From contig JAHBTJ010000021.1 in NCBI GenBank assembly GCA_019638595.1, forward strand, positions 62,001 through 126,000: DNA of 64,000 bases. Reading direction: 5' to 3'. Below are positions 1 through 64,000 of this stretch, in pieces. How positions within the stretch are numbered: position 1 is the first letter of the stretch; every line of letters begins with the position of its first letter. Origin of the DNA: Chitinophagaceae bacterium (lineage in GTDB: Bacteria > Bacteroidota > Bacteroidia > Chitinophagales > Chitinophagaceae). The position numbers and the translations under genes are program-made. The notes beneath the pieces are model-generated. The model was not told the origin of the DNA, ran no database searches, and saw nothing but the letters and a program-made list of their open reading frames with translations.

Positions 1-332
1 ACCGGCTTTTCTTTGAAAAAAAAATACCAGCTACAGGCAGCAACAACAACGATTGCCGCTGCGGCAAAAGGAAAATACATTCTCTTATACCAGGGAAGGG
101 GTATTACTAATCTTTCTTCAAAAGAGCCAGGGGTGATATTTTGAAGCGATTTGCCAAGATCAGCCTGCAGGAGATCTATCCATGCAGATCTGTCCTTTTC
201 ATCCATTTTACTCCACTCATTGCCAGGCAACTCGTTTTCCGCCAGCCATTCCTCTACCATTTGTTGCTCGGCCGGGCTTGCGTTTCCTGATAAATACCGG
301 TCTAATAGATTTTTAATTGTGCTGTTGTCCAT
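1..332 (-). CDS. FecR-family anti-sigma factor, N-terminal part (cut by left edge)
   Basis: The ATG is at 332 on the minus strand and 110 codons are visible before the window ends. The N-terminus (MDNSTIKNLLDRYLSG, then SPAEQQMVEEWL) is the usual short helical sigma-binding region of Bacteroidota FecR proteins. A single hydrophobic segment follows near residues 86-104 and would anchor the protein in the inner membrane; the periplasmic FecR domain lies outside the window. The gene lies 169 bp downstream of an ECF sigma factor in the same direction, the standard sigma/anti-sigma pair of a SusC/SusD locus. It probably holds that sigma factor until a TonB-dependent transducer signals. A candidate promoter box lies at 366-373. 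Family assignment is firm despite the truncation. Confidence 0.85.
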   Translation of the reverse strand, partial: MDNSTIKNLLDRYLSGNASPAEQQMVEEWLAENELPGNEWSKMDEKDRSAWIDLLQADLGKSLQNITPGSFEERLVIPLPWYKRMYFPFAAAAIVVVAACSWYFFFKEKP

Positions 333-365
333 GAATATGCTGATTTGTTGTCGCCCAAGCCCGGC

Positions 366-373
366 CAAACATA
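366..373 (-). promoter_or_regulatory. Candidate -7 box (TATGTTTG) for fecR
   Basis: Read on the minus strand, this is an exact match to the Bacteroidota -7 consensus TAnnTTTG, about 34 nt upstream of the fecR ATG. No clear -33 TTTG is seen at the usual distance, so the call rests on one box and its position. Confidence 0.4.
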
Positions 374-501
374 ATCAATGGAATAGTCGTTTGAAAGACG
401 GGGTGGTACTATTGGTTTGCAATTTTTTTTAATAGAAATACATAAGATTAAAACACAGAGGGCAGTCCGATAGCTATATTACCGGCGGCTCACCTATCCG
501 C

Positions 502-1080
502 TCAGATAAAAAACCACAGTAACAGAACGGATAATTTATTCCAGGAAACGCGAAGATGATTGAGCGCGGTTGATAATTGATTTTTCACTGTTTGCTCCGA
601 CAGTCCCAGCTCACACGCTATTTCTTTAACGGCAAGATGGCGATAGCGGCTTAGCCGGTAAATTTGCTTTGTCCGCGAAGGAAGATCTTCTACCGCAAGC
701 TCCAACGCCTGGTGCATGTTCTTTGAAACCAGCACCGACTCCTCGTCCACGATCATCTTATCGCTTAACCGTTGCAGCATGCCGGCATATTCCCGGCGTG
801 TTACCGATTTACGTATATGATCAATAACCCTGTAACGGACAGCCGAAAAAAGAAACGATCTTAAAGAAACAGTAATATTAATTTTCTCCCTTTCGCTCCA
901 AATATGTGTAAATACGTCATGAATAATATCGCGGGCTTCTTCTAACGATGATACCCTGGAGGCTGCAAACCCGATCAATGAGGAAGCATATTTTTCATAT
1001 ATAACAGTAAAAGCCTCCAGGTTTCCGGCCTTTAATCGTTGCAGCAGTTCAGGTTCATTATGGATAGTATGGGCAAGCAT
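502..1080 (-). CDS. RNA polymerase ECF-type sigma-70 factor
   Basis: The protein has 192 aa, normal for a Bacteroidota ECF sigma factor. Region 2 covers about residues 10-85: AFTVIYEKYASSLIGFA, then EEARDIIHDVFTHIW and SLRSFLFSAVRYRVIDHIRK. Region 4 is near 130-180 and has a normal helix-turn-helix (VKEIACELGLSEQTVKNQLS). It is followed by a FecR anti-sigma gene and preceded by a run of carbohydrate-active enzymes on the same strand, so it probably controls a polysaccharide locus that continues past the left edge. A weak -7-like TAACTTTC lies just upstream. The C-terminus ends in a hydrophobic stretch (VLLLWFFI), unusual for a soluble sigma factor. Confidence 0.93.
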   Translation of the reverse strand: MLAHTIHNEPELLQRLKAGNLEAFTVIYEKYASSLIGFAASRVSSLEEARDIIHDVFTHIWSEREKINITVSLRSFLFSAVRYRVIDHIRKSVTRREYAGMLQRLSDKMIVDEESVLVSKNMHQALELAVEDLPSRTKQIYRLSRYRHLAVKEIACELGLSEQTVKNQLSTALNHLRVSWNKLSVLLLWFFI

Positions 1081-1164
1081 TTAGCTGGCAATCATTGTTT
1101 GAAAGTTGAAAGTTAGCTACTTATGTAAATCAAACCATCCTGCACCTACGGGCTGATGGTAAGA

Positions 1165-1217
1165 AAACCTATAAGGTTTGCCGGGTAGCATTGCAGCGCT
1201 GCAAACCTTATAGGTTT
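1165..1217. repeat. Nested palindromic repeat (AAACCTATAAGGTTT type), possible terminator
   Basis: A 17-bp arm at 1165-1181 (AAACCTATAAGGTTTGC) is repeated as a perfect inverted copy at 1201-1217. Each arm is itself a 6-bp-stem palindrome (AAACCT-ATA-AGGTTT), and the loop side contains a 14-bp perfect palindrome, TTGCAGCGCTGCAA, at 1191-1204. On the minus strand the structure is followed by TTTTCTT, just downstream of the glycosidase gene ending at 1242, so it could act as a terminator or RNA-stabilising hairpin. It separates the enzyme genes from the sigma/FecR pair. Confidence 0.7.
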
Positions 1218-1241
1218 ATCCGCCACTCAACAGCAAACATC

Positions 1242-2297
1242 TTATTCAGGGATCTTCAAAGGCAGATTGATCCATGCCAGCCCAATGCTCCGGAACATGT
1301 GATCCTTGCTTTTACCTTCCGCCGCATCGTACAACAAAGCAAGCTTATTGCCTTTTTTTATTACAGCAGGCATGCCTATAGCTCCTTTGGCCCATACGGA
1401 ATTTGCACTGTCTAACGCGATCGCCTTGTTATTGCTGTCCCATTGACTGATATCCTTCGACCAGTACACCCATATGGCATCCGTATATTCACCACCTTTT
1501 TCATCTACACCTATGTGGTTGGTAAAAAGAAACCAGGTTTGGGTAGCTTCTTCGAAATATACAGAAGAGTTTTCTACCTGCTCTTCCAGCGAAAAAGCAG
1601 GAGCTTCATTTATTTTCCAGGAAGCATTCAGATCTTTGGTTCTCGCCAAACCCAGCGTTCGTTTGGTGATGTTGTTATCGTTGGTTGCCCCGCTGAAAAA
1701 CATGATGTATTCACCCTTATGCTTTACAATAAACCCGGGGCTGGAAGTAACGGTATAATAGCTGTTCTCTTTGGGCGGTAATGGCGTTACATCGTATTGC
1801 TTTATCCACGGGCCGGTTATGGATTTGGATCTTGCTTTCATGGTAAGATAAGGGAAAGCGGGTATCCGGTAAGGGGGTGGGGTTGTATTGGGTGTGCCGA
1901 TGTAAAACATATGCCAGGTATTCCCTTCTTTTATCACCCATGGCGAAGATGCGCTTTTAGAATCGTTCCTGGCAGAATCTCCCAGCGATAAAATGGCGCC
2001 CCTTTTCTTCCAGTTCCTCAGGTCTTTGCTTTCCGCCATACAGGATATCCAGCCCTCTTTACCTGCCCCGTCGTAAAACAGGTAGTAAGTATCTTTTTCC
2101 TGTACCACCACCGCTTCGCGGGCGCCATAGGTATCACAGCTATCCTTTCCGTCACCATACTTCATTACTATCCCTTCATCCTTAAAATTCATTCTAAGCG
2201 ATGCAGCGGGTCTCCCGTCGCTATACACAGCGGTTTGTGCTACTACCACCGGGGCCGATATTGAAAGCAGCCCGAATACGATAAAAATTTTTTTCAT
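1242..2297 (-). CDS. Secreted five-bladed beta-propeller glycoside hydrolase (GH43/GH117-like)
   Basis: The start is taken at ATG 2297 (MKKIFIVFGLL), two codons after a possible TTG, giving 351 aa. Residues 1-20 form a signal peptide ending at VVVAQ. The rest has repeated propeller blades: YYLFYDGAG followed by S-KDLRNW, SPWVIKEGNTWHMFYIGT, SPGFIVKHKGEYIMFFSG and TWFLFTNHIG. These match the GH32/43/68/117/130 five-bladed-propeller clan. The exact family and substrate cannot be set by eye. It is the last enzyme gene of a run with two rhamnosidases, so a side-chain sugar of a rhamnose-containing polymer is a plausible target. The palindrome at 1165-1217 follows. Confidence 0.72.
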   Translation of the reverse strand: MKKIFIVFGLLSISAPVVVAQTAVYSDGRPAASLRMNFKDEGIVMKYGDGKDSCDTYGAREAVVVQEKDTYYLFYDGAGKEGWISCMAESKDLRNWKKRGAILSLGDSARNDSKSASSPWVIKEGNTWHMFYIGTPNTTPPPYRIPAFPYLTMKARSKSITGPWIKQYDVTPLPPKENSYYTVTSSPGFIVKHKGEYIMFFSGATNDNNITKRTLGLARTKDLNASWKINEAPAFSLEEQVENSSVYFEEATQTWFLFTNHIGVDEKGGEYTDAIWVYWSKDISQWDSNNKAIALDSANSVWAKGAIGMPAVIKKGNKLALLYDAAEGKSKDHMFRSIGLAWINLPLKIPE

Positions 2298-2335
2298 TGG
2301 CAAATCCGTTTAAAAAATACTGGTTAAAAAATCCC

Positions 2336-3691
2336 TTATTGTTGTAATGATATGGATCTCACCCTTACCGTGTTGTTCTCTTCTACGTCAGCTCCTGCAT
2401 TCAACACTATTTTCAGGCCTGTTATAATTCCCCTGTATTCAGGCGACTGGTGCAGCGGCACTTTATAGGCGTGGAATTTTCCGTCTCCCCTTACGTCGAA
2501 CTCCATACTTTGCTTTTCCTCGAAATTTCCCCCGAAAAGCCTCCAGCCGATCTTTGCCTTTTTTACACCCGGGGGATACGCAGCCGTAAAGCTCAGGAAA
2601 GGAGCATCAGAAGCTTTCCAAAAAGCAGCAGGACCGATCATGGTGCCGTTTTTTTGTAACCTGATGACCAGTTCATCTTTAATTGGCCATCCCTTATCGG
2701 TTGTATTTTGATAATACCACTGGCATCTTGAATTTTTAAACCGGTATCCGGGTAAACCAGGCTTGCTGTTTTTATATACGTAGCTTCTTATTTCATCCAC
2801 CGTACCCAGGATGAGCGCATAATTATAATCGTATACAATATTATGATCCAGTATATCTACACTATTAGGCGCTATATAGGCAGTAGACGCATCATAACTA
2901 CCACCCGTAAACGAACTATCACCAAAATAACCGCCCGAAAATTGCTGCACACCTGCATTCCATACTCCCAGCCCGTAATTGTTTTCGTTCACATTCGCGG
3001 CCCAGCTTTCTGTTGCCTGCCAATGCGCCCATTGAATATTACCGGTAGTAACCGGATTGAAGTTCCTGATCTGGCTTACCGTATCATTGGTAAAAGGGTG
3101 GGATCCCTGGTAAGTGACCAGCCGGTGCCAGGGAGCGTTGGTATATACGGCAGGCAGCTCCTGCCCCCTTGCCTGGTATTGTGTTTTATCGGGGCGATCA
3201 TTCACAATACGGCTTTTGATCTTTACGGCGTTTTTATCAAGGGTCAGCCAGCATTCATACACACATTCACCGGGTACACTGTCTAAAGGCCAATGCATAG
3301 GAATGCTTTTTACATATAATGTTTTGCCCGTGTTCTTATAGTCGAGCACTTTTGATTTGTGCCCGGCTACATCGCCGGACTGAATGGGGTTCCATCCGAT
3401 AAACGTCCATGCGGGGTGCGATTTTTTCCCGTTTGGCTCATAAGGAACCGGTCCACTATAGAACGACATCTGTACCTGCCTGCCCCAATCAGCATTGTTG
3501 ATAAGATTCTCGTCTTTTTTTACATCAGACAGGTAGGTAACAGCCCCGCCCAGGTTGAGGTCAATCCCTACTTTGATGTATTCATTTTCAATAAAGCTCA
3601 TTTGCTCTACACGATCCAGCGGCACCACTACCTGCGCAACAGCACTAAGAGCAATCATCGAAAAAATACAACCCAATAAAATCCTTATCAT
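2336..3691 (-). CDS. Secreted protein, possibly with a galactose-mutarotase-like fold; function unknown
   Basis: The start is placed at ATG 3691 (MIRILLGCIF) because it opens a good signal peptide ending near SAVAQ. The open frame continues upstream, but only through a palindromic repeat. The mature part is about 430 aa, rich in Trp and Tyr. The early stretch FIENEYIKVGIDLNLGGAVT followed by INNADWGRQVQMSFYSGP resembles the opening beta-sandwich of mutarotase-like carbohydrate proteins. The C-terminal part (near FLSFTAAYPPGVKKAKIGWR) looks like a second beta domain. It lies between a propeller glycosidase and another unknown secreted protein, all on one strand after two rhamnosidases. I recognise no characterised family; enzyme or binding protein are both possible. 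Confidence 0.6.
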   Translation of the reverse strand: MIRILLGCIFSMIALSAVAQVVVPLDRVEQMSFIENEYIKVGIDLNLGGAVTYLSDVKKDENLINNADWGRQVQMSFYSGPVPYEPNGKKSHPAWTFIGWNPIQSGDVAGHKSKVLDYKNTGKTLYVKSIPMHWPLDSVPGECVYECWLTLDKNAVKIKSRIVNDRPDKTQYQARGQELPAVYTNAPWHRLVTYQGSHPFTNDTVSQIRNFNPVTTGNIQWAHWQATESWAANVNENNYGLGVWNAGVQQFSGGYFGDSSFTGGSYDASTAYIAPNSVDILDHNIVYDYNYALILGTVDEIRSYVYKNSKPGLPGYRFKNSRCQWYYQNTTDKGWPIKDELVIRLQKNGTMIGPAAFWKASDAPFLSFTAAYPPGVKKAKIGWRLFGGNFEEKQSMEFDVRGDGKFHAYKVPLHQSPEYRGIITGLKIVLNAGADVEENNTVRVRSISLQQ

Positions 3692-3730
3692 CTTACAAAT
3701 TGTTAAACCATTTACATGCGAAACGTTGCT

Positions 3731-3820
3731 GTGCGAGGCGTTCCCGCCTCGCACTACTATACTATCGCCCTTTGCTGTGCGAGGTGTCCTCGCCTCGCAC
3801 AACTATACTATCGCCTCCTG
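3731..3820. repeat. REP element 1 (two tandem long hairpins)
   Basis: There are two tandem copies of the long hairpin. 3731-3754 is GTGCGAGGCG-TTCC-CGCCTCGCAC (perfect 10-bp stem); 3777-3800 is GTGCGAGGTG-TCCT-CGCCTCGCAC (one G-T wobble). Each is followed by the same AC(A)ACTATACTATCGCC tail, a degenerate start of the short GTCGCC palindrome seen in other copies. The element fills the gap between the genes ending at 3832 and starting at 3691. Confidence 0.85.
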
Positions 3821-3831
3821 CAATTACACAG

Positions 3832-5589
3832 CTATTGAATTATCAAATGCTGCTGTACCCACGCTGCCGGATCCGCGTTAAAAGCGTTCAGCATTTCTTC
3901 CGCCGTAGATGTCTTATTTTTATTTTCAACAAGGCCTTTTTGCTGATTCTGAATATCAATTTTCATAATGGCATTGAACCTGTCTATCATGTCCTGGGGT
4001 ACAGGCTTATTTTTTTGAACATTTTCGCGCATCATATGCGCCAGGTTCACTTCCCTGCAATAACACTGTATAGCCCGCATGATCTGCTCCAGCTTCCTGA
4101 GATCAAGTATGGTTGCGGGTATTGAATTCTTATATACGGAAGCGCCGGAAAGGGATCCATCCAACTTTTCGTAAGCTTCAATAGCCACAAGCAACTGGTT
4201 TGCCGCGGCGGCGCTGCGCAGTTCTATATCTTCAAAAAACCAGGGATCAAGCTTTTCTTCCTCTGTTATCATGAACAAGCTTTTGCGTGTTGATTTCCAG
4301 CTTGGGGAGGGCGCTACCGCACCGGAAATATGGCCTATATCCCAGCGATGAAATACATGGATACCCGCGCCACCTGCAGGCAATGACCGGAAACGCCAGG
4401 TGCCATCCCAGGGAAACAATTGCAATCCTTTCGCGGTTGCTTCCCATGCCTGCAATACTAAATTTTTAGATGCCCCGTAAGGAATGGCGAGCTGGTGCAG
4501 CGCATGATCAATACCCAATGAAGGAATATTGAGCTTCAAACCAGCCATCAGTAAGTTAGGGTCGTACTTATCGGGAATAGTGCCGTAATATTCTTTAATG
4601 CCCGTAAGTATACGCACAGTATACATAGCCTCCAGCTCTTCGAATACCAGCCTGGGAGCAAAAATATTTTGCAGCGGCTCTACTTCTTCGTTGGCGCCCG
4701 ACATGAATATTTCGCCCATTACCGGGATGTTTTTTTCCGCAAGCAGGTTACACATGTTTTTAAACCAAACATCTACGGGGCGGGTAAGCTGCACTTCGGC
4801 AATATTCGCATGCATGGCTATACCAAAGTTGGATACAGGCAGCGAATCAATGCAGGCATAGATCTGCCCTGCGGATAATTCCCAGGGTTCCCACCACAAC
4901 CTGCCCTGTGGATTTAAAGCCGCCCATGTTTTTGTGAGCATATTCAAAAAAGAGGGTACCCTTTCATGCAAAGGAATACCTCTCGCCAGCGCCCCGTTGC
5001 CAAATTCATTGGCTATCCACGCTTCCTGGTCGAAAGTATATACCAGGATATCATCAATTTCGGGTATACTTTTACGTAAGCGCAACAGCAGGTTGCGGTA
5101 CTTGTCTGTTATTTCTTTTTTCTGGATACTGTTTATTTCTGTCGCTACATCAATTTTTTCAGGACTTAACAGCTTATACAAAGAATCTACACTGGGTGCG
5201 CCAAAATGAAAAATAGTTCTGAATCCCCATTTTTTTGCGATCTGCGCCCTGCTTTTGATAGCGGCAAACCGTTTGTTGATCCTGAGCGTATCGCCTTTGT
5301 CGCCGGTATACAATATATCTTCCAGGTTCAGCGGTTCATCTGCCGGCCGCGCCCCCCATGCTATATTGAGCTGAAGCGTGTTAAATCCCAGCTTTTGTAA
5401 GCTGCTTAAGGTGGATGAATCATACCTGATGTCCGGATTAGCAGGATTGCCGATGATGGCTACCTTATATTGAAAGGCTTTAAAGGGTTGCGAAGAACCC
5501 TCTTTAATCAACAGGAACAATAAAGTCACAGCAAAAAAACAGGACTTCAGGACTTGGCTACATGAAATATTTTTTATGACAGAGATCAT
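3832..5589 (-). CDS. Secreted TIM-barrel-like putative glycosidase, family not recognised
   Basis: The start is taken at ATG 5589 (MISVIKNISC), which gives a signal peptide with hydrophobic core FFAVTLLFLLI. The longer frame from 5640 lacks this shape. The mature protein has about 550 aa. An early stretch (STLSSLQKLGFNTLQLNIAWG) looks like the first strand/helix of a TIM barrel. Later segments such as DDILVYTFDQEAWIANEFGN, RLWWEPWELSAGQIY and NIPVMGEIFMSG carry acidic residues at strand ends, as in retaining glycosidases. The C-terminal about 150 aa is helical. It follows the two GH78 genes and is probably part of the same degradative operon. The glycosidase role is inferred from shape and neighbours, not from a recognised family. 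Confidence 0.55.
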   Translation of the reverse strand: MISVIKNISCSQVLKSCFFAVTLLFLLIKEGSSQPFKAFQYKVAIIGNPANPDIRYDSSTLSSLQKLGFNTLQLNIAWGARPADEPLNLEDILYTGDKGDTLRINKRFAAIKSRAQIAKKWGFRTIFHFGAPSVDSLYKLLSPEKIDVATEINSIQKKEITDKYRNLLLRLRKSIPEIDDILVYTFDQEAWIANEFGNGALARGIPLHERVPSFLNMLTKTWAALNPQGRLWWEPWELSAGQIYACIDSLPVSNFGIAMHANIAEVQLTRPVDVWFKNMCNLLAEKNIPVMGEIFMSGANEEVEPLQNIFAPRLVFEELEAMYTVRILTGIKEYYGTIPDKYDPNLLMAGLKLNIPSLGIDHALHQLAIPYGASKNLVLQAWEATAKGLQLFPWDGTWRFRSLPAGGAGIHVFHRWDIGHISGAVAPSPSWKSTRKSLFMITEEEKLDPWFFEDIELRSAAAANQLLVAIEAYEKLDGSLSGASVYKNSIPATILDLRKLEQIMRAIQCYCREVNLAHMMRENVQKNKPVPQDMIDRFNAIMKIDIQNQQKGLVENKNKTSTAEEMLNAFNADPAAWVQQHLIIQ

Positions 5590-5758
5590 AAAACAACAGA
5601 ATTTTGCAGGTGATAAAATAAACCTTACAGGCAATAGCAAACTACCTGTAAATCATATCAGTTCCAAATTTATTCAGCTACTATTTCCGGTTTCCTTTTA
5701 TTCTGTTCAATATTAATTATTAAATATTGGTCAGGGTTATCTAAATAATGCATGGCTA

Positions 5759-8626
5759 TCAGGGAGCATTCGCAATAAACTGATAGCTCCCCGAACCTAA
5801 CTGCAGCTTTGTATACCCGTCAGCAACCCCATCCACCTGTATATCATTTATAGTTTGCAGTTTTTTACCGGAAACAGTTATCTGCTCCGGGTTGCCTTTT
5901 ACAAAAACCGTTGCCTTTGTATTTACCGGTATCGTTACTTCCTGGGTAATCTGATCTCCGCTTTTCTTCCAGGAAGATTTTATAAGTCCGTTGATAGATT
6001 TATATTCCGCGGTTACACTTCCGATACCGGCAGGATCCATCTCCGGCTTAATAATAAAAGTTTTGAACCCGGCGCCTACCGGCTGAATTCCAGCCATATG
6101 CTGGAACATCCACTCGCATACCGCGCCAAAGGCATAATGGTTAAAGGAGTTCATGCTCGCATTGTGCCTGAATCCTTCTCCTTTTATATAGCTGTCCCAT
6201 CTTTCCCAAATAGTGGTAGAGCCATTCACTACTTCAAAACCCAGGGACGGATACGCGGTATCTTTTATTAAGGTATACGCCATATTACTATTGCCCGAAG
6301 CAGACAAAGCAGGTAATAAAGGTTTAAATCCTAAAAACCCTGTTGCCAGTTGGTTGTTATTTTCTTTCACCAGTTCGCGCAGGTAAACACCGGCCTTTTC
6401 AAAATTTTCCCGGGAAAGGATTTGCATGTAGATAGCATTCGCATAAGCGGTTTGTGTATGCCCCGAAAAGCCGAGACTGCCATCTACATATCCCTGCCCG
6501 TTGCCATACGCGGCCGCATTTGTTTTCAGCCTGCCATCCGCGTCTATATAATGTTTGGCAAAACCCGCTTTTATTTTTTCTGAAACTTCTGCGTACCAGG
6601 CGGCGTCTTTTTCATTATGGACGGCTTTTGCCATTTCAGCCATCAGCAACGCGCAATAGTTGTAGTACATGGTTGCCAGCATATCCGGCGGCGTTTTCTT
6701 TCCTACCGAAAGCCAATCGCCAAAACCTCCTTTAGGGTTGATGTCTTCAAAGCTGGCTTCCGTAAAGAAATAATTCCCCCTGCTGCGGTCTTCCAGGAAC
6801 TTCATATACTTCACCATATAGGGCCATGACTCTTCAATCACTCTTGTGTCGCCATACATTTTATAAATGTTATAAGGACAAACAATGCCTGCTTCCGCCC
6901 AGCCGGGTGAGTAAGTATCGCTGGCGCGGATAGTGGCTACTTCATTTTCAGAGGGTATGGGTGCATATACAGGATAGGTTCCGTTTGCCCATTGTGCGTC
7001 GTTAAGGTCGGTGATCCATTTGGTATGAAAAGCCGCTATATCATTATTGTATGCGGCCGAGCGCATGTATACCTGCGCATCGCCGGTCCATCCAAGGCGT
7101 TCGTCCCGCTGCGGGCAATCGGTAGGAATATCAAAATAGTTGGAACGCTGCGTCCAGATGATATTTTTATACAACTGGTTTAACATGGCATTGTCGGTTA
7201 CAAAGCCTCCCGTTTGCGGTGTAGCCGAACTCATTACAATACCTTTAATGTCATTGACCGAAAGCTTATTTCTTAAGCCACGTATTTCAACATACTGGAA
7301 ACCGTGATAGGTAAACCGTGGCATCCAGGTTTCGCCTTTCGGATCGCCTTTCAGGATGTAAGTATCTGTACCCCGCGCACGCCGTAAGTTTTCCGTCATC
7401 ACTTCTCCATTGGTGTGCAACATTTCCCCGTATTTTATGATTACGCTATCGCCGATCTTCCCCTTTACCGTTAGCTTAATTACCCCCGAAAAATTTTGCC
7501 CGAGGTTTACCACATATTTCCCGTTCCCGCGGTCATCAATGGATACAGGTGCGATCTCTTCAATTATTTTTATGGGATTGCCCGGGTAAAGACGTAAAGG
7601 AAGACTGGCTTTGCCGGCAAAAACCTGTACCGGCTGCCAGCCGGTCTCATTATACCCGGCATACCTCCACCCGGCGGGCTCCAGCCCGGCGTTATAGGTT
7701 TCCCCGTTTAAAAAATCCGCTTCCCTTGTTCCTCCCGTTGAAGCTTTCCACGATAGATCGGTAACGATCGTTTCCTTTTTTCCATTCGCGTATTCAATTT
7801 CAAGCTGCGCTTTTAACATAGGCACTTTACCGTAAAAAGCATATTTAGTGGGGCTTCCTACCAGTAAAGCATACCCTAAGTAACCGGCATACCAACCGGT
7901 AGCAAGGGAAGCGCTCAGTGCGTTCTTACCGGCTTTAAGATCACCGGTTACATCGTAGGCACTATAGTACACTCTTTTATTGTAATCGGTCCAGCCCGGC
8001 GCGAAATAATCTTCCCCGATCCTTTTGCCATTAATGTAAAATTCGTATAACCCCAATGCAGTAACGTACAGGGTAGCTTTTTTTACGGCGCCCGTAATGG
8101 AAGATTCTTTACGCAAATAGGGAGAAGGAGGGAGATGATATGTTTTATCGGTTGACAAGTTATTTACGTCAAAGCCTATCCAGGACGCTTTCCAGTCTGA
8201 CTGTTGCATAAGCGCGGTATGCCAGTATGCCGGCTGGCTCCAGGCGCCCGGGTTGCCCTGCGCGTCCCAGCTTCTTACTTTCCAGTAATAGGTTTTTCCC
8301 GAAGACAACGATTTTCCTCCATATTCCACCTGGTAGTTCATATCTGAGCTTACCTTACCGGAGTTCCATACATCGGCTTTTTCATCGCTTAACAACGCGG
8401 CGGAAGATGCGACCAGTATTTGCCGGGCAGTTTGCACCTGGTTGTTTACAGCAGATTGCAGCTCCCAGCTAAACCGTGGCTTTTCCACATCAACAAATGT
8501 GTTGGTTTTATATTCAGCCCGAAGGTTCACAGCGCGAAGCCCCGTTTGCCCATAGGTTGACAATATATTCAGGCACAGAACGCCTGCTATCCAAAAGATC
8601 ATCGAAAATTTCTTCTTTACCTGCAT
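5759..8626 (-). CDS. Alpha-L-rhamnosidase, GH78 family
   Basis: The protein has 955 aa with a signal peptide (residues 1-27, ending STYGQ). The order fits GH78: an N-terminal Fn3-like domain (RAEYKTNTFVDVEKPRFSWEL to YYWKVRSWDAQGNPGAWS), then beta-sandwich domains with LYEFYINGKRIGEDYFAPGW and YVVNLGQNFSGVIKL, then the (alpha/alpha)6 barrel with TDCPQRDERLGWTGDAQVY, which carries the conserved acidic residues. The barrel also has GFGDWLSVG and GSTTIWERWDSY, with a C-terminal beta-sandwich after it. It removes terminal alpha-L-rhamnose, probably in the periplasm or on the cell surface. It lies 41 bp downstream of a second GH78 gene in the same operon, so two linkages or two stages of rhamnose release are likely. 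Confidence 0.93.
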   Translation of the reverse strand: MQVKKKFSMIFWIAGVLCLNILSTYGQTGLRAVNLRAEYKTNTFVDVEKPRFSWELQSAVNNQVQTARQILVASSAALLSDEKADVWNSGKVSSDMNYQVEYGGKSLSSGKTYYWKVRSWDAQGNPGAWSQPAYWHTALMQQSDWKASWIGFDVNNLSTDKTYHLPPSPYLRKESSITGAVKKATLYVTALGLYEFYINGKRIGEDYFAPGWTDYNKRVYYSAYDVTGDLKAGKNALSASLATGWYAGYLGYALLVGSPTKYAFYGKVPMLKAQLEIEYANGKKETIVTDLSWKASTGGTREADFLNGETYNAGLEPAGWRYAGYNETGWQPVQVFAGKASLPLRLYPGNPIKIIEEIAPVSIDDRGNGKYVVNLGQNFSGVIKLTVKGKIGDSVIIKYGEMLHTNGEVMTENLRRARGTDTYILKGDPKGETWMPRFTYHGFQYVEIRGLRNKLSVNDIKGIVMSSATPQTGGFVTDNAMLNQLYKNIIWTQRSNYFDIPTDCPQRDERLGWTGDAQVYMRSAAYNNDIAAFHTKWITDLNDAQWANGTYPVYAPIPSENEVATIRASDTYSPGWAEAGIVCPYNIYKMYGDTRVIEESWPYMVKYMKFLEDRSRGNYFFTEASFEDINPKGGFGDWLSVGKKTPPDMLATMYYNYCALLMAEMAKAVHNEKDAAWYAEVSEKIKAGFAKHYIDADGRLKTNAAAYGNGQGYVDGSLGFSGHTQTAYANAIYMQILSRENFEKAGVYLRELVKENNNQLATGFLGFKPLLPALSASGNSNMAYTLIKDTAYPSLGFEVVNGSTTIWERWDSYIKGEGFRHNASMNSFNHYAFGAVCEWMFQHMAGIQPVGAGFKTFIIKPEMDPAGIGSVTAEYKSINGLIKSSWKKSGDQITQEVTIPVNTKATVFVKGNPEQITVSGKKLQTINDIQVDGVADGYTKLQLGSGSYQFIANAP

Positions 8627-8667
8627 ACTATCATTTTATACCATCAATGAACAACTGCTACCTGCTA

Positions 8668-10449
8668 TTATTGAATGACTTTTATTCCAGCCGGGGCATT
8701 TACGGTAGTTTTTACTTTGCCATCGGCCTGTTTTACGTGTTTTACTTTTACTATTCCCAATGGGGTGGGAAAGCTGCCTTCCGCGAACTGCAGGTCACCC
8801 AGGTGAGGTTTTATTTCAATTGTTTTACAACCCGGGGCCAATACTTTTATGCCCAGCACATGTTCGGTTAACCACGGTGTTGGCCCGCTGGCCCATCCAT
8901 GACTTAAACTATGCCGGAAACCTACATAACAATAAGCGCCATAGTCGCCATGAATATCTTTTTGCCCTGGTTTGGGCAGTTCATCAATCCTGGAAGCATT
9001 GGGCAACCAATCGAGATTAAAATCCTCCCAAAAAGAAGTAGCTCCCAGGCTCAACATAGCGCCCCAGTATTCACGAATGGCATCTATCGCTCCCTGGTAA
9101 TCGCCCGCTTTGGCTTTTGCCTGCAGCATGTAATACCCGTAAAAAGTAGAAAAGTTATGGGCGCCTCCTACAGACAATATTTCTTTATTTGCTTTGTCGG
9201 CAGGCAGCAAACCGGTAAGCGCCATTAAAGCAGCCGCCTGTTTGGAATTGTTAGGATCAGGAACTACTTTTTTTAGCCGGGTAAGCGCTGCCTGGCAATT
9301 AATATACATGCTGTTTTCATTCAATATTTTACAAAGCTCGGCGCCTGCGGTCATAGCCCATACCATCATTGCCTGCAACCCAGCATCTACTCCTTTTTGG
9401 TTTTCGCTCGAAGGCCAATCAAGGAACCTGTGCCCGTCCAGCTTTTCTTTTCCGGTAGCGTCAATTTTTGTGATAAGATGCGCCAGCAATTTTACCAGGT
9501 ATTCCTTTTGTTGCTGCAAATATTTTAAATCGCCATTGTGCATATACCAGTCACGTTGAATAATGATCCACCACATAGAATAAGTGCTGATGCCGTTCAT
9601 CCACCCGGGAACAGGGGTAATATCCCTGGAAAGATCCAGGCTTTTAGGCACCACATTGTTGTTCCCGAAAACAGCGGCTATGGTAGAAGTTTCAGGGTGC
9701 ATATCGCCTACCCAAACGAGCCTGTCGCGTTTAATGCCATCCCACAAATAATCCTGCATATTCAGGTGTACGGTATAAGCGCCGGTCATCCAGATCTTAT
9801 TCAGCAAAGTGTCGCTGCTGTTAAACGATCCCAGGTAAGGAATATCGCGGTAAATAAATATGGCGCGCACTTCTTTCAGTTGCAGCTCCACATTTTCATC
9901 CAGTATATCAATCCGCACAAAACGAAAACCGGTATTACCAATTTCCAGCTTGCCCAGCCAGGGAACCTGCACGATCATATCGCGCATGGCATGATCATTC
10001 GTTGCATTTTGTTTGGGTTCAATATCGCTCATCGCTTCGCTGGCAGATTCACCAAAGCGCACACGCAGCTTTACTGGCTGGTTGCCAGGGTACATACCTG
10101 TTACGATCTGTAATCCGCCATGCAGCTCCCTGCCGTAATCCAGCAGCAAAGAAGGTTTAACAGCAGCGGTACTTTTCAATACACACATATCCTGGTTGGC
10201 AAGGTCTGCCTGCCCATTACCCGGCTTTAACAAACGGGAGGCGTTTTTTATCTGGTCGCCTGCATTTTCAGTTTGCCATAATATTTTTACAGGAGATAAA
10301 TAGCGAATGACCGTTTCAACAGACTGCGACTGTTCATTGGCAGCTTTATCAAAAACGGGAGGAAGCTGCGCGTAAATACTATTACACATTATGATACATG
10401 CTATCGCCGCCAGCAGGTATCGTTTTCCAGGATGCAAGCTTTTCGTCAT
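8668..10449 (-). CDS. Alpha-L-rhamnosidase-like protein (GH78 type, shorter form)
   Basis: The start is ATG 10449 (MTKSLHPGKRY); an upstream TTG would add three residues. It has 593 aa and a signal peptide ending near NSIYAQ. A beta-sandwich section has LLDYGRELHGGLQIV, and the helical barrel has LWDGIKRDRLVWVGDMHPE, the variant of the GH78 DERLGW motif found in this shorter group, and later SFWEDFNLDWLPNAS. A C-terminal beta-sandwich (LAPGCKTIEIKPHLGDL) closes the protein. It lacks the N-terminal Fn3-like domain of its neighbour. It appears to be the first gene of the minus-strand enzyme operon. GH78-like is firm; the substrate is inferred. Confidence 0.85.
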   Translation of the reverse strand: MTKSLHPGKRYLLAAIACIIMCNSIYAQLPPVFDKAANEQSQSVETVIRYLSPVKILWQTENAGDQIKNASRLLKPGNGQADLANQDMCVLKSTAAVKPSLLLDYGRELHGGLQIVTGMYPGNQPVKLRVRFGESASEAMSDIEPKQNATNDHAMRDMIVQVPWLGKLEIGNTGFRFVRIDILDENVELQLKEVRAIFIYRDIPYLGSFNSSDTLLNKIWMTGAYTVHLNMQDYLWDGIKRDRLVWVGDMHPETSTIAAVFGNNNVVPKSLDLSRDITPVPGWMNGISTYSMWWIIIQRDWYMHNGDLKYLQQQKEYLVKLLAHLITKIDATGKEKLDGHRFLDWPSSENQKGVDAGLQAMMVWAMTAGAELCKILNENSMYINCQAALTRLKKVVPDPNNSKQAAALMALTGLLPADKANKEILSVGGAHNFSTFYGYYMLQAKAKAGDYQGAIDAIREYWGAMLSLGATSFWEDFNLDWLPNASRIDELPKPGQKDIHGDYGAYCYVGFRHSLSHGWASGPTPWLTEHVLGIKVLAPGCKTIEIKPHLGDLQFAEGSFPTPLGIVKVKHVKQADGKVKTTVNAPAGIKVIQ

Positions 10450-10553
10450 ACCATTCAATTTTACGTTGAATAATTCAAATTGTATTCGCGTTCAAGGTAG
10501 CGGCAGAAACTTATACATTCATCCTGTACTTACCTGATGAAGAGAGGGATAGA

Positions 10554-10650
10554 GGATTTGAAATTTGAGATGGGGTACAGGCGGTGAGCTGTTAGCTTTC
10601 ACTTCACTCATAGCTCATAGCCGAAAAGCCGATAGCTGACCCCCGACTGC
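10554..10650 (-). repeat. Tag repeat A (GTCAGCTATC ... CTCAAAT type)
   Basis: Read on the minus strand, it opens with GCAGTCGGGGGTCAGCTATC (10650-10631), identical to 25812-25831. It continues with degenerate AGCTATGAG/AGCTAACAGC words and ends with ATCTCAAATTTCAAATCC. The same order is seen in the copy at 25.8 kb. It fills the gap between the respiratory operon terminator and the rhamnosidase operon. Confidence 0.75.
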
Positions 10651-10658
10651 TATAAAAC

Positions 10659-10681
10659 AAAAAACCACCGCACTGCGATGG
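10659..10681 (-). terminator. Intrinsic terminator of the act-cta operon
   Basis: On the minus strand: CCATCGC-AGT-GCGGTGG (7-bp stem with one wobble) followed by TTTTTT, about 30 bp after the ctaF stop. It ends the 14-kb respiratory operon. Confidence 0.75.
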
Positions 10682-10710
10682 CTTCCTGCTAAAAAATATA
10701 TTAACCGGCT

Positions 10711-11157
10711 TTAATTCAAATGACCCGGCTTTTGTTCTCCGTGAGGCTGAACCTGCTCTGTGGGAGGAGCCTTATCATACTTATTGCGTAAGTCCTTCCA
10801 GGCTACCCCATCCCACAAAAAGGCGAGGATGAACCAGATGAATAAAAGCAATGGCACCAATACCGTAAGCCGCATATTCCTTATTTCATCGCCCAGGTGC
10901 ATGAATATGGATACGATGTACACCGCTTTAGCCAAAGACAATATGATCATTCCGCCTTTTAAGAACAACAGGATCCAGCCATGGAGGTCAAAAGCGTAAT
11001 GCGATAAGCCTAAAGCAAGCTCGGCGATTGTAAGGCAAAGCAATATCCAGAATGTTTTCCATATACGTTTCGTATTAGGCGCCGGCTCGTGTTCGAAAGT
11101 TATTTCGGGAGAGGCTGCCGCCGCATGTGTATGATGGTCGTGCTCGTGCTGTGACAT
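10711..11157 (-). CDS. ctaF: Cytochrome c oxidase subunit IV-family protein
   Basis: The protein has 148 aa. A His-rich N-terminus (MSQHEHDHHTHAAAA) is followed by three membrane helices around residues 34-53, 60-85 and 95-115 (WILLCLTIAELALGL, LFLKGGMIILSLAKAVYI, LVPLLLFIWFILAFLW). This is the prokaryotic COX4 fold, a small stabilising subunit of aa3-type oxidases. It is the last gene of the operon, 27 bp after the second subunit III gene and just before the terminator. The His-rich head is exposed and its role is unknown. The symbol follows Bacillus-type usage. Confidence 0.88.
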   Translation of the reverse strand: MSQHEHDHHTHAAAASPEITFEHEPAPNTKRIWKTFWILLCLTIAELALGLSHYAFDLHGWILLFLKGGMIILSLAKAVYIVSIFMHLGDEIRNMRLTVLVPLLLFIWFILAFLWDGVAWKDLRNKYDKAPPTEQVQPHGEQKPGHLN

Positions 11158-11184
11158 AATTTTTTTCTTAAACTTTTATAGCCG

Positions 11185-11931
11185 TTAGATAAGATAGAAA
11201 CAAAGAAATACAAATACCCAAACCAAATCTACAAAGTGCCAGTATAGTCCGATTTTTTCAATCATTTCATAATGCCCCAGCCTGTCAAAACGTCCGCCGC
11301 GGGTCCAAAAATAAGCCAGTGCCAGTAAACAAACCCCACTGAATACGTGGAAGCCGTGGAAGCCCGTAATTCCGAAAAAGAACCCGCCAAAACCAACAGG
11401 ACCGGGCGTGGTTACAGCATGCCCGTGACTATCCAGCAAACCAGGCACAACCGCTCCGTAGGGGTTCCGGGTAATAGTGGACCCGATCTCCTGGATCTTT
11501 CCATCAATCAATACAGAATGGCTTCCGGTGATCATGTGTGTCCACTCCCATGCCTGGCAGCTTAAGAACAACGAACCGCCAAGTATCGTCCATAACAACC
11601 ATTTCTCTACCCCTGCACGGTTTCTTTTATGTCCTTCGTGAACCGCCAGCACCATTGTTACGGAACTCATAATGAGTATGAATGTCATAAGGCTCACAAA
11701 CGCCAACGGCAAATTTGCGTGCCCCATGAGCGGGAATGCATTAAATACATGGTTGGGGTCTGGCCAATAGTTGTGGCTTACACGTATAGTGCCATATGAA
11801 ATAAGCAGCGCCCCAAACGTAAATGTATCACTCAAAAGAAAAACCCACATCATGAGCTTTCCATAGCTAACGTTAAAAGGACTTTTGCCCCCGGTCCACC
11901 ATTTGTATCCTGCCGGTACGTGTGTTGACAT
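11185..11931 (-). CDS. ctaE: Cytochrome c oxidase subunit III (first of two)
   Basis: The protein has 248 aa and about seven membrane helices. Typical subunit III features are WVFLLSDTFTFGALLISYG near the N-terminus, TGFHGFHVFSGVCLLALAYFW and the terminal YWHFVDLVWVFVFLCFYL. A loop of about 40 aa (around residues 130-175) interrupts the helices. Subunit III supports the catalytic core and proton uptake. It lies 31 bp after a shorter subunit III gene; two subunit III genes in a row are usual in this phylum and should not be read as a recent duplication. Confidence 0.92.
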   Translation of the reverse strand: MSTHVPAGYKWWTGGKSPFNVSYGKLMMWVFLLSDTFTFGALLISYGTIRVSHNYWPDPNHVFNAFPLMGHANLPLAFVSLMTFILIMSSVTMVLAVHEGHKRNRAGVEKWLLWTILGGSLFLSCQAWEWTHMITGSHSVLIDGKIQEIGSTITRNPYGAVVPGLLDSHGHAVTTPGPVGFGGFFFGITGFHGFHVFSGVCLLALAYFWTRGGRFDRLGHYEMIEKIGLYWHFVDLVWVFVFLCFYLI

Positions 11932-11962
11932 GCAGTTAAATTTTTATTTATTCTAAGTTCAG

Positions 11963-12538
11963 TTAATGCAATAAGCTAAAAAACACAAACAAATACACCC
12001 ATAAAATATCTACAAAATGCCAGTAGGTTGCAATAAGCTCTACGGGCACCACATCATAATTCCTGGTTTTGCGGCCAAATGCTTTAAAAAACACAATTGA
12101 CAATGCTACTAATCCGCCCAGTATATGCACAATATGCAAACCCGCTATAGCCAGTACAAATGAATAGGCGGGGTTCGATCCCAACCCTATCATCCTTTTT
12201 CCGCTTGCATGGAACTGGTAAAAACCAATTATCTGCATGCTGATAAATAACAGTCCTAACGCAGCGGTTATGGCAAAAAACAACCTGTATTTAGCCATTA
12301 AACGCTCCCGGAAAGCTTTTAAAGCTACCTGCACGGTTACGCTACTCACCAAAATAACCAGTGTTGAATATATAAAGATCTTAGGAAGTGTAAAACTTTC
12401 CCAGCCCGGCTGACTGCGCTTAACAATATAAGCACTGGTTAGCCCGGCAAACATCATAATTATTCCCGCAAGCCCCAGCCAAAGGCTGAATTTATAGGGA
12501 TGGATCTTTTTACGCTCCACAGTCATTGCATCACTCAT
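11963..12538 (-). CDS. ctaE: Cytochrome c oxidase subunit III (second, short form)
   Basis: The protein has 191 aa and five predicted helices, fewer than its downstream partner. Recognisable pieces are LWLGLAGIIMMFAGLTSAYIV, FVLAIAGLHIVHILGGLVAL and ELIATYWHFVDILWVYLFVF; the last is the subunit III signature shared with the adjacent gene. It is an inner-membrane component of the terminal oxidase. A 131-bp gap to ctaB contains a CTCTCC/GGAGAG hairpin repeat. The short form may supply only the C-terminal helix bundle. Confidence 0.9.
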   Translation of the reverse strand: MSDAMTVERKKIHPYKFSLWLGLAGIIMMFAGLTSAYIVKRSQPGWESFTLPKIFIYSTLVILVSSVTVQVALKAFRERLMAKYRLFFAITAALGLLFISMQIIGFYQFHASGKRMIGLGSNPAYSFVLAIAGLHIVHILGGLVALSIVFFKAFGRKTRNYDVVPVELIATYWHFVDILWVYLFVFFSLLH

Positions 12539-12638
12539 TTATTCAAATTTTCTTATTCAACATTAACACTATTCAAAATATGCTTTCAGCCAGGTATATA
12601 TTTACCAGGCCTTTCTAAAGCTGGCCTTGTGCTTAGCT

Positions 12639-12672
12639 CTCCTCTCCTTTGGAGAGGCAGGGAGAGGCTTTA
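12639..12672. repeat. GGAGAGG hairpin repeat inside the cta operon
   Basis: CCTCTCC-TTT-GGAGAGG (12641-12657) is a perfect 7-bp stem, followed by a second GGGAGAGG unit. It abuts the ctaB stop codon. No T-run follows on the minus strand, so it is not an obvious terminator. It may instead affect mRNA stability or processing between ctaB and ctaE. Confidence 0.55.
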
Positions 12673-13638
12673 AACCCCTGCTACCTTATCTGCCAGCAAG
12701 CTCAGCAGCACAACCGGTAAATAAATATAAGAACTGAACATTACCCTTCTCGCCGCCTGCACTGTCATCTCCCTGTATAAACGTATGCTTTGCCATACCA
12801 TAAAAATATTAGCGAGCAATACTATTATCAAACTTACCTGGCCGCTCATATTCAGTATCCAGGGCAACGCCCCCACCGGCACCATCAGCAATGAGTAAAT
12901 GATTGCCTGAATGGCGGAATACTTTGTTGGTCCTGCAGTGGAAGGCATTAATTTAAAGCCCGCCCTCGTATAGTCGTTATGTGCTACCCATGCAATAGCC
13001 CAGAAATGAGGGAACTGCCAAAGGAATTGAATAGCAAATAAAGCCCATCCGCCTGCACTTAACCTGTCGGTGCCCGCTACCCACCCGATCAGGCAGGGCA
13101 AAGCCCCCGGTACAGCGCCTACCAAAACGGAAACTGAATTTATTTTTTTAAGCGGTGTATAAACGAACGCATATATAAATAAGCTCAGTACTCCCAGCAA
13201 GGCCGATGTCCAGTTAAACCAATACCCGATTAACAGCGTACCCAATATACACGAAACAGCGGCAAACGCAGTTGCTTCATTTACACTCATTTTACCGTTT
13301 GCAACCGGGCGTTTAGCGGTACGCTTCATCAAAGCATCCGTATCTTTTTCCGTTATCTGGTTAATGGCATTGGCGGAGCCGGTAATAAGCATTCCTCCAA
13401 CCGATAATAAAAGAACTGACTGGAAATTAAAAGTAATGTCGGGCGCCATCAAATAGCTTACCACGCAGGAAAATACTACTGTTAAGCTCAGGGTAAACTT
13501 TATCAGCAGCATATAGTCCTTGAGTTTATCAATAACTATAAAAGACGCTGATCGTTTTAGCCTGTCCTGTGATTCCATTACCTTCAAAAACCTCTGTTTA
13601 ACAGGCTGATCACTATTTGTTATCAGCCAGTATATCAT
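12670..13638 (-). CDS. ctaB: Heme O synthase (protoheme IX farnesyltransferase)
   Basis: The protein has 322 aa. It joins a farnesyl group to heme B, the first step to heme A for the oxidase. The UbiA-family motif is seen as NAINQITEKDTDALMKRTAKR (two Asp-rich positions and the following basic pair), and a second Asp-containing loop follows WVAHNDYTRAGFKLMPS. About nine membrane helices. The ATG at 13638 overlaps the ctaD stop as TAATG, indicating translational coupling; an inner ATG at 13578 (MESQDRLKRS) is the alternative start and would match usual homologue length better. Confidence 0.93.
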   Translation of the reverse strand: MIYWLITNSDQPVKQRFLKVMESQDRLKRSASFIVIDKLKDYMLLIKFTLSLTVVFSCVVSYLMAPDITFNFQSVLLLSVGGMLITGSANAINQITEKDTDALMKRTAKRPVANGKMSVNEATAFAAVSCILGTLLIGYWFNWTSALLGVLSLFIYAFVYTPLKKINSVSVLVGAVPGALPCLIGWVAGTDRLSAGGWALFAIQFLWQFPHFWAIAWVAHNDYTRAGFKLMPSTAGPTKYSAIQAIIYSLLMVPVGALPWILNMSGQVSLIIVLLANIFMVWQSIRLYREMTVQAARRVMFSSYIYLPVVLLSLLADKVAGV

Positions 13639-15443
13639 TAATGCGTTGACTCATCTTTACTCACCGGCTCCGTTTGGGGAATGAAATCTTTTCCATCCTT
13701 ACCATAGTCGTAAGCCCAGCGATGTACTTCGGGTATTTCGCCCGGCCAGTTTCCATGCCCCGGGTTAATCGGAGTTGTCCACTCCAGCGTATTTGCATTC
13801 CATGGGTTAAGCGTTGTTACTTTTCTTCCTTTAAAAATTGAATAAAAGAAGTTAAATACAAACAACAACTGCACCAGGAAGGATACTATAGCCGCAAAGC
13901 TTATTACCCTGTTCAGCTCCACAAAATGTTTGAACGATTCCCATCCTGAGTAATCGTAATAACGGCGTGGCATACCTGCAAAGCCCTCGTAGTGCATGGG
14001 CCAGAAGATGACATAAGCGCAAATCAGCGTAACCCAAAAATGTATGTACCCCAGTGTATTGTTCATATACCGGCCGTACATTTTGGGGAACCAGTGATAT
14101 ACACCCGCAAACATACCCATGAAGGCGGATACACCCATTACTATATGAAAGTGAGCAATTACAAAATACGTATCGTGCAGGTGAATATCGAGCGTGGAGT
14201 TACCCACAAATATACCTGTTAAGCCACCGGAAATAAACATGCTCACAAACCCCACGCAGAACAACATTCCCGGCGTAAACCTGATATTACCACGCCACAG
14301 GGTGGTAAGCCAGTTGAACACTTTGATGGCCGAAGGCACAGCGATCAGCAACGTTAGCAAAACGAATACAGATCCGAGGAAAGGATTCATCCCGGTTACG
14401 AACATGTGGTGCGCCCACACCAGGAACGCAAGCAATGCGATCGCGAACATGGAGGCGATCATTGCCATATAGCCAAAAATGGGCTTCCGGGCATTAATAG
14501 ACATTACTTCCGACACGAGCCCCATGGTTGGTAAAATAATAATGTATACTTCGGGGTGACCCAGGAACCAGAACAGGTGCTGGTAAAGAATAGGACTACC
14601 ACCTTCATTAGGCAATATATTTCCACCCAGTACTATATCAGAAAGATAAAAGCTGGTACCCAGATGCCTGTCGAATAAAAGAAGAATAAACCCTGAGAAC
14701 AAAACAGGGAATGAAAGCAAGCCGAGTATTGCGGTAAATAAAAGCGCCCATATTGTTAATGGCATACGGGTCATGGTCATACCCTTGGTACGCATGTTCA
14801 GTATGGTAGACACATAGTTCAAGCCGCCCAATAATGAAGAAACCACGAACATCGCGAGACTTACAAGCCACAGATCCATACCAATTTTAGAGCCTTGTGA
14901 TGCATCGCCCAACGCGCTTAAAGGCGGGTATACCGTCCACCCGCCGGAAGCCGGGCCGGTTTGAACAAAAAGAGAGGATAACAGGATGATGCTTGCTAAT
15001 ACAAAGAACCAGTAAGACAGCATATTCATGAATGGTGAAGCCATATCTCTGGCGCCAATCTGGTATGGGATAAGCAAGTTTGCGAATGTACCGCTCAACC
15101 CGGCGGTAAGTACAAAAAACACCAGAATGGTTCCGTGCATAGTACCCAATGCATAGAAGAATTCAGGCTGAATTTTACCATCTTTAGCCCAATGACCGAA
15201 AATATCTTCAAGCCAGGGGAAAGTAGCTTCAGGATACCCGAGTTGTATACGGAACAATACCGACATCAATCCGCCGATAATAGCCCAAATGATACCAGTG
15301 ATCAAAAACTGCTTCGCGATCATTTTATGATCCTGGCTGAATACGTATTTCGTAATAAAGGTTTCATGATGATGGTGCCCATCATGATGCTCGTGTACTT
15401 CGTGAGATGCCACACCGTGTTGTACTGCTATTTCGTTACTCAT
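13638..15443 (-). CDS. ctaD: Cytochrome c oxidase subunit I (A-type heme-copper oxidase)
   Basis: The protein has 601 aa and about 12 helices. It reduces O2 to water at a heme a3-CuB centre and pumps protons. Ligand motifs are present: GTMHGTILVF (low-spin heme His), FWFLGHPEVYIII (CuB His and the cross-linked Tyr; the Glu of XGHPEV marks an A1-type D-channel), VWAHHMFVTG (CuB His pair) and HDTYFVIAHFHIVMG (heme ligands). The N-terminus has an unusual His-rich stretch (HEVHEHHDGHHHH) before the first helix. It lies between ctaC and ctaB in the operon. Confidence 0.97.
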   Translation of the reverse strand: MSNEIAVQHGVASHEVHEHHDGHHHHETFITKYVFSQDHKMIAKQFLITGIIWAIIGGLMSVLFRIQLGYPEATFPWLEDIFGHWAKDGKIQPEFFYALGTMHGTILVFFVLTAGLSGTFANLLIPYQIGARDMASPFMNMLSYWFFVLASIILLSSLFVQTGPASGGWTVYPPLSALGDASQGSKIGMDLWLVSLAMFVVSSLLGGLNYVSTILNMRTKGMTMTRMPLTIWALLFTAILGLLSFPVLFSGFILLLFDRHLGTSFYLSDIVLGGNILPNEGGSPILYQHLFWFLGHPEVYIIILPTMGLVSEVMSINARKPIFGYMAMIASMFAIALLAFLVWAHHMFVTGMNPFLGSVFVLLTLLIAVPSAIKVFNWLTTLWRGNIRFTPGMLFCVGFVSMFISGGLTGIFVGNSTLDIHLHDTYFVIAHFHIVMGVSAFMGMFAGVYHWFPKMYGRYMNNTLGYIHFWVTLICAYVIFWPMHYEGFAGMPRRYYDYSGWESFKHFVELNRVISFAAIVSFLVQLLFVFNFFYSIFKGRKVTTLNPWNANTLEWTTPINPGHGNWPGEIPEVHRWAYDYGKDGKDFIPQTEPVSKDESTH

Positions 15444-15488
15444 TACACATTATTTTGTGACCCCTGTGGGTCTTTTACTTAAATCAAA

Positions 15489-16565
15489 TCAATGCTCAGA
15501 TTTAGGCCCGGTACCGGCGGCAGCCTTTACTGAATCTGCCGCAGCAGGTGCAACTGTTGCCGCTACAGCCACAGCTCCATCAGGATGTGCCGTAACATAT
15601 TGAGGTTTTTGACTATTGATCCATTTATCAAATTCTTCCTGCGTTTCAACAACTATCGTTCCTTTCATTGAATAGTGCCCTGAGCCGCACATCTGGTCGC
15701 AGGATATTTCATATACAAAGTTCTCATTACCTGTTAATTCCTTCATTTTTGCCGTAGTATGCTTTGGAGTAAACCACATGGTTGTAGGTGTACCCGGAAC
15801 AGCATCCATTTTTAAACGGAAATGAGGTAAGCCAACGTCGTGAATAACATCCTGCGAGCGTATAATCAGCTTAACAGGCTTATCTACCACCAGGTGCAAT
15901 TCAGAAGGATGCAGATCATCATGATTGGCAACATCATTCCAGTCCTGCCCCAGCGGATTACCTTTAGCAGCGTCTGTTAATCTGTAATGTTGTCTTCCTA
16001 ACACACCATCCTTACCCGGGTAACGATACTCCCAGCCAAACTGGTGCCCGGTTATTTCTACTTCCATGGCATCCTTAGGCGCATCGCCGGTTATTTTATA
16101 CCAGTAATACAAACCAAAAGAAACCAGCACTGTTAACGCGATAGCCGGAACGGCGGTCCACAATAACTCCAGTTTGTTATTGTGGGGATAATAATGCGCT
16201 TTTCTTTTTTCGGTGGCCTGGTATTTATAGGCAAACCAAAAAAGCAATATTTGTGTTACAAAGAATACGATACCGGTAATGGCAATCGTAATCCACATCA
16301 TCGTGTCAATCTTCTCGCCATGTTCGGAAGCGGAAGGCAACCAAAGTAATGTTTTCTTATACAGCAGCTTATTGCACCACCAGGCGGCAGCCAAACCCAG
16401 CACCAAAAAAACCAGCATCAAAAATGCGTTGATCCGGTTATTTTGTTGAAAGGCCTTTTTCTCACCTTTAAGCACAGAAACATATTCACTGGCCTTTGCG
16501 ATCTGGAAAATCACAACAAAAATCAATACTCCTATTATAATAACAAAATACTCGGTCCAGGTCAT
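15489..16565 (-). CDS. ctaC: Cytochrome c oxidase subunit II with CuA site
   Basis: The protein has 358 aa. It takes electrons from a cytochrome c donor through the binuclear CuA centre. It has an N-terminal helix, two further helices around residues 45-65 and 95-120, and a periplasmic cupredoxin domain. The CuA motif is intact: CDQMCGSGHYSMKG, with the upstream His in HDVGLPHFRLKMD. An Ala-rich C-terminal tail after residue 325 replaces the fused cytochrome c domain of caa3-type enzymes, so the enzyme needs a separate donor, probably ActE or ActA of the adjacent complex. Confidence 0.96.
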   Translation of the reverse strand: MTWTEYFVIIIGVLIFVVIFQIAKASEYVSVLKGEKKAFQQNNRINAFLMLVFLVLGLAAAWWCNKLLYKKTLLWLPSASEHGEKIDTMMWITIAITGIVFFVTQILLFWFAYKYQATEKRKAHYYPHNNKLELLWTAVPAIALTVLVSFGLYYWYKITGDAPKDAMEVEITGHQFGWEYRYPGKDGVLGRQHYRLTDAAKGNPLGQDWNDVANHDDLHPSELHLVVDKPVKLIIRSQDVIHDVGLPHFRLKMDAVPGTPTTMWFTPKHTTAKMKELTGNENFVYEISCDQMCGSGHYSMKGTIVVETQEEFDKWINSQKPQYVTAHPDGAVAVAATVAPAAADSVKAAAGTGPKSEH

Positions 16566-16611
16566 TTTATATAAGAATTATTTTTTAACAATGTTTGTTC
16601 TCCGGTATAGC

Positions 16612-17835
16612 TTATGTATGATGAATCAAGCTTTCTTTCAGGTAAGGATGATACTTTGGCAACATCGGCGCTTTTGTTAACGCCCTTCCGGCAAAGAACA
16701 TGGTCATGCCCAAAAACAACGCCAGTGTACCCCATTCAAACCAACCCAATGTAAAATGATCGCCTACTGTGCCCGGCATAACCATCTGGTAAAAATCGAG
16801 CCAGTGACCCAATATGATCAGCACCGACATGAAAGTCATTACCGCGTAATTCCGTTTCGACCCCCTTGTCATTAATATAAGAATAGGCGCTACGAAATTT
16901 ACTATAAAGTTAAACCAGAAAATGCCTCTATACGCTCCCTGTAACCGTGATTTGAAGTAAATGGTCTCTTCCGGTATATTGGCATACCATATCAGCATGA
17001 ACTGGGAGAACCACAGGTAAGTCCAGAAAATAGAAAATGCGAAGATGAACTTACCTACATCGTGCAATTGTTCACGGGTAGTATATTCAAGATATCCATG
17101 ATTTTTAAGGAACACAATGTAGAGGGCAATCAATGCAAGCCCCGATACAAATGTGCTGGCAAAGGTATACCAGCTATACATGGTAGAATACCAGTGAGCA
17201 TCAATGCTCATCAGCCAAAGCCAGGGAACGGTGGAGCCTGTTGTTAATGCAAATGCCACAATAAAAATAGCAGCCCAAACCGTATTGTTCCAAATATAAC
17301 TTTTCGATTCTTCCACACCCATCCGGGCTTCATCCGCCTTGCGCGATAACTGCCTCATTTTTCTTCCCACAAGCGACCATGTACCCAGCGTAACAATAGT
17401 CCATATAAAGAAGAATGTAGGATTCAGAAAGCCTTTTTTCCAGGTAAGGATGCTGTCGCCGGCTACCGCGTCTTTATCTATCCAGTGATAGATATGATGC
17501 TGATGCCCCATGATGATGCCGATGAAAACCAATAACGCCACAATGCTGAAAACCGGTACTACGGCCGAAATGGCTTCAGGCACTCTTCTGAAAGTGATCT
17601 GCCACCCGCTATGCCCCAGCGTTAACGCACATATAAAGAACATAGCGGCGTTGCATACCATTAAAAAGTAAAGACTGTTTTGTAACAGTACCGCCCAGAA
17701 ACGTGTTTGGTCGTGCTCATCCTTACTCATTCCCAGGAAAAAGAACCCTGCGAGAAATGCCACTACACCCACCGCCAGCAGGCCATATGTCCATTTCTTG
17801 TAACCTGAAGGAATCTCAAATTGTTGCTTAATCAT
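16612..17835 (-). CDS. actF: Alternative complex III subunit ActF (quinol-oxidoreductase membrane subunit)
   Basis: The protein has 407 aa and about ten helices, matching ActF, the smaller NrfD-like relative of ActC. Recognisable pieces are YKKWTYGLLAVGVVAFLAGFF, TLGHSGWQITFRRVPEAISAV and FGRAL-type ends. It forms part of the membrane core of alternative complex III, which oxidises menaquinol. It lies 16 bp after actE and 46 bp before ctaC, so the quinol oxidase and terminal oxidase are in one operon. Confidence 0.92.
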   Translation of the reverse strand: MIKQQFEIPSGYKKWTYGLLAVGVVAFLAGFFFLGMSKDEHDQTRFWAVLLQNSLYFLMVCNAAMFFICALTLGHSGWQITFRRVPEAISAVVPVFSIVALLVFIGIIMGHQHHIYHWIDKDAVAGDSILTWKKGFLNPTFFFIWTIVTLGTWSLVGRKMRQLSRKADEARMGVEESKSYIWNNTVWAAIFIVAFALTTGSTVPWLWLMSIDAHWYSTMYSWYTFASTFVSGLALIALYIVFLKNHGYLEYTTREQLHDVGKFIFAFSIFWTYLWFSQFMLIWYANIPEETIYFKSRLQGAYRGIFWFNFIVNFVAPILILMTRGSKRNYAVMTFMSVLIILGHWLDFYQMVMPGTVGDHFTLGWFEWGTLALFLGMTMFFAGRALTKAPMLPKYHPYLKESLIHHT

Positions 17836-17851
17836 TGCTCAATCAGTTTTT

Positions 17852-18481
17852 TTATTTTGCTGCACCGCTATCGGCTGCTGCTTCTCCCGATGGAGCTACA
17901 GCAGGTTTGCCTAATGTTTCTTTAATATAATGTACTACCATCCAGCGCTGCCTGCTGTTCAATTGCGAAGCATAGCTGCCCATTTTATTCTTTCCGTAAG
18001 TAATGGTATAGAATAACTGCCCGTCGCCCTGGTTGCCAATTACAGGATCGGTTAAATCTTTGGGCGCTGCGGGGTAAGGTCCGTCGCCGCCTTTCCACAA
18101 AGGTCCGTTACCATCCAGCTTGGGTCCATGGCAAATTCCGCAGTAAATCAGGTATAAACGTTCCGCTTCTTTTTTATCGGCTTCGTTCAGCGGAGGTAAG
18201 GGATTTTTTACAAATCTCGCTTTCCCAAAATTGGTAGTGTCGCCGGGTGCGTCCTCCGGTATGCGGAAAGGTAGCAGCTCGTCTCTGGAAACAGTGCCTG
18301 CTACCGGTGTACGGTTGGTTTGATTATCTTCAAAAAGAGGGTTCTCAGAATAGGTTTCATAAGCGCGGCTGTAAGCCATATCGGGCATATATATCTTGCC
18401 GGGCTTTTTATGATCGCCGCAACTTATTACAGCTACAACTACTGTAAAAGCGAGAAGCGATATGACTGATATTTTTTTCAT
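17852..18481 (-). CDS. actE: Alternative complex III monoheme cytochrome c subunit ActE
   Basis: The protein has 209 aa. Lipoprotein signal MKKISVISLLAFTVVVAVISC gives a lipid-anchored Cys at residue 21. One heme c motif, CGICH, is near residue 114, and a Met ligand candidate lies in KNKMGSYA near 165. The C-terminal about 15 residues are Ala/Gly-rich. ActE is the likely exit point for electrons from the complex to the oxidase. It is located between actD and actF as in other Bacteroidota. Confidence 0.93.
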   Translation of the reverse strand: MKKISVISLLAFTVVVAVISCGDHKKPGKIYMPDMAYSRAYETYSENPLFEDNQTNRTPVAGTVSRDELLPFRIPEDAPGDTTNFGKARFVKNPLPPLNEADKKEAERLYLIYCGICHGPKLDGNGPLWKGGDGPYPAAPKDLTDPVIGNQGDGQLFYTITYGKNKMGSYASQLNSRQRWMVVHYIKETLGKPAVAPSGEAAADSGAAK

Positions 18482-18531
18482 CCGTAGATTTTTTTATTTG
18501 CTCAGCTCCGGTTCCGGGAATTTGTGCTGAA

Positions 18532-19125
18532 TTAAGCTGTAACCGTTTCCGTTTTATTGTCAAACAATTTTTTCTCCATATCGTACCTGCCAAGCCACCA
18601 GCCTGCTTCAGCCAGCTGTACATTCACTTCCTGCGCGCCGGCAGCGGCTAAAAACGCTTCGGCTTCCTGTACATTGGTTTTGGAGGTGCACTCTATTACC
18701 ATTACAAAAAGATCGTCGGTAGCCCGTGGATGGAAATGGTGTTTCTTAACAAAAGGGGCCAGCTGGCACAGGTAACAAAAAGTAAGTACCATACCTACCG
18801 CAGAAAACAACACCGTTAATTCAAACATGATAGGTATCCACGCGGGTAAAGAAAAATGCGGTTTACCGCCATAGTTCTGTATCCAGTCTCTTGTTAATAC
18901 CCAACTAATGAACGACAATGCCGTGGTAAGCCCGGTAAGGCCATATATAAACCCTGCAGTATGCAGGCTGGTATCTCTCAGCCCCATCGCGGCATCCAGT
19001 CCGTGAATAGGAAAAGGAGTATACACATCATGGATCTTATACCCCGCCTTACGAACTTTCTTTACTGCCGGGAACAGTACTTCCTCATCATCAAAACTTC
19101 CAACTACAAATTTTTTTATTGTCAT
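18532..19125 (-). CDS. actD: Alternative complex III subunit ActD (DUF3341)
   Basis: The protein has 197 aa. Two membrane helices around residues 58-80 and 95-125 are flanked by soluble ends. The conserved pattern is KVRKAGYKIHDVYTPFPIHGLD followed by FIYGLTGLTTALSFISW. ActD is a membrane-anchored structural subunit without cofactors. It lies 80 bp after actC and 50 bp before actE. Confidence 0.92.
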   Translation of the reverse strand: MTIKKFVVGSFDDEEVLFPAVKKVRKAGYKIHDVYTPFPIHGLDAAMGLRDTSLHTAGFIYGLTGLTTALSFISWVLTRDWIQNYGGKPHFSLPAWIPIMFELTVLFSAVGMVLTFCYLCQLAPFVKKHHFHPRATDDLFVMVIECTSKTNVQEAEAFLAAAGAQEVNVQLAEAGWWLGRYDMEKKLFDNKTETVTA

Positions 19126-19205
19126 AACCCTAAACCCTGTGGGATTTTTAAGGTGAATAAATCAATTTCCGACCGAATACCCCTTTTGGTAATACGATCA
19201 ATTTA

Positions 19206-20654
19206 TTAATGATGATCGTTGTGGTGCGTTTTTGCATAAAACTCTTCCACGCTCATATTCTCAAGCTCAGTCATTTTAGCCTTATAGCTTTCTCCTGTTG
19301 TTTTCAATACGCTCTTGATTTCCGCGATAGCTATTACAGGGAAATATTTGGCGAACAGGAAGAAGCAGGTAAAGAACAAACCGAAAGTTCCCAGGTAAAA
19401 GCCGATCTCATATATTGTTGGACGGTAATACAACGACCAGGAAGATGGTACATAATCGCGATACAATGATGATACGATGATCACAAACCGTTCGAACCAC
19501 ATCCCTACATTTACCACCACGCTCATGAAAAATGTAAATCCTATATTTCTTCTCAGCTTTTTGAACCAGAACAATTGCGGTGAAATAACGTTACAGGTCA
19601 TCATCAGCCAGTAGCTCCAGCCATATGCGCCCGCAATACGGTATTTAAAGAAGATGTCGTATTCATACTGGTTAGCGCCGTACCAGGCAATGAACAGCTC
19701 GGTAAGATAGGCGCAACCCACTATTGAGCCCGTTAATACAATTACCTTGTTCATTGCTTCTATATGGCCCAGTGTAATATAATCCTGCAGGTTCATTACC
19801 TTACGTACTATCAGCATAAGCGTTTGCACCATTGCAAAGCCTGAAAACACGGCGCCCGCAACGAAGTAAGGTGGAAAGATGGTAGTATGCCAGCCGGGAA
19901 CCACCGAAGTGGCGAAGTCGAACGATACGATGGTATGTACCGAAAGCACCAGCGGTGTGCTCAAGCCTGCCAGTACCAGCGAAAGGCTTTCATGACGTTG
20001 CCAGTGTTTGGTAGAGCCGCTCCATCCAAAAGAAGCGATACCATATAACAGTTTCCTGAGCTTGGTTTTAGCACGGTCGCGAACAGTGGCCAGGTCGGGC
20101 AGTAACCCCGAATACCAGAACAACAACGATACGGTAAAGTATGTAGAGATCGCGAACACATCCCATAAAAGGGGTGAGTTAAAGTTGGGCCATAACGGAC
20201 CGCGGCTGTTAGGATAAGGCATTACAAAAAAGGCCATCCAAACCCTGCCCATGTGCCAGATAGGGAACTGACCCGCACAAATTACCGCGAAGATGGTCAT
20301 GGCTTCCGCCGCCCGGTTTACCCCTGTTCTCCATCCCTGGCGGAACAGCAAAAGGATGGCGGAAATGAGCGTACCCGCGTGACCGATACCTACCCACCAT
20401 ACGAAGTTGGTGATATCCCAACCCCAGCCGATGGTTTTACCGAGGTTCCACTGACCGGTACCATAGGTTACTTCCCTGTACAAAGAAAAAACCCCAAATA
20501 ACAATAGCGCCACAGAAATCCAAAATCCTATATACCATAAGCGGGTAGGCTTGGCCTCAATTGTATACACAATATCTTCCGTTACCTGGTGATAGGTCTT
20601 ATCGCCGTCTACCAATGGTTCCCTGACAAAAGATTCGTATTTAATCAAACTCAT
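19206..20654 (-). CDS. actC: Alternative complex III subunit ActC (NrfD/PsrC family)
   Basis: The protein has 482 aa and about ten helices. NrfD-like signature stretches include GWGWDITNFVWWVGIGHAGTL, RAAEAMTIFAVICAGQFPIWH and FDFATSVVPGWHTTIFPPYFV. ActC is the membrane subunit with the quinol site, next to the iron-sulfur protein ActB. The C-terminus is His-rich (THHNDHH). The gene order actB-actC-actD is standard. Confidence 0.95.
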   Translation of the reverse strand: MSLIKYESFVREPLVDGDKTYHQVTEDIVYTIEAKPTRLWYIGFWISVALLLFGVFSLYREVTYGTGQWNLGKTIGWGWDITNFVWWVGIGHAGTLISAILLLFRQGWRTGVNRAAEAMTIFAVICAGQFPIWHMGRVWMAFFVMPYPNSRGPLWPNFNSPLLWDVFAISTYFTVSLLFWYSGLLPDLATVRDRAKTKLRKLLYGIASFGWSGSTKHWQRHESLSLVLAGLSTPLVLSVHTIVSFDFATSVVPGWHTTIFPPYFVAGAVFSGFAMVQTLMLIVRKVMNLQDYITLGHIEAMNKVIVLTGSIVGCAYLTELFIAWYGANQYEYDIFFKYRIAGAYGWSYWLMMTCNVISPQLFWFKKLRRNIGFTFFMSVVVNVGMWFERFVIIVSSLYRDYVPSSWSLYYRPTIYEIGFYLGTFGLFFTCFFLFAKYFPVIAIAEIKSVLKTTGESYKAKMTELENMSVEEFYAKTHHNDHH

Positions 20655-20739
20655 TGACTGGGTTATTTACCTGCACCCGGTTATGCGGGGTGCATATTTG
20701 TTTAATTATTGCTGATCAAGTTACTATTATCATTCTTTC

Positions 20740-23700
20740 TTAACCATGAGATTGCTCATGCGCTTCTGCTTTCTTTTCTTCAGCACCATGCTCCTCTTTT
20801 ACACCTACAGGGCGATCAGTATTCCTGATCTTTGCCAGGTAGCTGATATTAGGCAGCACATGTATCATTTCCAGCGCATAATACATCCTGCGGTTCTGCT
20901 CTACATTTCTTAGTTTATATACACGGCTTTCTTTATCGTTTACATTACCGAATACGATGGCGCCTGTTGAACAGGCCTGCATACAGGCTGTTTTTACATC
21001 GCGGATAAGAGAAGGATCCTGCGATTTTTTAGCTTTCAGCTTCGCATCCTGCAAACGCTGTACGCAGAAAGAACATTTTTCAATTACACCGCGTGAGCGA
21101 ACGGTTACATCAGGATTCAGCACCATCCTCGTAAGATCATCGTTCATCTGCAATACCGCTTCATCCAGCTTACCAACACCGCTAAAGTGCTGGTTGTCGC
21201 CAAAGCTGTCCGCGCCGTTGTAATCTGCCCAGTTAAACCGGCGAACTTTAAAAGGACAGTTGTTAGCGCAATAACGTGTACCGATACAACGGTTATACGC
21301 CATCTGGTTTAACCCCTCCGTGCTGTGATTGGTAGCCGATACCGGGCATACGTTTTCGCAGGGCGCGTTGTCGCAATGCTGGCAAAGCATTGGCATGAAC
21401 ACCACGTTCAGGTTATCCCCTTCTGTATTATCCCTGTAAGACGCATAGTAGCGGTCAATGCGCAACCAGTGCATTTCGTGCGAACGTTTTACCTCGTTCT
21501 TGCCTACCACCGGCACATTGTTTTCGGCAGTACAGGCAATGGTACAGGCGCCGCAACCGGTGCAGGCGTTCAGGTCTATGCTCATTCCCCAGTGTGCGCC
21601 GGGCGATTCAAATACAGGATATAATGTTGCTTCATCCCTGAAGTTATTCGTTTTTTTCGCGAAGTCTTCAGCCAGTTCCTGGCGGTAATGAGGCAATACA
21701 TCCGGCTGTTTTTTGAAATCGGCAAGCGAAAATTCTCTTACCACTTCTTTACGGCCTTCGTACTGGTTGTGTGTTTGCGTGTATGCAATAGTATAGGTAT
21801 CACCGGTGTTTTTAGCGCCGGTTACATCTGTAACATAGTATTTACGGGCAGCACCTTTTCCATCTACCAGCGGATAAGCGTTGTATCCAACTCCTTTGCC
21901 GGCTCTTCCCACACCTTCTTCCCTGCCATAACCCAGGGCTACGGCAATTACTTTATCGTGCATACCGGGTATAGCCAGTATGGGTAATTTAACAGGCTTG
22001 CCGTTGATGGTAAATTCCACTACCGGCTTGGTATATTCTACTTCGTAATGATCGTCGAGCTTAATGCCCAGATCGGCAGCCATTTTATACGATATCATGG
22101 CATAGTTGTCCCAGGTAGCGCGGCTTACAGGATCGGGCATTTCCTGCAGCCAGGGGTTGTTAGCGGTGGCGCCGCTGCCTATAGATACCTTCTGGTACAG
22201 CACCAGCTCTATGTCTGCACCGGCCTTGACAGCCGATACTCTGGAAGCGGCATCTGCAACCGCAGCCCCGTTAAAAGCGCTGGAAGCGGTTGTTAATTCC
22301 TTAGGCTCAATAAAGCCATCCTGCAAAGCCTGGTCGAAGGCAGATTGCCCGCCCAGTTGGGTAACGTAATGATTTTTAAAGTAATCTTCGTAATCGGTAT
22401 CGCTGCCGCTCCATTTCAGTAATGAAGTTTGAAAATACCTGGTACGGAACAGGTGGTCAATGGTTGGCTGCTGTAAGCTTATCAATCCTGCGCGTCCTTC
22501 AGCATCGCCCCAGCTTTCGAGGTAATGCGGATGAGGGAGGATATATTTACAAAGCGCAGAGGTTTCATCTACCCTGTCGTTAAAAGATACAGCCAGCTTT
22601 GCTTTTTGTATACCTGTTTTAAAAGCTTCGGCATTGTGGTAGTTATAAGCCGGGTTGGCTTCGTATACCAGCAGGGTGCCTACCTTGCCGTCGTTCAGGT
22701 CTTTCACCAACTGGTCCATCTCGTTGTCTATCCCCTGGCGGGTTTGAAGAGGGTTCGCCCAGTTGATGGTAGCACCGTTAGCGCCTGTCAATTCGTTGAT
22801 GGCATTTACCAGTATTTGTATATCAGGATCATTGCTGCCGCACACCACCAAACCGGCACCTTTATTTTCATTCAGCAGCGCAGCAGTAATATCTATTCCT
22901 TTTTTCAGTTTATCATCGCTCAACGCCGGGGCGGAAACACTGCCTCCTAGTTTAGCCAGCAGGTTCAATACTATTGCGCCGGTTTCAGACGGGCGATGGA
23001 TAAACCTGTCGTCGGCATTGGAACCTGTAAGACTCAGCATCCCTTCAAACTGGATGTGCTTGCTCATTTGAGGATTTTCCTGGTTTATTGTACGCCCTTC
23101 CGCGTATTGAGAAGCATATTCTTCTGAATTCAGCCATGTTCCCAGGAAATCGGCTCCTATGCTCACGATCACTTTCGCCTTATTGAACTTATAGTCGGGA
23201 ATTACCCTTTTTCCATAAGTAGCTTCATTCGCCTGCAGCATGCCGCTGTAAGAAACAGCATCATACTGTACGTGGCGTCCACCGGGAAACTTAGCGAAGA
23301 AATCGGATATAATTTTTTTAGTGGTGGGCGAATTAATAGTAGAGGTAAGCAATACTACCGGGCCGTTCGCCAGTTCAGCCGCTATTTTTTTATCCAGCGG
23401 ATCCAGCACCAGCGGCAGTTCTTTCGGCGGCTCATTGCTGCTTACAACTTCTGCCGGCCATTGCAACCGGGCCGTATCGTATAAATCAAGTACCGAAGAC
23501 TGAACCCTGGCAGATGTACCTTCAATTTTACCGGTCATGAAAGAACCGTCATTACCATCTACTTTAATAGGCCTTCCGTCCCTCACTTTAGCTATTACAG
23601 GCACCACATCCCCTTCGGCCACATAGGTAGTAGCATAATACTGGGCTACACCGGGGGTAAGGTTCTCAGGTTTGTTAAGGTAGGGTATACTTTTCCTTAC

Positions 23701-23910
23701 AGGCATTTCGCAACCTGCGGCAACGGCTGCCGCGGCGGTGCTGAAACCAACATATTTCAGAAAATCCCTGCGGGGAGCTTTGGCATCCAGTAATCCTTTA
23801 CGGTCTTCCAACAGCGGAAGATCTTCCTGAAATTCATCCTTCACTAATTTCTGGTAACCTTCCGTATCGTTTAATTCACCTAAATTTTGCCAGTACTTTT
23901 TTTGCTCCAT
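20740..23910 (-). CDS. actB: Alternative complex III iron-sulfur subunit ActB (TAT-type, molybdopterin-oxidoreductase-like)
   Basis: The protein has 1056 aa. The twin-arginine motif RRDFLKYVGF lies unusually far in, near residue 48, and is followed by AAAAVAAGC, a lipidation-like Cys; this TAT-variant leader is typical for the family. The first about 700 residues resemble molybdopterin oxidoreductases but are not expected to hold molybdenum. The C-terminal part carries four ferredoxin-type Cys clusters: CTGCGACTIAC, CQHCDNAPCENVC, CIGTRYCANNC and CSFCVQRLQD with the later CMQAC. It passes electrons from quinol towards the heme subunits. The C-terminus is acidic and His-rich. Confidence 0.96.
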   Translation of the reverse strand: MEQKKYWQNLGELNDTEGYQKLVKDEFQEDLPLLEDRKGLLDAKAPRRDFLKYVGFSTAAAAVAAGCEMPVRKSIPYLNKPENLTPGVAQYYATTYVAEGDVVPVIAKVRDGRPIKVDGNDGSFMTGKIEGTSARVQSSVLDLYDTARLQWPAEVVSSNEPPKELPLVLDPLDKKIAAELANGPVVLLTSTINSPTTKKIISDFFAKFPGGRHVQYDAVSYSGMLQANEATYGKRVIPDYKFNKAKVIVSIGADFLGTWLNSEEYASQYAEGRTINQENPQMSKHIQFEGMLSLTGSNADDRFIHRPSETGAIVLNLLAKLGGSVSAPALSDDKLKKGIDITAALLNENKGAGLVVCGSNDPDIQILVNAINELTGANGATINWANPLQTRQGIDNEMDQLVKDLNDGKVGTLLVYEANPAYNYHNAEAFKTGIQKAKLAVSFNDRVDETSALCKYILPHPHYLESWGDAEGRAGLISLQQPTIDHLFRTRYFQTSLLKWSGSDTDYEDYFKNHYVTQLGGQSAFDQALQDGFIEPKELTTASSAFNGAAVADAASRVSAVKAGADIELVLYQKVSIGSGATANNPWLQEMPDPVSRATWDNYAMISYKMAADLGIKLDDHYEVEYTKPVVEFTINGKPVKLPILAIPGMHDKVIAVALGYGREEGVGRAGKGVGYNAYPLVDGKGAARKYYVTDVTGAKNTGDTYTIAYTQTHNQYEGRKEVVREFSLADFKKQPDVLPHYRQELAEDFAKKTNNFRDEATLYPVFESPGAHWGMSIDLNACTGCGACTIACTAENNVPVVGKNEVKRSHEMHWLRIDRYYASYRDNTEGDNLNVVFMPMLCQHCDNAPCENVCPVSATNHSTEGLNQMAYNRCIGTRYCANNCPFKVRRFNWADYNGADSFGDNQHFSGVGKLDEAVLQMNDDLTRMVLNPDVTVRSRGVIEKCSFCVQRLQDAKLKAKKSQDPSLIRDVKTACMQACSTGAIVFGNVNDKESRVYKLRNVEQNRRMYYALEMIHVLPNISYLAKIRNTDRPVGVKEEHGAEEKKAEAHEQSHG

Positions 23911-24035
23911 TTATTAAGTGATTTGAAAATTTGATCTGCCTTTCAGCAGGACGAGTGTGAGTAATTCAGAAAGCGTTTGACTTGCGGTTGCTGATATCAC
24001 GTCACCCTCAAACTACCACTATTATTGTTTAATTA

Positions 24036-25292
24036 TTAATAATGGCATTTCTGACATTCCAGTCCTCCAATCATTTCTACGGTTACGCTGTCTATCTTCT
24101 TGTTACGGATATCCTCATGGAACTTTTCGTAAATGCTGTAGAATTTATTATTGTTGAACTGAACTTTTGTTTCGCGATGACAGTTAACACACCAGCCCAT
24201 GCTTAAGTCGGAAAACTGCTTTACTTCATCCATTTCTGTAATGCTGCCGTGGCAGGTTTGGCACTGCTGTTGGCCTACTACCACGTGCTGGGAGTGATTG
24301 AAGTATACGTGGTCGGGCAGGTTATGGATGCGAACCCATTCAATGGGTTTTCCTTTGCCGGTGTATTGCTGTTTTCCTTCATCCCAACCGGCGTATTCAT
24401 ATAATTTTTTGATTTCCGCGGTTCCGTTCACTACAGAGCCATCCGCCCTGTACAGTTCCGGACCTTTGGTATACTCGTTGATAGCCATGTGGCAGTTCAT
24501 ACACACATTTACAGAAGGTATGGTGGCTTGTTTGCCTTCCTGCGCGCCGGTATGGCAATACAAACAACTGATCTGGTTAATGCCCGCGTGTACCTTGTGC
24601 GAGTAGTAAATTGGTTGCTCCGGTTCGTAGTTTTGCTGGCGGCCCAAACCAACCGCTCCCTGGATGGTAGCATACCCTCCAACAACAAATAAAGCTATGA
24701 TAGCCAGTGCTATATATAATTTATTGCGATAAAAAGGAACCGGCTCGGCAGCAGGAACACCCTCCTTATCATCCGACATTTTTTTGAGGTTGGCATTTAC
24801 CTGTAATAAAGTAAGCGCTATAACTGCCAGTATAAGGGTAAGAACGCCGAATAATAAAGTATTGTCGCTTTCAGGAGCTTTAGCAACGGGAGTATCAGGA
24901 TTAGTTGGACCGCCGCCACCGGGAGGGGGAGCATTTTTAATATAATCGGCTATCGCATCTATCTGGGCTTCAGTAAGATCAGCAAATGCGGTCATCACAA
25001 CACCATTGTACTCATTCTTCAACCCCTGGGTATAAGGATCATTCGCTATGAACCCGGCAGGGTTGTGAATCCACGCATACAATTTTTTCCTGTCGCCCCA
25101 GGGACCTCTTTCTTCCATTCCCCGCAATGCAGGACCTACCAGTTTCTTATCAAGACTGTGACAGGTAGCACATTTTTGGTTAAAGATTGCCTTTCCTTCC
25201 TGCGCGTTCACTGAAATACTCAAAAAAGAGAGAGCGAAGACAATTGCTAATCCGGAAAAAAAACTCTTAACAGTTGATCGGTGGTAGCTCAT
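24036..25292 (-). CDS. actA: Alternative complex III multiheme cytochrome c subunit ActA
   Basis: The start is placed at ATG 25292 (MSYHRSTVKSFF), which opens a signal peptide ending SVNAQ; the frame is open 20 codons further up but crosses a promoter box. It has 418 aa. Six heme c motifs are visible: CATCH in an N-terminal class-I-like domain (residues about 30-120), then a Pro/Gly-rich linker and a membrane helix (about 145-165), then CLYCH, CMNCH, CQTCH, CVNCH and CQKCH in the C-terminal pentaheme part. It is the first gene of the act-cta operon. Confidence 0.93.
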   Translation of the reverse strand: MSYHRSTVKSFFSGLAIVFALSFLSISVNAQEGKAIFNQKCATCHSLDKKLVGPALRGMEERGPWGDRKKLYAWIHNPAGFIANDPYTQGLKNEYNGVVMTAFADLTEAQIDAIADYIKNAPPPGGGGPTNPDTPVAKAPESDNTLLFGVLTLILAVIALTLLQVNANLKKMSDDKEGVPAAEPVPFYRNKLYIALAIIALFVVGGYATIQGAVGLGRQQNYEPEQPIYYSHKVHAGINQISCLYCHTGAQEGKQATIPSVNVCMNCHMAINEYTKGPELYRADGSVVNGTAEIKKLYEYAGWDEGKQQYTGKGKPIEWVRIHNLPDHVYFNHSQHVVVGQQQCQTCHGSITEMDEVKQFSDLSMGWCVNCHRETKVQFNNNKFYSIYEKFHEDIRNKKIDSVTVEMIGGLECQKCHY

Positions 25293-25335
25293 TATATCCA
25301 GGAGTTTGTGTGATGTGGTCGTATCCCGTTCGCTG

Positions 25336-25343
25336 CAAAAATA
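25336..25343 (-). promoter_or_regulatory. Candidate -7 box (TATTTTTG) of the act-cta operon
   Basis: This is an exact TAnnTTTG match on the minus strand, 44 bp upstream of the actA ATG. A TTTTG lies further upstream (about 25357-25361), closer than the usual 19-21 bp spacing for a -33 box. It is the only good candidate in the divergent gap shared with the purN fusion gene. Confidence 0.5.
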
Positions 25344-25528
25344 GGCCACCATGCTGACAAAATATTAACATTTCAGAAAAAAATTTTCCCGCATCCGGCC
25401 TGTATTTCAGCCGATTTCAAGAACACGGTAGAAATTTTTGTCATGTTTTTGTAAGCTTTTATACTCCTCATATTCTCATTATTTTACATTCAAAACTTTC
25501 AGGGTTTTTCAGCAACTTGCACCCCATT

Positions 25529-26530
25529 ATGCTCAAAAGGCTACAACAAAAATGGAATGTAAATGGCAAACAGTTCTTTTTAATATTATGCGTTTTTGCC
25601 ATAACAGGTACCGCAACTGCCTGGCTTACCAGGGTAATTACCGGCTGGATGGGTTTTACAACCGGAACCTTCTGGCTTTGGCAATGGCTGGTTCGCCTGG
25701 GTATGCTGGTAATCGGCTACCAGGTAATATTACTGACCGTAGCTTTTCTTTTTGGACAATTTGCCTTTTTCTGGGAATTTGAAAAAAGAATGCTGAGGTG
25801 GATGGGGATTGGCAGTCGGGGGTCAGCTATCAGCAATGAGCTATCAGCTATCGGCAATGAGCAAAGGGCGATGAGCGATGGGCGATCAGCCGTTAGCAGT
25901 CAGCTATCAGCGGCCGGCAGCGAAGCTTCAAATCTCAAATCTCAAATCTCAAATCTCCACCCTGTTCATCTTGCCGTTTTTGCATCGGGCACAGGATCTA
26001 ACGCGCAAAAGATCATTGACTATTTCCGCGATCATCCAACTATTAAAAGCACCCTTATTGTAAGCAACAAACCCGAAGCAGGCGTATTAGAGATAGCCAG
26101 GCGTGAAAAGATCGCGTCGCTCATTATAAACCGGGAAAATTTTTTTCGTGGCGACGGGTATGCCGGCGAATTAAAAGCGCTGGATATTCACTGGATCATA
26201 CTGGCGGGTTTTTTATGGAAAGTCCCCGAATCGCTTATACAGGCATTTCCGGGAAAGATCATCAATATCCACCCCGCCCTTTTGCCTAAATACGGGGGCA
26301 AAGGCATGTATGGTCATTTTGTGCACGAAGCGGTGATAGCCGCGGGCGAAAAAGAAAGCGGCATTACCATACATTATGTGGATGAACAATTTGATCACGG
26401 GCAGCATATATTCCAGGCCACCTGCCCTATAGCGCCAGGCGACAGCCCGGAACTGCTGGCTAAAAAAGTACAGGCGCTGGAACACACACACTACCCTCCT
26501 GTAATTGAAAAGCTGGTTACTAACAGGTAA
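25529..26530 (+). CDS. purN: DUF6787 membrane domain fused to phosphoribosylglycinamide formyltransferase (PurN)
   Basis: One frame of 333 aa starts at ATG 25529 (MLKRLQQKWNVNG); TTG 25517 is an alternative. Residues 1-93 form a two- to three-helix membrane protein of the DUF6787 type. Residues 145-333 are PurN: SGTGSN at 153-158, NIHPALLPKY with Asn246 and His248, and FDHG with Asp289, matching the catalytic Asn/His/Asp triad. The enzyme formylates GAR in purine synthesis. Residues 96-144 (Ser/Ala/Asn/Gln-rich) are the in-frame translation of an intergenic tag repeat. An internal ATG at 25871 preceded by AAAGGG could start PurN separately. Fusion, or two overlapping products, cannot be told apart by eye. 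Confidence 0.85.
   Translation: MLKRLQQKWNVNGKQFFLILCVFAITGTATAWLTRVITGWMGFTTGTFWLWQWLVRLGMLVIGYQVILLTVAFLFGQFAFFWEFEKRMLRWMGIGSRGSAISNELSAIGNEQRAMSDGRSAVSSQLSAAGSEASNLKSQISNLHPVHLAVFASGTGSNAQKIIDYFRDHPTIKSTLIVSNKPEAGVLEIARREKIASLIINRENFFRGDGYAGELKALDIHWIILAGFLWKVPESLIQAFPGKIINIHPALLPKYGGKGMYGHFVHEAVIAAGEKESGITIHYVDEQFDHGQHIFQATCPIAPGDSPELLAKKVQALEHTHYPPVIEKLVTNR
25811..25958 (+). repeat. Tag repeat B, read in frame inside purN
   Basis: It starts with GGCAGTCGGGGGTCAGC and runs through words such as AGCTATCAGC, GCTATCGGC, GCGATGAGC and GTTAGCAGTCAGC. It ends with four ATCTCAA-like units (about 25931-25957). The order is the same as in tag repeat A. It contains no in-frame stop and joins the DUF6787 and PurN parts. 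Confidence 0.8.
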
Positions 26531-26632
26531 TAAAAGTAGCTGTACCGCTCCCTCAGTTACAACCACCGTTTTCTCAATAGCATTTTCAGTGATAGTTGCA
26601 TTGAGTAATTATGCATTGTAAATATATAGTGT

Positions 26633-27502
26633 ATGAGGCATGGTTTACGGCTGATGTTGCTGATACTGTTTGCGGCAGCCTGCTCAAAAAACAATACAGG
26701 TAATAATAATGATGATGTTATACCCGTGCCGGTAAAAAAATGCCACCTCACATCTGTAGAAAACAATAATGGAATTGTAATAACCAGGGTGGAATACAAT
26801 CGCCCGGAGAATTTTGATGTAGTAAAACAACATGCTTACAACAGCAGCAGTATAGAAGAAGCATACTTTAAATATTACCGGAAAGAGCTGGCAGGCAACA
26901 AATATATATACGCAGAGTATCATGTATTTGACGGCGGCAACGACTACCTTAACGGATATACGAAGTATGCGATCAACCGGGCAAACAACCTGCTTATAGA
27001 CAGCTCGGAAACATTCGGCTGCTCAAACGATCAATGCAGGCTTACACAAAACCCCGATATCGAATCGTTCACAAAAATTTTATCTGAAGTATACATATAT
27101 AACCCCGGTCATAAGTTAAGCAAAAGCCAGGTATACAATGCAGCTCATCAGCCGGCCGGCTATAAAATGTATACCTATTCCGCAACAGGGTTATTGCTGA
27201 AAGAAGAAATTTTTGATGAAACCAACACCCTTTCACAATCGTTGGCATATACCTACACCGGCGCCGGCAAAGATTTTGCATTTAAAGGGGAGCCCAACCA
27301 GGTTGAAAAGCTTTTGTTCGGTTATGCGAGGTCCGTCCAGGAAAATCAACTGGACGGCTATATCCGTTCAACGGGAGAATATTCGATCCGGTGGATCATT
27401 CAGCGATACAACAGCGATGATTTGAAAGGATACCTGAAAAGCACCGCGATGGAAGCCAGCCCTGGTATAACAAATACTTTTTTTTATGAAGTATGTGAAT
27501 AG
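26633..27502 (+). CDS. Putative lipoprotein of unknown function
   Basis: The protein has 289 aa. Signal MRHGLRLMLLILFAAAC gives a lipid-anchor Cys at 17, then an Asn/Asp-rich linker (SKNNTGNNNDD). The rest looks like an extracellular beta-rich protein with repeated Tyr-containing strands (YAEYHVFDGGNDYLNGYTKYAI, YKMYTYSATGLLLKEEIFDE), similar in style to Bacteroidota lipoproteins made of short RHS/YD-like strands. No catalytic motif seen. It stands alone, 102 bp after purN on the plus strand and convergent with the pterin dehydratase gene. Confidence 0.75.
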   Translation: MRHGLRLMLLILFAAACSKNNTGNNNDDVIPVPVKKCHLTSVENNNGIVITRVEYNRPENFDVVKQHAYNSSSIEEAYFKYYRKELAGNKYIYAEYHVFDGGNDYLNGYTKYAINRANNLLIDSSETFGCSNDQCRLTQNPDIESFTKILSEVYIYNPGHKLSKSQVYNAAHQPAGYKMYTYSATGLLLKEEIFDETNTLSQSLAYTYTGAGKDFAFKGEPNQVEKLLFGYARSVQENQLDGYIRSTGEYSIRWIIQRYNSDDLKGYLKSTAMEASPGITNTFFYEVCE

Positions 27503-27551
27503 CAGGTGATTACATACCCCGTAGCAAATGACCGGTTCAATATATAACATG

Positions 27552-27782
27552 CTACAGGAGCCTGTCAATTTTTTGTGCCAGTTTTTTATCCTTATCGGTC
27601 ACAACATTTCCCGCATCGTGGGTTGAAAGCCATATCTCTACTTTGTTGTATACGTTTGTCCATAAAGGATGATGATCCATCTTTTCCGCTTCCATTGCTA
27701 CGCGCGTCATAAACGCGAATGCCTCCGAAAAGTTTGTAAACTCAAACTTCCTGTATAACTGGTTATTTTTTTCCTGCCACAT
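27552..27782 (-). CDS. phhB: Pterin-4a-carbinolamine dehydratase (4a-hydroxytetrahydrobiopterin dehydratase)
   Basis: The start is at ATG 27782 ([13 protein letters not shown]), giving 76 aa. The frame continues upstream, but that part is only a tag repeat. The family motif is present: [21 protein letters not shown] and STHDAG-VTDKD. The enzyme regenerates the pterin cofactor of aromatic amino acid hydroxylases. At 76 aa it is shorter than the roughly 100-aa classical form and lacks the first helix, as seems common in this group. It lies 96 bp downstream of the IPExxxVDY gene. Confidence 0.9.
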
Positions 27783-27783
27783 G

Positions 27784-27820
27784 TGATTTCTGATTTGAGA
27801 TTTGAGATTTCTGATTTGAA
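27784..27820 (-). repeat. Tag repeat D (tail part only)
   Basis: On the minus strand it reads as repeated ATCTCAAATCTCAAATC with flanking AATCAGAAATC. This is the terminal unit of tag repeats A and B without the AGCTATCAGC part. It directly abuts the phhB start codon. Confidence 0.65.
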
Positions 27821-27878
27821 ATGCGCTTTTCACATTCCCACATTTATCACATTTTCAAATTAACCCATTTTCGAATTC

Positions 27879-28313
27879 CTAAAACACCAAATGCATTTTA
27901 TTCCTGATCTTATCCTTATCGAGCTCCGTGATCAACTGCACATTATGGATGGCTTTTATGGATTGCTGAAGGTAATGCAGGTAATCATCCTGCACATCAT
28001 CGCCTTTCATCAGCCATAAAAAATCAAGATGCCGGAATTCGGGCAGTAAATATTCTCCGTCGAACTGGTTACTGTAAATGTAATGCATTAACGAAGTGCC
28101 CGCCTCGCCATGTTCATAAATTGAAAAATAATATTGCCTGTTCCTTTTAGATAACTGGATTTCAATATCGCTGTTCAACCTGAAATCACAGCCCAATGCC
28201 TGATTAAGCAGCCAGCAAAAACGATAGTCCTTTACAGGCGCCACTATACCCAGTATTCTCGTGTCCGAAAAAAAATCTTCCGCAAGAGCGTTATTGTCTA
28301 TGGCAAGTTTCAT
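27879..28313 (-). CDS. IPExxxVDY-family protein
   Basis: The protein has 144 aa, no signal or membrane segment. The naming motif appears as LPEFRHLDFLWLMKGD near residues 90-105. The first part, ALAEDFFSDTRILGIVAPVKDYRFCWLLN, also fits this small Bacteroidota-specific family, whose function is unknown to me. It starts 26 bp after the M28 peptidase gene, so the two are probably cotranscribed. Confidence 0.8.
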   Translation of the reverse strand: MKLAIDNNALAEDFFSDTRILGIVAPVKDYRFCWLLNQALGCDFRLNSDIEIQLSKRNRQYYFSIYEHGEAGTSLMHYIYSNQFDGEYLLPEFRHLDFLWLMKGDDVQDDYLHYLQQSIKAIHNVQLITELDKDKIRNKMHLVF

Positions 28314-28339
28314 GCACTTAAAAATGAAAAAAAGTTCTT

Positions 28340-29989
28340 TTAAAAAACAACATCAAACTTCAGTTCCTCATTGCCCCTTTTAACCGTTACCTGCGTTTGC
28401 TGTCCCTTTTTAAACTTACCCAATGCCTGCATATATGCCTCCAGCGAGGCGGTTCCATATTCTCCTATCTTCGTTATCACATCTCCCGTTTTTAATCCGG
28501 CCTTTTGCGCGGGTCTGCCGTCACTTACTCCATCTACCCTAACGCCCTGGCCGCTATAGGTATAATCAGGCATAATACCCAGGGTTACAGAAAACCGTGC
28601 GGTGGTGGATGTTTGAGTTTCCCGGGTAGGCGTAAACGTGAGTTTCCCTTTTTTATTTACCTGGTTCACCAGGGCTACAATATATTTTATAACCTGCAGC
28701 TCTCCTATGTAATTGATCTTATCCGCATCGTCGGAAGGTTTATGATAATCGGCGTGCAAGCCGGTAAAAAAGAACAATACGGGGATTTTTTTCCTGTAAA
28801 AAGAGGTATGATCGCTGGGGCCCGTTCCGCTTGAATCTACCTTAATATTGAAGGGAACGTTTTTCTGCGCATACACTACTTCACTCCATACGGGAGAAGT
28901 ACCAAAACCACCGATGCTGATCGTTTTAGAACTATCGTTCAGCCTTCCCACCATATCCATATTGATCATATAATTAGCCGAGGCAAGATCAATGGTAGGG
29001 TTTTCTGTATAATACTTTGAGCCGAACAAGCCCAGCTCTTCTCCCGAAAAAGCAATCAATAAATAATTGTTGTTCCTGGCTTTTGATTTAACCAGCAATT
29101 TTCCCACTTCAATTAAAGCGGCAGTACCGCTTGCATTGTCATCCGCCCCGTTATGGATTTGCCCCACGGCATTCCGCAGCATACTGTTGCCGTCCTCTCC
29201 GTATCCCAAATGATCGTAATGTGCGCCGATAATAACAGTACTGGCCGCCTTATTGTCAATATATCCTACTACGTTAATGCCTGTTCGTTTATCATCGCCC
29301 AGCTCCACTTTAAGCCTTACATCATATATTGCCGACGCGTCTTTCAAATATTTTTCCTTTCCCGCTTTGGTAAGATAAATCACGGGTATAGCCGCCATCT
29401 CCGATCTGTCTTTTTTATCGAACGTAATATGATCGTCTAACTGCTCGCTGTTGTAAATGATCAAAGCAGAGGCTCCTTTATCCGCGGCAAGCCTGGTTTC
29501 CTTTTTTATGTAATCATACATGTCAAAATGCGGGTTATCCTTGTTGTCTTCAACAACTGCTTCAATGTCTTTAAACCAGGGACCTCCTTTTTCCGACAGG
29601 GAGGTGGCAACCGGGGTTTCGGCAACAGCCCCACCAGGACTGAAAGCAAGCGGGAAATAATCTTTCCCCACATTCAGCTCTTTCCCGTTTACCATAAATA
29701 AGGTAGCCGGGTTTATTTTCTTTCCATCAGGAATAATAAAAGATTGCAAATAGGTTTGGTTATCTCCCTTAGGCAAAATGCCCGCCATTTTAAATTGTTC
29801 GCTGATGTAGTTAGCCGCTTGCTGCTCTCCGCGGGTACCGGCGCGCCTTCCTTCCAGCTTATCGTCTGCAAGAAAACCAATATTAGTTCGCAGGTTTTCT
29901 ACAATAGCCCTGTCGGCTTTCCTTAATTTTTGCGAAAAAGCAGGTGCAAAAAAAACACACAGCAGGAGCGGTAATATTATTTTCTTCAT
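28340..29989 (-). CDS. M28-family metallopeptidase with PA and PDZ domains
   Basis: The protein has 549 aa with signal peptide 1-19 (LLLCVFFAPAFSQ). An N-terminal part is followed by a PA-like insertion (AADKGASALIIYNSEQ, about 190-210). The M28 catalytic part has the zinc ligands in AHYDHLGYG, NGADDNASGTAAL, FSGEELGLFGS, NMDMVGRL and SDHTSFYRKKIPVLFF. A C-terminal PDZ domain (VRVDGVSDGRPAQKAGLKTGDVITKIG) starts near 465. It is a periplasmic or surface aminopeptidase, likely for peptide scavenging. It has a good -7 box at 30018-30025 and is followed by the IPExxxVDY gene. Confidence 0.93.
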   Translation of the reverse strand: MKKIILPLLLCVFFAPAFSQKLRKADRAIVENLRTNIGFLADDKLEGRRAGTRGEQQAANYISEQFKMAGILPKGDNQTYLQSFIIPDGKKINPATLFMVNGKELNVGKDYFPLAFSPGGAVAETPVATSLSEKGGPWFKDIEAVVEDNKDNPHFDMYDYIKKETRLAADKGASALIIYNSEQLDDHITFDKKDRSEMAAIPVIYLTKAGKEKYLKDASAIYDVRLKVELGDDKRTGINVVGYIDNKAASTVIIGAHYDHLGYGEDGNSMLRNAVGQIHNGADDNASGTAALIEVGKLLVKSKARNNNYLLIAFSGEELGLFGSKYYTENPTIDLASANYMINMDMVGRLNDSSKTISIGGFGTSPVWSEVVYAQKNVPFNIKVDSSGTGPSDHTSFYRKKIPVLFFFTGLHADYHKPSDDADKINYIGELQVIKYIVALVNQVNKKGKLTFTPTRETQTSTTARFSVTLGIMPDYTYSGQGVRVDGVSDGRPAQKAGLKTGDVITKIGEYGTASLEAYMQALGKFKKGQQTQVTVKRGNEELKFDVVF

Positions 29990-30017
29990 TTTAAGACCAA
30001 TACAATTTAGAATGGGG

Positions 30018-30025
30018 CAAAGTTA
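30018..30025 (-). promoter_or_regulatory. Candidate -7 box (TAACTTTG) of the M28 peptidase gene
   Basis: This is an exact TAnnTTTG match on the minus strand, 28 bp before the peptidase ATG. A GTTG lies about 12 bp upstream, too close for a standard -33 box. Confidence 0.5.
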
Positions 30026-30145
30026 TAATTAGTAGCGCAACTCACTATAGTCATTTTTCATGCCATAATCTTAAAAAATTATGCCATATCGCAAGGTTTT
30101 AGCATAAGGTTTCCAAATTCGTAAATCAGTAGCGCTGTTTTCCTT

Positions 30146-30153
30146 TATTTTTG
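30146..30153 (+). promoter_or_regulatory. Candidate -7 box (TATTTTTG) of feoB
   Basis: This is an exact TAnnTTTG match on the plus strand. Its last three bases are the first possible TTG start of feoB (30151), so if the promoter is real the translation start must lie further down, at TTG 30169. Confidence 0.45.
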
Positions 30154-30168
30154 CAAATTCCGGAAAAA

Positions 30169-32298
30169 TTGAAACCACAACCAGTACATATCGCATTAAT
30201 AGGCAACCCTAACAGTGGAAAAAGTTCCCTTTTTAATTCCCTTACAGGATTAAAACAAAAAGTGGGGAATTTTCCGGGCGTTACCGTAGATAAACGATCA
30301 GGCGAGGCGAAAATATCAGACAGTTTGCTCGCTAATATTATTGACCTGCCCGGCACATACAGCCTTTATCCCCGAAGAAGCGATGAATGGGTAGCGTATA
30401 ATATTCTTATGAATCCCGGTGCAAAGGAAAAACCGGAATTATTTGTTTTAATAGTAGACGCCAGTAACCTGAAACGCAACCTGCTGTTTGCTTCGCAGAT
30501 CATTGACCTTAAGAAACCGGTTGTGATAGCCCTTACCATGATGGATATTGCCGCTAAAAAAGGCGTTAACATTGATGTGCCGGAGCTGGAAAGATTGCTG
30601 GGCGTTCCGATTATACCGGTTAACCCCCGTAAAAATAAGGGACTGGCCGAGCTGAAAAAAGCTATAGATCAAACAGCCAGGCATTTATACCGTCCTCCTT
30701 CCTGGAATTTTGCAGATACCTCTCAACTGGCAAACGATGCTGTTGCGGATATCCGCAGGTTATTTCCCCAGATCAGCGATTATGCCGCTATACATTATCT
30801 TATTCACCACGAGTCCTTTGCGCTGGATAACCAAACGCAGGACAAGATCGAAGGCATTGAAAAAAAACATGCTTTTAATCATACCAGGGTACAGGCTGAT
30901 GAAATTACCCAGCGGTATGCACGCATACGGCATATAATGCAACAAAGCGTGGTGGAAAGCGATCCGAAAGAAAAACAACTGATCAGCGACAGGCTCGACC
31001 GTGTGTTCCTGCACCGGTTTTGGGGATATGCCATTTTACTGGCGGTGCTGGCCATTTTATTCCAGAGTATTTTTTGGCTGGCTACCTATCCTATGGATGC
31101 CATTGAATGGTTCTTCGGCGAATTCAGCAACTGGCTTGCAGGGATTCTGCCACAAAACTGGTTCGGCGACCTGGTTGTGAACGGGCTGGTGGCAGGACTG
31201 GGGGGGATTGTTGTATTTATTCCCCAGATAATGATATTATTCGGGCTGATCACCATACTGGAAGATACAGGGTATATGGCCCGCATCAGCTTTTTAACCG
31301 ATAAGCTCATGCGAAAGGTAGGGCTGAACGGCAAAAGTGTAATGCCTATGATCAGCAGCTTTGCGTGCGCTGTTCCTGCCATTATGAGCACCCGGAACAT
31401 TGAAAACAAAAAGGAGCGGCTGCTTACTATTTTAATATCGCCGCTTATGAGCTGCAGCGCCCGGCTGCCGGTTTACATTATTCTTATTTCGCTGGTTATA
31501 CCGCAAACCTATTATTTCGGTTTTATCAGCCTGCAGGGTTTGGTTATGACGGGACTGTACCTGCTGGGCATTGTAATGGCTTTGGTGGTTGCCTATATAA
31601 TGAAATGGTTCATCAACATACGCGAAAAAAGCTTTTTTATACTGGAGCTGCCTGTATACCGTAGCCCCCGTTGGAAAAACGTGCTGACCACCATGATTGA
31701 AAAGGCAAAAATATTTACACTGCAGGCAGGAAAGGTGATACTGGTAATATCGCTGATCCTATGGGTTTTGAGTACTTATGGCCCAGCCGAAAAAATGAAT
31801 GCGATAGAGACCAAATATGCACAGCTAATAACAGAACAACCGGATCAGACCGAAACATTGGAGGAAGAAAAGAACTCAGCATTGCTGGAGAATTCCTATG
31901 TAGGCATTTTGGGGAAATCCATTGAGCCGGCTATCAAACCATTAGGGTATGACTGGAAAATTGGAATCGCCCTTATTACTTCTTTTGCTGCAAGAGAAGT
32001 ATTTGTTGGAACGATGGCTACGATTTACAGCGTAGGTGGCGGGGGGGAGGATGAGGAAAGTGAAGCAACTCTTCGTGAAAAAATGCATGCGGCTACCTGG
32101 CCGGACGGCTCAAAAATTTATACACTTGCCACAGGGGTATCACTTATGGTATTTTATGTATTTGCCATGCAGTGCATGAGTACGCTCGCTATTGTTAAAC
32201 GCGAAACCCGTTCGTGGAAATGGCCACTTGTACAACTTGCTTACATGACAGTCCTTGCCTACCTGCTGAGCTTACTGGCTTATAATTTGTTAAAATAA
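30169..32298 (+). CDS. feoB: Ferrous iron transport protein B
   Basis: FeoB imports Fe2+ across the inner membrane. There is no ATG before the G1 motif; TTG 30151 and TTG 30169 are the only options. The second is chosen because a -7 promoter box overlaps the first. It encodes 709 aa. The N-terminal GTPase has GNPNSGKSS (G1), DLPGTYSLYP (G3) and TMMD (G4). A helical linker follows to about residue 270, then the membrane part with two gate domains, including PMISSFACAVPAIMSTRNI with the conserved Cys and a later ITSFAAREVFVGTMATIY. A short acidic Gly-rich loop (GGGGEDEESEAT) precedes the last helices. No feoA is adjacent. Confidence 0.95.
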   Translation: MKPQPVHIALIGNPNSGKSSLFNSLTGLKQKVGNFPGVTVDKRSGEAKISDSLLANIIDLPGTYSLYPRRSDEWVAYNILMNPGAKEKPELFVLIVDASNLKRNLLFASQIIDLKKPVVIALTMMDIAAKKGVNIDVPELERLLGVPIIPVNPRKNKGLAELKKAIDQTARHLYRPPSWNFADTSQLANDAVADIRRLFPQISDYAAIHYLIHHESFALDNQTQDKIEGIEKKHAFNHTRVQADEITQRYARIRHIMQQSVVESDPKEKQLISDRLDRVFLHRFWGYAILLAVLAILFQSIFWLATYPMDAIEWFFGEFSNWLAGILPQNWFGDLVVNGLVAGLGGIVVFIPQIMILFGLITILEDTGYMARISFLTDKLMRKVGLNGKSVMPMISSFACAVPAIMSTRNIENKKERLLTILISPLMSCSARLPVYIILISLVIPQTYYFGFISLQGLVMTGLYLLGIVMALVVAYIMKWFINIREKSFFILELPVYRSPRWKNVLTTMIEKAKIFTLQAGKVILVISLILWVLSTYGPAEKMNAIETKYAQLITEQPDQTETLEEEKNSALLENSYVGILGKSIEPAIKPLGYDWKIGIALITSFAAREVFVGTMATIYSVGGGGEDEESEATLREKMHAATWPDGSKIYTLATGVSLMVFYVFAMQCMSTLAIVKRETRSWKWPLVQLAYMTVLAYLLSLLAYNLLK

Positions 32299-32332
32299 AT
32301 ATATCCAGCAGGGATATTAGTATCTTGGGGGT

Positions 32333-32842
32333 ATGATTAAAAAATTTACACACCGTATTGGTATTCCTGCAGTTATTGCGCTCTTTTTATTACAAGCCTG
32401 TGGCGGGCCGGACGTAAAACCGGAAGCGGAACGTGACAAGGACGATGTACTGGAGGAAGTGATAGTAGAACAACCGGATACTGTTCTGTTCTGGACAGTT
32501 GATAACAGCAATAAATTAAAAACAAGGGTTTATAAAGATTCTGTAAAGATCACCAGTCCCGAAAGTGTTATTAACGGCATCAACTCCATTTATCCTTCGG
32601 TGGAATTGAAATTTGTAAAAAAGTCGGGAGATACGATTTACGCACATATAGACAGCGCCGAAACACTTACCAGCGATATGGGTTCCTTCGGGGCTTCTGA
32701 ATATATTTCAACCGTGGTATTAAATCTTACCACCCTCGACAGTGTCAATTTCGTGAACCTCGATTTCCAGGAAGGCAGCCATGCCTCGCCAGGCGTTTTT
32801 TCTAAAAACAGGTACGAGCGCTTTAAAGAAAAAGAAGAATGA
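32333..32842 (+). CDS. Putative lipoprotein of unknown function
   Basis: The protein has 169 aa. Signal MIKKFTHRIGIPAVIALFLLQAC gives a lipid-anchor Cys at 23, followed by a charged linker (PEAERDKDDVLEE). The mature part has a pattern of beta strands (VILFW-type, VELKFVKKSGDTIYAHIDSAE) and ends in a charged helix (RYERFKEKEE). It lies 34 bp after feoB on the same strand and may be cotranscribed, but nothing in it suggests metal binding. It is convergent with the HAD gene. Confidence 0.72.
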   Translation: MIKKFTHRIGIPAVIALFLLQACGGPDVKPEAERDKDDVLEEVIVEQPDTVLFWTVDNSNKLKTRVYKDSVKITSPESVINGINSIYPSVELKFVKKSGDTIYAHIDSAETLTSDMGSFGASEYISTVVLNLTTLDSVNFVNLDFQEGSHASPGVFSKNRYERFKEKEE

Positions 32843-33457
32843 CTATAACCCCAGGTCAAGTATAGTAGTGCCGGGGGTAATATGGATGCCCTTTAGCCCC
32901 ACAAGCCGGGCACCTTCTATATTGGCTGCCGAATCATCTATAAATGCTGTTCGTGAGGGATCCAGCTCATTCTCTTCGATTATTTGCCGGAACGATGACG
33001 GATCCGGTTTACGCATGCCTAATACCTGGGAGTAATACGCTTTTTCAAAATGATCGTCGAATACCGCGTTGTTGAAAGTATCGGCATATATATTACGGAA
33101 CCTGTCAAGGTGAATAGCATTGGTATTGCTAAAAAGAAACAACCGGTATTTCGATTTCAGGTTGTTCAGCAATTCAACTCTCTCTTTGGGGAAAACACCC
33201 AGCATAGCATTCCACGCATCAATCAGCGCTGCATCCGGCAGTGGCAGCCCCGCCAGATCCCTGAGTGCATCCAGGAACTCCGCGTCGCCGATTTTTCCTA
33301 TTTCATAGTCCTTAAAAAAAGAAGATACATTTCCGCTTCTGAACAAAGCGTTATAATCTTTTACGCCTAGCTCTATGAATTTTTTTTCGGCGCGCGGCAT
33401 ATCCAGAGTGAGAATTACACCTCCAAGATCGAATATGATATTTTCTATGTTTTGCAT
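32843..33457 (-). CDS. HAD-superfamily (subfamily IA) phosphatase
   Basis: The start is at ATG 33457 (MQNIENIIFDLGG), giving 204 aa; the longer open frame only reads through palindromic repeats. Motif I is FDLGGVILTLD (the DxD is replaced by DLG, as in the group annotated HAD-IA v3), motif II is FLFSNTN, the Lys motif is GMRKPDPSSF and motif IV is AFIDDSAANIEGA. It probably dephosphorylates a small sugar or nucleotide phosphate; the substrate is unknown. It ends one base after the lipoprotein stop on the other strand, a tail-to-tail junction. Confidence 0.9.
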   Translation of the reverse strand: MQNIENIIFDLGGVILTLDMPRAEKKFIELGVKDYNALFRSGNVSSFFKDYEIGKIGDAEFLDALRDLAGLPLPDAALIDAWNAMLGVFPKERVELLNNLKSKYRLFLFSNTNAIHLDRFRNIYADTFNNAVFDDHFEKAYYSQVLGMRKPDPSSFRQIIEENELDPSRTAFIDDSAANIEGARLVGLKGIHITPGTTILDLGL

Positions 33458-33486
33458 AGCGTAAAAATAAGAAGGAATCTTGTTAT

Positions 33487-33534
33487 GTCGCCAGAGGCGA
33501 CAATATAGTAGTGCGAGGCGAGGACGCCTCGCAC
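33487..33534. repeat. REP element 2 (short palindrome, then long hairpin)
   Basis: GTCGCC-AGA-GGCGAC (33487-33501), a 9-bp spacer, then GTGCGAGGCG-AGGA-CGCCTCGCAC (33511-33534), a perfect 10-bp stem. It is followed by tandem GCACAGCAAAAA fragments. Confidence 0.85.
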
Positions 33535-33823
33535 AGCAAAAACGCACAGCAAAAATTGCACAGCAAAAACCTCGCACAGCAAAAGTGGTGCGCGGCGAAG
33601 ACGCCACGTGCAGCAAAAATCACGTGCGGGAAAAATTAACCGGCAGAGGATGCATTCCAAATTGTCGTTCCAGCCATCCTCGCAGCCAGGAGAATGCCGC
33701 TTCATCTGCTGCGAGGATGGCTTCTCCCGCCAATTACATTTGCTTTGAGCCGAAGCAAAGACCGCGGCGGTATCGCCATGACGTGCAAGGAGACGATGAT
33801 TCTGTAACTTTCAATATCCCGCT

Positions 33824-33872
33824 GTACGCGGCGTCCTCGCCGCGTACGTCTTTATTGTCGCCTCCAGGCGAC
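33824..33872. repeat. REP element 3 (long hairpin, then short palindrome)
   Basis: GTACGCGGCG-TCCT-CGCCGCGTAC (33824-33847), 9-bp spacer, then GTCGCC-TCCA-GGCGAC (33857-33872). It is the reverse orientation of element 2. The stem bases differ from other copies but pairing is kept. Confidence 0.85.
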
Positions 33873-33881
33873 GTACTTTTT

Positions 33882-36161
33882 CTATAACAATTTAAAATCT
33901 GCTTCCTTCACATCCCTGCTGTTTGTTCCGATAAATACTTTAAAATCGCCAGGCTCCGCTACAAACTTTAAATCACTATTATAAAACATGAGGTCTTCTG
34001 CCGAAATAGTAAAAGAAATATTTTTTGATTCCCCCGCTTTCAACTCAATCTTTTGAAATCCTTTCAGCTCTTTTACCGGCCGGGTTATACTGCCCACCAT
34101 ATCGCGGATATATAGTTGTACCACTTCCTTACCGCTTACATTGCCGGTATTTGTTACTGTTACTGAAGCTGTAATTTTTTCCCCGGGTTTGAAAGAGGAT
34201 TTGCTCAATGTAATATCGCTGTAACTGAAAGTAGTATAGCTCAATCCAAATCCAAAAGGATACAACGGATCGTTCGATACATCTAAATAATTGGAACGGA
34301 ATTTCTGGAACCACTGGCCTTCTGCCAACGGACGACCGGTGTTTTTATGATTATAATATAATGGTATTTGCCCTATATTCTGCGGAAAAGTAGCAGACAA
34401 TTTCCCTGAAGGATTCACATCGCCAAACAATACATCCGCTATAGCGGTTCCGGCTTCGGAACCGGGAAACCATACATCCAGTATTGCCGGAACATGTTGC
34501 TGTTCCCAAATCAATGTCATTGGTCTGCCTGCAAACAATACCAATACAACCGGTTTGCCCGTCTTCAATAAAGCTTCCAGTAATTTCCTTTGCACATCCG
34601 GGATGCCAATATCCGTTCTGCTGGCGCTTTCGCCACTCATTTCCGCCGCTTCTCCCAATGCGGCTACTATTATATCTGATTGCGCGGCTATATCCAATGC
34701 TTCTTTTAATAATGCTTCATCACTGCGAGCATCCCTCCCTAATGTTTTGCCAAACATGGTAGACCGTTGTTCAAGCAGGCTGTCTTCAGTAAGATTGGAG
34801 CCTTTGGCGTATACTATTTTTGCATTACTGCCCGCCACCTCTTTCAACCCCTCCAGTACAGATATCGGTTTTGTAAAATCGGCAGATACACTCCAGGTAC
34901 CCGGCATGTTCGACCGGTTGTTTGCCAAAGGCCCGATCAATGCAATAGTACCTGATTTTTTTATGGGCAGTATGTTGTTTGCGTTTTTAAGCAACACAAA
35001 GCTTTCCGCGGAAATCGCTCTTGCTTCTTTCCGGTTTGCTTCACTGTATATTTCCTTTGCAGCACGTTCTTCATTACAATAACGGTAAGGATCATCAAAC
35101 AATCCTAATATATACTTTGCCTCAAGCACCCTGCGGCAGGCGCCATCAATTTCTTTTTGGGTGATCTTTCCCTCTTGCAGTGATTTTTTTAAAGTGGTAA
35201 GAAATCCTTCTCCCACCATATCCATGTCAACACCTGCTTTCAATGCTAACGCCGATACCTGCTGTAAATCGCCCATACCATGATCTATCATTTCATTCAC
35301 CGCGGTATAATCTGTAACCACCATTCCTTTAAAGCCCCATTGCTTACGCAACAGGTCACTAAACAACCATTTATTGGCTGTTGCGGGTATACCATCAATT
35401 TCATTGAACGAAGTCATTACCGTACCTACGCCTGCATCAACCGCCGCCTTATAAGGAGGCAAATATTCGTTGTACATTCTCACCCGGCTCATATCAACGG
35501 TATTATAATCGCGACCGGCTTCACCGGCGCCATATAAAGCAAAATGTTTTACACATGCCATGATGGTATTATTTTTTGAAAGATCATCACCCTGGTAACC
35601 TTTCACCATTGCTTTTGCTATTTGCGAACCGAGGTAAGGATCTTCCCCGTTTCCTTCCGATACACGCCCCCAGCGCGGGTCGCGGGCTATATCCACCATG
35701 GGAGAAAATGTCCAGTTCAGCCCGTCAGCGCTCGCTTCTGTAGCCGCTATTCTTGCAGTACGCTCAATCAGTTTCATATCCCATGTACACGATAAACCCA
35801 GCGGAATGGGAAACATGGTTCTGTAACCATGTATCACATCCATTCCAAAAATGATCGGGATCTTTAAGCGGGTTTGCGTAACCGCTATTTCCTGCGCCTT
35901 ACGTATACGTGCAGGCGAAGACATGCTGAATATGCCGCCAACCTCTCCATTCTTAATTTTAGCTTCCACCCCCGAGCTTACCACAGAACCGGTTGTCGCT
36001 TCTCCTCCGGTAAGTAAATTCAATTGCCCGATCTTTTCATCAACTGTCATTTTCTGCATCAGGCTGCTGATAAAGGCATTCATTTTAGTATTAGCCTCTT
36101 TTTGTGCTACAAGCGGGGCAGTTACATATAACAGTAACAGCATCAGCCATATTCTTTTCAT
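33882..36161 (-). CDS. bglX: GH3-family beta-glucosidase
   Basis: The start is at ATG 36161 (MKRIWLMLLLL), giving 759 aa with a signal peptide ending LVAQ; the upstream open frame would overlap the SGNH gene. The GH3 N-terminal barrel has PIIFGMDVIHGYRTMFPIPL, NWTFSPMVDIARDPRWGRV and CVKHFALYGAGEAGRDY; the nucleophile Asp is in FKGMVVTDYTAVNEM. The GH3 C domain has ALIGPLANNRSNMPGTWS and the conserved GESASRTDIGIP. A C-terminal Fn3-like domain begins near 660. It releases glucose from beta-glucosides, probably in the periplasm. With the nearby GH144 it may finish beta-1,2-gluco-oligosaccharides. It is last in the GH43-SGNH-GH3 operon. Confidence 0.93.
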   Translation of the reverse strand: MKRIWLMLLLLYVTAPLVAQKEANTKMNAFISSLMQKMTVDEKIGQLNLLTGGEATTGSVVSSGVEAKIKNGEVGGIFSMSSPARIRKAQEIAVTQTRLKIPIIFGMDVIHGYRTMFPIPLGLSCTWDMKLIERTARIAATEASADGLNWTFSPMVDIARDPRWGRVSEGNGEDPYLGSQIAKAMVKGYQGDDLSKNNTIMACVKHFALYGAGEAGRDYNTVDMSRVRMYNEYLPPYKAAVDAGVGTVMTSFNEIDGIPATANKWLFSDLLRKQWGFKGMVVTDYTAVNEMIDHGMGDLQQVSALALKAGVDMDMVGEGFLTTLKKSLQEGKITQKEIDGACRRVLEAKYILGLFDDPYRYCNEERAAKEIYSEANRKEARAISAESFVLLKNANNILPIKKSGTIALIGPLANNRSNMPGTWSVSADFTKPISVLEGLKEVAGSNAKIVYAKGSNLTEDSLLEQRSTMFGKTLGRDARSDEALLKEALDIAAQSDIIVAALGEAAEMSGESASRTDIGIPDVQRKLLEALLKTGKPVVLVLFAGRPMTLIWEQQHVPAILDVWFPGSEAGTAIADVLFGDVNPSGKLSATFPQNIGQIPLYYNHKNTGRPLAEGQWFQKFRSNYLDVSNDPLYPFGFGLSYTTFSYSDITLSKSSFKPGEKITASVTVTNTGNVSGKEVVQLYIRDMVGSITRPVKELKGFQKIELKAGESKNISFTISAEDLMFYNSDLKFVAEPGDFKVFIGTNSRDVKEADFKLL

Positions 36162-36187
36162 ATAGCAGGTGTTTAGTATGAGTGATA

Positions 36188-36844
36188 TTATTTTTTGAGG
36201 TAGGGGGATATAGCATATTGCCATATAAGATACCCGCTTTTATTCATATGCAGCATATCTCCTAAAAACAACGCCTTTCGGGGGCTGCCGTTTTCGTGCA
36301 TCATGTAGGGATAGATGTCAATATATGCAGCTTCCCTTTGCGTAGCTATATACTCTTTGATCTGCTGGTTGGCTGATTGCAGCTTCGGCAGGAAACGCTC
36401 CCTGCTCGGGCTTGGCTTCATGGATATAAAAGCAATTGGCATCTTAGGGTATACCTGCCTGACAGCTTCAAACAGTGTTACAAATCTTTGAGCAACCGTT
36501 TCAGCAGTGATCGTATCAGAAGAAGCAATATCGTTTTCCCCACAGTATATCACAACCTGCCTGGGCTTATACGGCACTACTATATCATCTACATAACGGA
36601 TAAGATCGGGTAATGTGGAACCTCCAAAACCGCGGTTGATAATCGTATACCCCGGAAAATAATCCTGTACATCCCGCCACATTGTAAATGAGGAGCTGCC
36701 AATGAATAAAATAGATTTTTTAGCCGGGAAATGTACGCTATCCTGCTGTTTGAATTGTTGAATATCCTTATAAAAAGGAGGTTCCTGGGCAAACAAAGCA
36801 AACGAACATACAAGGAAGCATACAACAAGAGATATTTTTTTCAT
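36188..36844 (-). CDS. SGNH/GDSL-type esterase, secreted
   Basis: The protein has 218 aa with signal peptide 1-19 (VCFLVCSFALFAQ). SGNH blocks are present: FIGSSSFTMW (Ser block, with GSSS in place of GDS), NRGFGGSTLPDL (Gly block), IYCGENDIASSD (Asn block) and GDMLHMNKSGY with Asp/His near the C-terminus. It probably removes acyl (for example acetyl) groups from sugars. It sits 24 bp downstream of the GH43 gene and 26 bp upstream of the GH3 start. Confidence 0.9.
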   Translation of the reverse strand: MKKISLVVCFLVCSFALFAQEPPFYKDIQQFKQQDSVHFPAKKSILFIGSSSFTMWRDVQDYFPGYTIINRGFGGSTLPDLIRYVDDIVVPYKPRQVVIYCGENDIASSDTITAETVAQRFVTLFEAVRQVYPKMPIAFISMKPSPSRERFLPKLQSANQQIKEYIATQREAAYIDIYPYMMHENGSPRKALFLGDMLHMNKSGYLIWQYAISPYLKK

Positions 36845-36868
36845 GACAGGTATTTTAGTGTATAATTA

Positions 36869-38605
36869 TTATTCTACTTTCATTACCGGCAGTTTTTCAG
36901 ATACCCCGTTCTCATTGATCGCTTCAATGGTATAGTAATAAGTCTTTTGACTATCCATACCTTTAAACCAGTATTCATTCAAATCATGTACCATAATACA
37001 GTTATATAATTTGCCGGGATCTGTTCCATAATAAATATTATAGGCGTAAGCATTATTAACCGGGCTCCATTTTATGTATGCGCTTCGCTTATCCTTCTCC
37101 GTACGCAATACAATGAACTGCTTTACCATATCCGGCTTGGCGCCGCCGCCATTACCAAACACACGTAAACCACTAATTGCAAACTTTCCTGTTGGCATAT
37201 GAATGTTCTCCAGCTTAATGAACCTTGCCTGCACAGGCTGCAACAGTTCAATATAATCATGAGGAACATCCGTTGTATTATTGCTTTTATCCGCCAGCAC
37301 CTTCCACTTTTTGCCATCTGCTGAATAATACAATTTGTATTGATGGAACTGGTCTGTTCGTTTACCCAACCGGTCATCCTCCACATCCTGGTCGGCGTAA
37401 TTGATCTGCACCGCATTTACGGTTGATAGCTTCCCCAGGTCAGTTTGTATCCATTCGCCTTTATCTCCTGTTGCGGCGCTCCAGTATGTTTTCATCACTT
37501 CATCCCCCGCATTATTGGCATGGTAACCGCCAAGGGTAGACGAAACCTGCACAGGCGTTTTGTAATTCAGCAGCATCCAGCCGGTAAAACCACCGGCATT
37601 TTCTGTACCCGGCAGGCAGGCGGGATAATCGCCAAAAGCGGTATTACACCACATCACGCCATCCTTATCAAAACCTGTTGGCCAAATCCCTAATCTCCTT
37701 TCAAAATTATTTTTAACGGATAGTACAACGGTACTTACATGCCAGAATTTTTTGTTATTATCTTCAAACGTAGCGCCATGCCCTGCCCCTCTTACAAAAC
37801 CACCCAGCTTAAAGCTTAAAGGGTCTGACTGTGGTGTAAAAGGACCGAGCGGATGATCACCAACAATTACTCCGTCCGCGTATCCGCTGAATTCAGTGCC
37901 AGGCGCTCCGTATTGCAGGTAATACTTACCGTTGTGTTTTGTCATGTGCGAGCCTTCAATAAACGGGTCAAGAAAGGTATTATCCATATACTCGCCAAAA
38001 CGTTGCCAGCCATACCTCCAGGGCTCCAGCAAATACATTTCTTTTCTATACCCGATTGGCGCCATTGTTTTCCTGTTCAGCTCTATGCCATACATCGGGA
38101 ATTTATTACTGCTGCCGTTATACATATAAAACTTCCCGTCATCATCTGTAAAAAAGGATGGATCCCAACCACCCAATGAAAATGAATCTACCAACGGTTT
38201 CCACTCGTTTGCTTTGGGATTGGTGCTCATCCATATAGTAAATGTTGATGTATAAGTTGATCCAAACACGAGCATGGTGTCTCCAATAATGCCAACAGCC
38301 GGCGCACATAATTCATCATACACACCTCCATTCCAGGGCCGTAAAAACTTTTTGCCGATGAATTTCCAGTTCAGCATATCACTGCTCCACCAATAGCCCC
38401 ATTGGTTGGTGCTGAACAAAAAGTAATCGCCTTTATAATTTACAATTACCGGGTCAGCAGTTGCCCTGTGCCTGCCCCATTCACTAAAGTTTGGAATGGG
38501 TGTGTAGCCATAATCAATATTGATGGGATTGCAATAGGTGCGTTGCTGGGCAAATGAAGCTTGTATAACAAGCAGCAGCAGTATTGTAAAAATTAATCGT
38601 TTCAT
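36869..38605 (-). CDS. GH43-family glycosidase with F5/8C (CBM32-like) and Fn3-like domains
   Basis: The start is at ATG 38605 (MKRLIFTILLLLV), giving 578 aa; the upstream open frame is only REP sequence. A signal peptide ends at SFAQQ. The five-bladed propeller (about 20-330) has TADPVIVNYKGDYFLFSTN, WDPSFFTDDDGKFYMYNG and DPFIEGSHMTKHNGKYYLQYG, carrying the usual Asp/Asp/Glu positions. A discoidin-like domain follows (about 350-485: WIQTDLGKLSTVNAVQI, ARFIKLENIHMP), then an Fn3-like C-terminal domain (KRSAYIKWSPVNNAYAYNIYYG). It is likely an exo-acting glycosidase for arabinosyl, xylosyl or galactosyl groups; substrate not determinable. Confidence 0.87.
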   Translation of the reverse strand: MKRLIFTILLLLVIQASFAQQRTYCNPINIDYGYTPIPNFSEWGRHRATADPVIVNYKGDYFLFSTNQWGYWWSSDMLNWKFIGKKFLRPWNGGVYDELCAPAVGIIGDTMLVFGSTYTSTFTIWMSTNPKANEWKPLVDSFSLGGWDPSFFTDDDGKFYMYNGSSNKFPMYGIELNRKTMAPIGYRKEMYLLEPWRYGWQRFGEYMDNTFLDPFIEGSHMTKHNGKYYLQYGAPGTEFSGYADGVIVGDHPLGPFTPQSDPLSFKLGGFVRGAGHGATFEDNNKKFWHVSTVVLSVKNNFERRLGIWPTGFDKDGVMWCNTAFGDYPACLPGTENAGGFTGWMLLNYKTPVQVSSTLGGYHANNAGDEVMKTYWSAATGDKGEWIQTDLGKLSTVNAVQINYADQDVEDDRLGKRTDQFHQYKLYYSADGKKWKVLADKSNNTTDVPHDYIELLQPVQARFIKLENIHMPTGKFAISGLRVFGNGGGAKPDMVKQFIVLRTEKDKRSAYIKWSPVNNAYAYNIYYGTDPGKLYNCIMVHDLNEYWFKGMDSQKTYYYTIEAINENGVSEKLPVMKVE

Positions 38606-38619
38606 ATTATTATGTTTTT

Positions 38620-38728
38620 GTCGCCAGAGGCGACAGGAGAAATGCATGAGGCGAAGACGCCTCATACAGCGGAGGCTGCTGTGCGTGGCGTCCTCGCCAC
38701 GCACAGTTGTCCTGTCGCCTCCGGCGAC
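38620..38728. repeat. REP elements 4 and 5, inverted pair (BIME-like)
   Basis: Element 4: GTCGCC-AGA-GGCGAC (38620-38634) then ATGAGGCG-AAGA-CGCCTCAT (38646-38665). Element 5 in the opposite orientation: GTGCGTGGCG-TCCT-CGCCACGCAC within a 12-bp stem (38679-38706), then GTCGCC-TCC-GGCGAC (38714-38728). The pair lies directly after the RAYT gene end and before the GH43 start. Confidence 0.9.
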
Positions 38729-38739
38729 TTAAACTCATT

Positions 38740-39297
38740 TTAAAATAAATAATCTACCTCCATTATTCCTTTTCCAAGAATATAATTAGACGCAGACGAA
38801 TACAAATAATCTTCCGGCTTTTCCACCCAACCCGCTCTTACCGGGTTATTATGAATATAGTTAAGCTTCGTCCTCATAAAATCTTCCGTAAAAATCTGTT
38901 CGGGATGATTACCGCTTATCCATAACTTATAATCCTTATTTTGATTAGTGCCCTTTGCATGAAATGCAAATGCTCTCAGTAACCAGTCTTTCCTGCTCTC
39001 CGGGTTATGTTCTATTGCTTCAATCAGCTCTTTTGTGCAAAAAGATTTATAATCCCTGATCGTGTCACTTAATCTACCACACTTTGATTGCCATATCATA
39101 TGCATATGATTTGTCATTATTACGTACGCTCCAACAGAAAGCTCTTTATGCACCCTGCAATACTCCATATTTTTTATCAGGATATCTCTATAAAGCTTTC
39201 TGCTGAAAAGATCAATCCAGTCTACTACGGTGAATGTCATAAAGAACAGCCCGAATTGATCGCGGATTTTATATCCGCTGGTGAATTCATAGTTCAT
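38740..39297 (-). CDS. REP-associated tyrosine transposase (RAYT, Y1/TnpA_REP family)
   Basis: The protein has 185 aa. The HUH motif is NHMHMIW (His64, His66) and the catalytic Tyr candidate is Tyr147 in KLNYIHNNPVRAGWV, followed by the family signature PEDYLYSSASNY. Such proteins cut and join single-stranded DNA at REP palindromes and are usually a single domesticated copy rather than a multicopy transposon. Here REP elements 5 and 6 flank the gene at 12 and 39 bp, as expected for its cognate repeats. It is inserted among genes of a polysaccharide locus. The length is complete and key residues are intact, so it may be active. Confidence 0.93.
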   Translation of the reverse strand: MNYEFTSGYKIRDQFGLFFMTFTVVDWIDLFSRKLYRDILIKNMEYCRVHKELSVGAYVIMTNHMHMIWQSKCGRLSDTIRDYKSFCTKELIEAIEHNPESRKDWLLRAFAFHAKGTNQNKDYKLWISGNHPEQIFTEDFMRTKLNYIHNNPVRAGWVEKPEDYLYSSASNYILGKGIMEVDYLF

Positions 39298-39335
39298 AAA
39301 AGTGTATTTACAGGTTATAAAAAGCGCTCTTTAAC

Positions 39336-39383
39336 GTCGCCAGAGGCGACAGAATATGCGTGTGAGGCGAAGACGCCTCACAC
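39336..39383. repeat. REP element 6, upstream of the RAYT gene
   Basis: GTCGCC-AGA-GGCGAC (39336-39350), 9-bp spacer, then GTGTGAGGCG-AAGA-CGCCTCACAC (39360-39383). It has the same orientation as elements 2 and 4. Confidence 0.9.
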
Positions 39384-39412
39384 AGCATTTATCCACACAG
39401 CACTTAATATCA

Positions 39413-39826
39413 CTATTTCTTTTTAAATAATATATTATCAATACTATACTTTCCTCCGCCGGCAAAGAAATATATCAACCCCATCAGTGCAAATAAGAAC
39501 GGGTGCTGGTCTTCATACCAAAACCTGCCGTTTCCTACCTTAAAACATATGTACAGCATGGTAACTATTAATATAACTGCGGCAATGCGGGTAAATAAAC
39601 CCAAAGCCAGCAATACCCCCGAAATTAGTTCTGCACTTTTGCCAATATACACCATCGTGGCGGGAGAAGTATGGCTATTAAAGCTTTCCCATTTTGCATA
39701 CTCCTCCATCTTTGCATTATCAAATACTTCCCAGCCATGGTAAGCCATTAACAATCCAATGATGATCCTGACAAAGGTCAATCCTTCCTGTATCATCCAG
39801 GTATCAGGAGAAAATATTCTTTTCAT
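39413..39826 (-). CDS. DoxX-family membrane protein
   Basis: The protein has 137 aa and four membrane helices (about 18-33, 62-80, 84-100 and 112-128). Typical DoxX features are LTFVRIIIGLLMAYHGWEVF, the ELISGVLLALGLFTRIAAVIL stretch and FLFALMGLIYFFAGGG. Its role is uncertain; members are linked to thiosulfate oxidation or thiol stress in other groups. It sits between REP elements 6 and 7, which are inverted relative to each other, and has no evident tie to the surrounding glycan genes. Confidence 0.88.
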   Translation of the reverse strand: MKRIFSPDTWMIQEGLTFVRIIIGLLMAYHGWEVFDNAKMEEYAKWESFNSHTSPATMVYIGKSAELISGVLLALGLFTRIAAVILIVTMLYICFKVGNGRFWYEDQHPFLFALMGLIYFFAGGGKYSIDNILFKKK

Positions 39827-39893
39827 GGTGTATGATTTAAATGGTCAATCAAGCTGTATATAGCATTTTTTGGTGCATGCTCCTGTATGCCCG

Positions 39894-39995
39894 CTGTGCG
39901 TGGCATCTTCCTGCTGCTTCCTGCTATGCGTGGCGTCTTCCTGCTGTGCGTGGCGTCCTCGCCACGCACCCTTTGTCTTGTCGCCTCCCGGCGAC
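39894..39995. repeat. REP element 7 with tandem 5' fragments
   Basis: The complete hairpin is GTGCGTGGCG-TCCT-CGCCACGCAC (39946-39969), then GTCGCC-TCCC-GGCGAC (39980-39995). Upstream, three partial TGCGTGGC(G)TCTTCCTGCT units repeat in tandem (39894-39945), as if the left arm had been copied several times. It lies just after the GH144 stop. Confidence 0.85.
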
Positions 39996-39999
39996 CGAC

Positions 40000-41331
40000 T
40001 TACTTGCCATTACTTTCAAACCCCAGCTTCCTCAACCCATACTGTACTTCAGGGCAGCTCATAAACAAATTCCATAACAAGCCGCTCCGGTAATTTTCAA
40101 TCATCACCACTATCGGGCCCTGGTCTATAGCAAGATGTGATTTTGCATACCAGTTCTGCGTCTCATTAAATGCATCTGTAAAACCATATTCACTCCATAT
40201 TTTATCGCCTAAATCGTAATAAAAATGTTTCAGCGCTTTCATTGAATATTCCGGCGTATATGGAAAAGCTGATAACGCTGCGGTTGGTGTAATGGTTCCG
40301 TGATCATTGGTGGGCGAATGGGCGTCATAGCCATTATACGTATCGCTGGCTGTTAACCCCCAGCAGCTATCGCTATAGCCTTTGAATTTTTTAGGATTGT
40401 CCACACAGTGATCATGATTGATCAACGTATGATTTACATTTTGCTGCCAGTAATCGGCATATCGGTCTTTTAGTCCTTTGGGATTTAATCCTAAAAAAGA
40501 ATAGTGCGAAAAAAATAAAGGGCCGCCATAATCAAAACCTAACGGCAGGGTATGACCGTAAAACTGCTTCCCGTTTTTAAAAAAATCGCTTTGCACCCAG
40601 CCACGGTGATATACGGATGCAGGAACAGGGTATCTTTCAGCGCTTGCAGCAAGCACATAGGTGATCAAACATTCGTTAAAGCCTCTTAAAGGAAAATTCA
40701 TTGCCCAACCATTGTTAGGGCTCCAATGCCAGTACAATACATCCTGCCCGTCACGGGTAAACCAGTTCCATTCTATGTCATTCCAAAGCCAGTTGATGCG
40801 GTTACGCAATTCTGTTTCAATTTTATCGCTGCTGTTAAAATACTGTCTTGCGCATAAAAGTCCCTGGAACAAAAATGAAGATTCTACAAGATCTGCGCCG
40901 TCATCTTTCCGGCTGAACGGGATGGTTTTACCTGTAGCTCCATTAAGCCAATGCGGGAACACGCCATGGTATGAATCTGCCTTTGATAAAAACCTTGCCA
41001 TCTTCAATAAAAACCTTGCTGCGGTATCTCTTGTTATCCACTGCCTGTCTGCTGCAACAATGATGCTCATAATGCCAAAGCCTGTTCCGCCGGTTGTTGT
41101 CACATCATGACCGTAATGGTCGGTATTACTTCTTTCCCTTGCCATTCCGCTGACCGGGTGCGCAAAATCCCAGAAATACCGGGATGTTTGCTTTTGCACC
41201 AGGTCGAGCAAAGCGGAATCGGTTAAATTTACAGGGCGACTAACAGGATCAAAAACAGGAGGTGCTTTCTTTTTTTGAGCAACGGCTGAAAGACTGAAAA
41301 AAAGAAAAGTAAATAGAAATATATGTTTCAT
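40000..41331 (-). CDS. GH144-type endo-beta-1,2-glucanase (glucoamylase-like family)
   Basis: The protein has 443 aa with signal peptide 1-18 (LFFSLSAVAQ). The (alpha/alpha)6 barrel matches the Glycoamylase Pfam family: QKQTSRYFWDFAHPVSGMARER, TGGTGFGIMSIIVAADR, FPHWLNGATG, DDGADLVESSFLFQGLL and PTAALSAFPYTPEYSM with a late DAFNETQNWYA. These features fit GH144, a family first characterised in Chitinophaga as endo-beta-1,2-glucanase. It would cut cyclic or linear beta-1,2-glucan to sophoro-oligosaccharides in the periplasm. It follows the VCBS lipoprotein gene by 29 bp, in the susCD operon. Confidence 0.85.
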   Translation of the reverse strand: MKHIFLFTFLFFSLSAVAQKKKAPPVFDPVSRPVNLTDSALLDLVQKQTSRYFWDFAHPVSGMARERSNTDHYGHDVTTTGGTGFGIMSIIVAADRQWITRDTAARFLLKMARFLSKADSYHGVFPHWLNGATGKTIPFSRKDDGADLVESSFLFQGLLCARQYFNSSDKIETELRNRINWLWNDIEWNWFTRDGQDVLYWHWSPNNGWAMNFPLRGFNECLITYVLAASAERYPVPASVYHRGWVQSDFFKNGKQFYGHTLPLGFDYGGPLFFSHYSFLGLNPKGLKDRYADYWQQNVNHTLINHDHCVDNPKKFKGYSDSCWGLTASDTYNGYDAHSPTNDHGTITPTAALSAFPYTPEYSMKALKHFYYDLGDKIWSEYGFTDAFNETQNWYAKSHLAIDQGPIVVMIENYRSGLLWNLFMSCPEVQYGLRKLGFESNGK

Positions 41332-41360
41332 ATGATCAATGTCTGATAAAGAAATAAAGC

Positions 41361-44300
41361 TCAGTTATTGCTTTGTTTATAAAATAATAAACCGTCATTA
41401 TTTCTGGCTAAAGCCAGTATGCTGTTTCCCCCTGATATCTTTAAATGTTTTATATCTCTGAATTCTCCGGATGCAGAAAAAATACTATGCTCATATCGTA
41501 TGCGCCCGGTACTTTTATCATAGCAAAATTGAGATGGATACAATGCATCATACCTGCCTTCGTATGGCATTACCCCATAAAAATTTCCAACGGCCATAAA
41601 ACTTGTATCCGACATTTTTGTAAAGGAAAATATGGGTGATAGTTGCAGTTCGTCCGGCAGATCCACTCTTTTAAAATTTCCTTTACCATCATTAATGAAA
41701 CAGCACGAACCCAATATTTCCGCTTTGTATTCTTTATAGTCTTTAAATAAGTCGTAAAATATATAGTCTACTGTTTTACCAGCCACTTCGCCATAGGTGG
41801 GATAGGCCTTTTTCAACACCGGCAGGCGCCTTTCCAATTCGTCTTTAGCAAGAAAAGTATATTCTTTACCATCCGGAAGCGTATAACATAATATCTGTTC
41901 AGTACTTCCATTACGGTCAAAATCTTTAACATACATTTTTAGAGGGCTTATCTTACCAGACCAAAGCTTTGTATTGTATCCCCAGTTCCCGGCTATAATA
42001 TCAACGTTCCCATCGTTATTTATATCTGTTAAATACAGCGACTGCCACAAACCTGAAGAAGCGGGTATCTCTGATTGAACGAACCTGCCCTTATTATTCA
42101 TGAAAATTTTAACCTGCATAAACTCTCCTGCCACTATCAGATCTGGCCAACCATCATTATTTATGTCTGCAAAAGCTGCCGAGGTAACAATCCCAAGAGA
42201 ATCAAACCTTGCTTTTTTATAATCGAAATCAAAAACTCCTTTGCCATTATTGAAATATAAAAAGGAAGGCTTTACATTTCCATAGGCATTTATAGCTCCC
42301 ATATTGCCAATAAAAACATCCATATCACCATCCCGGTCTACATCGGCAACGGCTATGCAGGTTTTATTTTCGTATTGCTGATTAATAGCATTCGGTGATT
42401 TTTTGAAATGTCCTTTACCGTCGTTCAGATACAACCGGTCTTCAAGAGAATGCACATTTTGAGGATATTCATTACCGCCTGCTACTACCCACAAGTCCGG
42501 ATAGCCATCGTTATTTGCATCAAAAAATGTTGCATCCACCTCTTCCGTAACTGCATTAATTAAAAATTCAGCAGTATCGCTTGCTCTAAATGTGCCATCG
42601 CTGTTTTGTATCATCATTGCCCCGGCCTGGTTTTTAGCTCCACATACATAAAAATCATCCAGTCCGTCCCGGTTTACATCTGCAACGGCAATTTTAGGCC
42701 CACGGGTAGATTCCATATGTGGGAGTAAATACTGTATACCAAAATCATTAAAATTATTTTCTACGTGCCGCCACTTCAAGTTTATATTCTTTGTAATATC
42801 CGTAAAATAAGATGGTTGATTACTATATCTTTTTATATCAAAAAAGCCTGCAGCGTTTATTTCTTCTACAACTAGTGGAACATTGGCAGGTACATTCTTT
42901 AACACCTGGTACTTTTGTGATGGCCATATAATAACCGCGCTATCAGCTACACTATTGCTGTCAAGCCCAAAGTGAAGTCTCGGCTCTGATGAAGACATAA
43001 ATCCTCTTGTTGGCATCATTTGCTGAAGTTGCATTTTACCGCCGGCATATAAATAAACTTTAACGCCAACACCAAATTTATTTTGATCCATTCCCTTAAA
43101 AGAAATAGTGATTTGATTTGTGTTTTTACTATTGTTTTTTAAAATTAATGCAGGTCCATTAAGCACATTAATAATAATATCTAAATTCCCGTCATTATTA
43201 AGGTCTGCGTATGCTGCTCCATTATAATATCCATGCAAATCACTTAAGCCCCAATCTTCACTTACATCTTCAAACCGCATATTACCATTCCCTTTAAATA
43301 AAAATGGATGCAAAGCGCCTTCGGGCATACGCTCCAAAGCAACGTCATCATATTTATCCGTTTTATCCAACGTTTGCTTTACATACATGTCTGAAATAAA
43401 TTTTACATAATCCAGATCCACAGGTCGTTTAACAATACCGCTGGATACAAAAAGATCTTTGTTGCCATCATTATCAAAATCTGCAAATAAAGGGGTCCAG
43501 CTCCAGTCTGTTGCTGAAATACCTGCAATCAGAGCCACATCGCTGAAACTTGTGCCATTTGCATTATTCATTTGAAGGCAATTCCTTGAAACCTGGCTTT
43601 GGTATCCGTGACCGAGTATTTTAAATTTATAAATATCAATATTTTCATCGCTTCCATAGGTCTTCAGGTTTTTTTCGTCAGGCGGCAGCATATCTACCGT
43701 AGCAATATCCATTTGCCCGTCATTATTAAAATCGGCCACATCGTTTCCCATACTGGCCCTGCTGTAATGGTTAAAGTGTATTGCTCCTTCTTCCACAAAT
43801 GTTCCATTACCCTGGTTCACATAGTAATAATCATTTTCATGAAAATCATTTCCAATGTAAATATCTTCCCAGCCATCATTGTTGATATCTGCCACGGAAA
43901 TCCCTAATCCGTATCCAAGAGAGCTTTGGTTGATCCCTGCATCTTTTGATACATCAGTGAACCTGCCAGTTGTACTGAGATCATTTCTTAATAAACGATC
44001 TCCTGCCTTTGCATCAAACTTTTTGCGCAAAGATGTATCTACTATATTTCCTACGGGGTCGAGCGATTGGTTTAAAATATAACAATCAAGATCTCCATCA
44101 TGGTCGTAATCAAAAAAAGCTGCCTGGGTTGTATAGCCTGAAAAATCTAACCCGAATTGCTTTGAGCTTTCTGTAAACGTTCCGTCGCCATTATTAATAA
44201 ATAATTCATTATGGCCGTTTGTCCATTTTGTGCCGCCAATTGCTGAAACATATATATCTAAAAATCCATCCCCATTAATATCGGTCATAGTAACGCCGGT

Positions 44301-44639
44301 ACACCAATCTGAGGTGCCCTGCACCTTTGCTTTTTCCGTGATATCCTCAAACTGGAAATTCCCTTTATTCAGATAAAGTTTATTGCGTCCTTTGCTGTTT
44401 GCTGCAAAATAGATATCCGTTAATCCATCATTGTTTATATCTCCTGCTGCCACGCCGGCACCATTATAATAATAGAGATAGTACAATATGTTAAAGGCTT
44501 TCTTCTTTTCAAGATTATTTTCAAACGTTATATGCGTTTTGGAAGAAGGTAGTATTGAAAATTTTCTTTCTTTATTTTTGCAGGAGATACAAAAACATAA
44601 AGCAACTGGTAACAGTAAAAGCCCGGTTCCCTTATACAT
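41361..44639 (-). CDS. VCBS/FG-GAP repeat lipoprotein with ASPIC/UnbV domain
   Basis: The protein has 1092 aa. Lipoprotein signal LLLLPVALCFCISC gives a Cys near residue 20. About thirteen calcium-binding-type loops of the form DxNxDGxxD are visible (for example DINNDGLTDIYFA, DYDHDGDLDCYIL, DFDNDGNKDLFVS, DVDRDGDMDVFIG), arranged as two sets of propeller blades. Between them, near 520-600, is an ASPIC/UnbV domain (NKFGVGVKVYLYAGGK, SSEPRLHFGLDSN). It is probably exposed on the cell surface. Coming straight after susD, where surface glycan-binding proteins are usual, it may bind the polysaccharide. A strong hairpin at 44669-44708 separates it from susD. Confidence 0.9.
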   Translation of the reverse strand: MYKGTGLLLLPVALCFCISCKNKERKFSILPSSKTHITFENNLEKKKAFNILYYLYYYNGAGVAAGDINNDGLTDIYFAANSKGRNKLYLNKGNFQFEDITEKAKVQGTSDWCTGVTMTDINGDGFLDIYVSAIGGTKWTNGHNELFINNGDGTFTESSKQFGLDFSGYTTQAAFFDYDHDGDLDCYILNQSLDPVGNIVDTSLRKKFDAKAGDRLLRNDLSTTGRFTDVSKDAGINQSSLGYGLGISVADINNDGWEDIYIGNDFHENDYYYVNQGNGTFVEEGAIHFNHYSRASMGNDVADFNNDGQMDIATVDMLPPDEKNLKTYGSDENIDIYKFKILGHGYQSQVSRNCLQMNNANGTSFSDVALIAGISATDWSWTPLFADFDNDGNKDLFVSSGIVKRPVDLDYVKFISDMYVKQTLDKTDKYDDVALERMPEGALHPFLFKGNGNMRFEDVSEDWGLSDLHGYYNGAAYADLNNDGNLDIIINVLNGPALILKNNSKNTNQITISFKGMDQNKFGVGVKVYLYAGGKMQLQQMMPTRGFMSSSEPRLHFGLDSNSVADSAVIIWPSQKYQVLKNVPANVPLVVEEINAAGFFDIKRYSNQPSYFTDITKNINLKWRHVENNFNDFGIQYLLPHMESTRGPKIAVADVNRDGLDDFYVCGAKNQAGAMMIQNSDGTFRASDTAEFLINAVTEEVDATFFDANNDGYPDLWVVAGGNEYPQNVHSLEDRLYLNDGKGHFKKSPNAINQQYENKTCIAVADVDRDGDMDVFIGNMGAINAYGNVKPSFLYFNNGKGVFDFDYKKARFDSLGIVTSAAFADINNDGWPDLIVAGEFMQVKIFMNNKGRFVQSEIPASSGLWQSLYLTDINNDGNVDIIAGNWGYNTKLWSGKISPLKMYVKDFDRNGSTEQILCYTLPDGKEYTFLAKDELERRLPVLKKAYPTYGEVAGKTVDYIFYDLFKDYKEYKAEILGSCCFINDGKGNFKRVDLPDELQLSPIFSFTKMSDTSFMAVGNFYGVMPYEGRYDALYPSQFCYDKSTGRIRYEHSIFSASGEFRDIKHLKISGGNSILALARNNDGLLFYKQSNN

Positions 44640-44668
44640 ATTAAAAGCTAAAATATAATAGGTATGTT

Positions 44669-44708
44669 TTTACTAATAAGGGCTGCATCAGCAGCCCTTA
44701 TTAGTAAA
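44669..44708 (-). terminator. 18-bp-stem hairpin between susD and the VCBS gene (attenuator or partial terminator)
   Basis: An 18-bp perfect stem (44669-44686 with 44691-44708) and loop TGAT on the minus strand. The core is GGGCTGC/GCAGCCC followed by TTATTAGT and preceded by the complementary AT-rich arm, so it could work in both directions. Placed straight after susD, it could lower expression of the downstream genes relative to susCD. Confidence 0.65.
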
Positions 44709-44743
44709 GCAGCAATAGTATTTATTATCGGTATGCCTTGCAA

Positions 44744-46255
44744 TCAATAATCAGGATTTTGAATTAAAACGCCCGACGATGCATCTATAACTCCCTGGGG
44801 TAACGGATAATATTTATGTTTGGTTATATAGCCCAGTGGCCCAAGCACAGATTCAGCCAGCCCCCAGCGTACCAGGTCAAAAAACCTTTCGCCTTCCATA
44901 GCAAACTCAACACGCCGTTCATGCTGTATTGCGGTGCGCATTGCGTCCTGCGTTGAAGCAGTTACTGGCGGCAGATACGCATCATTGCCTCCCGCACTTT
45001 TTCTGGCCCTTTCCCTAATGGCATCTACCCATTTTTTAGCAGTGACTAAATCTCCTGTTTCGTTGGCAGCTTCTGCAGCCATTAGCAATACATCAGCATA
45101 TCTTAAAATCCTGTGATTTACCCAACCGCCGGATTGATCTCCTGAACTTGCCCGAATAGCAGGATTTGTATAAATTTTTTTATTCCAGTATGGTTGAGGA
45201 AAAGAGTTTGGATCATATGCTGGTAAAACTTTTCCGTATATACCATCGCTCTGCCCGCTGAAAAGTATAGTGGCAGCCCTCCTGGGATCATTGGCTTCAT
45301 ACGCTGCAGTCGCCAGTTTTGCGGACGGAGTATTCCATCCCCACCCCAAATTCCAATCGTCAGAACCTCTTGTACCCTGAGATCCGGCATAATTCCACAA
45401 AGCATTATTATCGTCACTTGCTCCGGTATATTTAGCCTGTATTTCAAATATTGATTCATCACACAATTCTCCATTTTCACTGAATATATCAAAATAGTCT
45501 GAATGCAGATTGTATTTCCCGGAAGCTATAACATCATTGCACAGAGAAAGCGCCTGGCTCCATTGTTTTCTATACAAATACGTTTTTGCATGTAGCGTCA
45601 TTGCTGCGTATTTGGTTAATCTTCCCGGGTAAGTTGCACCCCAGTCCTCCGGTAATTTTTGCTCTGCCTCTGTTAAATCAGCATCTATTAAGGCATAAAT
45701 ATCATCCACAGACGATTTGGGAACATTTGCATCGTCAGTTGTGTAGGTTCTAAAATCAATCTTCGGTACCTGCCCATATACTCTTACAAGATCAAAATAT
45801 GCATACGCTCTAAAGAATTTTGCTTCCCCTACATTTATGATTTCCCTTTCGGTAGAAGCACCAAGAGAATCTGCAGTTTGTAAGGCTATGTTTACTTTTC
45901 CTAAAAAACCATAGTGGTCAGCCCAATACTGGTCATTAGACCAGTGATTCTTGGTGTATTGAAACTGGTCAAAAATAGCCCCCCAGTCAGATCCATCACC
46001 CGAGCTGCTTCCTTTAATGGCATCATCATCCCTAAAGCTGTGCATAGCCAGCCAGGGAATGGTGTTAAAGCCGGCTGCATTATCACCTCTCAATGCAGAG
46101 TAAAGACCCAGCACCTGGCCATCAATGCCACCACCAGTCAGATCGTCAAGTGTTGCATCCAGGGGTTTCCTGTCAAGGAATTTCTCACACCCTGAGAAGA
46201 CTGTTATAAGCGGAGCCGCTAACAACAATCCGTATATCAGATTTTTTATTTTCAT
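44744..46255 (-). CDS. susD: SusD/RagB-family glycan-binding outer-membrane lipoprotein
   Basis: The start is at ATG 46255 (MKIKNLIYGLLL), giving 503 aa; TTG 46267 is an alternative. Lipoprotein signal APLITVFSGC, then EKFLDRKPLDATLDDL. TPR-like helical parts have AKFFRAYAYFDLVRVYGQVP and KTYLYRKQWSQAL. The C-terminal RagB/SusD part has RILRYADVLLMAAEAANETGD and HERRVEFAMEGERFFDLVRWG. It forms the lid of the SusC transporter and binds the target glycan. It begins 21 bp after susC. Confidence 0.96.
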   Translation of the reverse strand: MKIKNLIYGLLLAAPLITVFSGCEKFLDRKPLDATLDDLTGGGIDGQVLGLYSALRGDNAAGFNTIPWLAMHSFRDDDAIKGSSSGDGSDWGAIFDQFQYTKNHWSNDQYWADHYGFLGKVNIALQTADSLGASTEREIINVGEAKFFRAYAYFDLVRVYGQVPKIDFRTYTTDDANVPKSSVDDIYALIDADLTEAEQKLPEDWGATYPGRLTKYAAMTLHAKTYLYRKQWSQALSLCNDVIASGKYNLHSDYFDIFSENGELCDESIFEIQAKYTGASDDNNALWNYAGSQGTRGSDDWNLGWGWNTPSAKLATAAYEANDPRRAATILFSGQSDGIYGKVLPAYDPNSFPQPYWNKKIYTNPAIRASSGDQSGGWVNHRILRYADVLLMAAEAANETGDLVTAKKWVDAIRERARKSAGGNDAYLPPVTASTQDAMRTAIQHERRVEFAMEGERFFDLVRWGLAESVLGPLGYITKHKYYPLPQGVIDASSGVLIQNPDY

Positions 46256-46276
46256 ATCACTTAACAATTTTAGTTT

Positions 46277-49200
46277 TTAAAATGTTACGTTTAAACCAGC
46301 GGTATACACTGCAGGAATAGGATTATCTCCGTTATCAACTCCGAAAGAGGTAGCAGTTCCTCCAAAGTCAGGTGTATAACCGTAGTTGTTCTTAAATGTT
46401 TTAAGATTTTGAACGCTTACAAAAAGCCGCAGGTTCCGGATCCTGAGTTTTGATAAAGCGTCGGAGCCCAGGTTATACCCCAATTGAAAATTCCTTACTC
46501 TTAAATAACTACCACTCTCAATTCCATAGGTAGACAACCCCTTACTGTTGATATTGTGATTGTTGTTTAATTGAGGAATACTGTTTGAAGTTCCTTCGCC
46601 ATGCCAGCGATCCATTTTCCAAAGCGGGTAATTAAACTGGGCGAACGTTAGTTCCGATGTACCCCAATACCTGTAAATCTGGTTGCCCGACACCCCCTGA
46701 AAATCTATGCCCAGATCAAAATTTTTATACTTGAGGCTAACAGAAAAGCCATAAGTAAACTTAGGTGTCGGGTTACCGATCATGGTTCTGTCTTTTGAAT
46801 CAATGGTATTATTTCCATCAAGGTCTTTAAATTTCAAATCGCCGGGGCCGTAATCACCAAACCCTGTTACTTCAGGAGATTTATCTACTTCATCCTGGTT
46901 CTGGTAAATCCCCTCTACAATGTATCCAAAGAAAAACCCGATTGGTTTACCGATAGCCGTGCGATTAGGGTATTCTTCACTGGCGCCCGTTATCCCATCA
47001 GGGTCATTTGAATACAGGGAAAGCACTTTATTCCTCATGGTAGTAAGATTGGCATTTATACTATAGGAGAAATCTTTGCTAATATTGTCTTTCCAACCTG
47101 CTGTAAACTCAAATCCTTTATTCAGAATGCTTCCTATATTACTCAATTTGGCTTCCGTAGTATTCAGCTTGGGGATATATGCCAATAAATCTTTTGTTGT
47201 TTTGTGATAATAAGCCGCTTCGAAACTTAACCTGTTATTCAAAGTAGCCAACTCCAATCCTATCTCTTTAGCATGCACTGTTTCCCAATGTAAATTCGGA
47301 TCTGGTATATATTGTGCAGAAAACGCCGGGTATGAAGTATTACCAAAAACTGCATTATTTCCGCCAAGCAACAGCGGATAGGACGGATATGGCCTGTCAA
47401 CTCCTGAATTATCAGTAGTATTCTGGTTTCCTAAAACGCCTATTGATCCTTTTATCTTAAGGAAATCAAAGATTTTCTGATCGGCCATAAACCCTTCTCT
47501 TGAAACTTCCCATGCTCCGCCAACAGCCCAAAAGTTTTGCCATCTGTGATTGGCAAAGCCGCTGGAGCCATCCCGCCTGAATGAACCATTCAGGTAATAT
47601 TTACCCTGGAAATTGTATAACGCCCTGAATAAAGCTGATACCGTTGTTCTCTCCCATTGCGTGCCAAGCGCCTTTACGCTTGATTGATCAACAAAACTAT
47701 TGGTAATGTACCACATCCTTTTGTCATCGGGGATGGGGTCGCCGGTTGTACTTTGCGATCCGGTTAAGCCTGTTTCGGCTAAGCTTTGATAGTAAGTGGT
47801 AAATCCGGCAGTAGCGTTAATACTATGATCGCCCAGCGATTTCTTATAGGTCAGAATATAATCCTGCTGCCATTTATTTATTTTGTAGTCGTACAACCTC
47901 AGTTTTGTATACCTGTTACCGGGATCTACAAATACTCCTCTTGAGGGATCATCCGGGTTATATGTGTTAATACTGGGATAATATCTTGTTGAACTTCCAT
48001 TGGTAATATCTCCGTACAGCGTGGTTCTAAAATTCAGGTCTTTTAAAATGCTTACATCAAAATATACATTCCCTACAGTTCTGTATTCAACCTGTGAAAC
48101 CTTGTTATAGCTATTTTCTAATATCAGCAACGGGTTAGTGATTTGTGCAGACTGAAAACCGGGTAGTGTATTATAAACACCATACTGGCTGTTATAAGCA
48201 TCCAGCACAGGCGCAATCCTTCTTGCATCATACAACGGGTTGCTCATATTGGTGTAAGTATAATTAAAATCATAGGGCAGCTTCTGCCTGATACCACTTA
48301 GATTAAAGCCCACCTTCAGGAATTTATTAACCTTCAGTTCATCATTTATACTTAACAAAATTTTGGTCAGCTCTTCGTGCTTTGCAATTCCCTGATCAAG
48401 GTTATAGCCCACATTCATGGCAAATTTGTTCTTTTCACTGGTTGACATCAGGCTTAAATTATTAGCATTGAAATAACCAGTTTGAGAAAGTGCATCAATC
48501 CAATCGGTTTCTCCTGTCCAGTTGGTAAAACTGAATGGCGTACTACCCTGGTTGTTTAGCTGTTCTGCATAGAGTGTTTTAAATTGTTCTGCATTGGTAA
48601 GCTTAATCTTGTCAACCAGTTTCTTTACGCCATACGTAGAAGAAAAATTTACAACTGTTTCGCCGGATTTAGCCTTTTTGGTAGTTATAACAATTGCACC
48701 GGCAGCTCCCCGTACTCCAAAAATTGCTAATGATGAGGGATCTTTTAAAATTTCAATTGACTCAATATCATTTGGATTTAGAAAGTCAATATTATCATTT
48801 AAAATACCATCAACTACATACACAGGTTTAACAGACCCAATACTAATTGTACCTCTGATCCGAATATCCGGCGCTTTACCAGGTATTCCATCATTTACAA
48901 CAGAAACACCTGCCACTTTTCCCTGCAGTGAAGCCACAGGATTGGTGTTTGGTTTATCCGCAATTTCTTTACCGGACACCCTTGCAATAGAGCCCGTCAA
49001 ATCTCTTTTAGTAGCGGTACCATACCCAATTACCACCACTTCACTTAATTGCTGGGTAGCCGAAGGTGTAAGCGTAACGTTAATTTCCGTTTGATTGTTC
49101 ACATGCTCCTCGTATGTTTGAAAACCAACAAAAGAAAATACCAGTGTGCCTTTTTCGGGAGCCGAAATAGAATATTTCCCGTCTGCATCCGTGGTTACAC

Positions 49201-49660
49201 CCTGGTTGGTACCCTTTACCGTAACAGAAACGCCTGCAAGAGGAGCCGCATTTGCATCCATTACGGTACCTTTTACAATAATATCCTGCCGGATATTGTT
49301 TTCGCGAATTACAATAAGGTTATCGCTTAGTATATTGAATAACAGGTCGGTTCTGGAAAGCACATTCTTCAGTACATCGGAAATCCCGGCATCGCGTACA
49401 TCAATCGAAATTTTTTGCCGAAGCTCCTTCAGGTTACTGTTGTATACAAACCGGTAGTAGCCCTGCTCTTCAATAATATTCAAAATCTTTTCGATCGTTA
49501 TCTTATCCAGGTTCAGCGTTATTTTATCCTGTGCTTTTACTTTTGCTGTAACCTGGCAAACATTCAGCAGTAGCAGTAAAACCGTGAGCTTCATAACGGT
49601 AAAAACTTTTATATAAGCAGCCGGTAATTTGCCCCCCACAAGGAGCCAATTATTTTTCAT
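46277..49660 (-). CDS. susC: SusC/RagA-family TonB-dependent transporter with N-terminal STN domain
   Basis: The protein has 1127 aa. The signal region includes VMKLTVLLLLLNVCQVTAK. An STN (secretin/TonB N-terminal) domain follows at about 45-120 (KITLNLDKITIEKILNIIEE), which is the part that talks to FecR anti-sigma factors. Then come a carboxypeptidase-D-like regulatory domain (VKGTVMDANAAPLAGVSVTVK), the TonB box region (LSEVVVIGYGTATKRDLTGSI), a plug domain and a C-terminal beta barrel ending in an aromatic-type strand (AVYTAGLNVTF). It imports the oligosaccharide and senses it. It lies downstream of two FecR genes and upstream of susD. Confidence 0.96.
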   Translation of the reverse strand: MKNNWLLVGGKLPAAYIKVFTVMKLTVLLLLLNVCQVTAKVKAQDKITLNLDKITIEKILNIIEEQGYYRFVYNSNLKELRQKISIDVRDAGISDVLKNVLSRTDLLFNILSDNLIVIRENNIRQDIIVKGTVMDANAAPLAGVSVTVKGTNQGVTTDADGKYSISAPEKGTLVFSFVGFQTYEEHVNNQTEINVTLTPSATQQLSEVVVIGYGTATKRDLTGSIARVSGKEIADKPNTNPVASLQGKVAGVSVVNDGIPGKAPDIRIRGTISIGSVKPVYVVDGILNDNIDFLNPNDIESIEILKDPSSLAIFGVRGAAGAIVITTKKAKSGETVVNFSSTYGVKKLVDKIKLTNAEQFKTLYAEQLNNQGSTPFSFTNWTGETDWIDALSQTGYFNANNLSLMSTSEKNKFAMNVGYNLDQGIAKHEELTKILLSINDELKVNKFLKVGFNLSGIRQKLPYDFNYTYTNMSNPLYDARRIAPVLDAYNSQYGVYNTLPGFQSAQITNPLLILENSYNKVSQVEYRTVGNVYFDVSILKDLNFRTTLYGDITNGSSTRYYPSINTYNPDDPSRGVFVDPGNRYTKLRLYDYKINKWQQDYILTYKKSLGDHSINATAGFTTYYQSLAETGLTGSQSTTGDPIPDDKRMWYITNSFVDQSSVKALGTQWERTTVSALFRALYNFQGKYYLNGSFRRDGSSGFANHRWQNFWAVGGAWEVSREGFMADQKIFDFLKIKGSIGVLGNQNTTDNSGVDRPYPSYPLLLGGNNAVFGNTSYPAFSAQYIPDPNLHWETVHAKEIGLELATLNNRLSFEAAYYHKTTKDLLAYIPKLNTTEAKLSNIGSILNKGFEFTAGWKDNISKDFSYSINANLTTMRNKVLSLYSNDPDGITGASEEYPNRTAIGKPIGFFFGYIVEGIYQNQDEVDKSPEVTGFGDYGPGDLKFKDLDGNNTIDSKDRTMIGNPTPKFTYGFSVSLKYKNFDLGIDFQGVSGNQIYRYWGTSELTFAQFNYPLWKMDRWHGEGTSNSIPQLNNNHNINSKGLSTYGIESGSYLRVRNFQLGYNLGSDALSKLRIRNLRLFVSVQNLKTFKNNYGYTPDFGGTATSFGVDNGDNPIPAVYTAGLNVTF

Positions 49661-49736
49661 ATTTTTATCATTAAGGTTAAAAAAAATAAAACTTGCATCT
49701 TTCGTTTTACCCGTAAGACAAGTTTATTGACCTGTG

Positions 49737-49767
49737 CGGGAAATGTTGGCGCATTTCCCGTTTTTTT
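49737..49767 (+). terminator. Terminator-like hairpin in the fecR-susC gap
   Basis: CGGGAAATG-TTGGCG-CATTTCCCG followed by TTTTTTT on the plus strand. No plus-strand gene precedes it. On the minus strand, in the direction of the genes, it is preceded by the A-run and lacks a T-run, so it may be an RNA structure in the susC leader rather than a terminator. Confidence 0.45.
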
Positions 49768-49816
49768 GCTTTCTTATGATGTGTTGAGTTTATACATATG
49801 TTATTGCTGGTATTGG

Positions 49817-50950
49817 TTATGGAGTAATTGTTATTACATTGTTTTTGTCTATAGCATAGTTGAAATAACTGGCTAATTGAAGCGCCTGCAATATCTGCTC
49901 TATCGTTTCATTCTTAAAGTTGCCGCTGAACATCAATTGCTGCACTTCTTCGTTTTCAAACCAAAAGCGGAAACCATACTTACGCTCCATTTCGTGCGCC
50001 AGGTCTACAAACTTTTTATCCCTGAAAACAAACCTGTTTTCCATCCACGAGGTTTCCATAATCGTTCCGTCTGCAGGCAGCAGGTTAATTTTGGCAACTA
50101 CTACAGGCGACTGCTTTTGCTCTGCATTCACCCGCTTTGTCAGGCTCACGGCATCATTCCTTATCGTCAGCTTTTCCGATGGCTTCATAATGATCTTTTC
50201 TTCCGGACGGTCTTTCATCGTCACTTCTATGGAACCGTGTATCAGGCTGGTTTCCGAATGGGTATCATTTTCGTACGATTTTACATTGAAAGCGGTGCCT
50301 AATACCTTGATATTGATCTTTTGGGTATGAATAATAAAGGGACGCCCGGTATCTTTTGTTACATCAAAATAAGCTTCCCCGTTCAGCGATACCTCACGGA
50401 TGTCCTTGTCGAAGCTCTTATTATATTCAATAGTGCTGCCGGCGTTCAGCCAAACAGTAGATCCATCGGGCAATACAATTTTGGATTGAGAGCCTGTTTT
50501 TGTTGAAATGCTGTTTCTGTCACCATGAACAGCATTTCTTTCAGCAACCGGCAATTCCTGCTTTTTGTCGTTTCCGGCTCCTGCAGCGCGTGTAAAGAAT
50601 AAAAAATAAGATAACAGGCCAAGCATAATTGTTGCCGCTATGCCTGCCAGGGCCCGGTACCGCCAGGCAGCAGGAGCAGCGCTGCCAGGCGAATACATCT
50701 CGTTGCCCTCCTCCTGCACAGGCAACTCAATGCCCGTTTCCCCCAACCTTAACAGGTGCATTTGTAAAGCCTGCCGCGCCTCAAAATCATTTACCGGCTT
50801 TCCAAGCTTCCACAAGTCGGTTATATTTTGTATGGGATAATGTAATTCGGGATGCTCGCGGAGCAGTTGGGTCAATTCATACAGCTCTTCTTCGGTGGCT
50901 TCACCAGAAAGCTTTTTACCTAATATGTGCCAGATTCTGTCTGCTGTCAT
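49817..50950 (-). CDS. FecR-family anti-sigma factor (nearest to susC)
   Basis: The start is at ATG 50950 (MTADRIWHILGKK), giving 377 aa. The cytoplasmic helical N-terminus (LSGEATEEELYELTQLLREHPEL) is followed by a membrane helix near 95-115 (IAATIMLGLLSYFLFF), then the periplasmic FecR domain (SKIVLPDGSTVWLNAGSTIEY, REVSLNGEAYFDV, VLGTAFNVKSY). A C-terminal DUF4974-type STN-binding part has KFVDLAHEMERKYGFRFWF. It should pair with the STN domain of the adjacent SusC. It is the second of two FecR genes and lies after a terminator, so it may be transcribed separately. Confidence 0.94.
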   Translation of the reverse strand: MTADRIWHILGKKLSGEATEEELYELTQLLREHPELHYPIQNITDLWKLGKPVNDFEARQALQMHLLRLGETGIELPVQEEGNEMYSPGSAAPAAWRYRALAGIAATIMLGLLSYFLFFTRAAGAGNDKKQELPVAERNAVHGDRNSISTKTGSQSKIVLPDGSTVWLNAGSTIEYNKSFDKDIREVSLNGEAYFDVTKDTGRPFIIHTQKINIKVLGTAFNVKSYENDTHSETSLIHGSIEVTMKDRPEEKIIMKPSEKLTIRNDAVSLTKRVNAEQKQSPVVVAKINLLPADGTIMETSWMENRFVFRDKKFVDLAHEMERKYGFRFWFENEEVQQLMFSGNFKNETIEQILQALQLASYFNYAIDKNNVITITP

Positions 50951-51050
50951 AAACAAGTTAGTTTAGGTTAGCTGCTTTATATATCTCTAAAACTATACAG
51001 ACAAGCCCCGGATATATTTACCCCCAAGACAAATGGAATATTTTATAAAT

Positions 51051-51078
51051 AAAAAGGGACTCCTGAACCAGGAATCCC
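51051..51078 (-). terminator. Intrinsic terminator between the two fecR genes
   Basis: On the minus strand: GGGATTCCTG-GTT-CAGGAGTCCC (10-bp stem with one mismatch) followed by TTTTTATTT, about 60 bp after the stop of the upstream fecR gene. Confidence 0.75.
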
Positions 51079-51136
51079 CCATTATTTAAAATATGCCGGT
51101 AACCACGCAAAACTACCGCCGTACGAATAGTATTTG

Positions 51137-52171
51137 TTATTCTGTTAACGGTTCAATTAAAAATTCATTTTCTGCTATTGTATTAAGCCGGGTGTGCGTT
51201 AGCCGGCAAACACGCTCCAGCGCCTCCTCTATACCTATTTCACGTCTGAAAGTAATGGCTATTTTCTTCCGTGCCTTCTCCTTGTCGGCAATAGTGATTT
51301 TAGCGTTATATATTCTTTCCAGGTCGGTAACAACGTCTGTTAACATCGCTTCGTCATAAATCAATTCTCCCCACTGCCACGCGGCTATTTTTTCAATCTC
51401 AATGTTTTTTTCCAGTACACTCCGGTCGGCTTTACCGATTTTTACTTCGCGTCCTGCCATCAATTCTGCCATCTGCTTATCCGCCTTGTCTACCGTAACC
51501 AATCCCTGGCTTACCGCGACTATTGTCTCATTTTCATCTTTATACGACTTAAAATTACAGGAGGCCGCCCCTATTGACCGCGCCGTAATTTTCCCGGAAT
51601 GGATAACAAAAGGCTTATCATTAACCTGCTTTATCTTAAAATACGCTTCTCCTTTTAAAAAAACCTCCCGTATATCGCCGGTAAAACGATCCGGGAACTC
51701 CAGGGAGCTGGAAGCATTCAGCCAAACCTGGGTACTATCGGACAAAAGCAGGAATTTATGCTCAGACCGCTGGCTGAATTTTTTAGTGAGCGTGCTCATG
51801 GCTGCATCGCCACCTTCTTGAATGCTGGAAAACCTTTTTATACCGATACCGGCAATAATGGCGAGAATAATAACCCCCGAAAAAATTACAAGCCTTGTAT
51901 ATTTCTTAAGCACCTGCCTGTCAAAGCCCTGCCGGTTATCTACAATATGCAACTGGTCTGCTTCAGTAGAAACAAGCTTTCCCTGCCCGTCTACATATGT
52001 AAAGGAAGGATGATTTTTACGGATGTCTTCATATACCTGGTATACTATTTTCTTTAAAAGCCCGTCGTTGGTCCTGGAATTTCGTACATAGTAAAACAAT
52101 TCTTCCATTTCCTCACGGGAGCAATTATTATTTTCATACTGGCTAAGCAGGTATTGAATCCTATCGTTCAT
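51137..52171 (-). CDS. FecR-family anti-sigma factor (nearest to the sigma gene)
   Basis: The start is at ATG 52171 (MNDRIQYLLSQYENNN), giving 344 aa. It has an N-terminal helical region (SREEMEELFYYVRNS), a membrane helix near 93-110 (LVIFSGVIILAIIAGIGI), and a FecR domain with HKFLLLSDSTQVWLNASSSLE, REVFLKGEAYFKI and RSIGAASCNFKSYKD. The C-terminal part (MLTDVVTDLERIYNAKITIAD) is the DUF4974-like region. It is only distantly similar to the second FecR, so the pair is not a fresh duplication. It starts 57 bp after the sigma gene and is closed by its own terminator. Confidence 0.93.
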   Translation of the reverse strand: MNDRIQYLLSQYENNNCSREEMEELFYYVRNSRTNDGLLKKIVYQVYEDIRKNHPSFTYVDGQGKLVSTEADQLHIVDNRQGFDRQVLKKYTRLVIFSGVIILAIIAGIGIKRFSSIQEGGDAAMSTLTKKFSQRSEHKFLLLSDSTQVWLNASSSLEFPDRFTGDIREVFLKGEAYFKIKQVNDKPFVIHSGKITARSIGAASCNFKSYKDENETIVAVSQGLVTVDKADKQMAELMAGREVKIGKADRSVLEKNIEIEKIAAWQWGELIYDEAMLTDVVTDLERIYNAKITIADKEKARKKIAITFRREIGIEEALERVCRLTHTRLNTIAENEFLIEPLTE

Positions 52172-52228
52172 AAACAAAATATCTTCTTTACTCCCAACAA
52201 AACAAACGATATTCTTTTATCGGAAAGA

Positions 52229-52804
52229 TCATTTAAAGAAGCCCTGTAAATATTTCACAAACCCGGAAAATTTATCCTTCACCAAATGTTTCCCTTCCGC
52301 AGCCCGCCTCCTGAGCCGAAAGCCATGTTTTTCAATTTTCTGCATCAGGTGAGTATAGTGAAACCCGTCTTCATTCCGCAACTGATAGATCCGCTGACGT
52401 TGCGGGGGCAACTGGTCAATCGCTTTTCCAATTAACTGATTGTATTCCTTCAGGTGATCGTATTCCCTGCAGGAGGATGTATATTCTTCGGGTTCAATAT
52501 TATACTGCATATTAACCCACAACGCGTCTCTTAAACGCTTATCAGAAGCGGCTTTTGATAAAAATTCAATAATGTGATTTTCCGTAAGCTTATATAACAA
52601 GCCTTCCGGGTTATTGATCACAGCCACATTATTACGGCGTTGCCATAATTTTAAGAACACATCCTGAACAATATCCTTGGCATACTGGTCAGACTTGGTA
52701 AGCTGCAGGGCTAAAGTATACAACTTATACTCATGGCGTTTAAAGATACTGGCAAAATGCAACTGCAGCTTATGATCGGTACTCTTTGCTGTCATGAACC
52801 GCAT
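52229..52804 (-). CDS. ECF-type sigma factor with divergent region 4
   Basis: The protein has 191 aa; ATG 52795 (MTAKSTDHK) is a possible shorter start. Region 2 is normal: FASIFKRHEYKLYTLALQLTK, KDIVQDVFLKLWQRR and NPEGLLYKLTENHIIEFL. Region 4 keeps IDQLPPQRQRIYQLRNEDGF, but the expected helix-turn-helix (LS..TVKNQ) is replaced by a basic stretch, QKIEKHGFRLRRRAAEGKHL. A frameshift was considered and other frames do not restore the motif. It should start the susC locus together with the FecR proteins. Either the protein recognises an unusual promoter or it is decaying. Confidence 0.85.
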   Translation of the reverse strand: MRFMTAKSTDHKLQLHFASIFKRHEYKLYTLALQLTKSDQYAKDIVQDVFLKLWQRRNNVAVINNPEGLLYKLTENHIIEFLSKAASDKRLRDALWVNMQYNIEPEEYTSSCREYDHLKEYNQLIGKAIDQLPPQRQRIYQLRNEDGFHYTHLMQKIEKHGFRLRRRAAEGKHLVKDKFSGFVKYLQGFFK

Positions 52805-52920
52805 TTTTTATCATTAATCAAATAATTTGATTTTAAAAATACCAAAAAAATACAGTCAAATACAAATTTTTCATCCGGCAGCAATCAAAATGTTTATAAA
52901 AACCCTCTACAGGTTAATAT

Positions 52921-52990
52921 CTCAGCTTTCAGTTATGAGCCATGAGCTATCTGCCGATAGCTATCAGCAGTCAGCTAACAGCTATCGGCT
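52921..52990 (+). repeat. Tag repeat C (AGCTATCAGC type)
   Basis: Words CTCAGCTTTCAG, GAGCCATGAGCTATC, GATAGCTATCAGCAGTCAGC and AACAGCTATCGGC in tandem. The ATCTCAAATC tail of copies A and B is missing. It lies between the WcaJ-type gene stop and the sigma gene start. Confidence 0.65.
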
Positions 52991-53031
52991 ATATAAACTA
53001 CAAACTATAAATCAGCTATTTTTTCCAACCT

Positions 53032-54423
53032 CTAATACGCGTTTTTCTCTCCTCTTACCACATTAAATGCGGTCATAAATACAATCCTGGCATCGAGCAG
53101 CATACTCCAGTTTTCGAGGTACCATATATCGTATTTAACCCTGTCGGCCATATCCTGCAGGGTTTTGGTTTCTCCCCTGTACCCGTTTACCTGGGCCCAG
53201 CCGGTAATGCCCGGTTTAAGGAAATGGCGGATCATGAACTGGTTGATCAATCTGGAATAATCCTCCGTATGCTTAAGCATATGCGGACGGGGACCCACCA
53301 CACTCATATCACTCATTAATACATTGAAAAACTGGGGTAATTCATCAATGCTGGTTTTTCGCATAAATGCCCCCAGCTTCGTAATACGGCTGTCATTTTT
53401 AGTAGCCTGCTTTGAATTGGAATCCTCGTTCACCTTCATACTCCGGAACTTCAGGCAGTTAAATGGCTTACCGTCCTTCCCGTTCCGCTTTTGAATAAAA
53501 AATACCGGTCCCCTCGACTCTAGCTTTATCAGCAAAGCAATGATGGGCACCAGCCACGAAAGAATAAGCACAATTACCAGCGAGCTTACTACCAGGTCAA
53601 ACAATCTTTTTTTGATCCTGTTGCCTATATCATCCAGCGGCTCATTGCGCAGCGACAGCACAGGCATGTCCTCTATATACTCAATATGCACCGGGCGGCG
53701 GATAAAATGATCAAGATCCGGCAATATCCTGAAACGGATACATGCCTGGTCTGCCTGGTTCATGATGGTATACAGCGATTTATCCTCTTCGGGAGAAATG
53801 GTTGAGTAAATTTCAGTTACATGGTTCTGTACAGAAATATTGATAATATTCTTTTTATCGGATATAATGGGATAGTTGGTCAGCTCCTGCACTTTTTCGG
53901 CATCTTCGCAAAAACCCAGGATCTCTGTAGCTATGGGTTGCTGCTCAAGATAATCGGCCAGCTTTTTTGCCCGCTGGTTATAGCCTATTATCATTACCCT
54001 TTTGGTTATATAGTCCTTATTTCTAAAGTAATGGTATAAGCCCAGGTGAATGATACGGTTGGTGAATATGCCCAGTGCAAAGGAAGCAAACACGCTGATA
54101 AAGAAAACCCTTGAAATTTCTGCTTCTTTGTTAAGAAAAAGGTACAGGGCTATCAACCCTAAAAAATAAACATAGGCATGTATAGAACGACGGGAGAACC
54201 TTTCGAATGAAAAAATGTCATCGGTACTATACGTATTATTGCCCCAGCTTACTATCAGCCATATTGCATTACAGTACATCCATAAATAAGTATACTGCAA
54301 CTCGAACTCACTGGCTAAATGGGCTTTCAGTAAAAACTCACACGTAAGGTATACGGTGTTTAATGCAAGCAGATCAAGCAGTAAAAAACCAATTTTTACA
54401 AGGTTTGAAAGATGCTGGTTCAT
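53032..54423 (-). CDS. Exopolysaccharide-initiating polyprenyl glycosylphosphotransferase (WcaJ type)
   Basis: The protein has 463 aa. Four to five membrane helices lie in the first 130 residues, followed by a CoA-binding-like domain (about 140-235: KRVMIIGYNQRAKKLADYLEQ). The C-terminal bacterial sugar transferase domain begins near 265: KKRLFDLVVSSLVIVLILSW, KFRSMKVNEDSNS, DELPQFFNVLMSDMSVVGPRPH and PGITGWAQVNGYRGET. It transfers a sugar phosphate to undecaprenyl phosphate, the first step of repeat-unit building. It is the last gene of the capsule cluster. Confidence 0.94.
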   Translation of the reverse strand: MNQHLSNLVKIGFLLLDLLALNTVYLTCEFLLKAHLASEFELQYTYLWMYCNAIWLIVSWGNNTYSTDDIFSFERFSRRSIHAYVYFLGLIALYLFLNKEAEISRVFFISVFASFALGIFTNRIIHLGLYHYFRNKDYITKRVMIIGYNQRAKKLADYLEQQPIATEILGFCEDAEKVQELTNYPIISDKKNIINISVQNHVTEIYSTISPEEDKSLYTIMNQADQACIRFRILPDLDHFIRRPVHIEYIEDMPVLSLRNEPLDDIGNRIKKRLFDLVVSSLVIVLILSWLVPIIALLIKLESRGPVFFIQKRNGKDGKPFNCLKFRSMKVNEDSNSKQATKNDSRITKLGAFMRKTSIDELPQFFNVLMSDMSVVGPRPHMLKHTEDYSRLINQFMIRHFLKPGITGWAQVNGYRGETKTLQDMADRVKYDIWYLENWSMLLDARIVFMTAFNVVRGEKNAY

Positions 54424-54506
54424 ATATAAATTACTTCAAAAGCTAATTAATTTAAAGGAGTTATTTGTTTTGCTATAAAAATATAACATATATGTACTAC
54501 ATTTTA

Positions 54507-55652
54507 TTACAGCTCTTTTAGCAAAGTCATTATCTTTTTACCTGCCACTTTCCAGTTTAACCGGCTTTCATATTCATGAAACGAAGACATAGCCAGGCTT
54601 TTATATCTTTCATAATTGCTAAATGTATTGTAAATATATTCAGCGTATCCGTTTTCATCCTGCAATAAGCCAAATATTTTACCATTTATATCGTCTTTAA
54701 TAATGGTAGGAATACCTCCAACATTCGTGGCCAAACAGGGTAATGCAAAGGAATTAGCCTCACAAAACGCAATACCATATGCTTCTGCCTGTGATGGCAG
54801 AATAAGAAAATGGCTCCTTTTAAAAAGCTGCTCAAGCATTTTTTTTCCTTCAGCGGTACGCTTGCTGATAAACCCATGATTGATCACATAACCGGGCATA
54901 TGCGCGTAAGGCATTTTCCTGATCCCTACCACATGCAGTACTGTTTTTAATCCCATTGCATTCAACCTTCCTGCAACCGCCATCGCTAAATCGCCTCCTT
55001 TTCTTTTCCAGTCAACACCCAAAAATAACAACTGGCATTCCGAACACGACCGCTTTGAAATAATAAGTTTTATGTCATCAAGATTCCTGTCACATTCAAT
55101 ATTTGCACCAAAAGGAACCACTTTAACTTTAGATGGATCGGCATTATAGTATTCTATTGCCGTATTTGCCGCCCAATCGGAAGAATAAATCGCAAGGTTC
55201 GATGAACCGATAGCCTGTTTTTCAAACTCATGGATTTTCTTCTTGATAGCTAACGGAAACCTGGAATAGTTATCGTAAAACCCATCCAGCCCGGCATAAG
55301 TAGCATCTGTATAAAAAGCTTTCGGGATAGTAGTTTTTGTTAACGCTATCGGCATTGATCCTGCCGAAAAGATCACATCAGTATCTTTGGGAACAGATGA
55401 TTGTACAACCCTGGCATACTCTCTCACGGCAAGCGGCATAAAATCGTGGGCATATGATTTACCGGTTCCTTTTAAAAGATAGGACTGGAGTTTAAGGATC
55501 AGTTGCGCAGAAACAGGAATCGTTTTTCTGAGATTATTAATATAATGAAGATCAACACCTTGCAGCTTAAACATCTCTCCCATATAATAACCGGTTCCCG
55601 ACCAGCTCTGCACATCAAGGGCATTGAAAGGCGCTACATAAGAAACTCTCAT
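54507..55652 (-). CDS. Glycosyltransferase family 4 protein
   Basis: The start is at ATG 55652 (MRVSYVAPFNALD), preceded by AAAGGAAAACGTG. It has 381 aa, GT-B fold. N-terminal domain: SWSGTGYYMGEMFKLQG. C-terminal domain: QLLFLGVDWKRKGGDLAMAVA and the E-x7-E nucleotide-sugar motif in EAYGIAFCEANSFALPCLATN. It adds one sugar to the lipid-linked capsule repeat. It lies 22 bp from the polysaccharide lyase gene. Confidence 0.92.
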   Translation of the reverse strand: MRVSYVAPFNALDVQSWSGTGYYMGEMFKLQGVDLHYINNLRKTIPVSAQLILKLQSYLLKGTGKSYAHDFMPLAVREYARVVQSSVPKDTDVIFSAGSMPIALTKTTIPKAFYTDATYAGLDGFYDNYSRFPLAIKKKIHEFEKQAIGSSNLAIYSSDWAANTAIEYYNADPSKVKVVPFGANIECDRNLDDIKLIISKRSCSECQLLFLGVDWKRKGGDLAMAVAGRLNAMGLKTVLHVVGIRKMPYAHMPGYVINHGFISKRTAEGKKMLEQLFKRSHFLILPSQAEAYGIAFCEANSFALPCLATNVGGIPTIIKDDINGKIFGLLQDENGYAEYIYNTFSNYERYKSLAMSSFHEYESRLNWKVAGKKIMTLLKEL

Positions 55653-55676
55653 CACGTTTTCCTTTAATTTTTTTTC

Positions 55677-56444
55677 TTACAACGATTTATCAATTAATAT
55701 ATTATCAATATAAATTACTCTTGGTGAGATATTGAGCTTAGGCATGGAACGCTTCCATTGCGATTTATAAAGTCCTATTTTAAAGTAAGGCCCCATTTCG
55801 TCATTATAATAATTGGGGCCATTATAACATACAAAAGGTTCGTTGTTTTTCCATAGCTCAATATACCCGTCTTCTTTATACGAAAAGTATATAATAAATT
55901 TCCAATCCGTCCAAATATTCCTTGCCGCTTCACCCAGATCAATTTTTTTAGCTCCGGAAAGGGACTTACTTGTATTTACGGGATCTGTTGCCCATTTGAT
56001 CGAAAGCACCCATCTTCCATTTTGGATCTGCAGCGAAATGGGTGGCGTTCTTGACTTTTCTCCCAAATGGGCATCTGCAACTTCATGCCATTGAGCTATA
56101 ATTTCATAAGAAGGGTCGGTTGGATAATCAACGGGCAAATACGTGCTGAATGAATACGACCATTTTGCAGGAGAAAGCTCTATAGCACTCGTTGTAAGCT
56201 CGGCCCGCTTACCTTTAGAAACTATAGGGTCGGTGCTATGCAGCTCTACCCTTAAAGAATATTTTCCGTCGCGGGCTACCGAATCCGACCGCTGTAAAGA
56301 ATATGAGCAACAAACCTGGGCGCTTTTCCAGTTTTCTTTATAGGTGCTGTCCTCAAAAGAGTCTTTTACCAGGAGCTTCTCCTGGGCGCTGCCTGCATAG
56401 GTTATTAAAGTGGCGCACAGCAATAAAGAAAGATACATTTTCAT
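55677..56444 (-). CDS. Secreted polysaccharide lyase (heparin-lyase-I-like fold)
   Basis: The protein has 255 aa with signal peptide 1-20 (LSLLLCATLITYAGSAQ). A beta-jelly-roll fits the Polysacc_lyase (PF14099-like) group: CCSYSLQRSDSVARDGKYSLRV, KRAELTTSAIELS, YEIIAQWHEVADAH and PPISLQIQNGRWVLSIKW, with the late IWTDWKFIIYFSYKEDGYIELW. It probably cuts the acidic polymer made by this cluster, for chain-length control or release. The substrate is inferred only from location between two GT4 genes. Confidence 0.78.
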   Translation of the reverse strand: MKMYLSLLLCATLITYAGSAQEKLLVKDSFEDSTYKENWKSAQVCCSYSLQRSDSVARDGKYSLRVELHSTDPIVSKGKRAELTTSAIELSPAKWSYSFSTYLPVDYPTDPSYEIIAQWHEVADAHLGEKSRTPPISLQIQNGRWVLSIKWATDPVNTSKSLSGAKKIDLGEAARNIWTDWKFIIYFSYKEDGYIELWKNNEPFVCYNGPNYYNDEMGPYFKIGLYKSQWKRSMPKLNISPRVIYIDNILIDKSL

Positions 56445-56516
56445 AATTATTGTACTGCAAAAACTATGACAAATGAACGCTCCTGTAAATATTTTAAAAT
56501 GAGCGATATGCCCTCT

Positions 56517-57710
56517 CTAAATATTAGAAAAAGTTACCGGCCCATTCTTTAATCCATGCTCGCCGGCGCTTTTTTCGTCTATCCAGTTATAAATATTTTC
56601 GGCACGCGTTTCCAGTGAAAGAAGCTTTGCTGTTTTCAGCGATGCCTGGGCCATGCTGTTCCGAAGACTGACATCATCTCTCAGCTTCACAATAGCTTCC
56701 CTGATAGCTGTTATATTTCCCGGATCTACCAGTATTGCATTTTTATCAGATAAAATATCCTGGTTGAATGGCAGATCCGACGAAATAACAGGTAAACCGC
56801 ATGCCACCGCTTCAACAATCGCATTGCTGCAGCCCTCGTTTAAAGTAGGCAGCACAAAAACATCGGCAGCGCTTAAAAAGTCCGGTACATCGGCAGGATT
56901 CACAGCCCCTTTATACAGGCAGTTCGCAACCTCCGGTTGCAAATGACCTTTACCTGCAAAAGCAACGTTCACGTTATCCAGGTCTTTAACGGCTTCCGCA
57001 AGCCTCATTACGCCTTTGCGCTCAGAGAAGTGCCCGATAAATGCCACGATATACGCCCCGGCAGGGAATCCAAATTTTTGTCTTGCTGCCGCCTTGTTGC
57101 GTGGATAAAAGTGGGAAGTGCGAACACCGTTCGGAAAAACTTTAATGTTGGGTACAGGATATATATCCAGCGCTTCCAGGGCGTCTTTGTTTGCCGAAGA
57201 AACAGAAACAATACCGTTTAAATGAACAATTTCCTTCTTTATCAGGTCCTGCCCGTAATTATAAACAGACCATGGGCTGCTTTCCCCAAATGCTGCAAAT
57301 GATGCCACACCATATTTCTTTCCTATACGACTGGCAGATATGCCTGCCGGCGTAAGAAAATGCCCGTAAATAACCTCTGGCCGGGGTGTAAGCTTTTTCC
57401 ATACGGATTCAATAGCATTGTAAAAGAGAAAAGTAGTTATCCGCGCGGTTTTAATTCCACCCGCATTTCGCTGCCCAAATGAAATGAATTTAGGAAAATA
57501 TACTTTAACACTATTACCCTTTTCTGTTTGTTCTGTAGTTTGAAAAGGTAATTTGATAAGCTTAGGCTTGAGGTTGACGGCTACCGGACATATAACCGTA
57601 CATTCAACACCTTTATCAGCCAGCGCCCACACCAGTTGCTGAACAAAAACCTGGCTGGCAGGATTTATCCTGTTAGGATACAGGCTTGTTAAAACACATA
57701 TGCTTTTCAT
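56517..57710 (-). CDS. Glycosyltransferase family 4 protein
   Basis: The protein has 397 aa, GT-B fold. N-terminal: SICVLTSLYPNRINPASQVFV. C-terminal: VAFIGHFSERKGVMRLAEAV, SAADVFVLPTLNEGCSNAIV with the E-x7-E motif, and VACGLPVISSDLPFNQDIL. It probably adds one sugar of the capsule repeat. It follows the Wzy-like gene by 129 bp, the longest gap in the cluster; nothing recognisable fills it. Confidence 0.93.
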   Translation of the reverse strand: MKSICVLTSLYPNRINPASQVFVQQLVWALADKGVECTVICPVAVNLKPKLIKLPFQTTEQTEKGNSVKVYFPKFISFGQRNAGGIKTARITTFLFYNAIESVWKKLTPRPEVIYGHFLTPAGISASRIGKKYGVASFAAFGESSPWSVYNYGQDLIKKEIVHLNGIVSVSSANKDALEALDIYPVPNIKVFPNGVRTSHFYPRNKAAARQKFGFPAGAYIVAFIGHFSERKGVMRLAEAVKDLDNVNVAFAGKGHLQPEVANCLYKGAVNPADVPDFLSAADVFVLPTLNEGCSNAIVEAVACGLPVISSDLPFNQDILSDKNAILVDPGNITAIREAIVKLRDDVSLRNSMAQASLKTAKLLSLETRAENIYNWIDEKSAGEHGLKNGPVTFSNI

Positions 57711-57839
57711 GCTATACAGTCGTTTTCATTCGTATTTTTCATATTATTCCTGCTGCTTACCTGCCACCGGCTGCGGCAAGTGGCAGCTCTGGTTCTTTAA
57801 CAACCACCGGTAGTATCTGCAATAATAACCGGTGCAAGA

Positions 57840-59069
57840 TCAATCCCCTCCTTCGCCTTCCTGTTGTTGTGCATTAAGCTGCATTTTTCCCCATTCTGTT
57901 TGATACAGGAGCACTCCCAGGATCAACCCTAAAGGAAGCGTTGTTGCCCTTAAAACACAACCGGAACTTAGGGCAACAATAAGATAGGCAATAAAAACAA
58001 TATAGAAGATATTCAGTCCGTAGCTAAAGTACATTTTAATTTTCTTTCTCAGCTTCCACATAGCCACGATCCAGCACAACCATATAAATACTCCTACCAA
58101 ACCAAATGTATAGGCTATCTCAAGGAAGTCATTATGAGCATGCGCAATCCCATAGGTCCTCATTAATAATGCTTTTACACTTGTTAATCCATTACCAAAT
58201 ACCAGGTTCTGCCACGATTCACCCACCCAGGCATTCCAGACAATAGCGTAAAAATTACTCCTGCCGGAGCCGTAGCTACCATCTTTCCTGCCTTCAAAAA
58301 TTTCACTGAAGCGATATACAATTGCATCCCCGATAAAGTTCCACGCGTATGCGATAGCTATTATAAAAACCCCCGATAAAATAACCAGGTGGAATGTTTT
58401 CAATTCTCTGCGGATGTACCCATATATGAGGGGAGTACATATGGCAAGTGCGAGTATGGTTGTTCTCCGCAGGGAAAATAAAATCAGTAAATAAACAACC
58501 CCCAGCAGCAAGAACTTCATGCGGTTGTTAAAAAACAACAAAATCAGGGGCACAACAAACAATAAGGGCAACGAAGCGGTATCCCCTCCACCTAACGTCT
58601 CACTTTCAAACATGGAAGCCTCTAATGTTTTCTTTAAAACAGCAATGATGAACGTAATGATATATACCCGTATAACAAGCAGGTTTACCCCGTACTTCAG
58701 CATATATTCATAAAAGAAAACGATCGCGGTAGTCCACGATAAAAATTTCAGGTACGGGGAAAGATCGTCTGCCTTTAAGCTTTTTCCCAATGCTATGTAA
58801 AAGAACCCGTACAGCAGAATGAGGGCGATCAGAATGGTTACAATTTTTGTAACCGGCTGCCAGTGCTTTCGTACATAAACAAGTCCCACCCACATGGTAA
58901 ATAAAAAAGCAACGCTAACAAGCTGGATCGGCAAACGAACAAAATAATTCCCTTCGTCCATGCGGGGAACAAACAAATCAAGTACATTGGCCAGGCTCAC
59001 CAGCAGTAACCCAAGGTTGAGCAGGTTTTTTTTGATCGCCGGTCTTTGCACAACCGCTCCTTTTTCCAT
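57840..59069 (-). CDS. O-antigen polymerase/ligase-type membrane protein (Wzy-like)
   Basis: The start is at ATG 59069 (MEKGAVVQRPAIKK), giving 409 aa; the upstream frame overlaps the GT2 gene. About eleven helices. The Wzy_C motif is seen in the large periplasmic loop and after it: RTYGIAHAHNDFLEIAYTFGLVGV, with the conserved His. It polymerises lipid-linked repeat units in the periplasm. The flippase, GT2, polymerase and GT4 order matches a Wzx/Wzy-dependent pathway. Ligase activity cannot be excluded from sequence alone. Confidence 0.87.
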   Translation of the reverse strand: MEKGAVVQRPAIKKNLLNLGLLLVSLANVLDLFVPRMDEGNYFVRLPIQLVSVAFLFTMWVGLVYVRKHWQPVTKIVTILIALILLYGFFYIALGKSLKADDLSPYLKFLSWTTAIVFFYEYMLKYGVNLLVIRVYIITFIIAVLKKTLEASMFESETLGGGDTASLPLLFVVPLILLFFNNRMKFLLLGVVYLLILFSLRRTTILALAICTPLIYGYIRRELKTFHLVILSGVFIIAIAYAWNFIGDAIVYRFSEIFEGRKDGSYGSGRSNFYAIVWNAWVGESWQNLVFGNGLTSVKALLMRTYGIAHAHNDFLEIAYTFGLVGVFIWLCWIVAMWKLRKKIKMYFSYGLNIFYIVFIAYLIVALSSGCVLRATTLPLGLILGVLLYQTEWGKMQLNAQQQEGEGGD

Positions 59070-59083
59070 TTGATACGTGTCAA

Positions 59084-59986
59084 TCAATTTTTTAGCTTTA
59101 GATAGAAGAAATGTATTTTTTCGAATAAAGCGATCCCGATCGCAGGGGTCCTGTTCAAAAAATAAAGCAACCGCCATCTTCTCTTCGACAAAACCGTATA
59201 GCTATACAGCTTTTCAACCTCCCGGCTTTTTATCTTATGCAGCCCGATCGCATACCGGATCGCCGCGTGGATCGCCTTTCCCGCAATGAACTCGTTCCTG
59301 TAAAAGTCGCCTTCTTTGTAAAAGTCATACCAGCTTTCCGAACATGAATCTAATTTTCCCGCCCGCAGGGAAGCGCCCGTATGGATCATATTATAGGTGG
59401 CTAATACTTTGGGGGTTAACGCTACTTTATATTTATCCGCTATCTTACACCACATATACCCGTCTTCTCCGGCGATCATGCCCACAGGAAATCCCCCAAC
59501 AATATTAAACGCTTCCCTTTTAACCACCGTTGCCGACGTCCAGGTAACAGGGTATTTAACCCGCATTTTAAAGTAATCATCTACCACCCCTTCCGGTACC
59601 TCCGCACACTCAAAAAAAGTTTTCCTGTTACGTACCACTTTGTAGGCGGCCCCATACATCGTGCACTCAGGATATTTATCTGCCAAATGTTTCATTTCTT
59701 CCAGGTAAGCCGGTTCCCACCAATCGTCCGCATCTAAAAAAGCGATATAGTTAAAAAGCGCCTCGCTGATACCGCGATTCCTCGCTGCCGACACTCCCTG
59801 GTTTTTTTGAGAGATCAAACGCATTCTTGGATCTGTAAAGCCTTTAACTACTTCCACGCTCTTATCCGTTGATCCGTCATCCACAATTATGATCTCGTAT
59901 TGCTGAAATGTTTGAGCAAAAACAGACTCCAGTGTTTTTGAAACATACTGCTCTTTGTTATATAATGGAATAATAATACTAAACAT
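59084..59986 (-). CDS. Glycosyltransferase family 2 protein
   Basis: The protein has 300 aa, GT-A fold. FSIIIPLYNKEQYVSKTLE, then EIIIVDDGSTDKS, GVSAARNRGISEA and the DxD motif in AFLDADDWWEP; acceptor-side motif MIAGEDGYMWCKIAD. It transfers a sugar from a nucleotide donor to the growing lipid-linked oligosaccharide. It sits between flippase and polymerase genes with short gaps. Confidence 0.94.
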   Translation of the reverse strand: MFSIIIPLYNKEQYVSKTLESVFAQTFQQYEIIIVDDGSTDKSVEVVKGFTDPRMRLISQKNQGVSAARNRGISEALFNYIAFLDADDWWEPAYLEEMKHLADKYPECTMYGAAYKVVRNRKTFFECAEVPEGVVDDYFKMRVKYPVTWTSATVVKREAFNIVGGFPVGMIAGEDGYMWCKIADKYKVALTPKVLATYNMIHTGASLRAGKLDSCSESWYDFYKEGDFYRNEFIAGKAIHAAIRYAIGLHKIKSREVEKLYSYTVLSKRRWRLLYFLNRTPAIGIALFEKIHFFYLKLKN

Positions 59987-60027
59987 ACTGTCCCGGATTT
60001 AAAAAAAGCAGCTTAAACAGACTAAGA

Positions 60028-61578
60028 TCAATTTTTGTTAATAATAGTTTTCAACGGGTAAACCCTGGAGAACGCTTTAGCCAGCGCTTTATCAACAAGG
60101 TCTTTTTCATCCTTACATAACCCGGATACATATATCGCAGCCATAAATACGGGAACCGCAACAGCGATCGTTACAATAAATCTGTAATTGAAACTGAAAT
60201 AACTGGTCATAAAAAAACAGGTTGCCACCACCGCGGCCACGGGTATCAGCTCTTTAGCAAATACTCTTCTGCAATATTCCTTTATTGATAACCCCGCCTG
60301 CCGTTTTAACAAAAACAACCTGAAGCAACAACCAATAAACTCGATCACTACAAAGCTTATCAAAATAGAGTATGCCGTAAACCCGGCTTTCAAAAGAAAA
60401 TAAGCCACCGGCAGGTTCAGAAGCAGGATGATGCCTACTATTGCCTGGTAGGCTTTTATGTTACCTGCAGCCTGCGAGGCCGACTGTAATCCCACCGTAA
60501 GCTGGTTGGTTAAGCTGCCCGCAAGAATAAGCTGGCAGAAAATAACGGTATAGTCCGGCACGGACTTTAGCCAGAAAGTTAAAATAGAAGACATTTCAAA
60601 AATGCAGGGAATAGCAACAAACGCCAGCAGGAAAAAGCCAAATTTGCTGGCCATCATGGAAAGCCTGAGCATTCTTTTACGATCGTTCGCTCCCTCGCTT
60701 TTCATGATCTGGGGATTAAGCGCGCTCAGCATGGCATTGGAAAAAAACTTAAGCTGGCCCGACACCTGGTTGGCAATAGCATAAGCCGCGTTCACCACTG
60801 TGCCCAAAAATAAATTCAGTAAAATAGCCAATCCCTGTGATCTGCCCATATAACATAAGGCGCCGAACAAATTCCAGCCGGCAAAAGAAGTAAGTTCCTT
60901 TAACAGTCCCCTGTCTGCCGTATTACGGGTAAGGCTTTTACATTCGGGATAGCGCTTGTGGCAGTACACAGCGTACATCAGGAAACTGGCTACGCTTATC
61001 ATAGCCATTGCTAACCCGTAAAATACCAGCTTATCGCTGTTAATAAAAAAAAGGGAAACAGCCACCAGCAACTTTAAAATGGTTTCAATGATCTGTACAA
61101 CAGACATTGTAAGCATATTTTCGTGAGCGTTCAACGATGCCGTATAGGGAACAGACAGTACCGTAAAGAATACGGTAGCCGACATGAAATGATAGATAAG
61201 ACGAGCGGAATCTACCCTGTTGGCAGGAATATTAAGAAAGCCTTCAAAAAGAAAAAAACCAAGTATTTCAAGCACGGCCACAATAAATAACCCTACAATA
61301 ACATGTAGCACCAGGCTGTTGTAAAATACTTTACGCTGGGCTTCGGCATTGCGGGCTCCTTCGTGAAAAGACAGGTACCGCTGGGTAGACGCCGTCATTG
61401 CCGAATTGAGGAATGACATCAGCAAAATAACTCCCGCTACCAGGTTGTATATTCCATAATCTGATGCGCCCAAACCGTTTAATACCAACCTCACGGAATA
61501 CAATGTGATCAATATGGTGATCAGCATTTTACCGTATAAGACGATCGTATTGAACGCTACCCTGTTAGACGCTTTCAT
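60028..61578 (-). CDS. Oligosaccharide flippase (Wzx/MATE-like)
   Basis: The protein has 516 aa and about 14 helices. The N-terminus, TIVLYGKMLITILITLYSVRLVLNGLGASDYGIYNLVAG, is typical of the polysaccharide biosynthesis export family, as is AMTASTQRYLSFHEG. It moves lipid-linked repeat units across the inner membrane. It follows the UpxY gene by 143 bp, in which I see no gene. Confidence 0.93.
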   Translation of the reverse strand: MKASNRVAFNTIVLYGKMLITILITLYSVRLVLNGLGASDYGIYNLVAGVILLMSFLNSAMTASTQRYLSFHEGARNAEAQRKVFYNSLVLHVIVGLFIVAVLEILGFFLFEGFLNIPANRVDSARLIYHFMSATVFFTVLSVPYTASLNAHENMLTMSVVQIIETILKLLVAVSLFFINSDKLVFYGLAMAMISVASFLMYAVYCHKRYPECKSLTRNTADRGLLKELTSFAGWNLFGALCYMGRSQGLAILLNLFLGTVVNAAYAIANQVSGQLKFFSNAMLSALNPQIMKSEGANDRKRMLRLSMMASKFGFFLLAFVAIPCIFEMSSILTFWLKSVPDYTVIFCQLILAGSLTNQLTVGLQSASQAAGNIKAYQAIVGIILLLNLPVAYFLLKAGFTAYSILISFVVIEFIGCCFRLFLLKRQAGLSIKEYCRRVFAKELIPVAAVVATCFFMTSYFSFNYRFIVTIAVAVPVFMAAIYVSGLCKDEKDLVDKALAKAFSRVYPLKTIINKN

Positions 61579-61721
61579 AATTTAATATGGAACCTTATTG
61601 AATTATTATCAGCTAGTGAACGACCCTGTAATAAAAAAATTATTCAGCAATATAAAAGTAACGGCCATTCATTTATATAAGGGTAACCTGCGGTTAAGTT
61701 TTCATTACATTAACCAACCAG

Positions 61722-62258
61722 CTATTTATTAACGGCAATCTCTCCTAAATAATATTTTTCAGGGGTGCCGGCTTTGAAAACATTACTTTGGGCAATCAGC
61801 GCATACCCCAGCGAAGGAAGCTCGAGCTTTACACTGTTGCCTGCAACCTGCACGATCTTTCCCTGCTTTTGTATGGAAGCTCCCTGGCTTATACGTACCA
61901 TATCCTCTGTTTTAACCGTGGTTTTTTCGAGCCATGCCTGGGGATACTCTGCCAGGAATTGTTTGATCGCGTTGATCTCCTCGTTTTTTACTACCGCCGG
62001 ACTTCCCAGCCAGTACACAAAATTGATCATACCGGAAATGCACTTAAAAGAATGCAGTTGCGCGGAGCTTACATGTACAAAAACGTAAGAGGCAAACAGG
62101 TTTTCGGAAAAGTGTTTCTTTTTCTCATTGGTCTGTTTACTATAGATCACAGGCATATAATACTCAATATTCCTTTTACCAAGCACTTCAGCCACCTTTT
62201 TTTCAGCTCTGGGTTGGGTGTAGAGAATGTACCAGGTTTTTTTGTCGTTTGCAATCAT
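61722..62258 (-). CDS. UpxY-family transcription antiterminator (NusG paralogue)
   Basis: The start is at ATG 62258 (MIANDKKTWYILYTQ), giving 178 aa; TTG 62264 is an alternative. The NGN domain has WYILYTQPRAEKKVAEVLGK and LFASYVFVHVSS; the C-terminal KOW-like part has VRISQGASIQKQGKIVQVAG. UpxY proteins ride on RNA polymerase and let it read through the long capsule operon that they head. Here the gene comes second, after the Wzc-type kinase. A strong hairpin at 62293-62328 lies 35 bp before it. Confidence 0.92.
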   Translation of the reverse strand: MIANDKKTWYILYTQPRAEKKVAEVLGKRNIEYYMPVIYSKQTNEKKKHFSENLFASYVFVHVSSAQLHSFKCISGMINFVYWLGSPAVVKNEEINAIKQFLAEYPQAWLEKTTVKTEDMVRISQGASIQKQGKIVQVAGNSVKLELPSLGYALIAQSNVFKAGTPEKYYLGEIAVNK

Positions 62259-62292
62259 GACCAATAGAATTACAGATTAAACTTATTTTCAC

Positions 62293-62328
62293 AAAAGCAG
62301 AGCATGTTCATTTGCTCTAACTGCTTTT
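62293..62328 (-). promoter_or_regulatory. Leader hairpin upstream of the UpxY gene
   Basis: On the minus strand: AAAAGCAG pairs with CTGCTTTT (8 bp), with an inner AGCA/TGCT pair and a 4-base bulge, and the right arm ends in TTTTG. It could be an attenuator on which UpxY acts, or a simple terminator after the kinase gene. Confidence 0.5.
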
Positions 62329-62449
62329 TACAGGATATCTGGTCTTTTGGTCTTTAAAAAGAATATTGGCCTGTTTCTTTGAGGTTCAACCAACAGTAGT
62401 TTAATATGTCGCCTGTTTCAAAAAAAGCATATTATTATATTCGCCGGCG

Positions 62450-64000
62450 TTATGCCTTCAGCTTTAATCTTATTTTCTTTTTTTGCCCCGTCTCTTCCTC
62501 GGTATAGCCATAGCCATACCCGTAGCCATAGCCGTAACTGCCATACCCGCGGTTTTTAACTCCGTTAAAAATAATCGCCGGGTTGTGCAACGAGCTTACT
62601 TTGTTCCGGTCGTCGAGCTTTTGAATATATACCCTGGGCGTATATCCATGCCTCACCACATACAGGGTAGAGTCGCACATGGGCGATACGATATAAGCAT
62701 CTGTAACGGGGCTTACAGGAGCCGTGTCAATAATGATATAATCAAAATGGTTTTCGAGGTAACTCAGCAGCTCCTGCATCCTGTTGCTCAAAATAAGCTC
62801 CGACGGGTTGGGAGGCAGTGGTCCCGAAGGAATAACAAAAAGATTCGGGTTTTCGGTGCTTTTTATTATCTCCTCCGCTTCTTTTTCACCAATCAGGTAG
62901 TTTGACACTCCCACCAACCTTGATATATTGAATGCCTGGCTAAGCTTGGGTTTCCGCAAATCCAACTCTATCAACACTACCTTTTTTCCTACCAGGGCCA
63001 GGCTTATTCCAAGATTGCTGCAGATAAAGCTTTTGCCCTCGCCCGAAACAGAAGAGGTTACCATCAGCTTTTTCTTTTTGGAGTTGATGCCCAGGTAGCT
63101 TAACGACGTACGTAACTGCCTGAATTGTTCGGCTATAAAAGTGCGTTTTCCTTCGGCTATTACAAGCTGGCTGCCTGATTGGTCATACGCTACTTCGCCG
63201 AGTACAGGAATGGAAGTATACTTTTCAATTTCAGACCTGAACATTATATTCCTGTTCATTGCTTCCTTCAGCTCCACAAAACCGATGCCTAACCCCATAG
63301 CAAGCAGCAAAGCCACGGCCATTACAATAACTTTTTTGGGGCTTACCGGAATATCAGCAGCCTCCGCCACATCCACAACCCGGCTATCTGCTACCGTAGA
63401 CGCATAAGAAAGCATGGTTTCTTCCCGCTTCTGCAGTAAAAAAGTATAGATGCTGTTTTTAATGGATTGCTGCCTGCTGATATCCAGCAACTTCCTTTCC
63501 TTATTAGGCAAATCCCGCAGCATGCTGGCATATAAATTACCCGATCCCATTATATTGCTTCTCCCCGCTTCCAGGTTGCGTCTCTGGTTCCGCACATTTT
63601 CAAGAATAGAAGGGCGTATATTGTTGATCTGTGTTATAACAGATATCAGCAGCGGGTTATTTTCGGCAGTCGTTTTTTTCATGTTCTCGTACTGCATCTC
63701 CAGCGCGTACAACTGGTCTAACAGCTTTCCCAGAACAGGGTCAGAAATACCCAGGGTAGAAGGAACAATGGCGCTTTTGTTGTCTTTACTTAATATGTAA
63801 TTCTCTACCTGGTCAAGCACCGCCAGTTGTACTCCCATCTCTCCGGCTTTTTGATCGTTCACACTCATATTTTGCAAAAACTGCCTGCCCTGCTCGCTGA
63901 TGTCAATAATACTGTTCCTGGTTTTGAATTTCTCCAGGCTCTGCTCTACCGAATCCAGGTCTCCTACCACGTATCTTAACCGCTCATCTACAAAAGCCAG
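62450..64000 (-). CDS. wzc: Wzc-type polysaccharide tyrosine autokinase/chain-length regulator (N-terminus beyond right edge)
   Basis: The frame is open to the right edge (517 codons visible). The first visible part is coiled coil (VEQSLEKFKTRNSI, MQYENMKKTT), the periplasmic Wzz part, then the second membrane helix (VIVMAVALLLAMGLGIGFVEL). The BY-kinase domain has Walker A TSSVSGEGKSFICSN, Walker A' LIELDLRKPKL and Walker B IIIDTAPVS. The C-terminus is a Gly-Tyr tail (SYGYGYGYGYGYTEEE), the expected autophosphorylation cluster, then a basic end. It governs polymer length and export in Wzx/Wzy systems. It is upstream of the UpxY gene. Confidence 0.94.
   Translation of the reverse strand: MAFVDERLRYVVGDLDSVEQSLEKFKTRNSIIDISEQGRQFLQNMSVNDQKAGEMGVQLAVLDQVENYILSKDNKSAIVPSTLGISDPVLGKLLDQLYALEMQYENMKKTTAENNPLLISVITQINNIRPSILENVRNQRRNLEAGRSNIMGSGNLYASMLRDLPNKERKLLDISRQQSIKNSIYTFLLQKREETMLSYASTVADSRVVDVAEAADIPVSPKKVIVMAVALLLAMGLGIGFVELKEAMNRNIMFRSEIEKYTSIPVLGEVAYDQSGSQLVIAEGKRTFIAEQFRQLRTSLSYLGINSKKKKLMVTSSVSGEGKSFICSNLGISLALVGKKVVLIELDLRKPKLSQAFNISRLVGVSNYLIGEKEAEEIIKSTENPNLFVIPSGPLPPNPSELILSNRMQELLSYLENHFDYIIIDTAPVSPVTDAYIVSPMCDSTLYVVRHGYTPRVYIQKLDDRNKVSSLHNPAIIFNGVKNRGYGSYGYGYGYGYGYTEEETGQKKKIRLKLKA

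Follow-up and report, generated by a model that had tools for sequence, protein, structure and literature searches.

Heptanucleotide repeats are common in some bacteria, where they lie mostly between genes (PMC4679880, PMC4692102). MacGregor (2015; PMC4679880) describes direct TAACTGA repeats in Beggiatoaceae, Cyanobacteria and some Bacteroidetes; read in reverse, these repeats encode the stop-free heptad LSVISYQ, and the paper suggests that modular proteins may tolerate repeats between their subunits. GGGAATC repeats in Xanthomonas and comparable ones in Nostoc are described as heptameric, genome-wide and under-represented in coding regions (PMC4692102). The family treated here, RGCNRTS, shares these traits. 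Like the TAACTGA repeats, it is seven-base, tandem, dispersed, mostly intergenic and stop-free in one orientation, and the reversed TAACTGA unit AGTTATC is one base apart from AGCTATC and gives the same kind of heptad in translation. The two units are not identical, the nearest form of RGCNRTS being one base off, and RGCNRTS, unlike TAACTGA, has four degenerate positions and co-occurs with other heptamer families. GGGAATC also differs from RGCNRTS, being a different unit, one described as forming G-quadruplexes (PMC4692102). In the open-licence literature searched, DUF6787 was not named and nothing was found on heptamer tandem repeats in Chitinophagaceae, and the matches listed there (titles and starts of abstracts) held no description of a DUF6787-PurN fusion or of linkers of the kind reported below. 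The linker described here matches the suggestion made for TAACTGA and adds support from cross-species comparison.

The gene lies on contig C14 of a 7.06-Mb Chitinophagaceae genome, in a stretch of 64,000 nucleotides that was analyzed as a whole (the window; Table 1). An earlier note on this DNA had described a single frame that joins a DUF6787-type membrane domain to a PurN with all catalytic residues. The frame is indeed open over 333 aa (37.1 kDa) and carries both Pfam domains. The open reading frame as listed begins at TTG 25517, and the methionine at 25529 is nearly invariant among 47 fused proteins. DUF6787 (PF20584) matched residues 18-94 with 70.5 bits, above its gathering cut-off of 27.5, and covered profile positions 1-77 of 79. 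Formyl_trans_N (PF00551) matched residues 148-326 with 136.3 bits, above its gathering cut-off of 26.1.

Table 1. Features of the fusion gene and of the heptanucleotide repeats in the window.
Feature	Position	Strand	Remarks
DUF6787-PurN fusion gene (333 aa)	25529..26530	+	Pfam domains; near-invariant M1 (47 fused proteins)
N-terminal DUF6787 part	25529..25810	+	PF20584 at residues 18-94; AlphaFold2 model; hydropathy
RGCNRTS array in linker	25811..25908	+	11 exact units, interspersed with variant ones; degenerate units on to ~25922
Internal ATG, possible alternative PurN start	25871..25873	+	AAAGGG upstream; product 219 aa, 23.9 kDa
TCAAATC array in linker, just 5' of PurN	25928..25955	+	4 units
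PurN-type (GAR transformylase) domain	25961..26530	+	PF00551; TIGR00639 148.6 bits; fold matches to solved GAR transformylases
TCAAATC array	27782..27822	-	Overlaps first residues of a 93-aa minus-strand frame
Short intergenic RGCNRTS-like stretch	10627..10651	-	Below array rule
Intergenic RGCNRTS array	52924..52992	+	Same family as linker array

The C-terminal part resembles PurN (phosphoribosylglycinamide formyltransferase; TIGR00639, PF00551) in sequence, in fold and in conserved N, H and D residues, its nearest solved relatives being 3av3 and 3tqr by sequence and 3auf by fold. It differs from PurN in its N-terminal predicted membrane domain, in its long linker and in a score just below the TIGR00639 cut-off, and it is five residues longer than 3av3 in the GMYGHFVHEAV region. 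Against the TIGR00639 equivalog cut-off of 150.1 bits, the whole fusion scored 146.5 and the domain alone 148.6, shortfalls of 3.6 and 1.5 bits, and the domain is therefore labeled PurN-type here and not filed under that equivalog. Only two of seven Chitinophagaceae sequences passed the cut-off (150.8 and 150.2 bits, both from non-fused stretches) and five failed, with scores of 141-146 for four other fused relatives. As relatives score alike, the near-cut-off score is best read as a trait of the lineage and not as decay of this gene. N246, H248 and D289 are invariant among the 47 fused proteins; we take them to be the catalytic Asn, His and Asp, counterparts of N106, H108 and D144 of E. coli PurN, which is consistent with the complete set of catalytic residues claimed previously.

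A search of the genome with the fusion returned four matches: the gene itself, two short ones on other contigs with 29% identity, and one with 41% identity over its own linker. No second convincing PurN was found in the genome, the three other matches being short and 29-41% identical, and PurT above its cut-off was absent from 12 genomes of the genus (best 129 bits against 502). By these searches the fused gene is the sole GAR transformylase candidate found in the genome. Over 36 pairs within the genus, pN/pS was 0.12-0.31 for DUF6787 and 0.10-0.30 for PurN, values that are rough as pS is high; these low ratios point to purifying selection on both domains.

The structure of the fusion was predicted with AlphaFold2 from the 47 fused proteins (mean pLDDT 86.9, pTM 0.62). 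The DUF6787 part was predicted to contain helices at residues 2-9, 13-41, 49-74 and 78-91. The hairpin helices were confident; those at residues 13-41 and 49-74 are long enough to span a membrane and fit a membrane hairpin, and 19-residue hydropathy exceeded 1.5 in windows starting at residues 15-19 and 53-66. Because both ends of the predicted hairpin lie on one side and basic residues are found there, the PurN part would face the cytoplasm, attached to the membrane via DUF6787. The PurN part was likewise modeled with confidence, and the 50 rows listed by a fold search were all GAR transformylases or formyltransferases and hydrolases related to them, which confirms the formyltransferase fold; the DUF6787 hairpin had no fold match of its own among these 50 rows. 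Between the two domains, residues 98-121 and 124-127 had pLDDT values below 50, and the linker is predicted to be disordered.

The linker (25811-25957, about residues 95-144) is the translation of an RGCNRTS array followed by a TCAAATC array. Its best self-match was at lag 7, with an identity of 0.67 (dinucleotide-shuffle p 0.002), and only one of the six frames is free of stops over 25818-25916, namely the frame in use. That the linker is the in-frame translation of a repeat found outside genes, as proposed earlier, was confirmed by the second RGCNRTS array of the window, which lies outside called genes. The linker looks like a spacer that is under little constraint besides an open frame and that has been colonized by arrays occurring throughout the genome. 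We weighed two functions that the repeats themselves might have. The heptad peptides (LSAISxQ, ISNLKSQ) could form a coiled coil through which PurN oligomerizes, and in the open translation of ideal units every heptad does have a leucine at a distance of three residues from an isoleucine; the predicted disorder of residues 98-121 speaks against this, as do the unrelated linkers of many relatives and the failure of the very similar LSVISYQ heptad in leucine-zipper scoring, as reported by MacGregor (2015; PMC4679880). Alternatively, the arrays could act as a reversible switch in which one heptamer gained or lost causes a frameshift that removes PurN. By computation, loss of one TCAAATC unit would end the protein at 175 residues and gain of one at 159, and heptanucleotide tracts have been proposed as phase switches in Haemophilus (PMC2651432). 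Only four identical units are present here, however, the degeneracy of RGCNRTS should hinder slippage, and turning off the sole GAR transformylase candidate would presumably be costly. Both functions, coiled coil and switch, strike us as exceedingly unlikely.

In the genome as a whole, a triple of RGCNRTS units gave 448 overlapping matches against 0 for the reversed control, and a shuffled C1 stretch contained no RGCNRTS array. None of 36 arrays in 800 kb (contigs C1, C3 and C4) lay inside a called gene and one overlapped a gene end by 2 bases, a count that rests on our own rough gene caller, by which 83-86% of the sequence was called coding. RGCNRTS thus behaves as a heptanucleotide tandem repeat of the intergenic kind, with seven-base units that are scattered over the genome and lie mostly outside genes, and the linker is the exception; one of the two arrays in the window is genic, and it is that of the linker. 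A hand count of 26 arrays between same-strand genes found 11 running along the genes and 15 opposed to them. At several places a plus array is followed, a few to ~200 bases on, by a minus array, and such pairs would form a hairpin. Examples noted in passing are C1:341910-342208 in the own genome and, in genome G002, C3:344003-344062, C6:199526-199592, C6:243627-243699 and C13:94652-94716.

The TCAAATC triple gave ten matches at nine sites of the genome, the linker included. Within 220 bases of the eight other sites, RGCNRTS precedes TCAAATC on one strand at four (L219, L220, L221 and L227), as in the linker; at L219 this order is on the minus strand and is accompanied by an extra inverted pair. 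Both repeats are present in a different arrangement at L225, and no RGCNRTS array was found within the same distance at L224, L226 and L228. The minus-strand TCAAATC array of the window probably lies upstream of the true start of the small gene that it appears to enter. The spacers L219, L220, L221, L225 and L227 mix heptamer families of the RGCNRTS, TCAAATC, AACCTGC and ACAAACT types, and that of L225 also holds the element CCTGTCCGCCGTGGCGG; the seven-base units form a lexicon. Two other repeats were seen in the window. A dispersed palindromic family, GTCGCC...GGCGAC with GCGAGGCG...CGCCTCGC arms, occurs at 3726-3815, 33483-33864, 38614-38734 and 39336-39984, and repeated AATATC...CCATCATTATT...ATCTG-like units at 41997-44442 may belong to a minus-strand repeat-domain protein.

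To place the fusion relative to the repeat, relatives were compared. Within the genus, both domains share one frame in 9 of the 12 genomes. Separate DUF6787 and purN genes, for which the earlier note had proposed a check, are present in G006 and G004 (L011 and L012), where they adjoin with 337 and 106 nt between the matches, and G002 gave no DUF6787 match; the fusion is therefore dispensable. Among 288 Chitinophagaceae genomes drawn evenly, DUF6787 was matched in 140 (141 matches; 135 genomes over the cut-off) and gave no match in 148, and it was matched in 0 of 14 controls. The lengths of the 141 DUF6787 frames were bimodal, with 73 of at least 280 aa, 68 of at most 182 aa and none between. 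Long frames (at least 280 aa) occurred in 32 of the 54 genera having a match, where frame length is a proxy for the fusion, which itself was read in 48 loci. In a sample of the phylum, DUF6787 was found in 80 of 296 genomes, and all four long frames were in Chitinophagaceae. No fusion was found in the 74 DUF6787 genomes from outside the family (73 over the cut-off; frames up to 204 aa), and purN lay within ~1.5 kb of DUF6787 in none of the 20 loci fetched there; in the family it was near DUF6787 in 22 of the best 30 loci, fused ones included. DUF6787 stands alone outside Chitinophagaceae, whereas in the fusion it is joined to PurN.

The loci in which the fusion was read form a biased set of 118, made up of 12 from the genus, 26 others (L033-L058) and the best 80 of 476 named loci. 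Sixteen were dropped for an identical PurN stretch, leaving 102, of which 48 were fused, 7 separate and 47 without DUF6787 in the locus. Linkers of the 48 fused loci ranged from 6 to 78 aa, 20 of them being shorter than 60 nt, and those of G008, G009 and G010, fused members of the same genus, contained no array of RGCNRTS or TCAAATC. Because long frames span 32 genera and many linkers are short or without the lag of 7, the comparison dates the DUF6787-PurN fusion before the repeat. In a PurN tree of 102 rows, built by a quick method and with stars on 16 of its 98 inner branches, the fused genes were scattered, with 14 changes between fused and non-fused by parsimony; its support is too low for fusions and splits to be counted, and the separate genes of G006 and G004 may be either a split or the original state. 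In G189, G032, G210 and G224 the PurN matches have one or two internal stops, which in G189 lie before the core. Locus L055 (G295) is likely a loss of the fusion.

According to the earlier note, the fusion arose when insertion or expansion of the repeat erased both the DUF6787 stop and the PurN start. The linker does consist of intergenic-type repeats, in an order that recurs at four of the eight other TCAAATC sites. This origin is contradicted by the fusion-length frames of 32 genera and by the array-free linkers of G008, G009 and G010, as well as by linkers of only 6 aa, and we consider it very improbable. The part of the former interpretation that stands is the single-frame fusion of a predicted membrane domain to PurN through a linker of intergenic-type repeat; the part that falls is the repeat as its cause.

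The same note had allowed that PurN starts at the internal ATG 25871. PurN translated mainly from a start inside the linker would be soluble, with the upstream frame open by chance or otherwise. The ATG exists and is preceded by AAAGGG. In G295, whose genus has fused members, no DUF6787 turned up next to PurN; its start appears to be an ATG that corresponds to the end of the linker in a relative, so that ATGs within linkers can become starts. In G011 and G001 an ATG lies two codons ahead of the counted start of the PurN core, and in genus g71 a similar stretch recurs before an ATG in the linker, which allows internal starts there. However, 21 of the 48 fused linkers contain no ATG, GTG or TTG, and 28 contain no ATG, which makes internal initiation improbable as a general rule. 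Of the nine genomes in the genus that carry the fusion, G005 alone has an ATG in a matching setting, and AAAGGG is missing there. Frame and openness are moreover kept across linkers of widely differing length: one third of the shuffle probability of no stop, summed over the 48 fused linkers, came to 5.4, in a set chosen as fused and with 7 further loci separate, and open in-frame linkers are therefore far above chance. A PurN made mainly from the internal start is an unlikely reading of this gene, and the fusion is the better one.

Within the genus, the content of the linker follows the load of the repeat in the genome. The linkers of G000, G005, G003 and G007 hold 11, 14, 7 and 6 RGCNRTS units, with 448, 232, 206 and 76 genome matches, and five other fused genomes, with 41, 37, 24, 3 and 0 genome matches, have no array units in their linkers, two of them having a single stray unit. 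The chance of this order would be 1 in 126 if the nine genomes were independent; they are related, and the figure is therefore weaker. G002, with 145 RGCNRTS matches, has no linker to compare. The element AAACCTGTCCGCCGTGGCGGA also lies in the linkers of G005 and G001; it is dispersed, and 7 copies were counted in the own genome, 17 in G001 and 4 in G005. In genus g85, the CAGNAT triple gave 69, 68 and 54 matches in three genomes with lag-7 linkers and 2 and 0 in two without; this case is looser, and the linker of G300 is built from another heptamer. The correlation with load thus rests on nine and five related genomes. In G167, 1 of 28 CAGNAT matches lies inside the genome's own linker, and the linkers of G233 and G218 are heptamer-periodic with other units, CAGNAT matches numbering 0 and 1. 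Of the 28 linkers in the family that reach 60 nt, 17 had seven as the best lag between 2 and 12, 16 of these with p <0.05 (dinucleotide shuffles, best lag), and 11 showed no preference for it. Because a seven-base period does not match the codon, a process at the DNA level is indicated, and not selection on the protein. This is most simply explained if the linker can accommodate the same arrays that fill spacers and selection removes closed frames.

Taken together, we think it likely that in an old Chitinophagaceae fusion DUF6787, a predicted membrane hairpin of two helices, is joined to PurN by an unconstrained linker that was later filled by genome-wide heptamer arrays, which were kept only if open. 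The sole GAR transformylase candidate found in the genome would probably be one polypeptide, held at the membrane on its cytoplasmic side. The linker would be disordered and constrained little beyond staying open. Heptanucleotide arrays are numerous in the spacers of genomes of this family, and in array-rich genomes the process that fills spacers would also place heptanucleotide arrays in the linker, where they may be neutral, selection retaining only those in an open orientation and frame. A bolder reading, which we offer tentatively and lean slightly against, is that heptamer-making at the DNA level, common to the whole family, acts in this linker under a strict coding filter, inside a gene that is probably essential; each lineage would write its intergenic lexicon there in an open orientation, and in all these genera the purine enzyme would be tethered to the membrane. 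If this were true, the conserved protein would provide a scale for dating and measuring the birth and spread of the repeats.

Two findings are left, namely a domain fusion of wide occurrence and a clear example of intergenic repeats residing within a gene. The fusion of DUF6787 to PurN across many genera suggests that DUF6787 has a role in placing PurN and makes that role testable. Where neither length nor sequence is constrained, a coding region can take up intergenic heptanucleotide arrays, and the arrays in these linkers bear on the origin of the abundant, unexplained heptanucleotide repeats.
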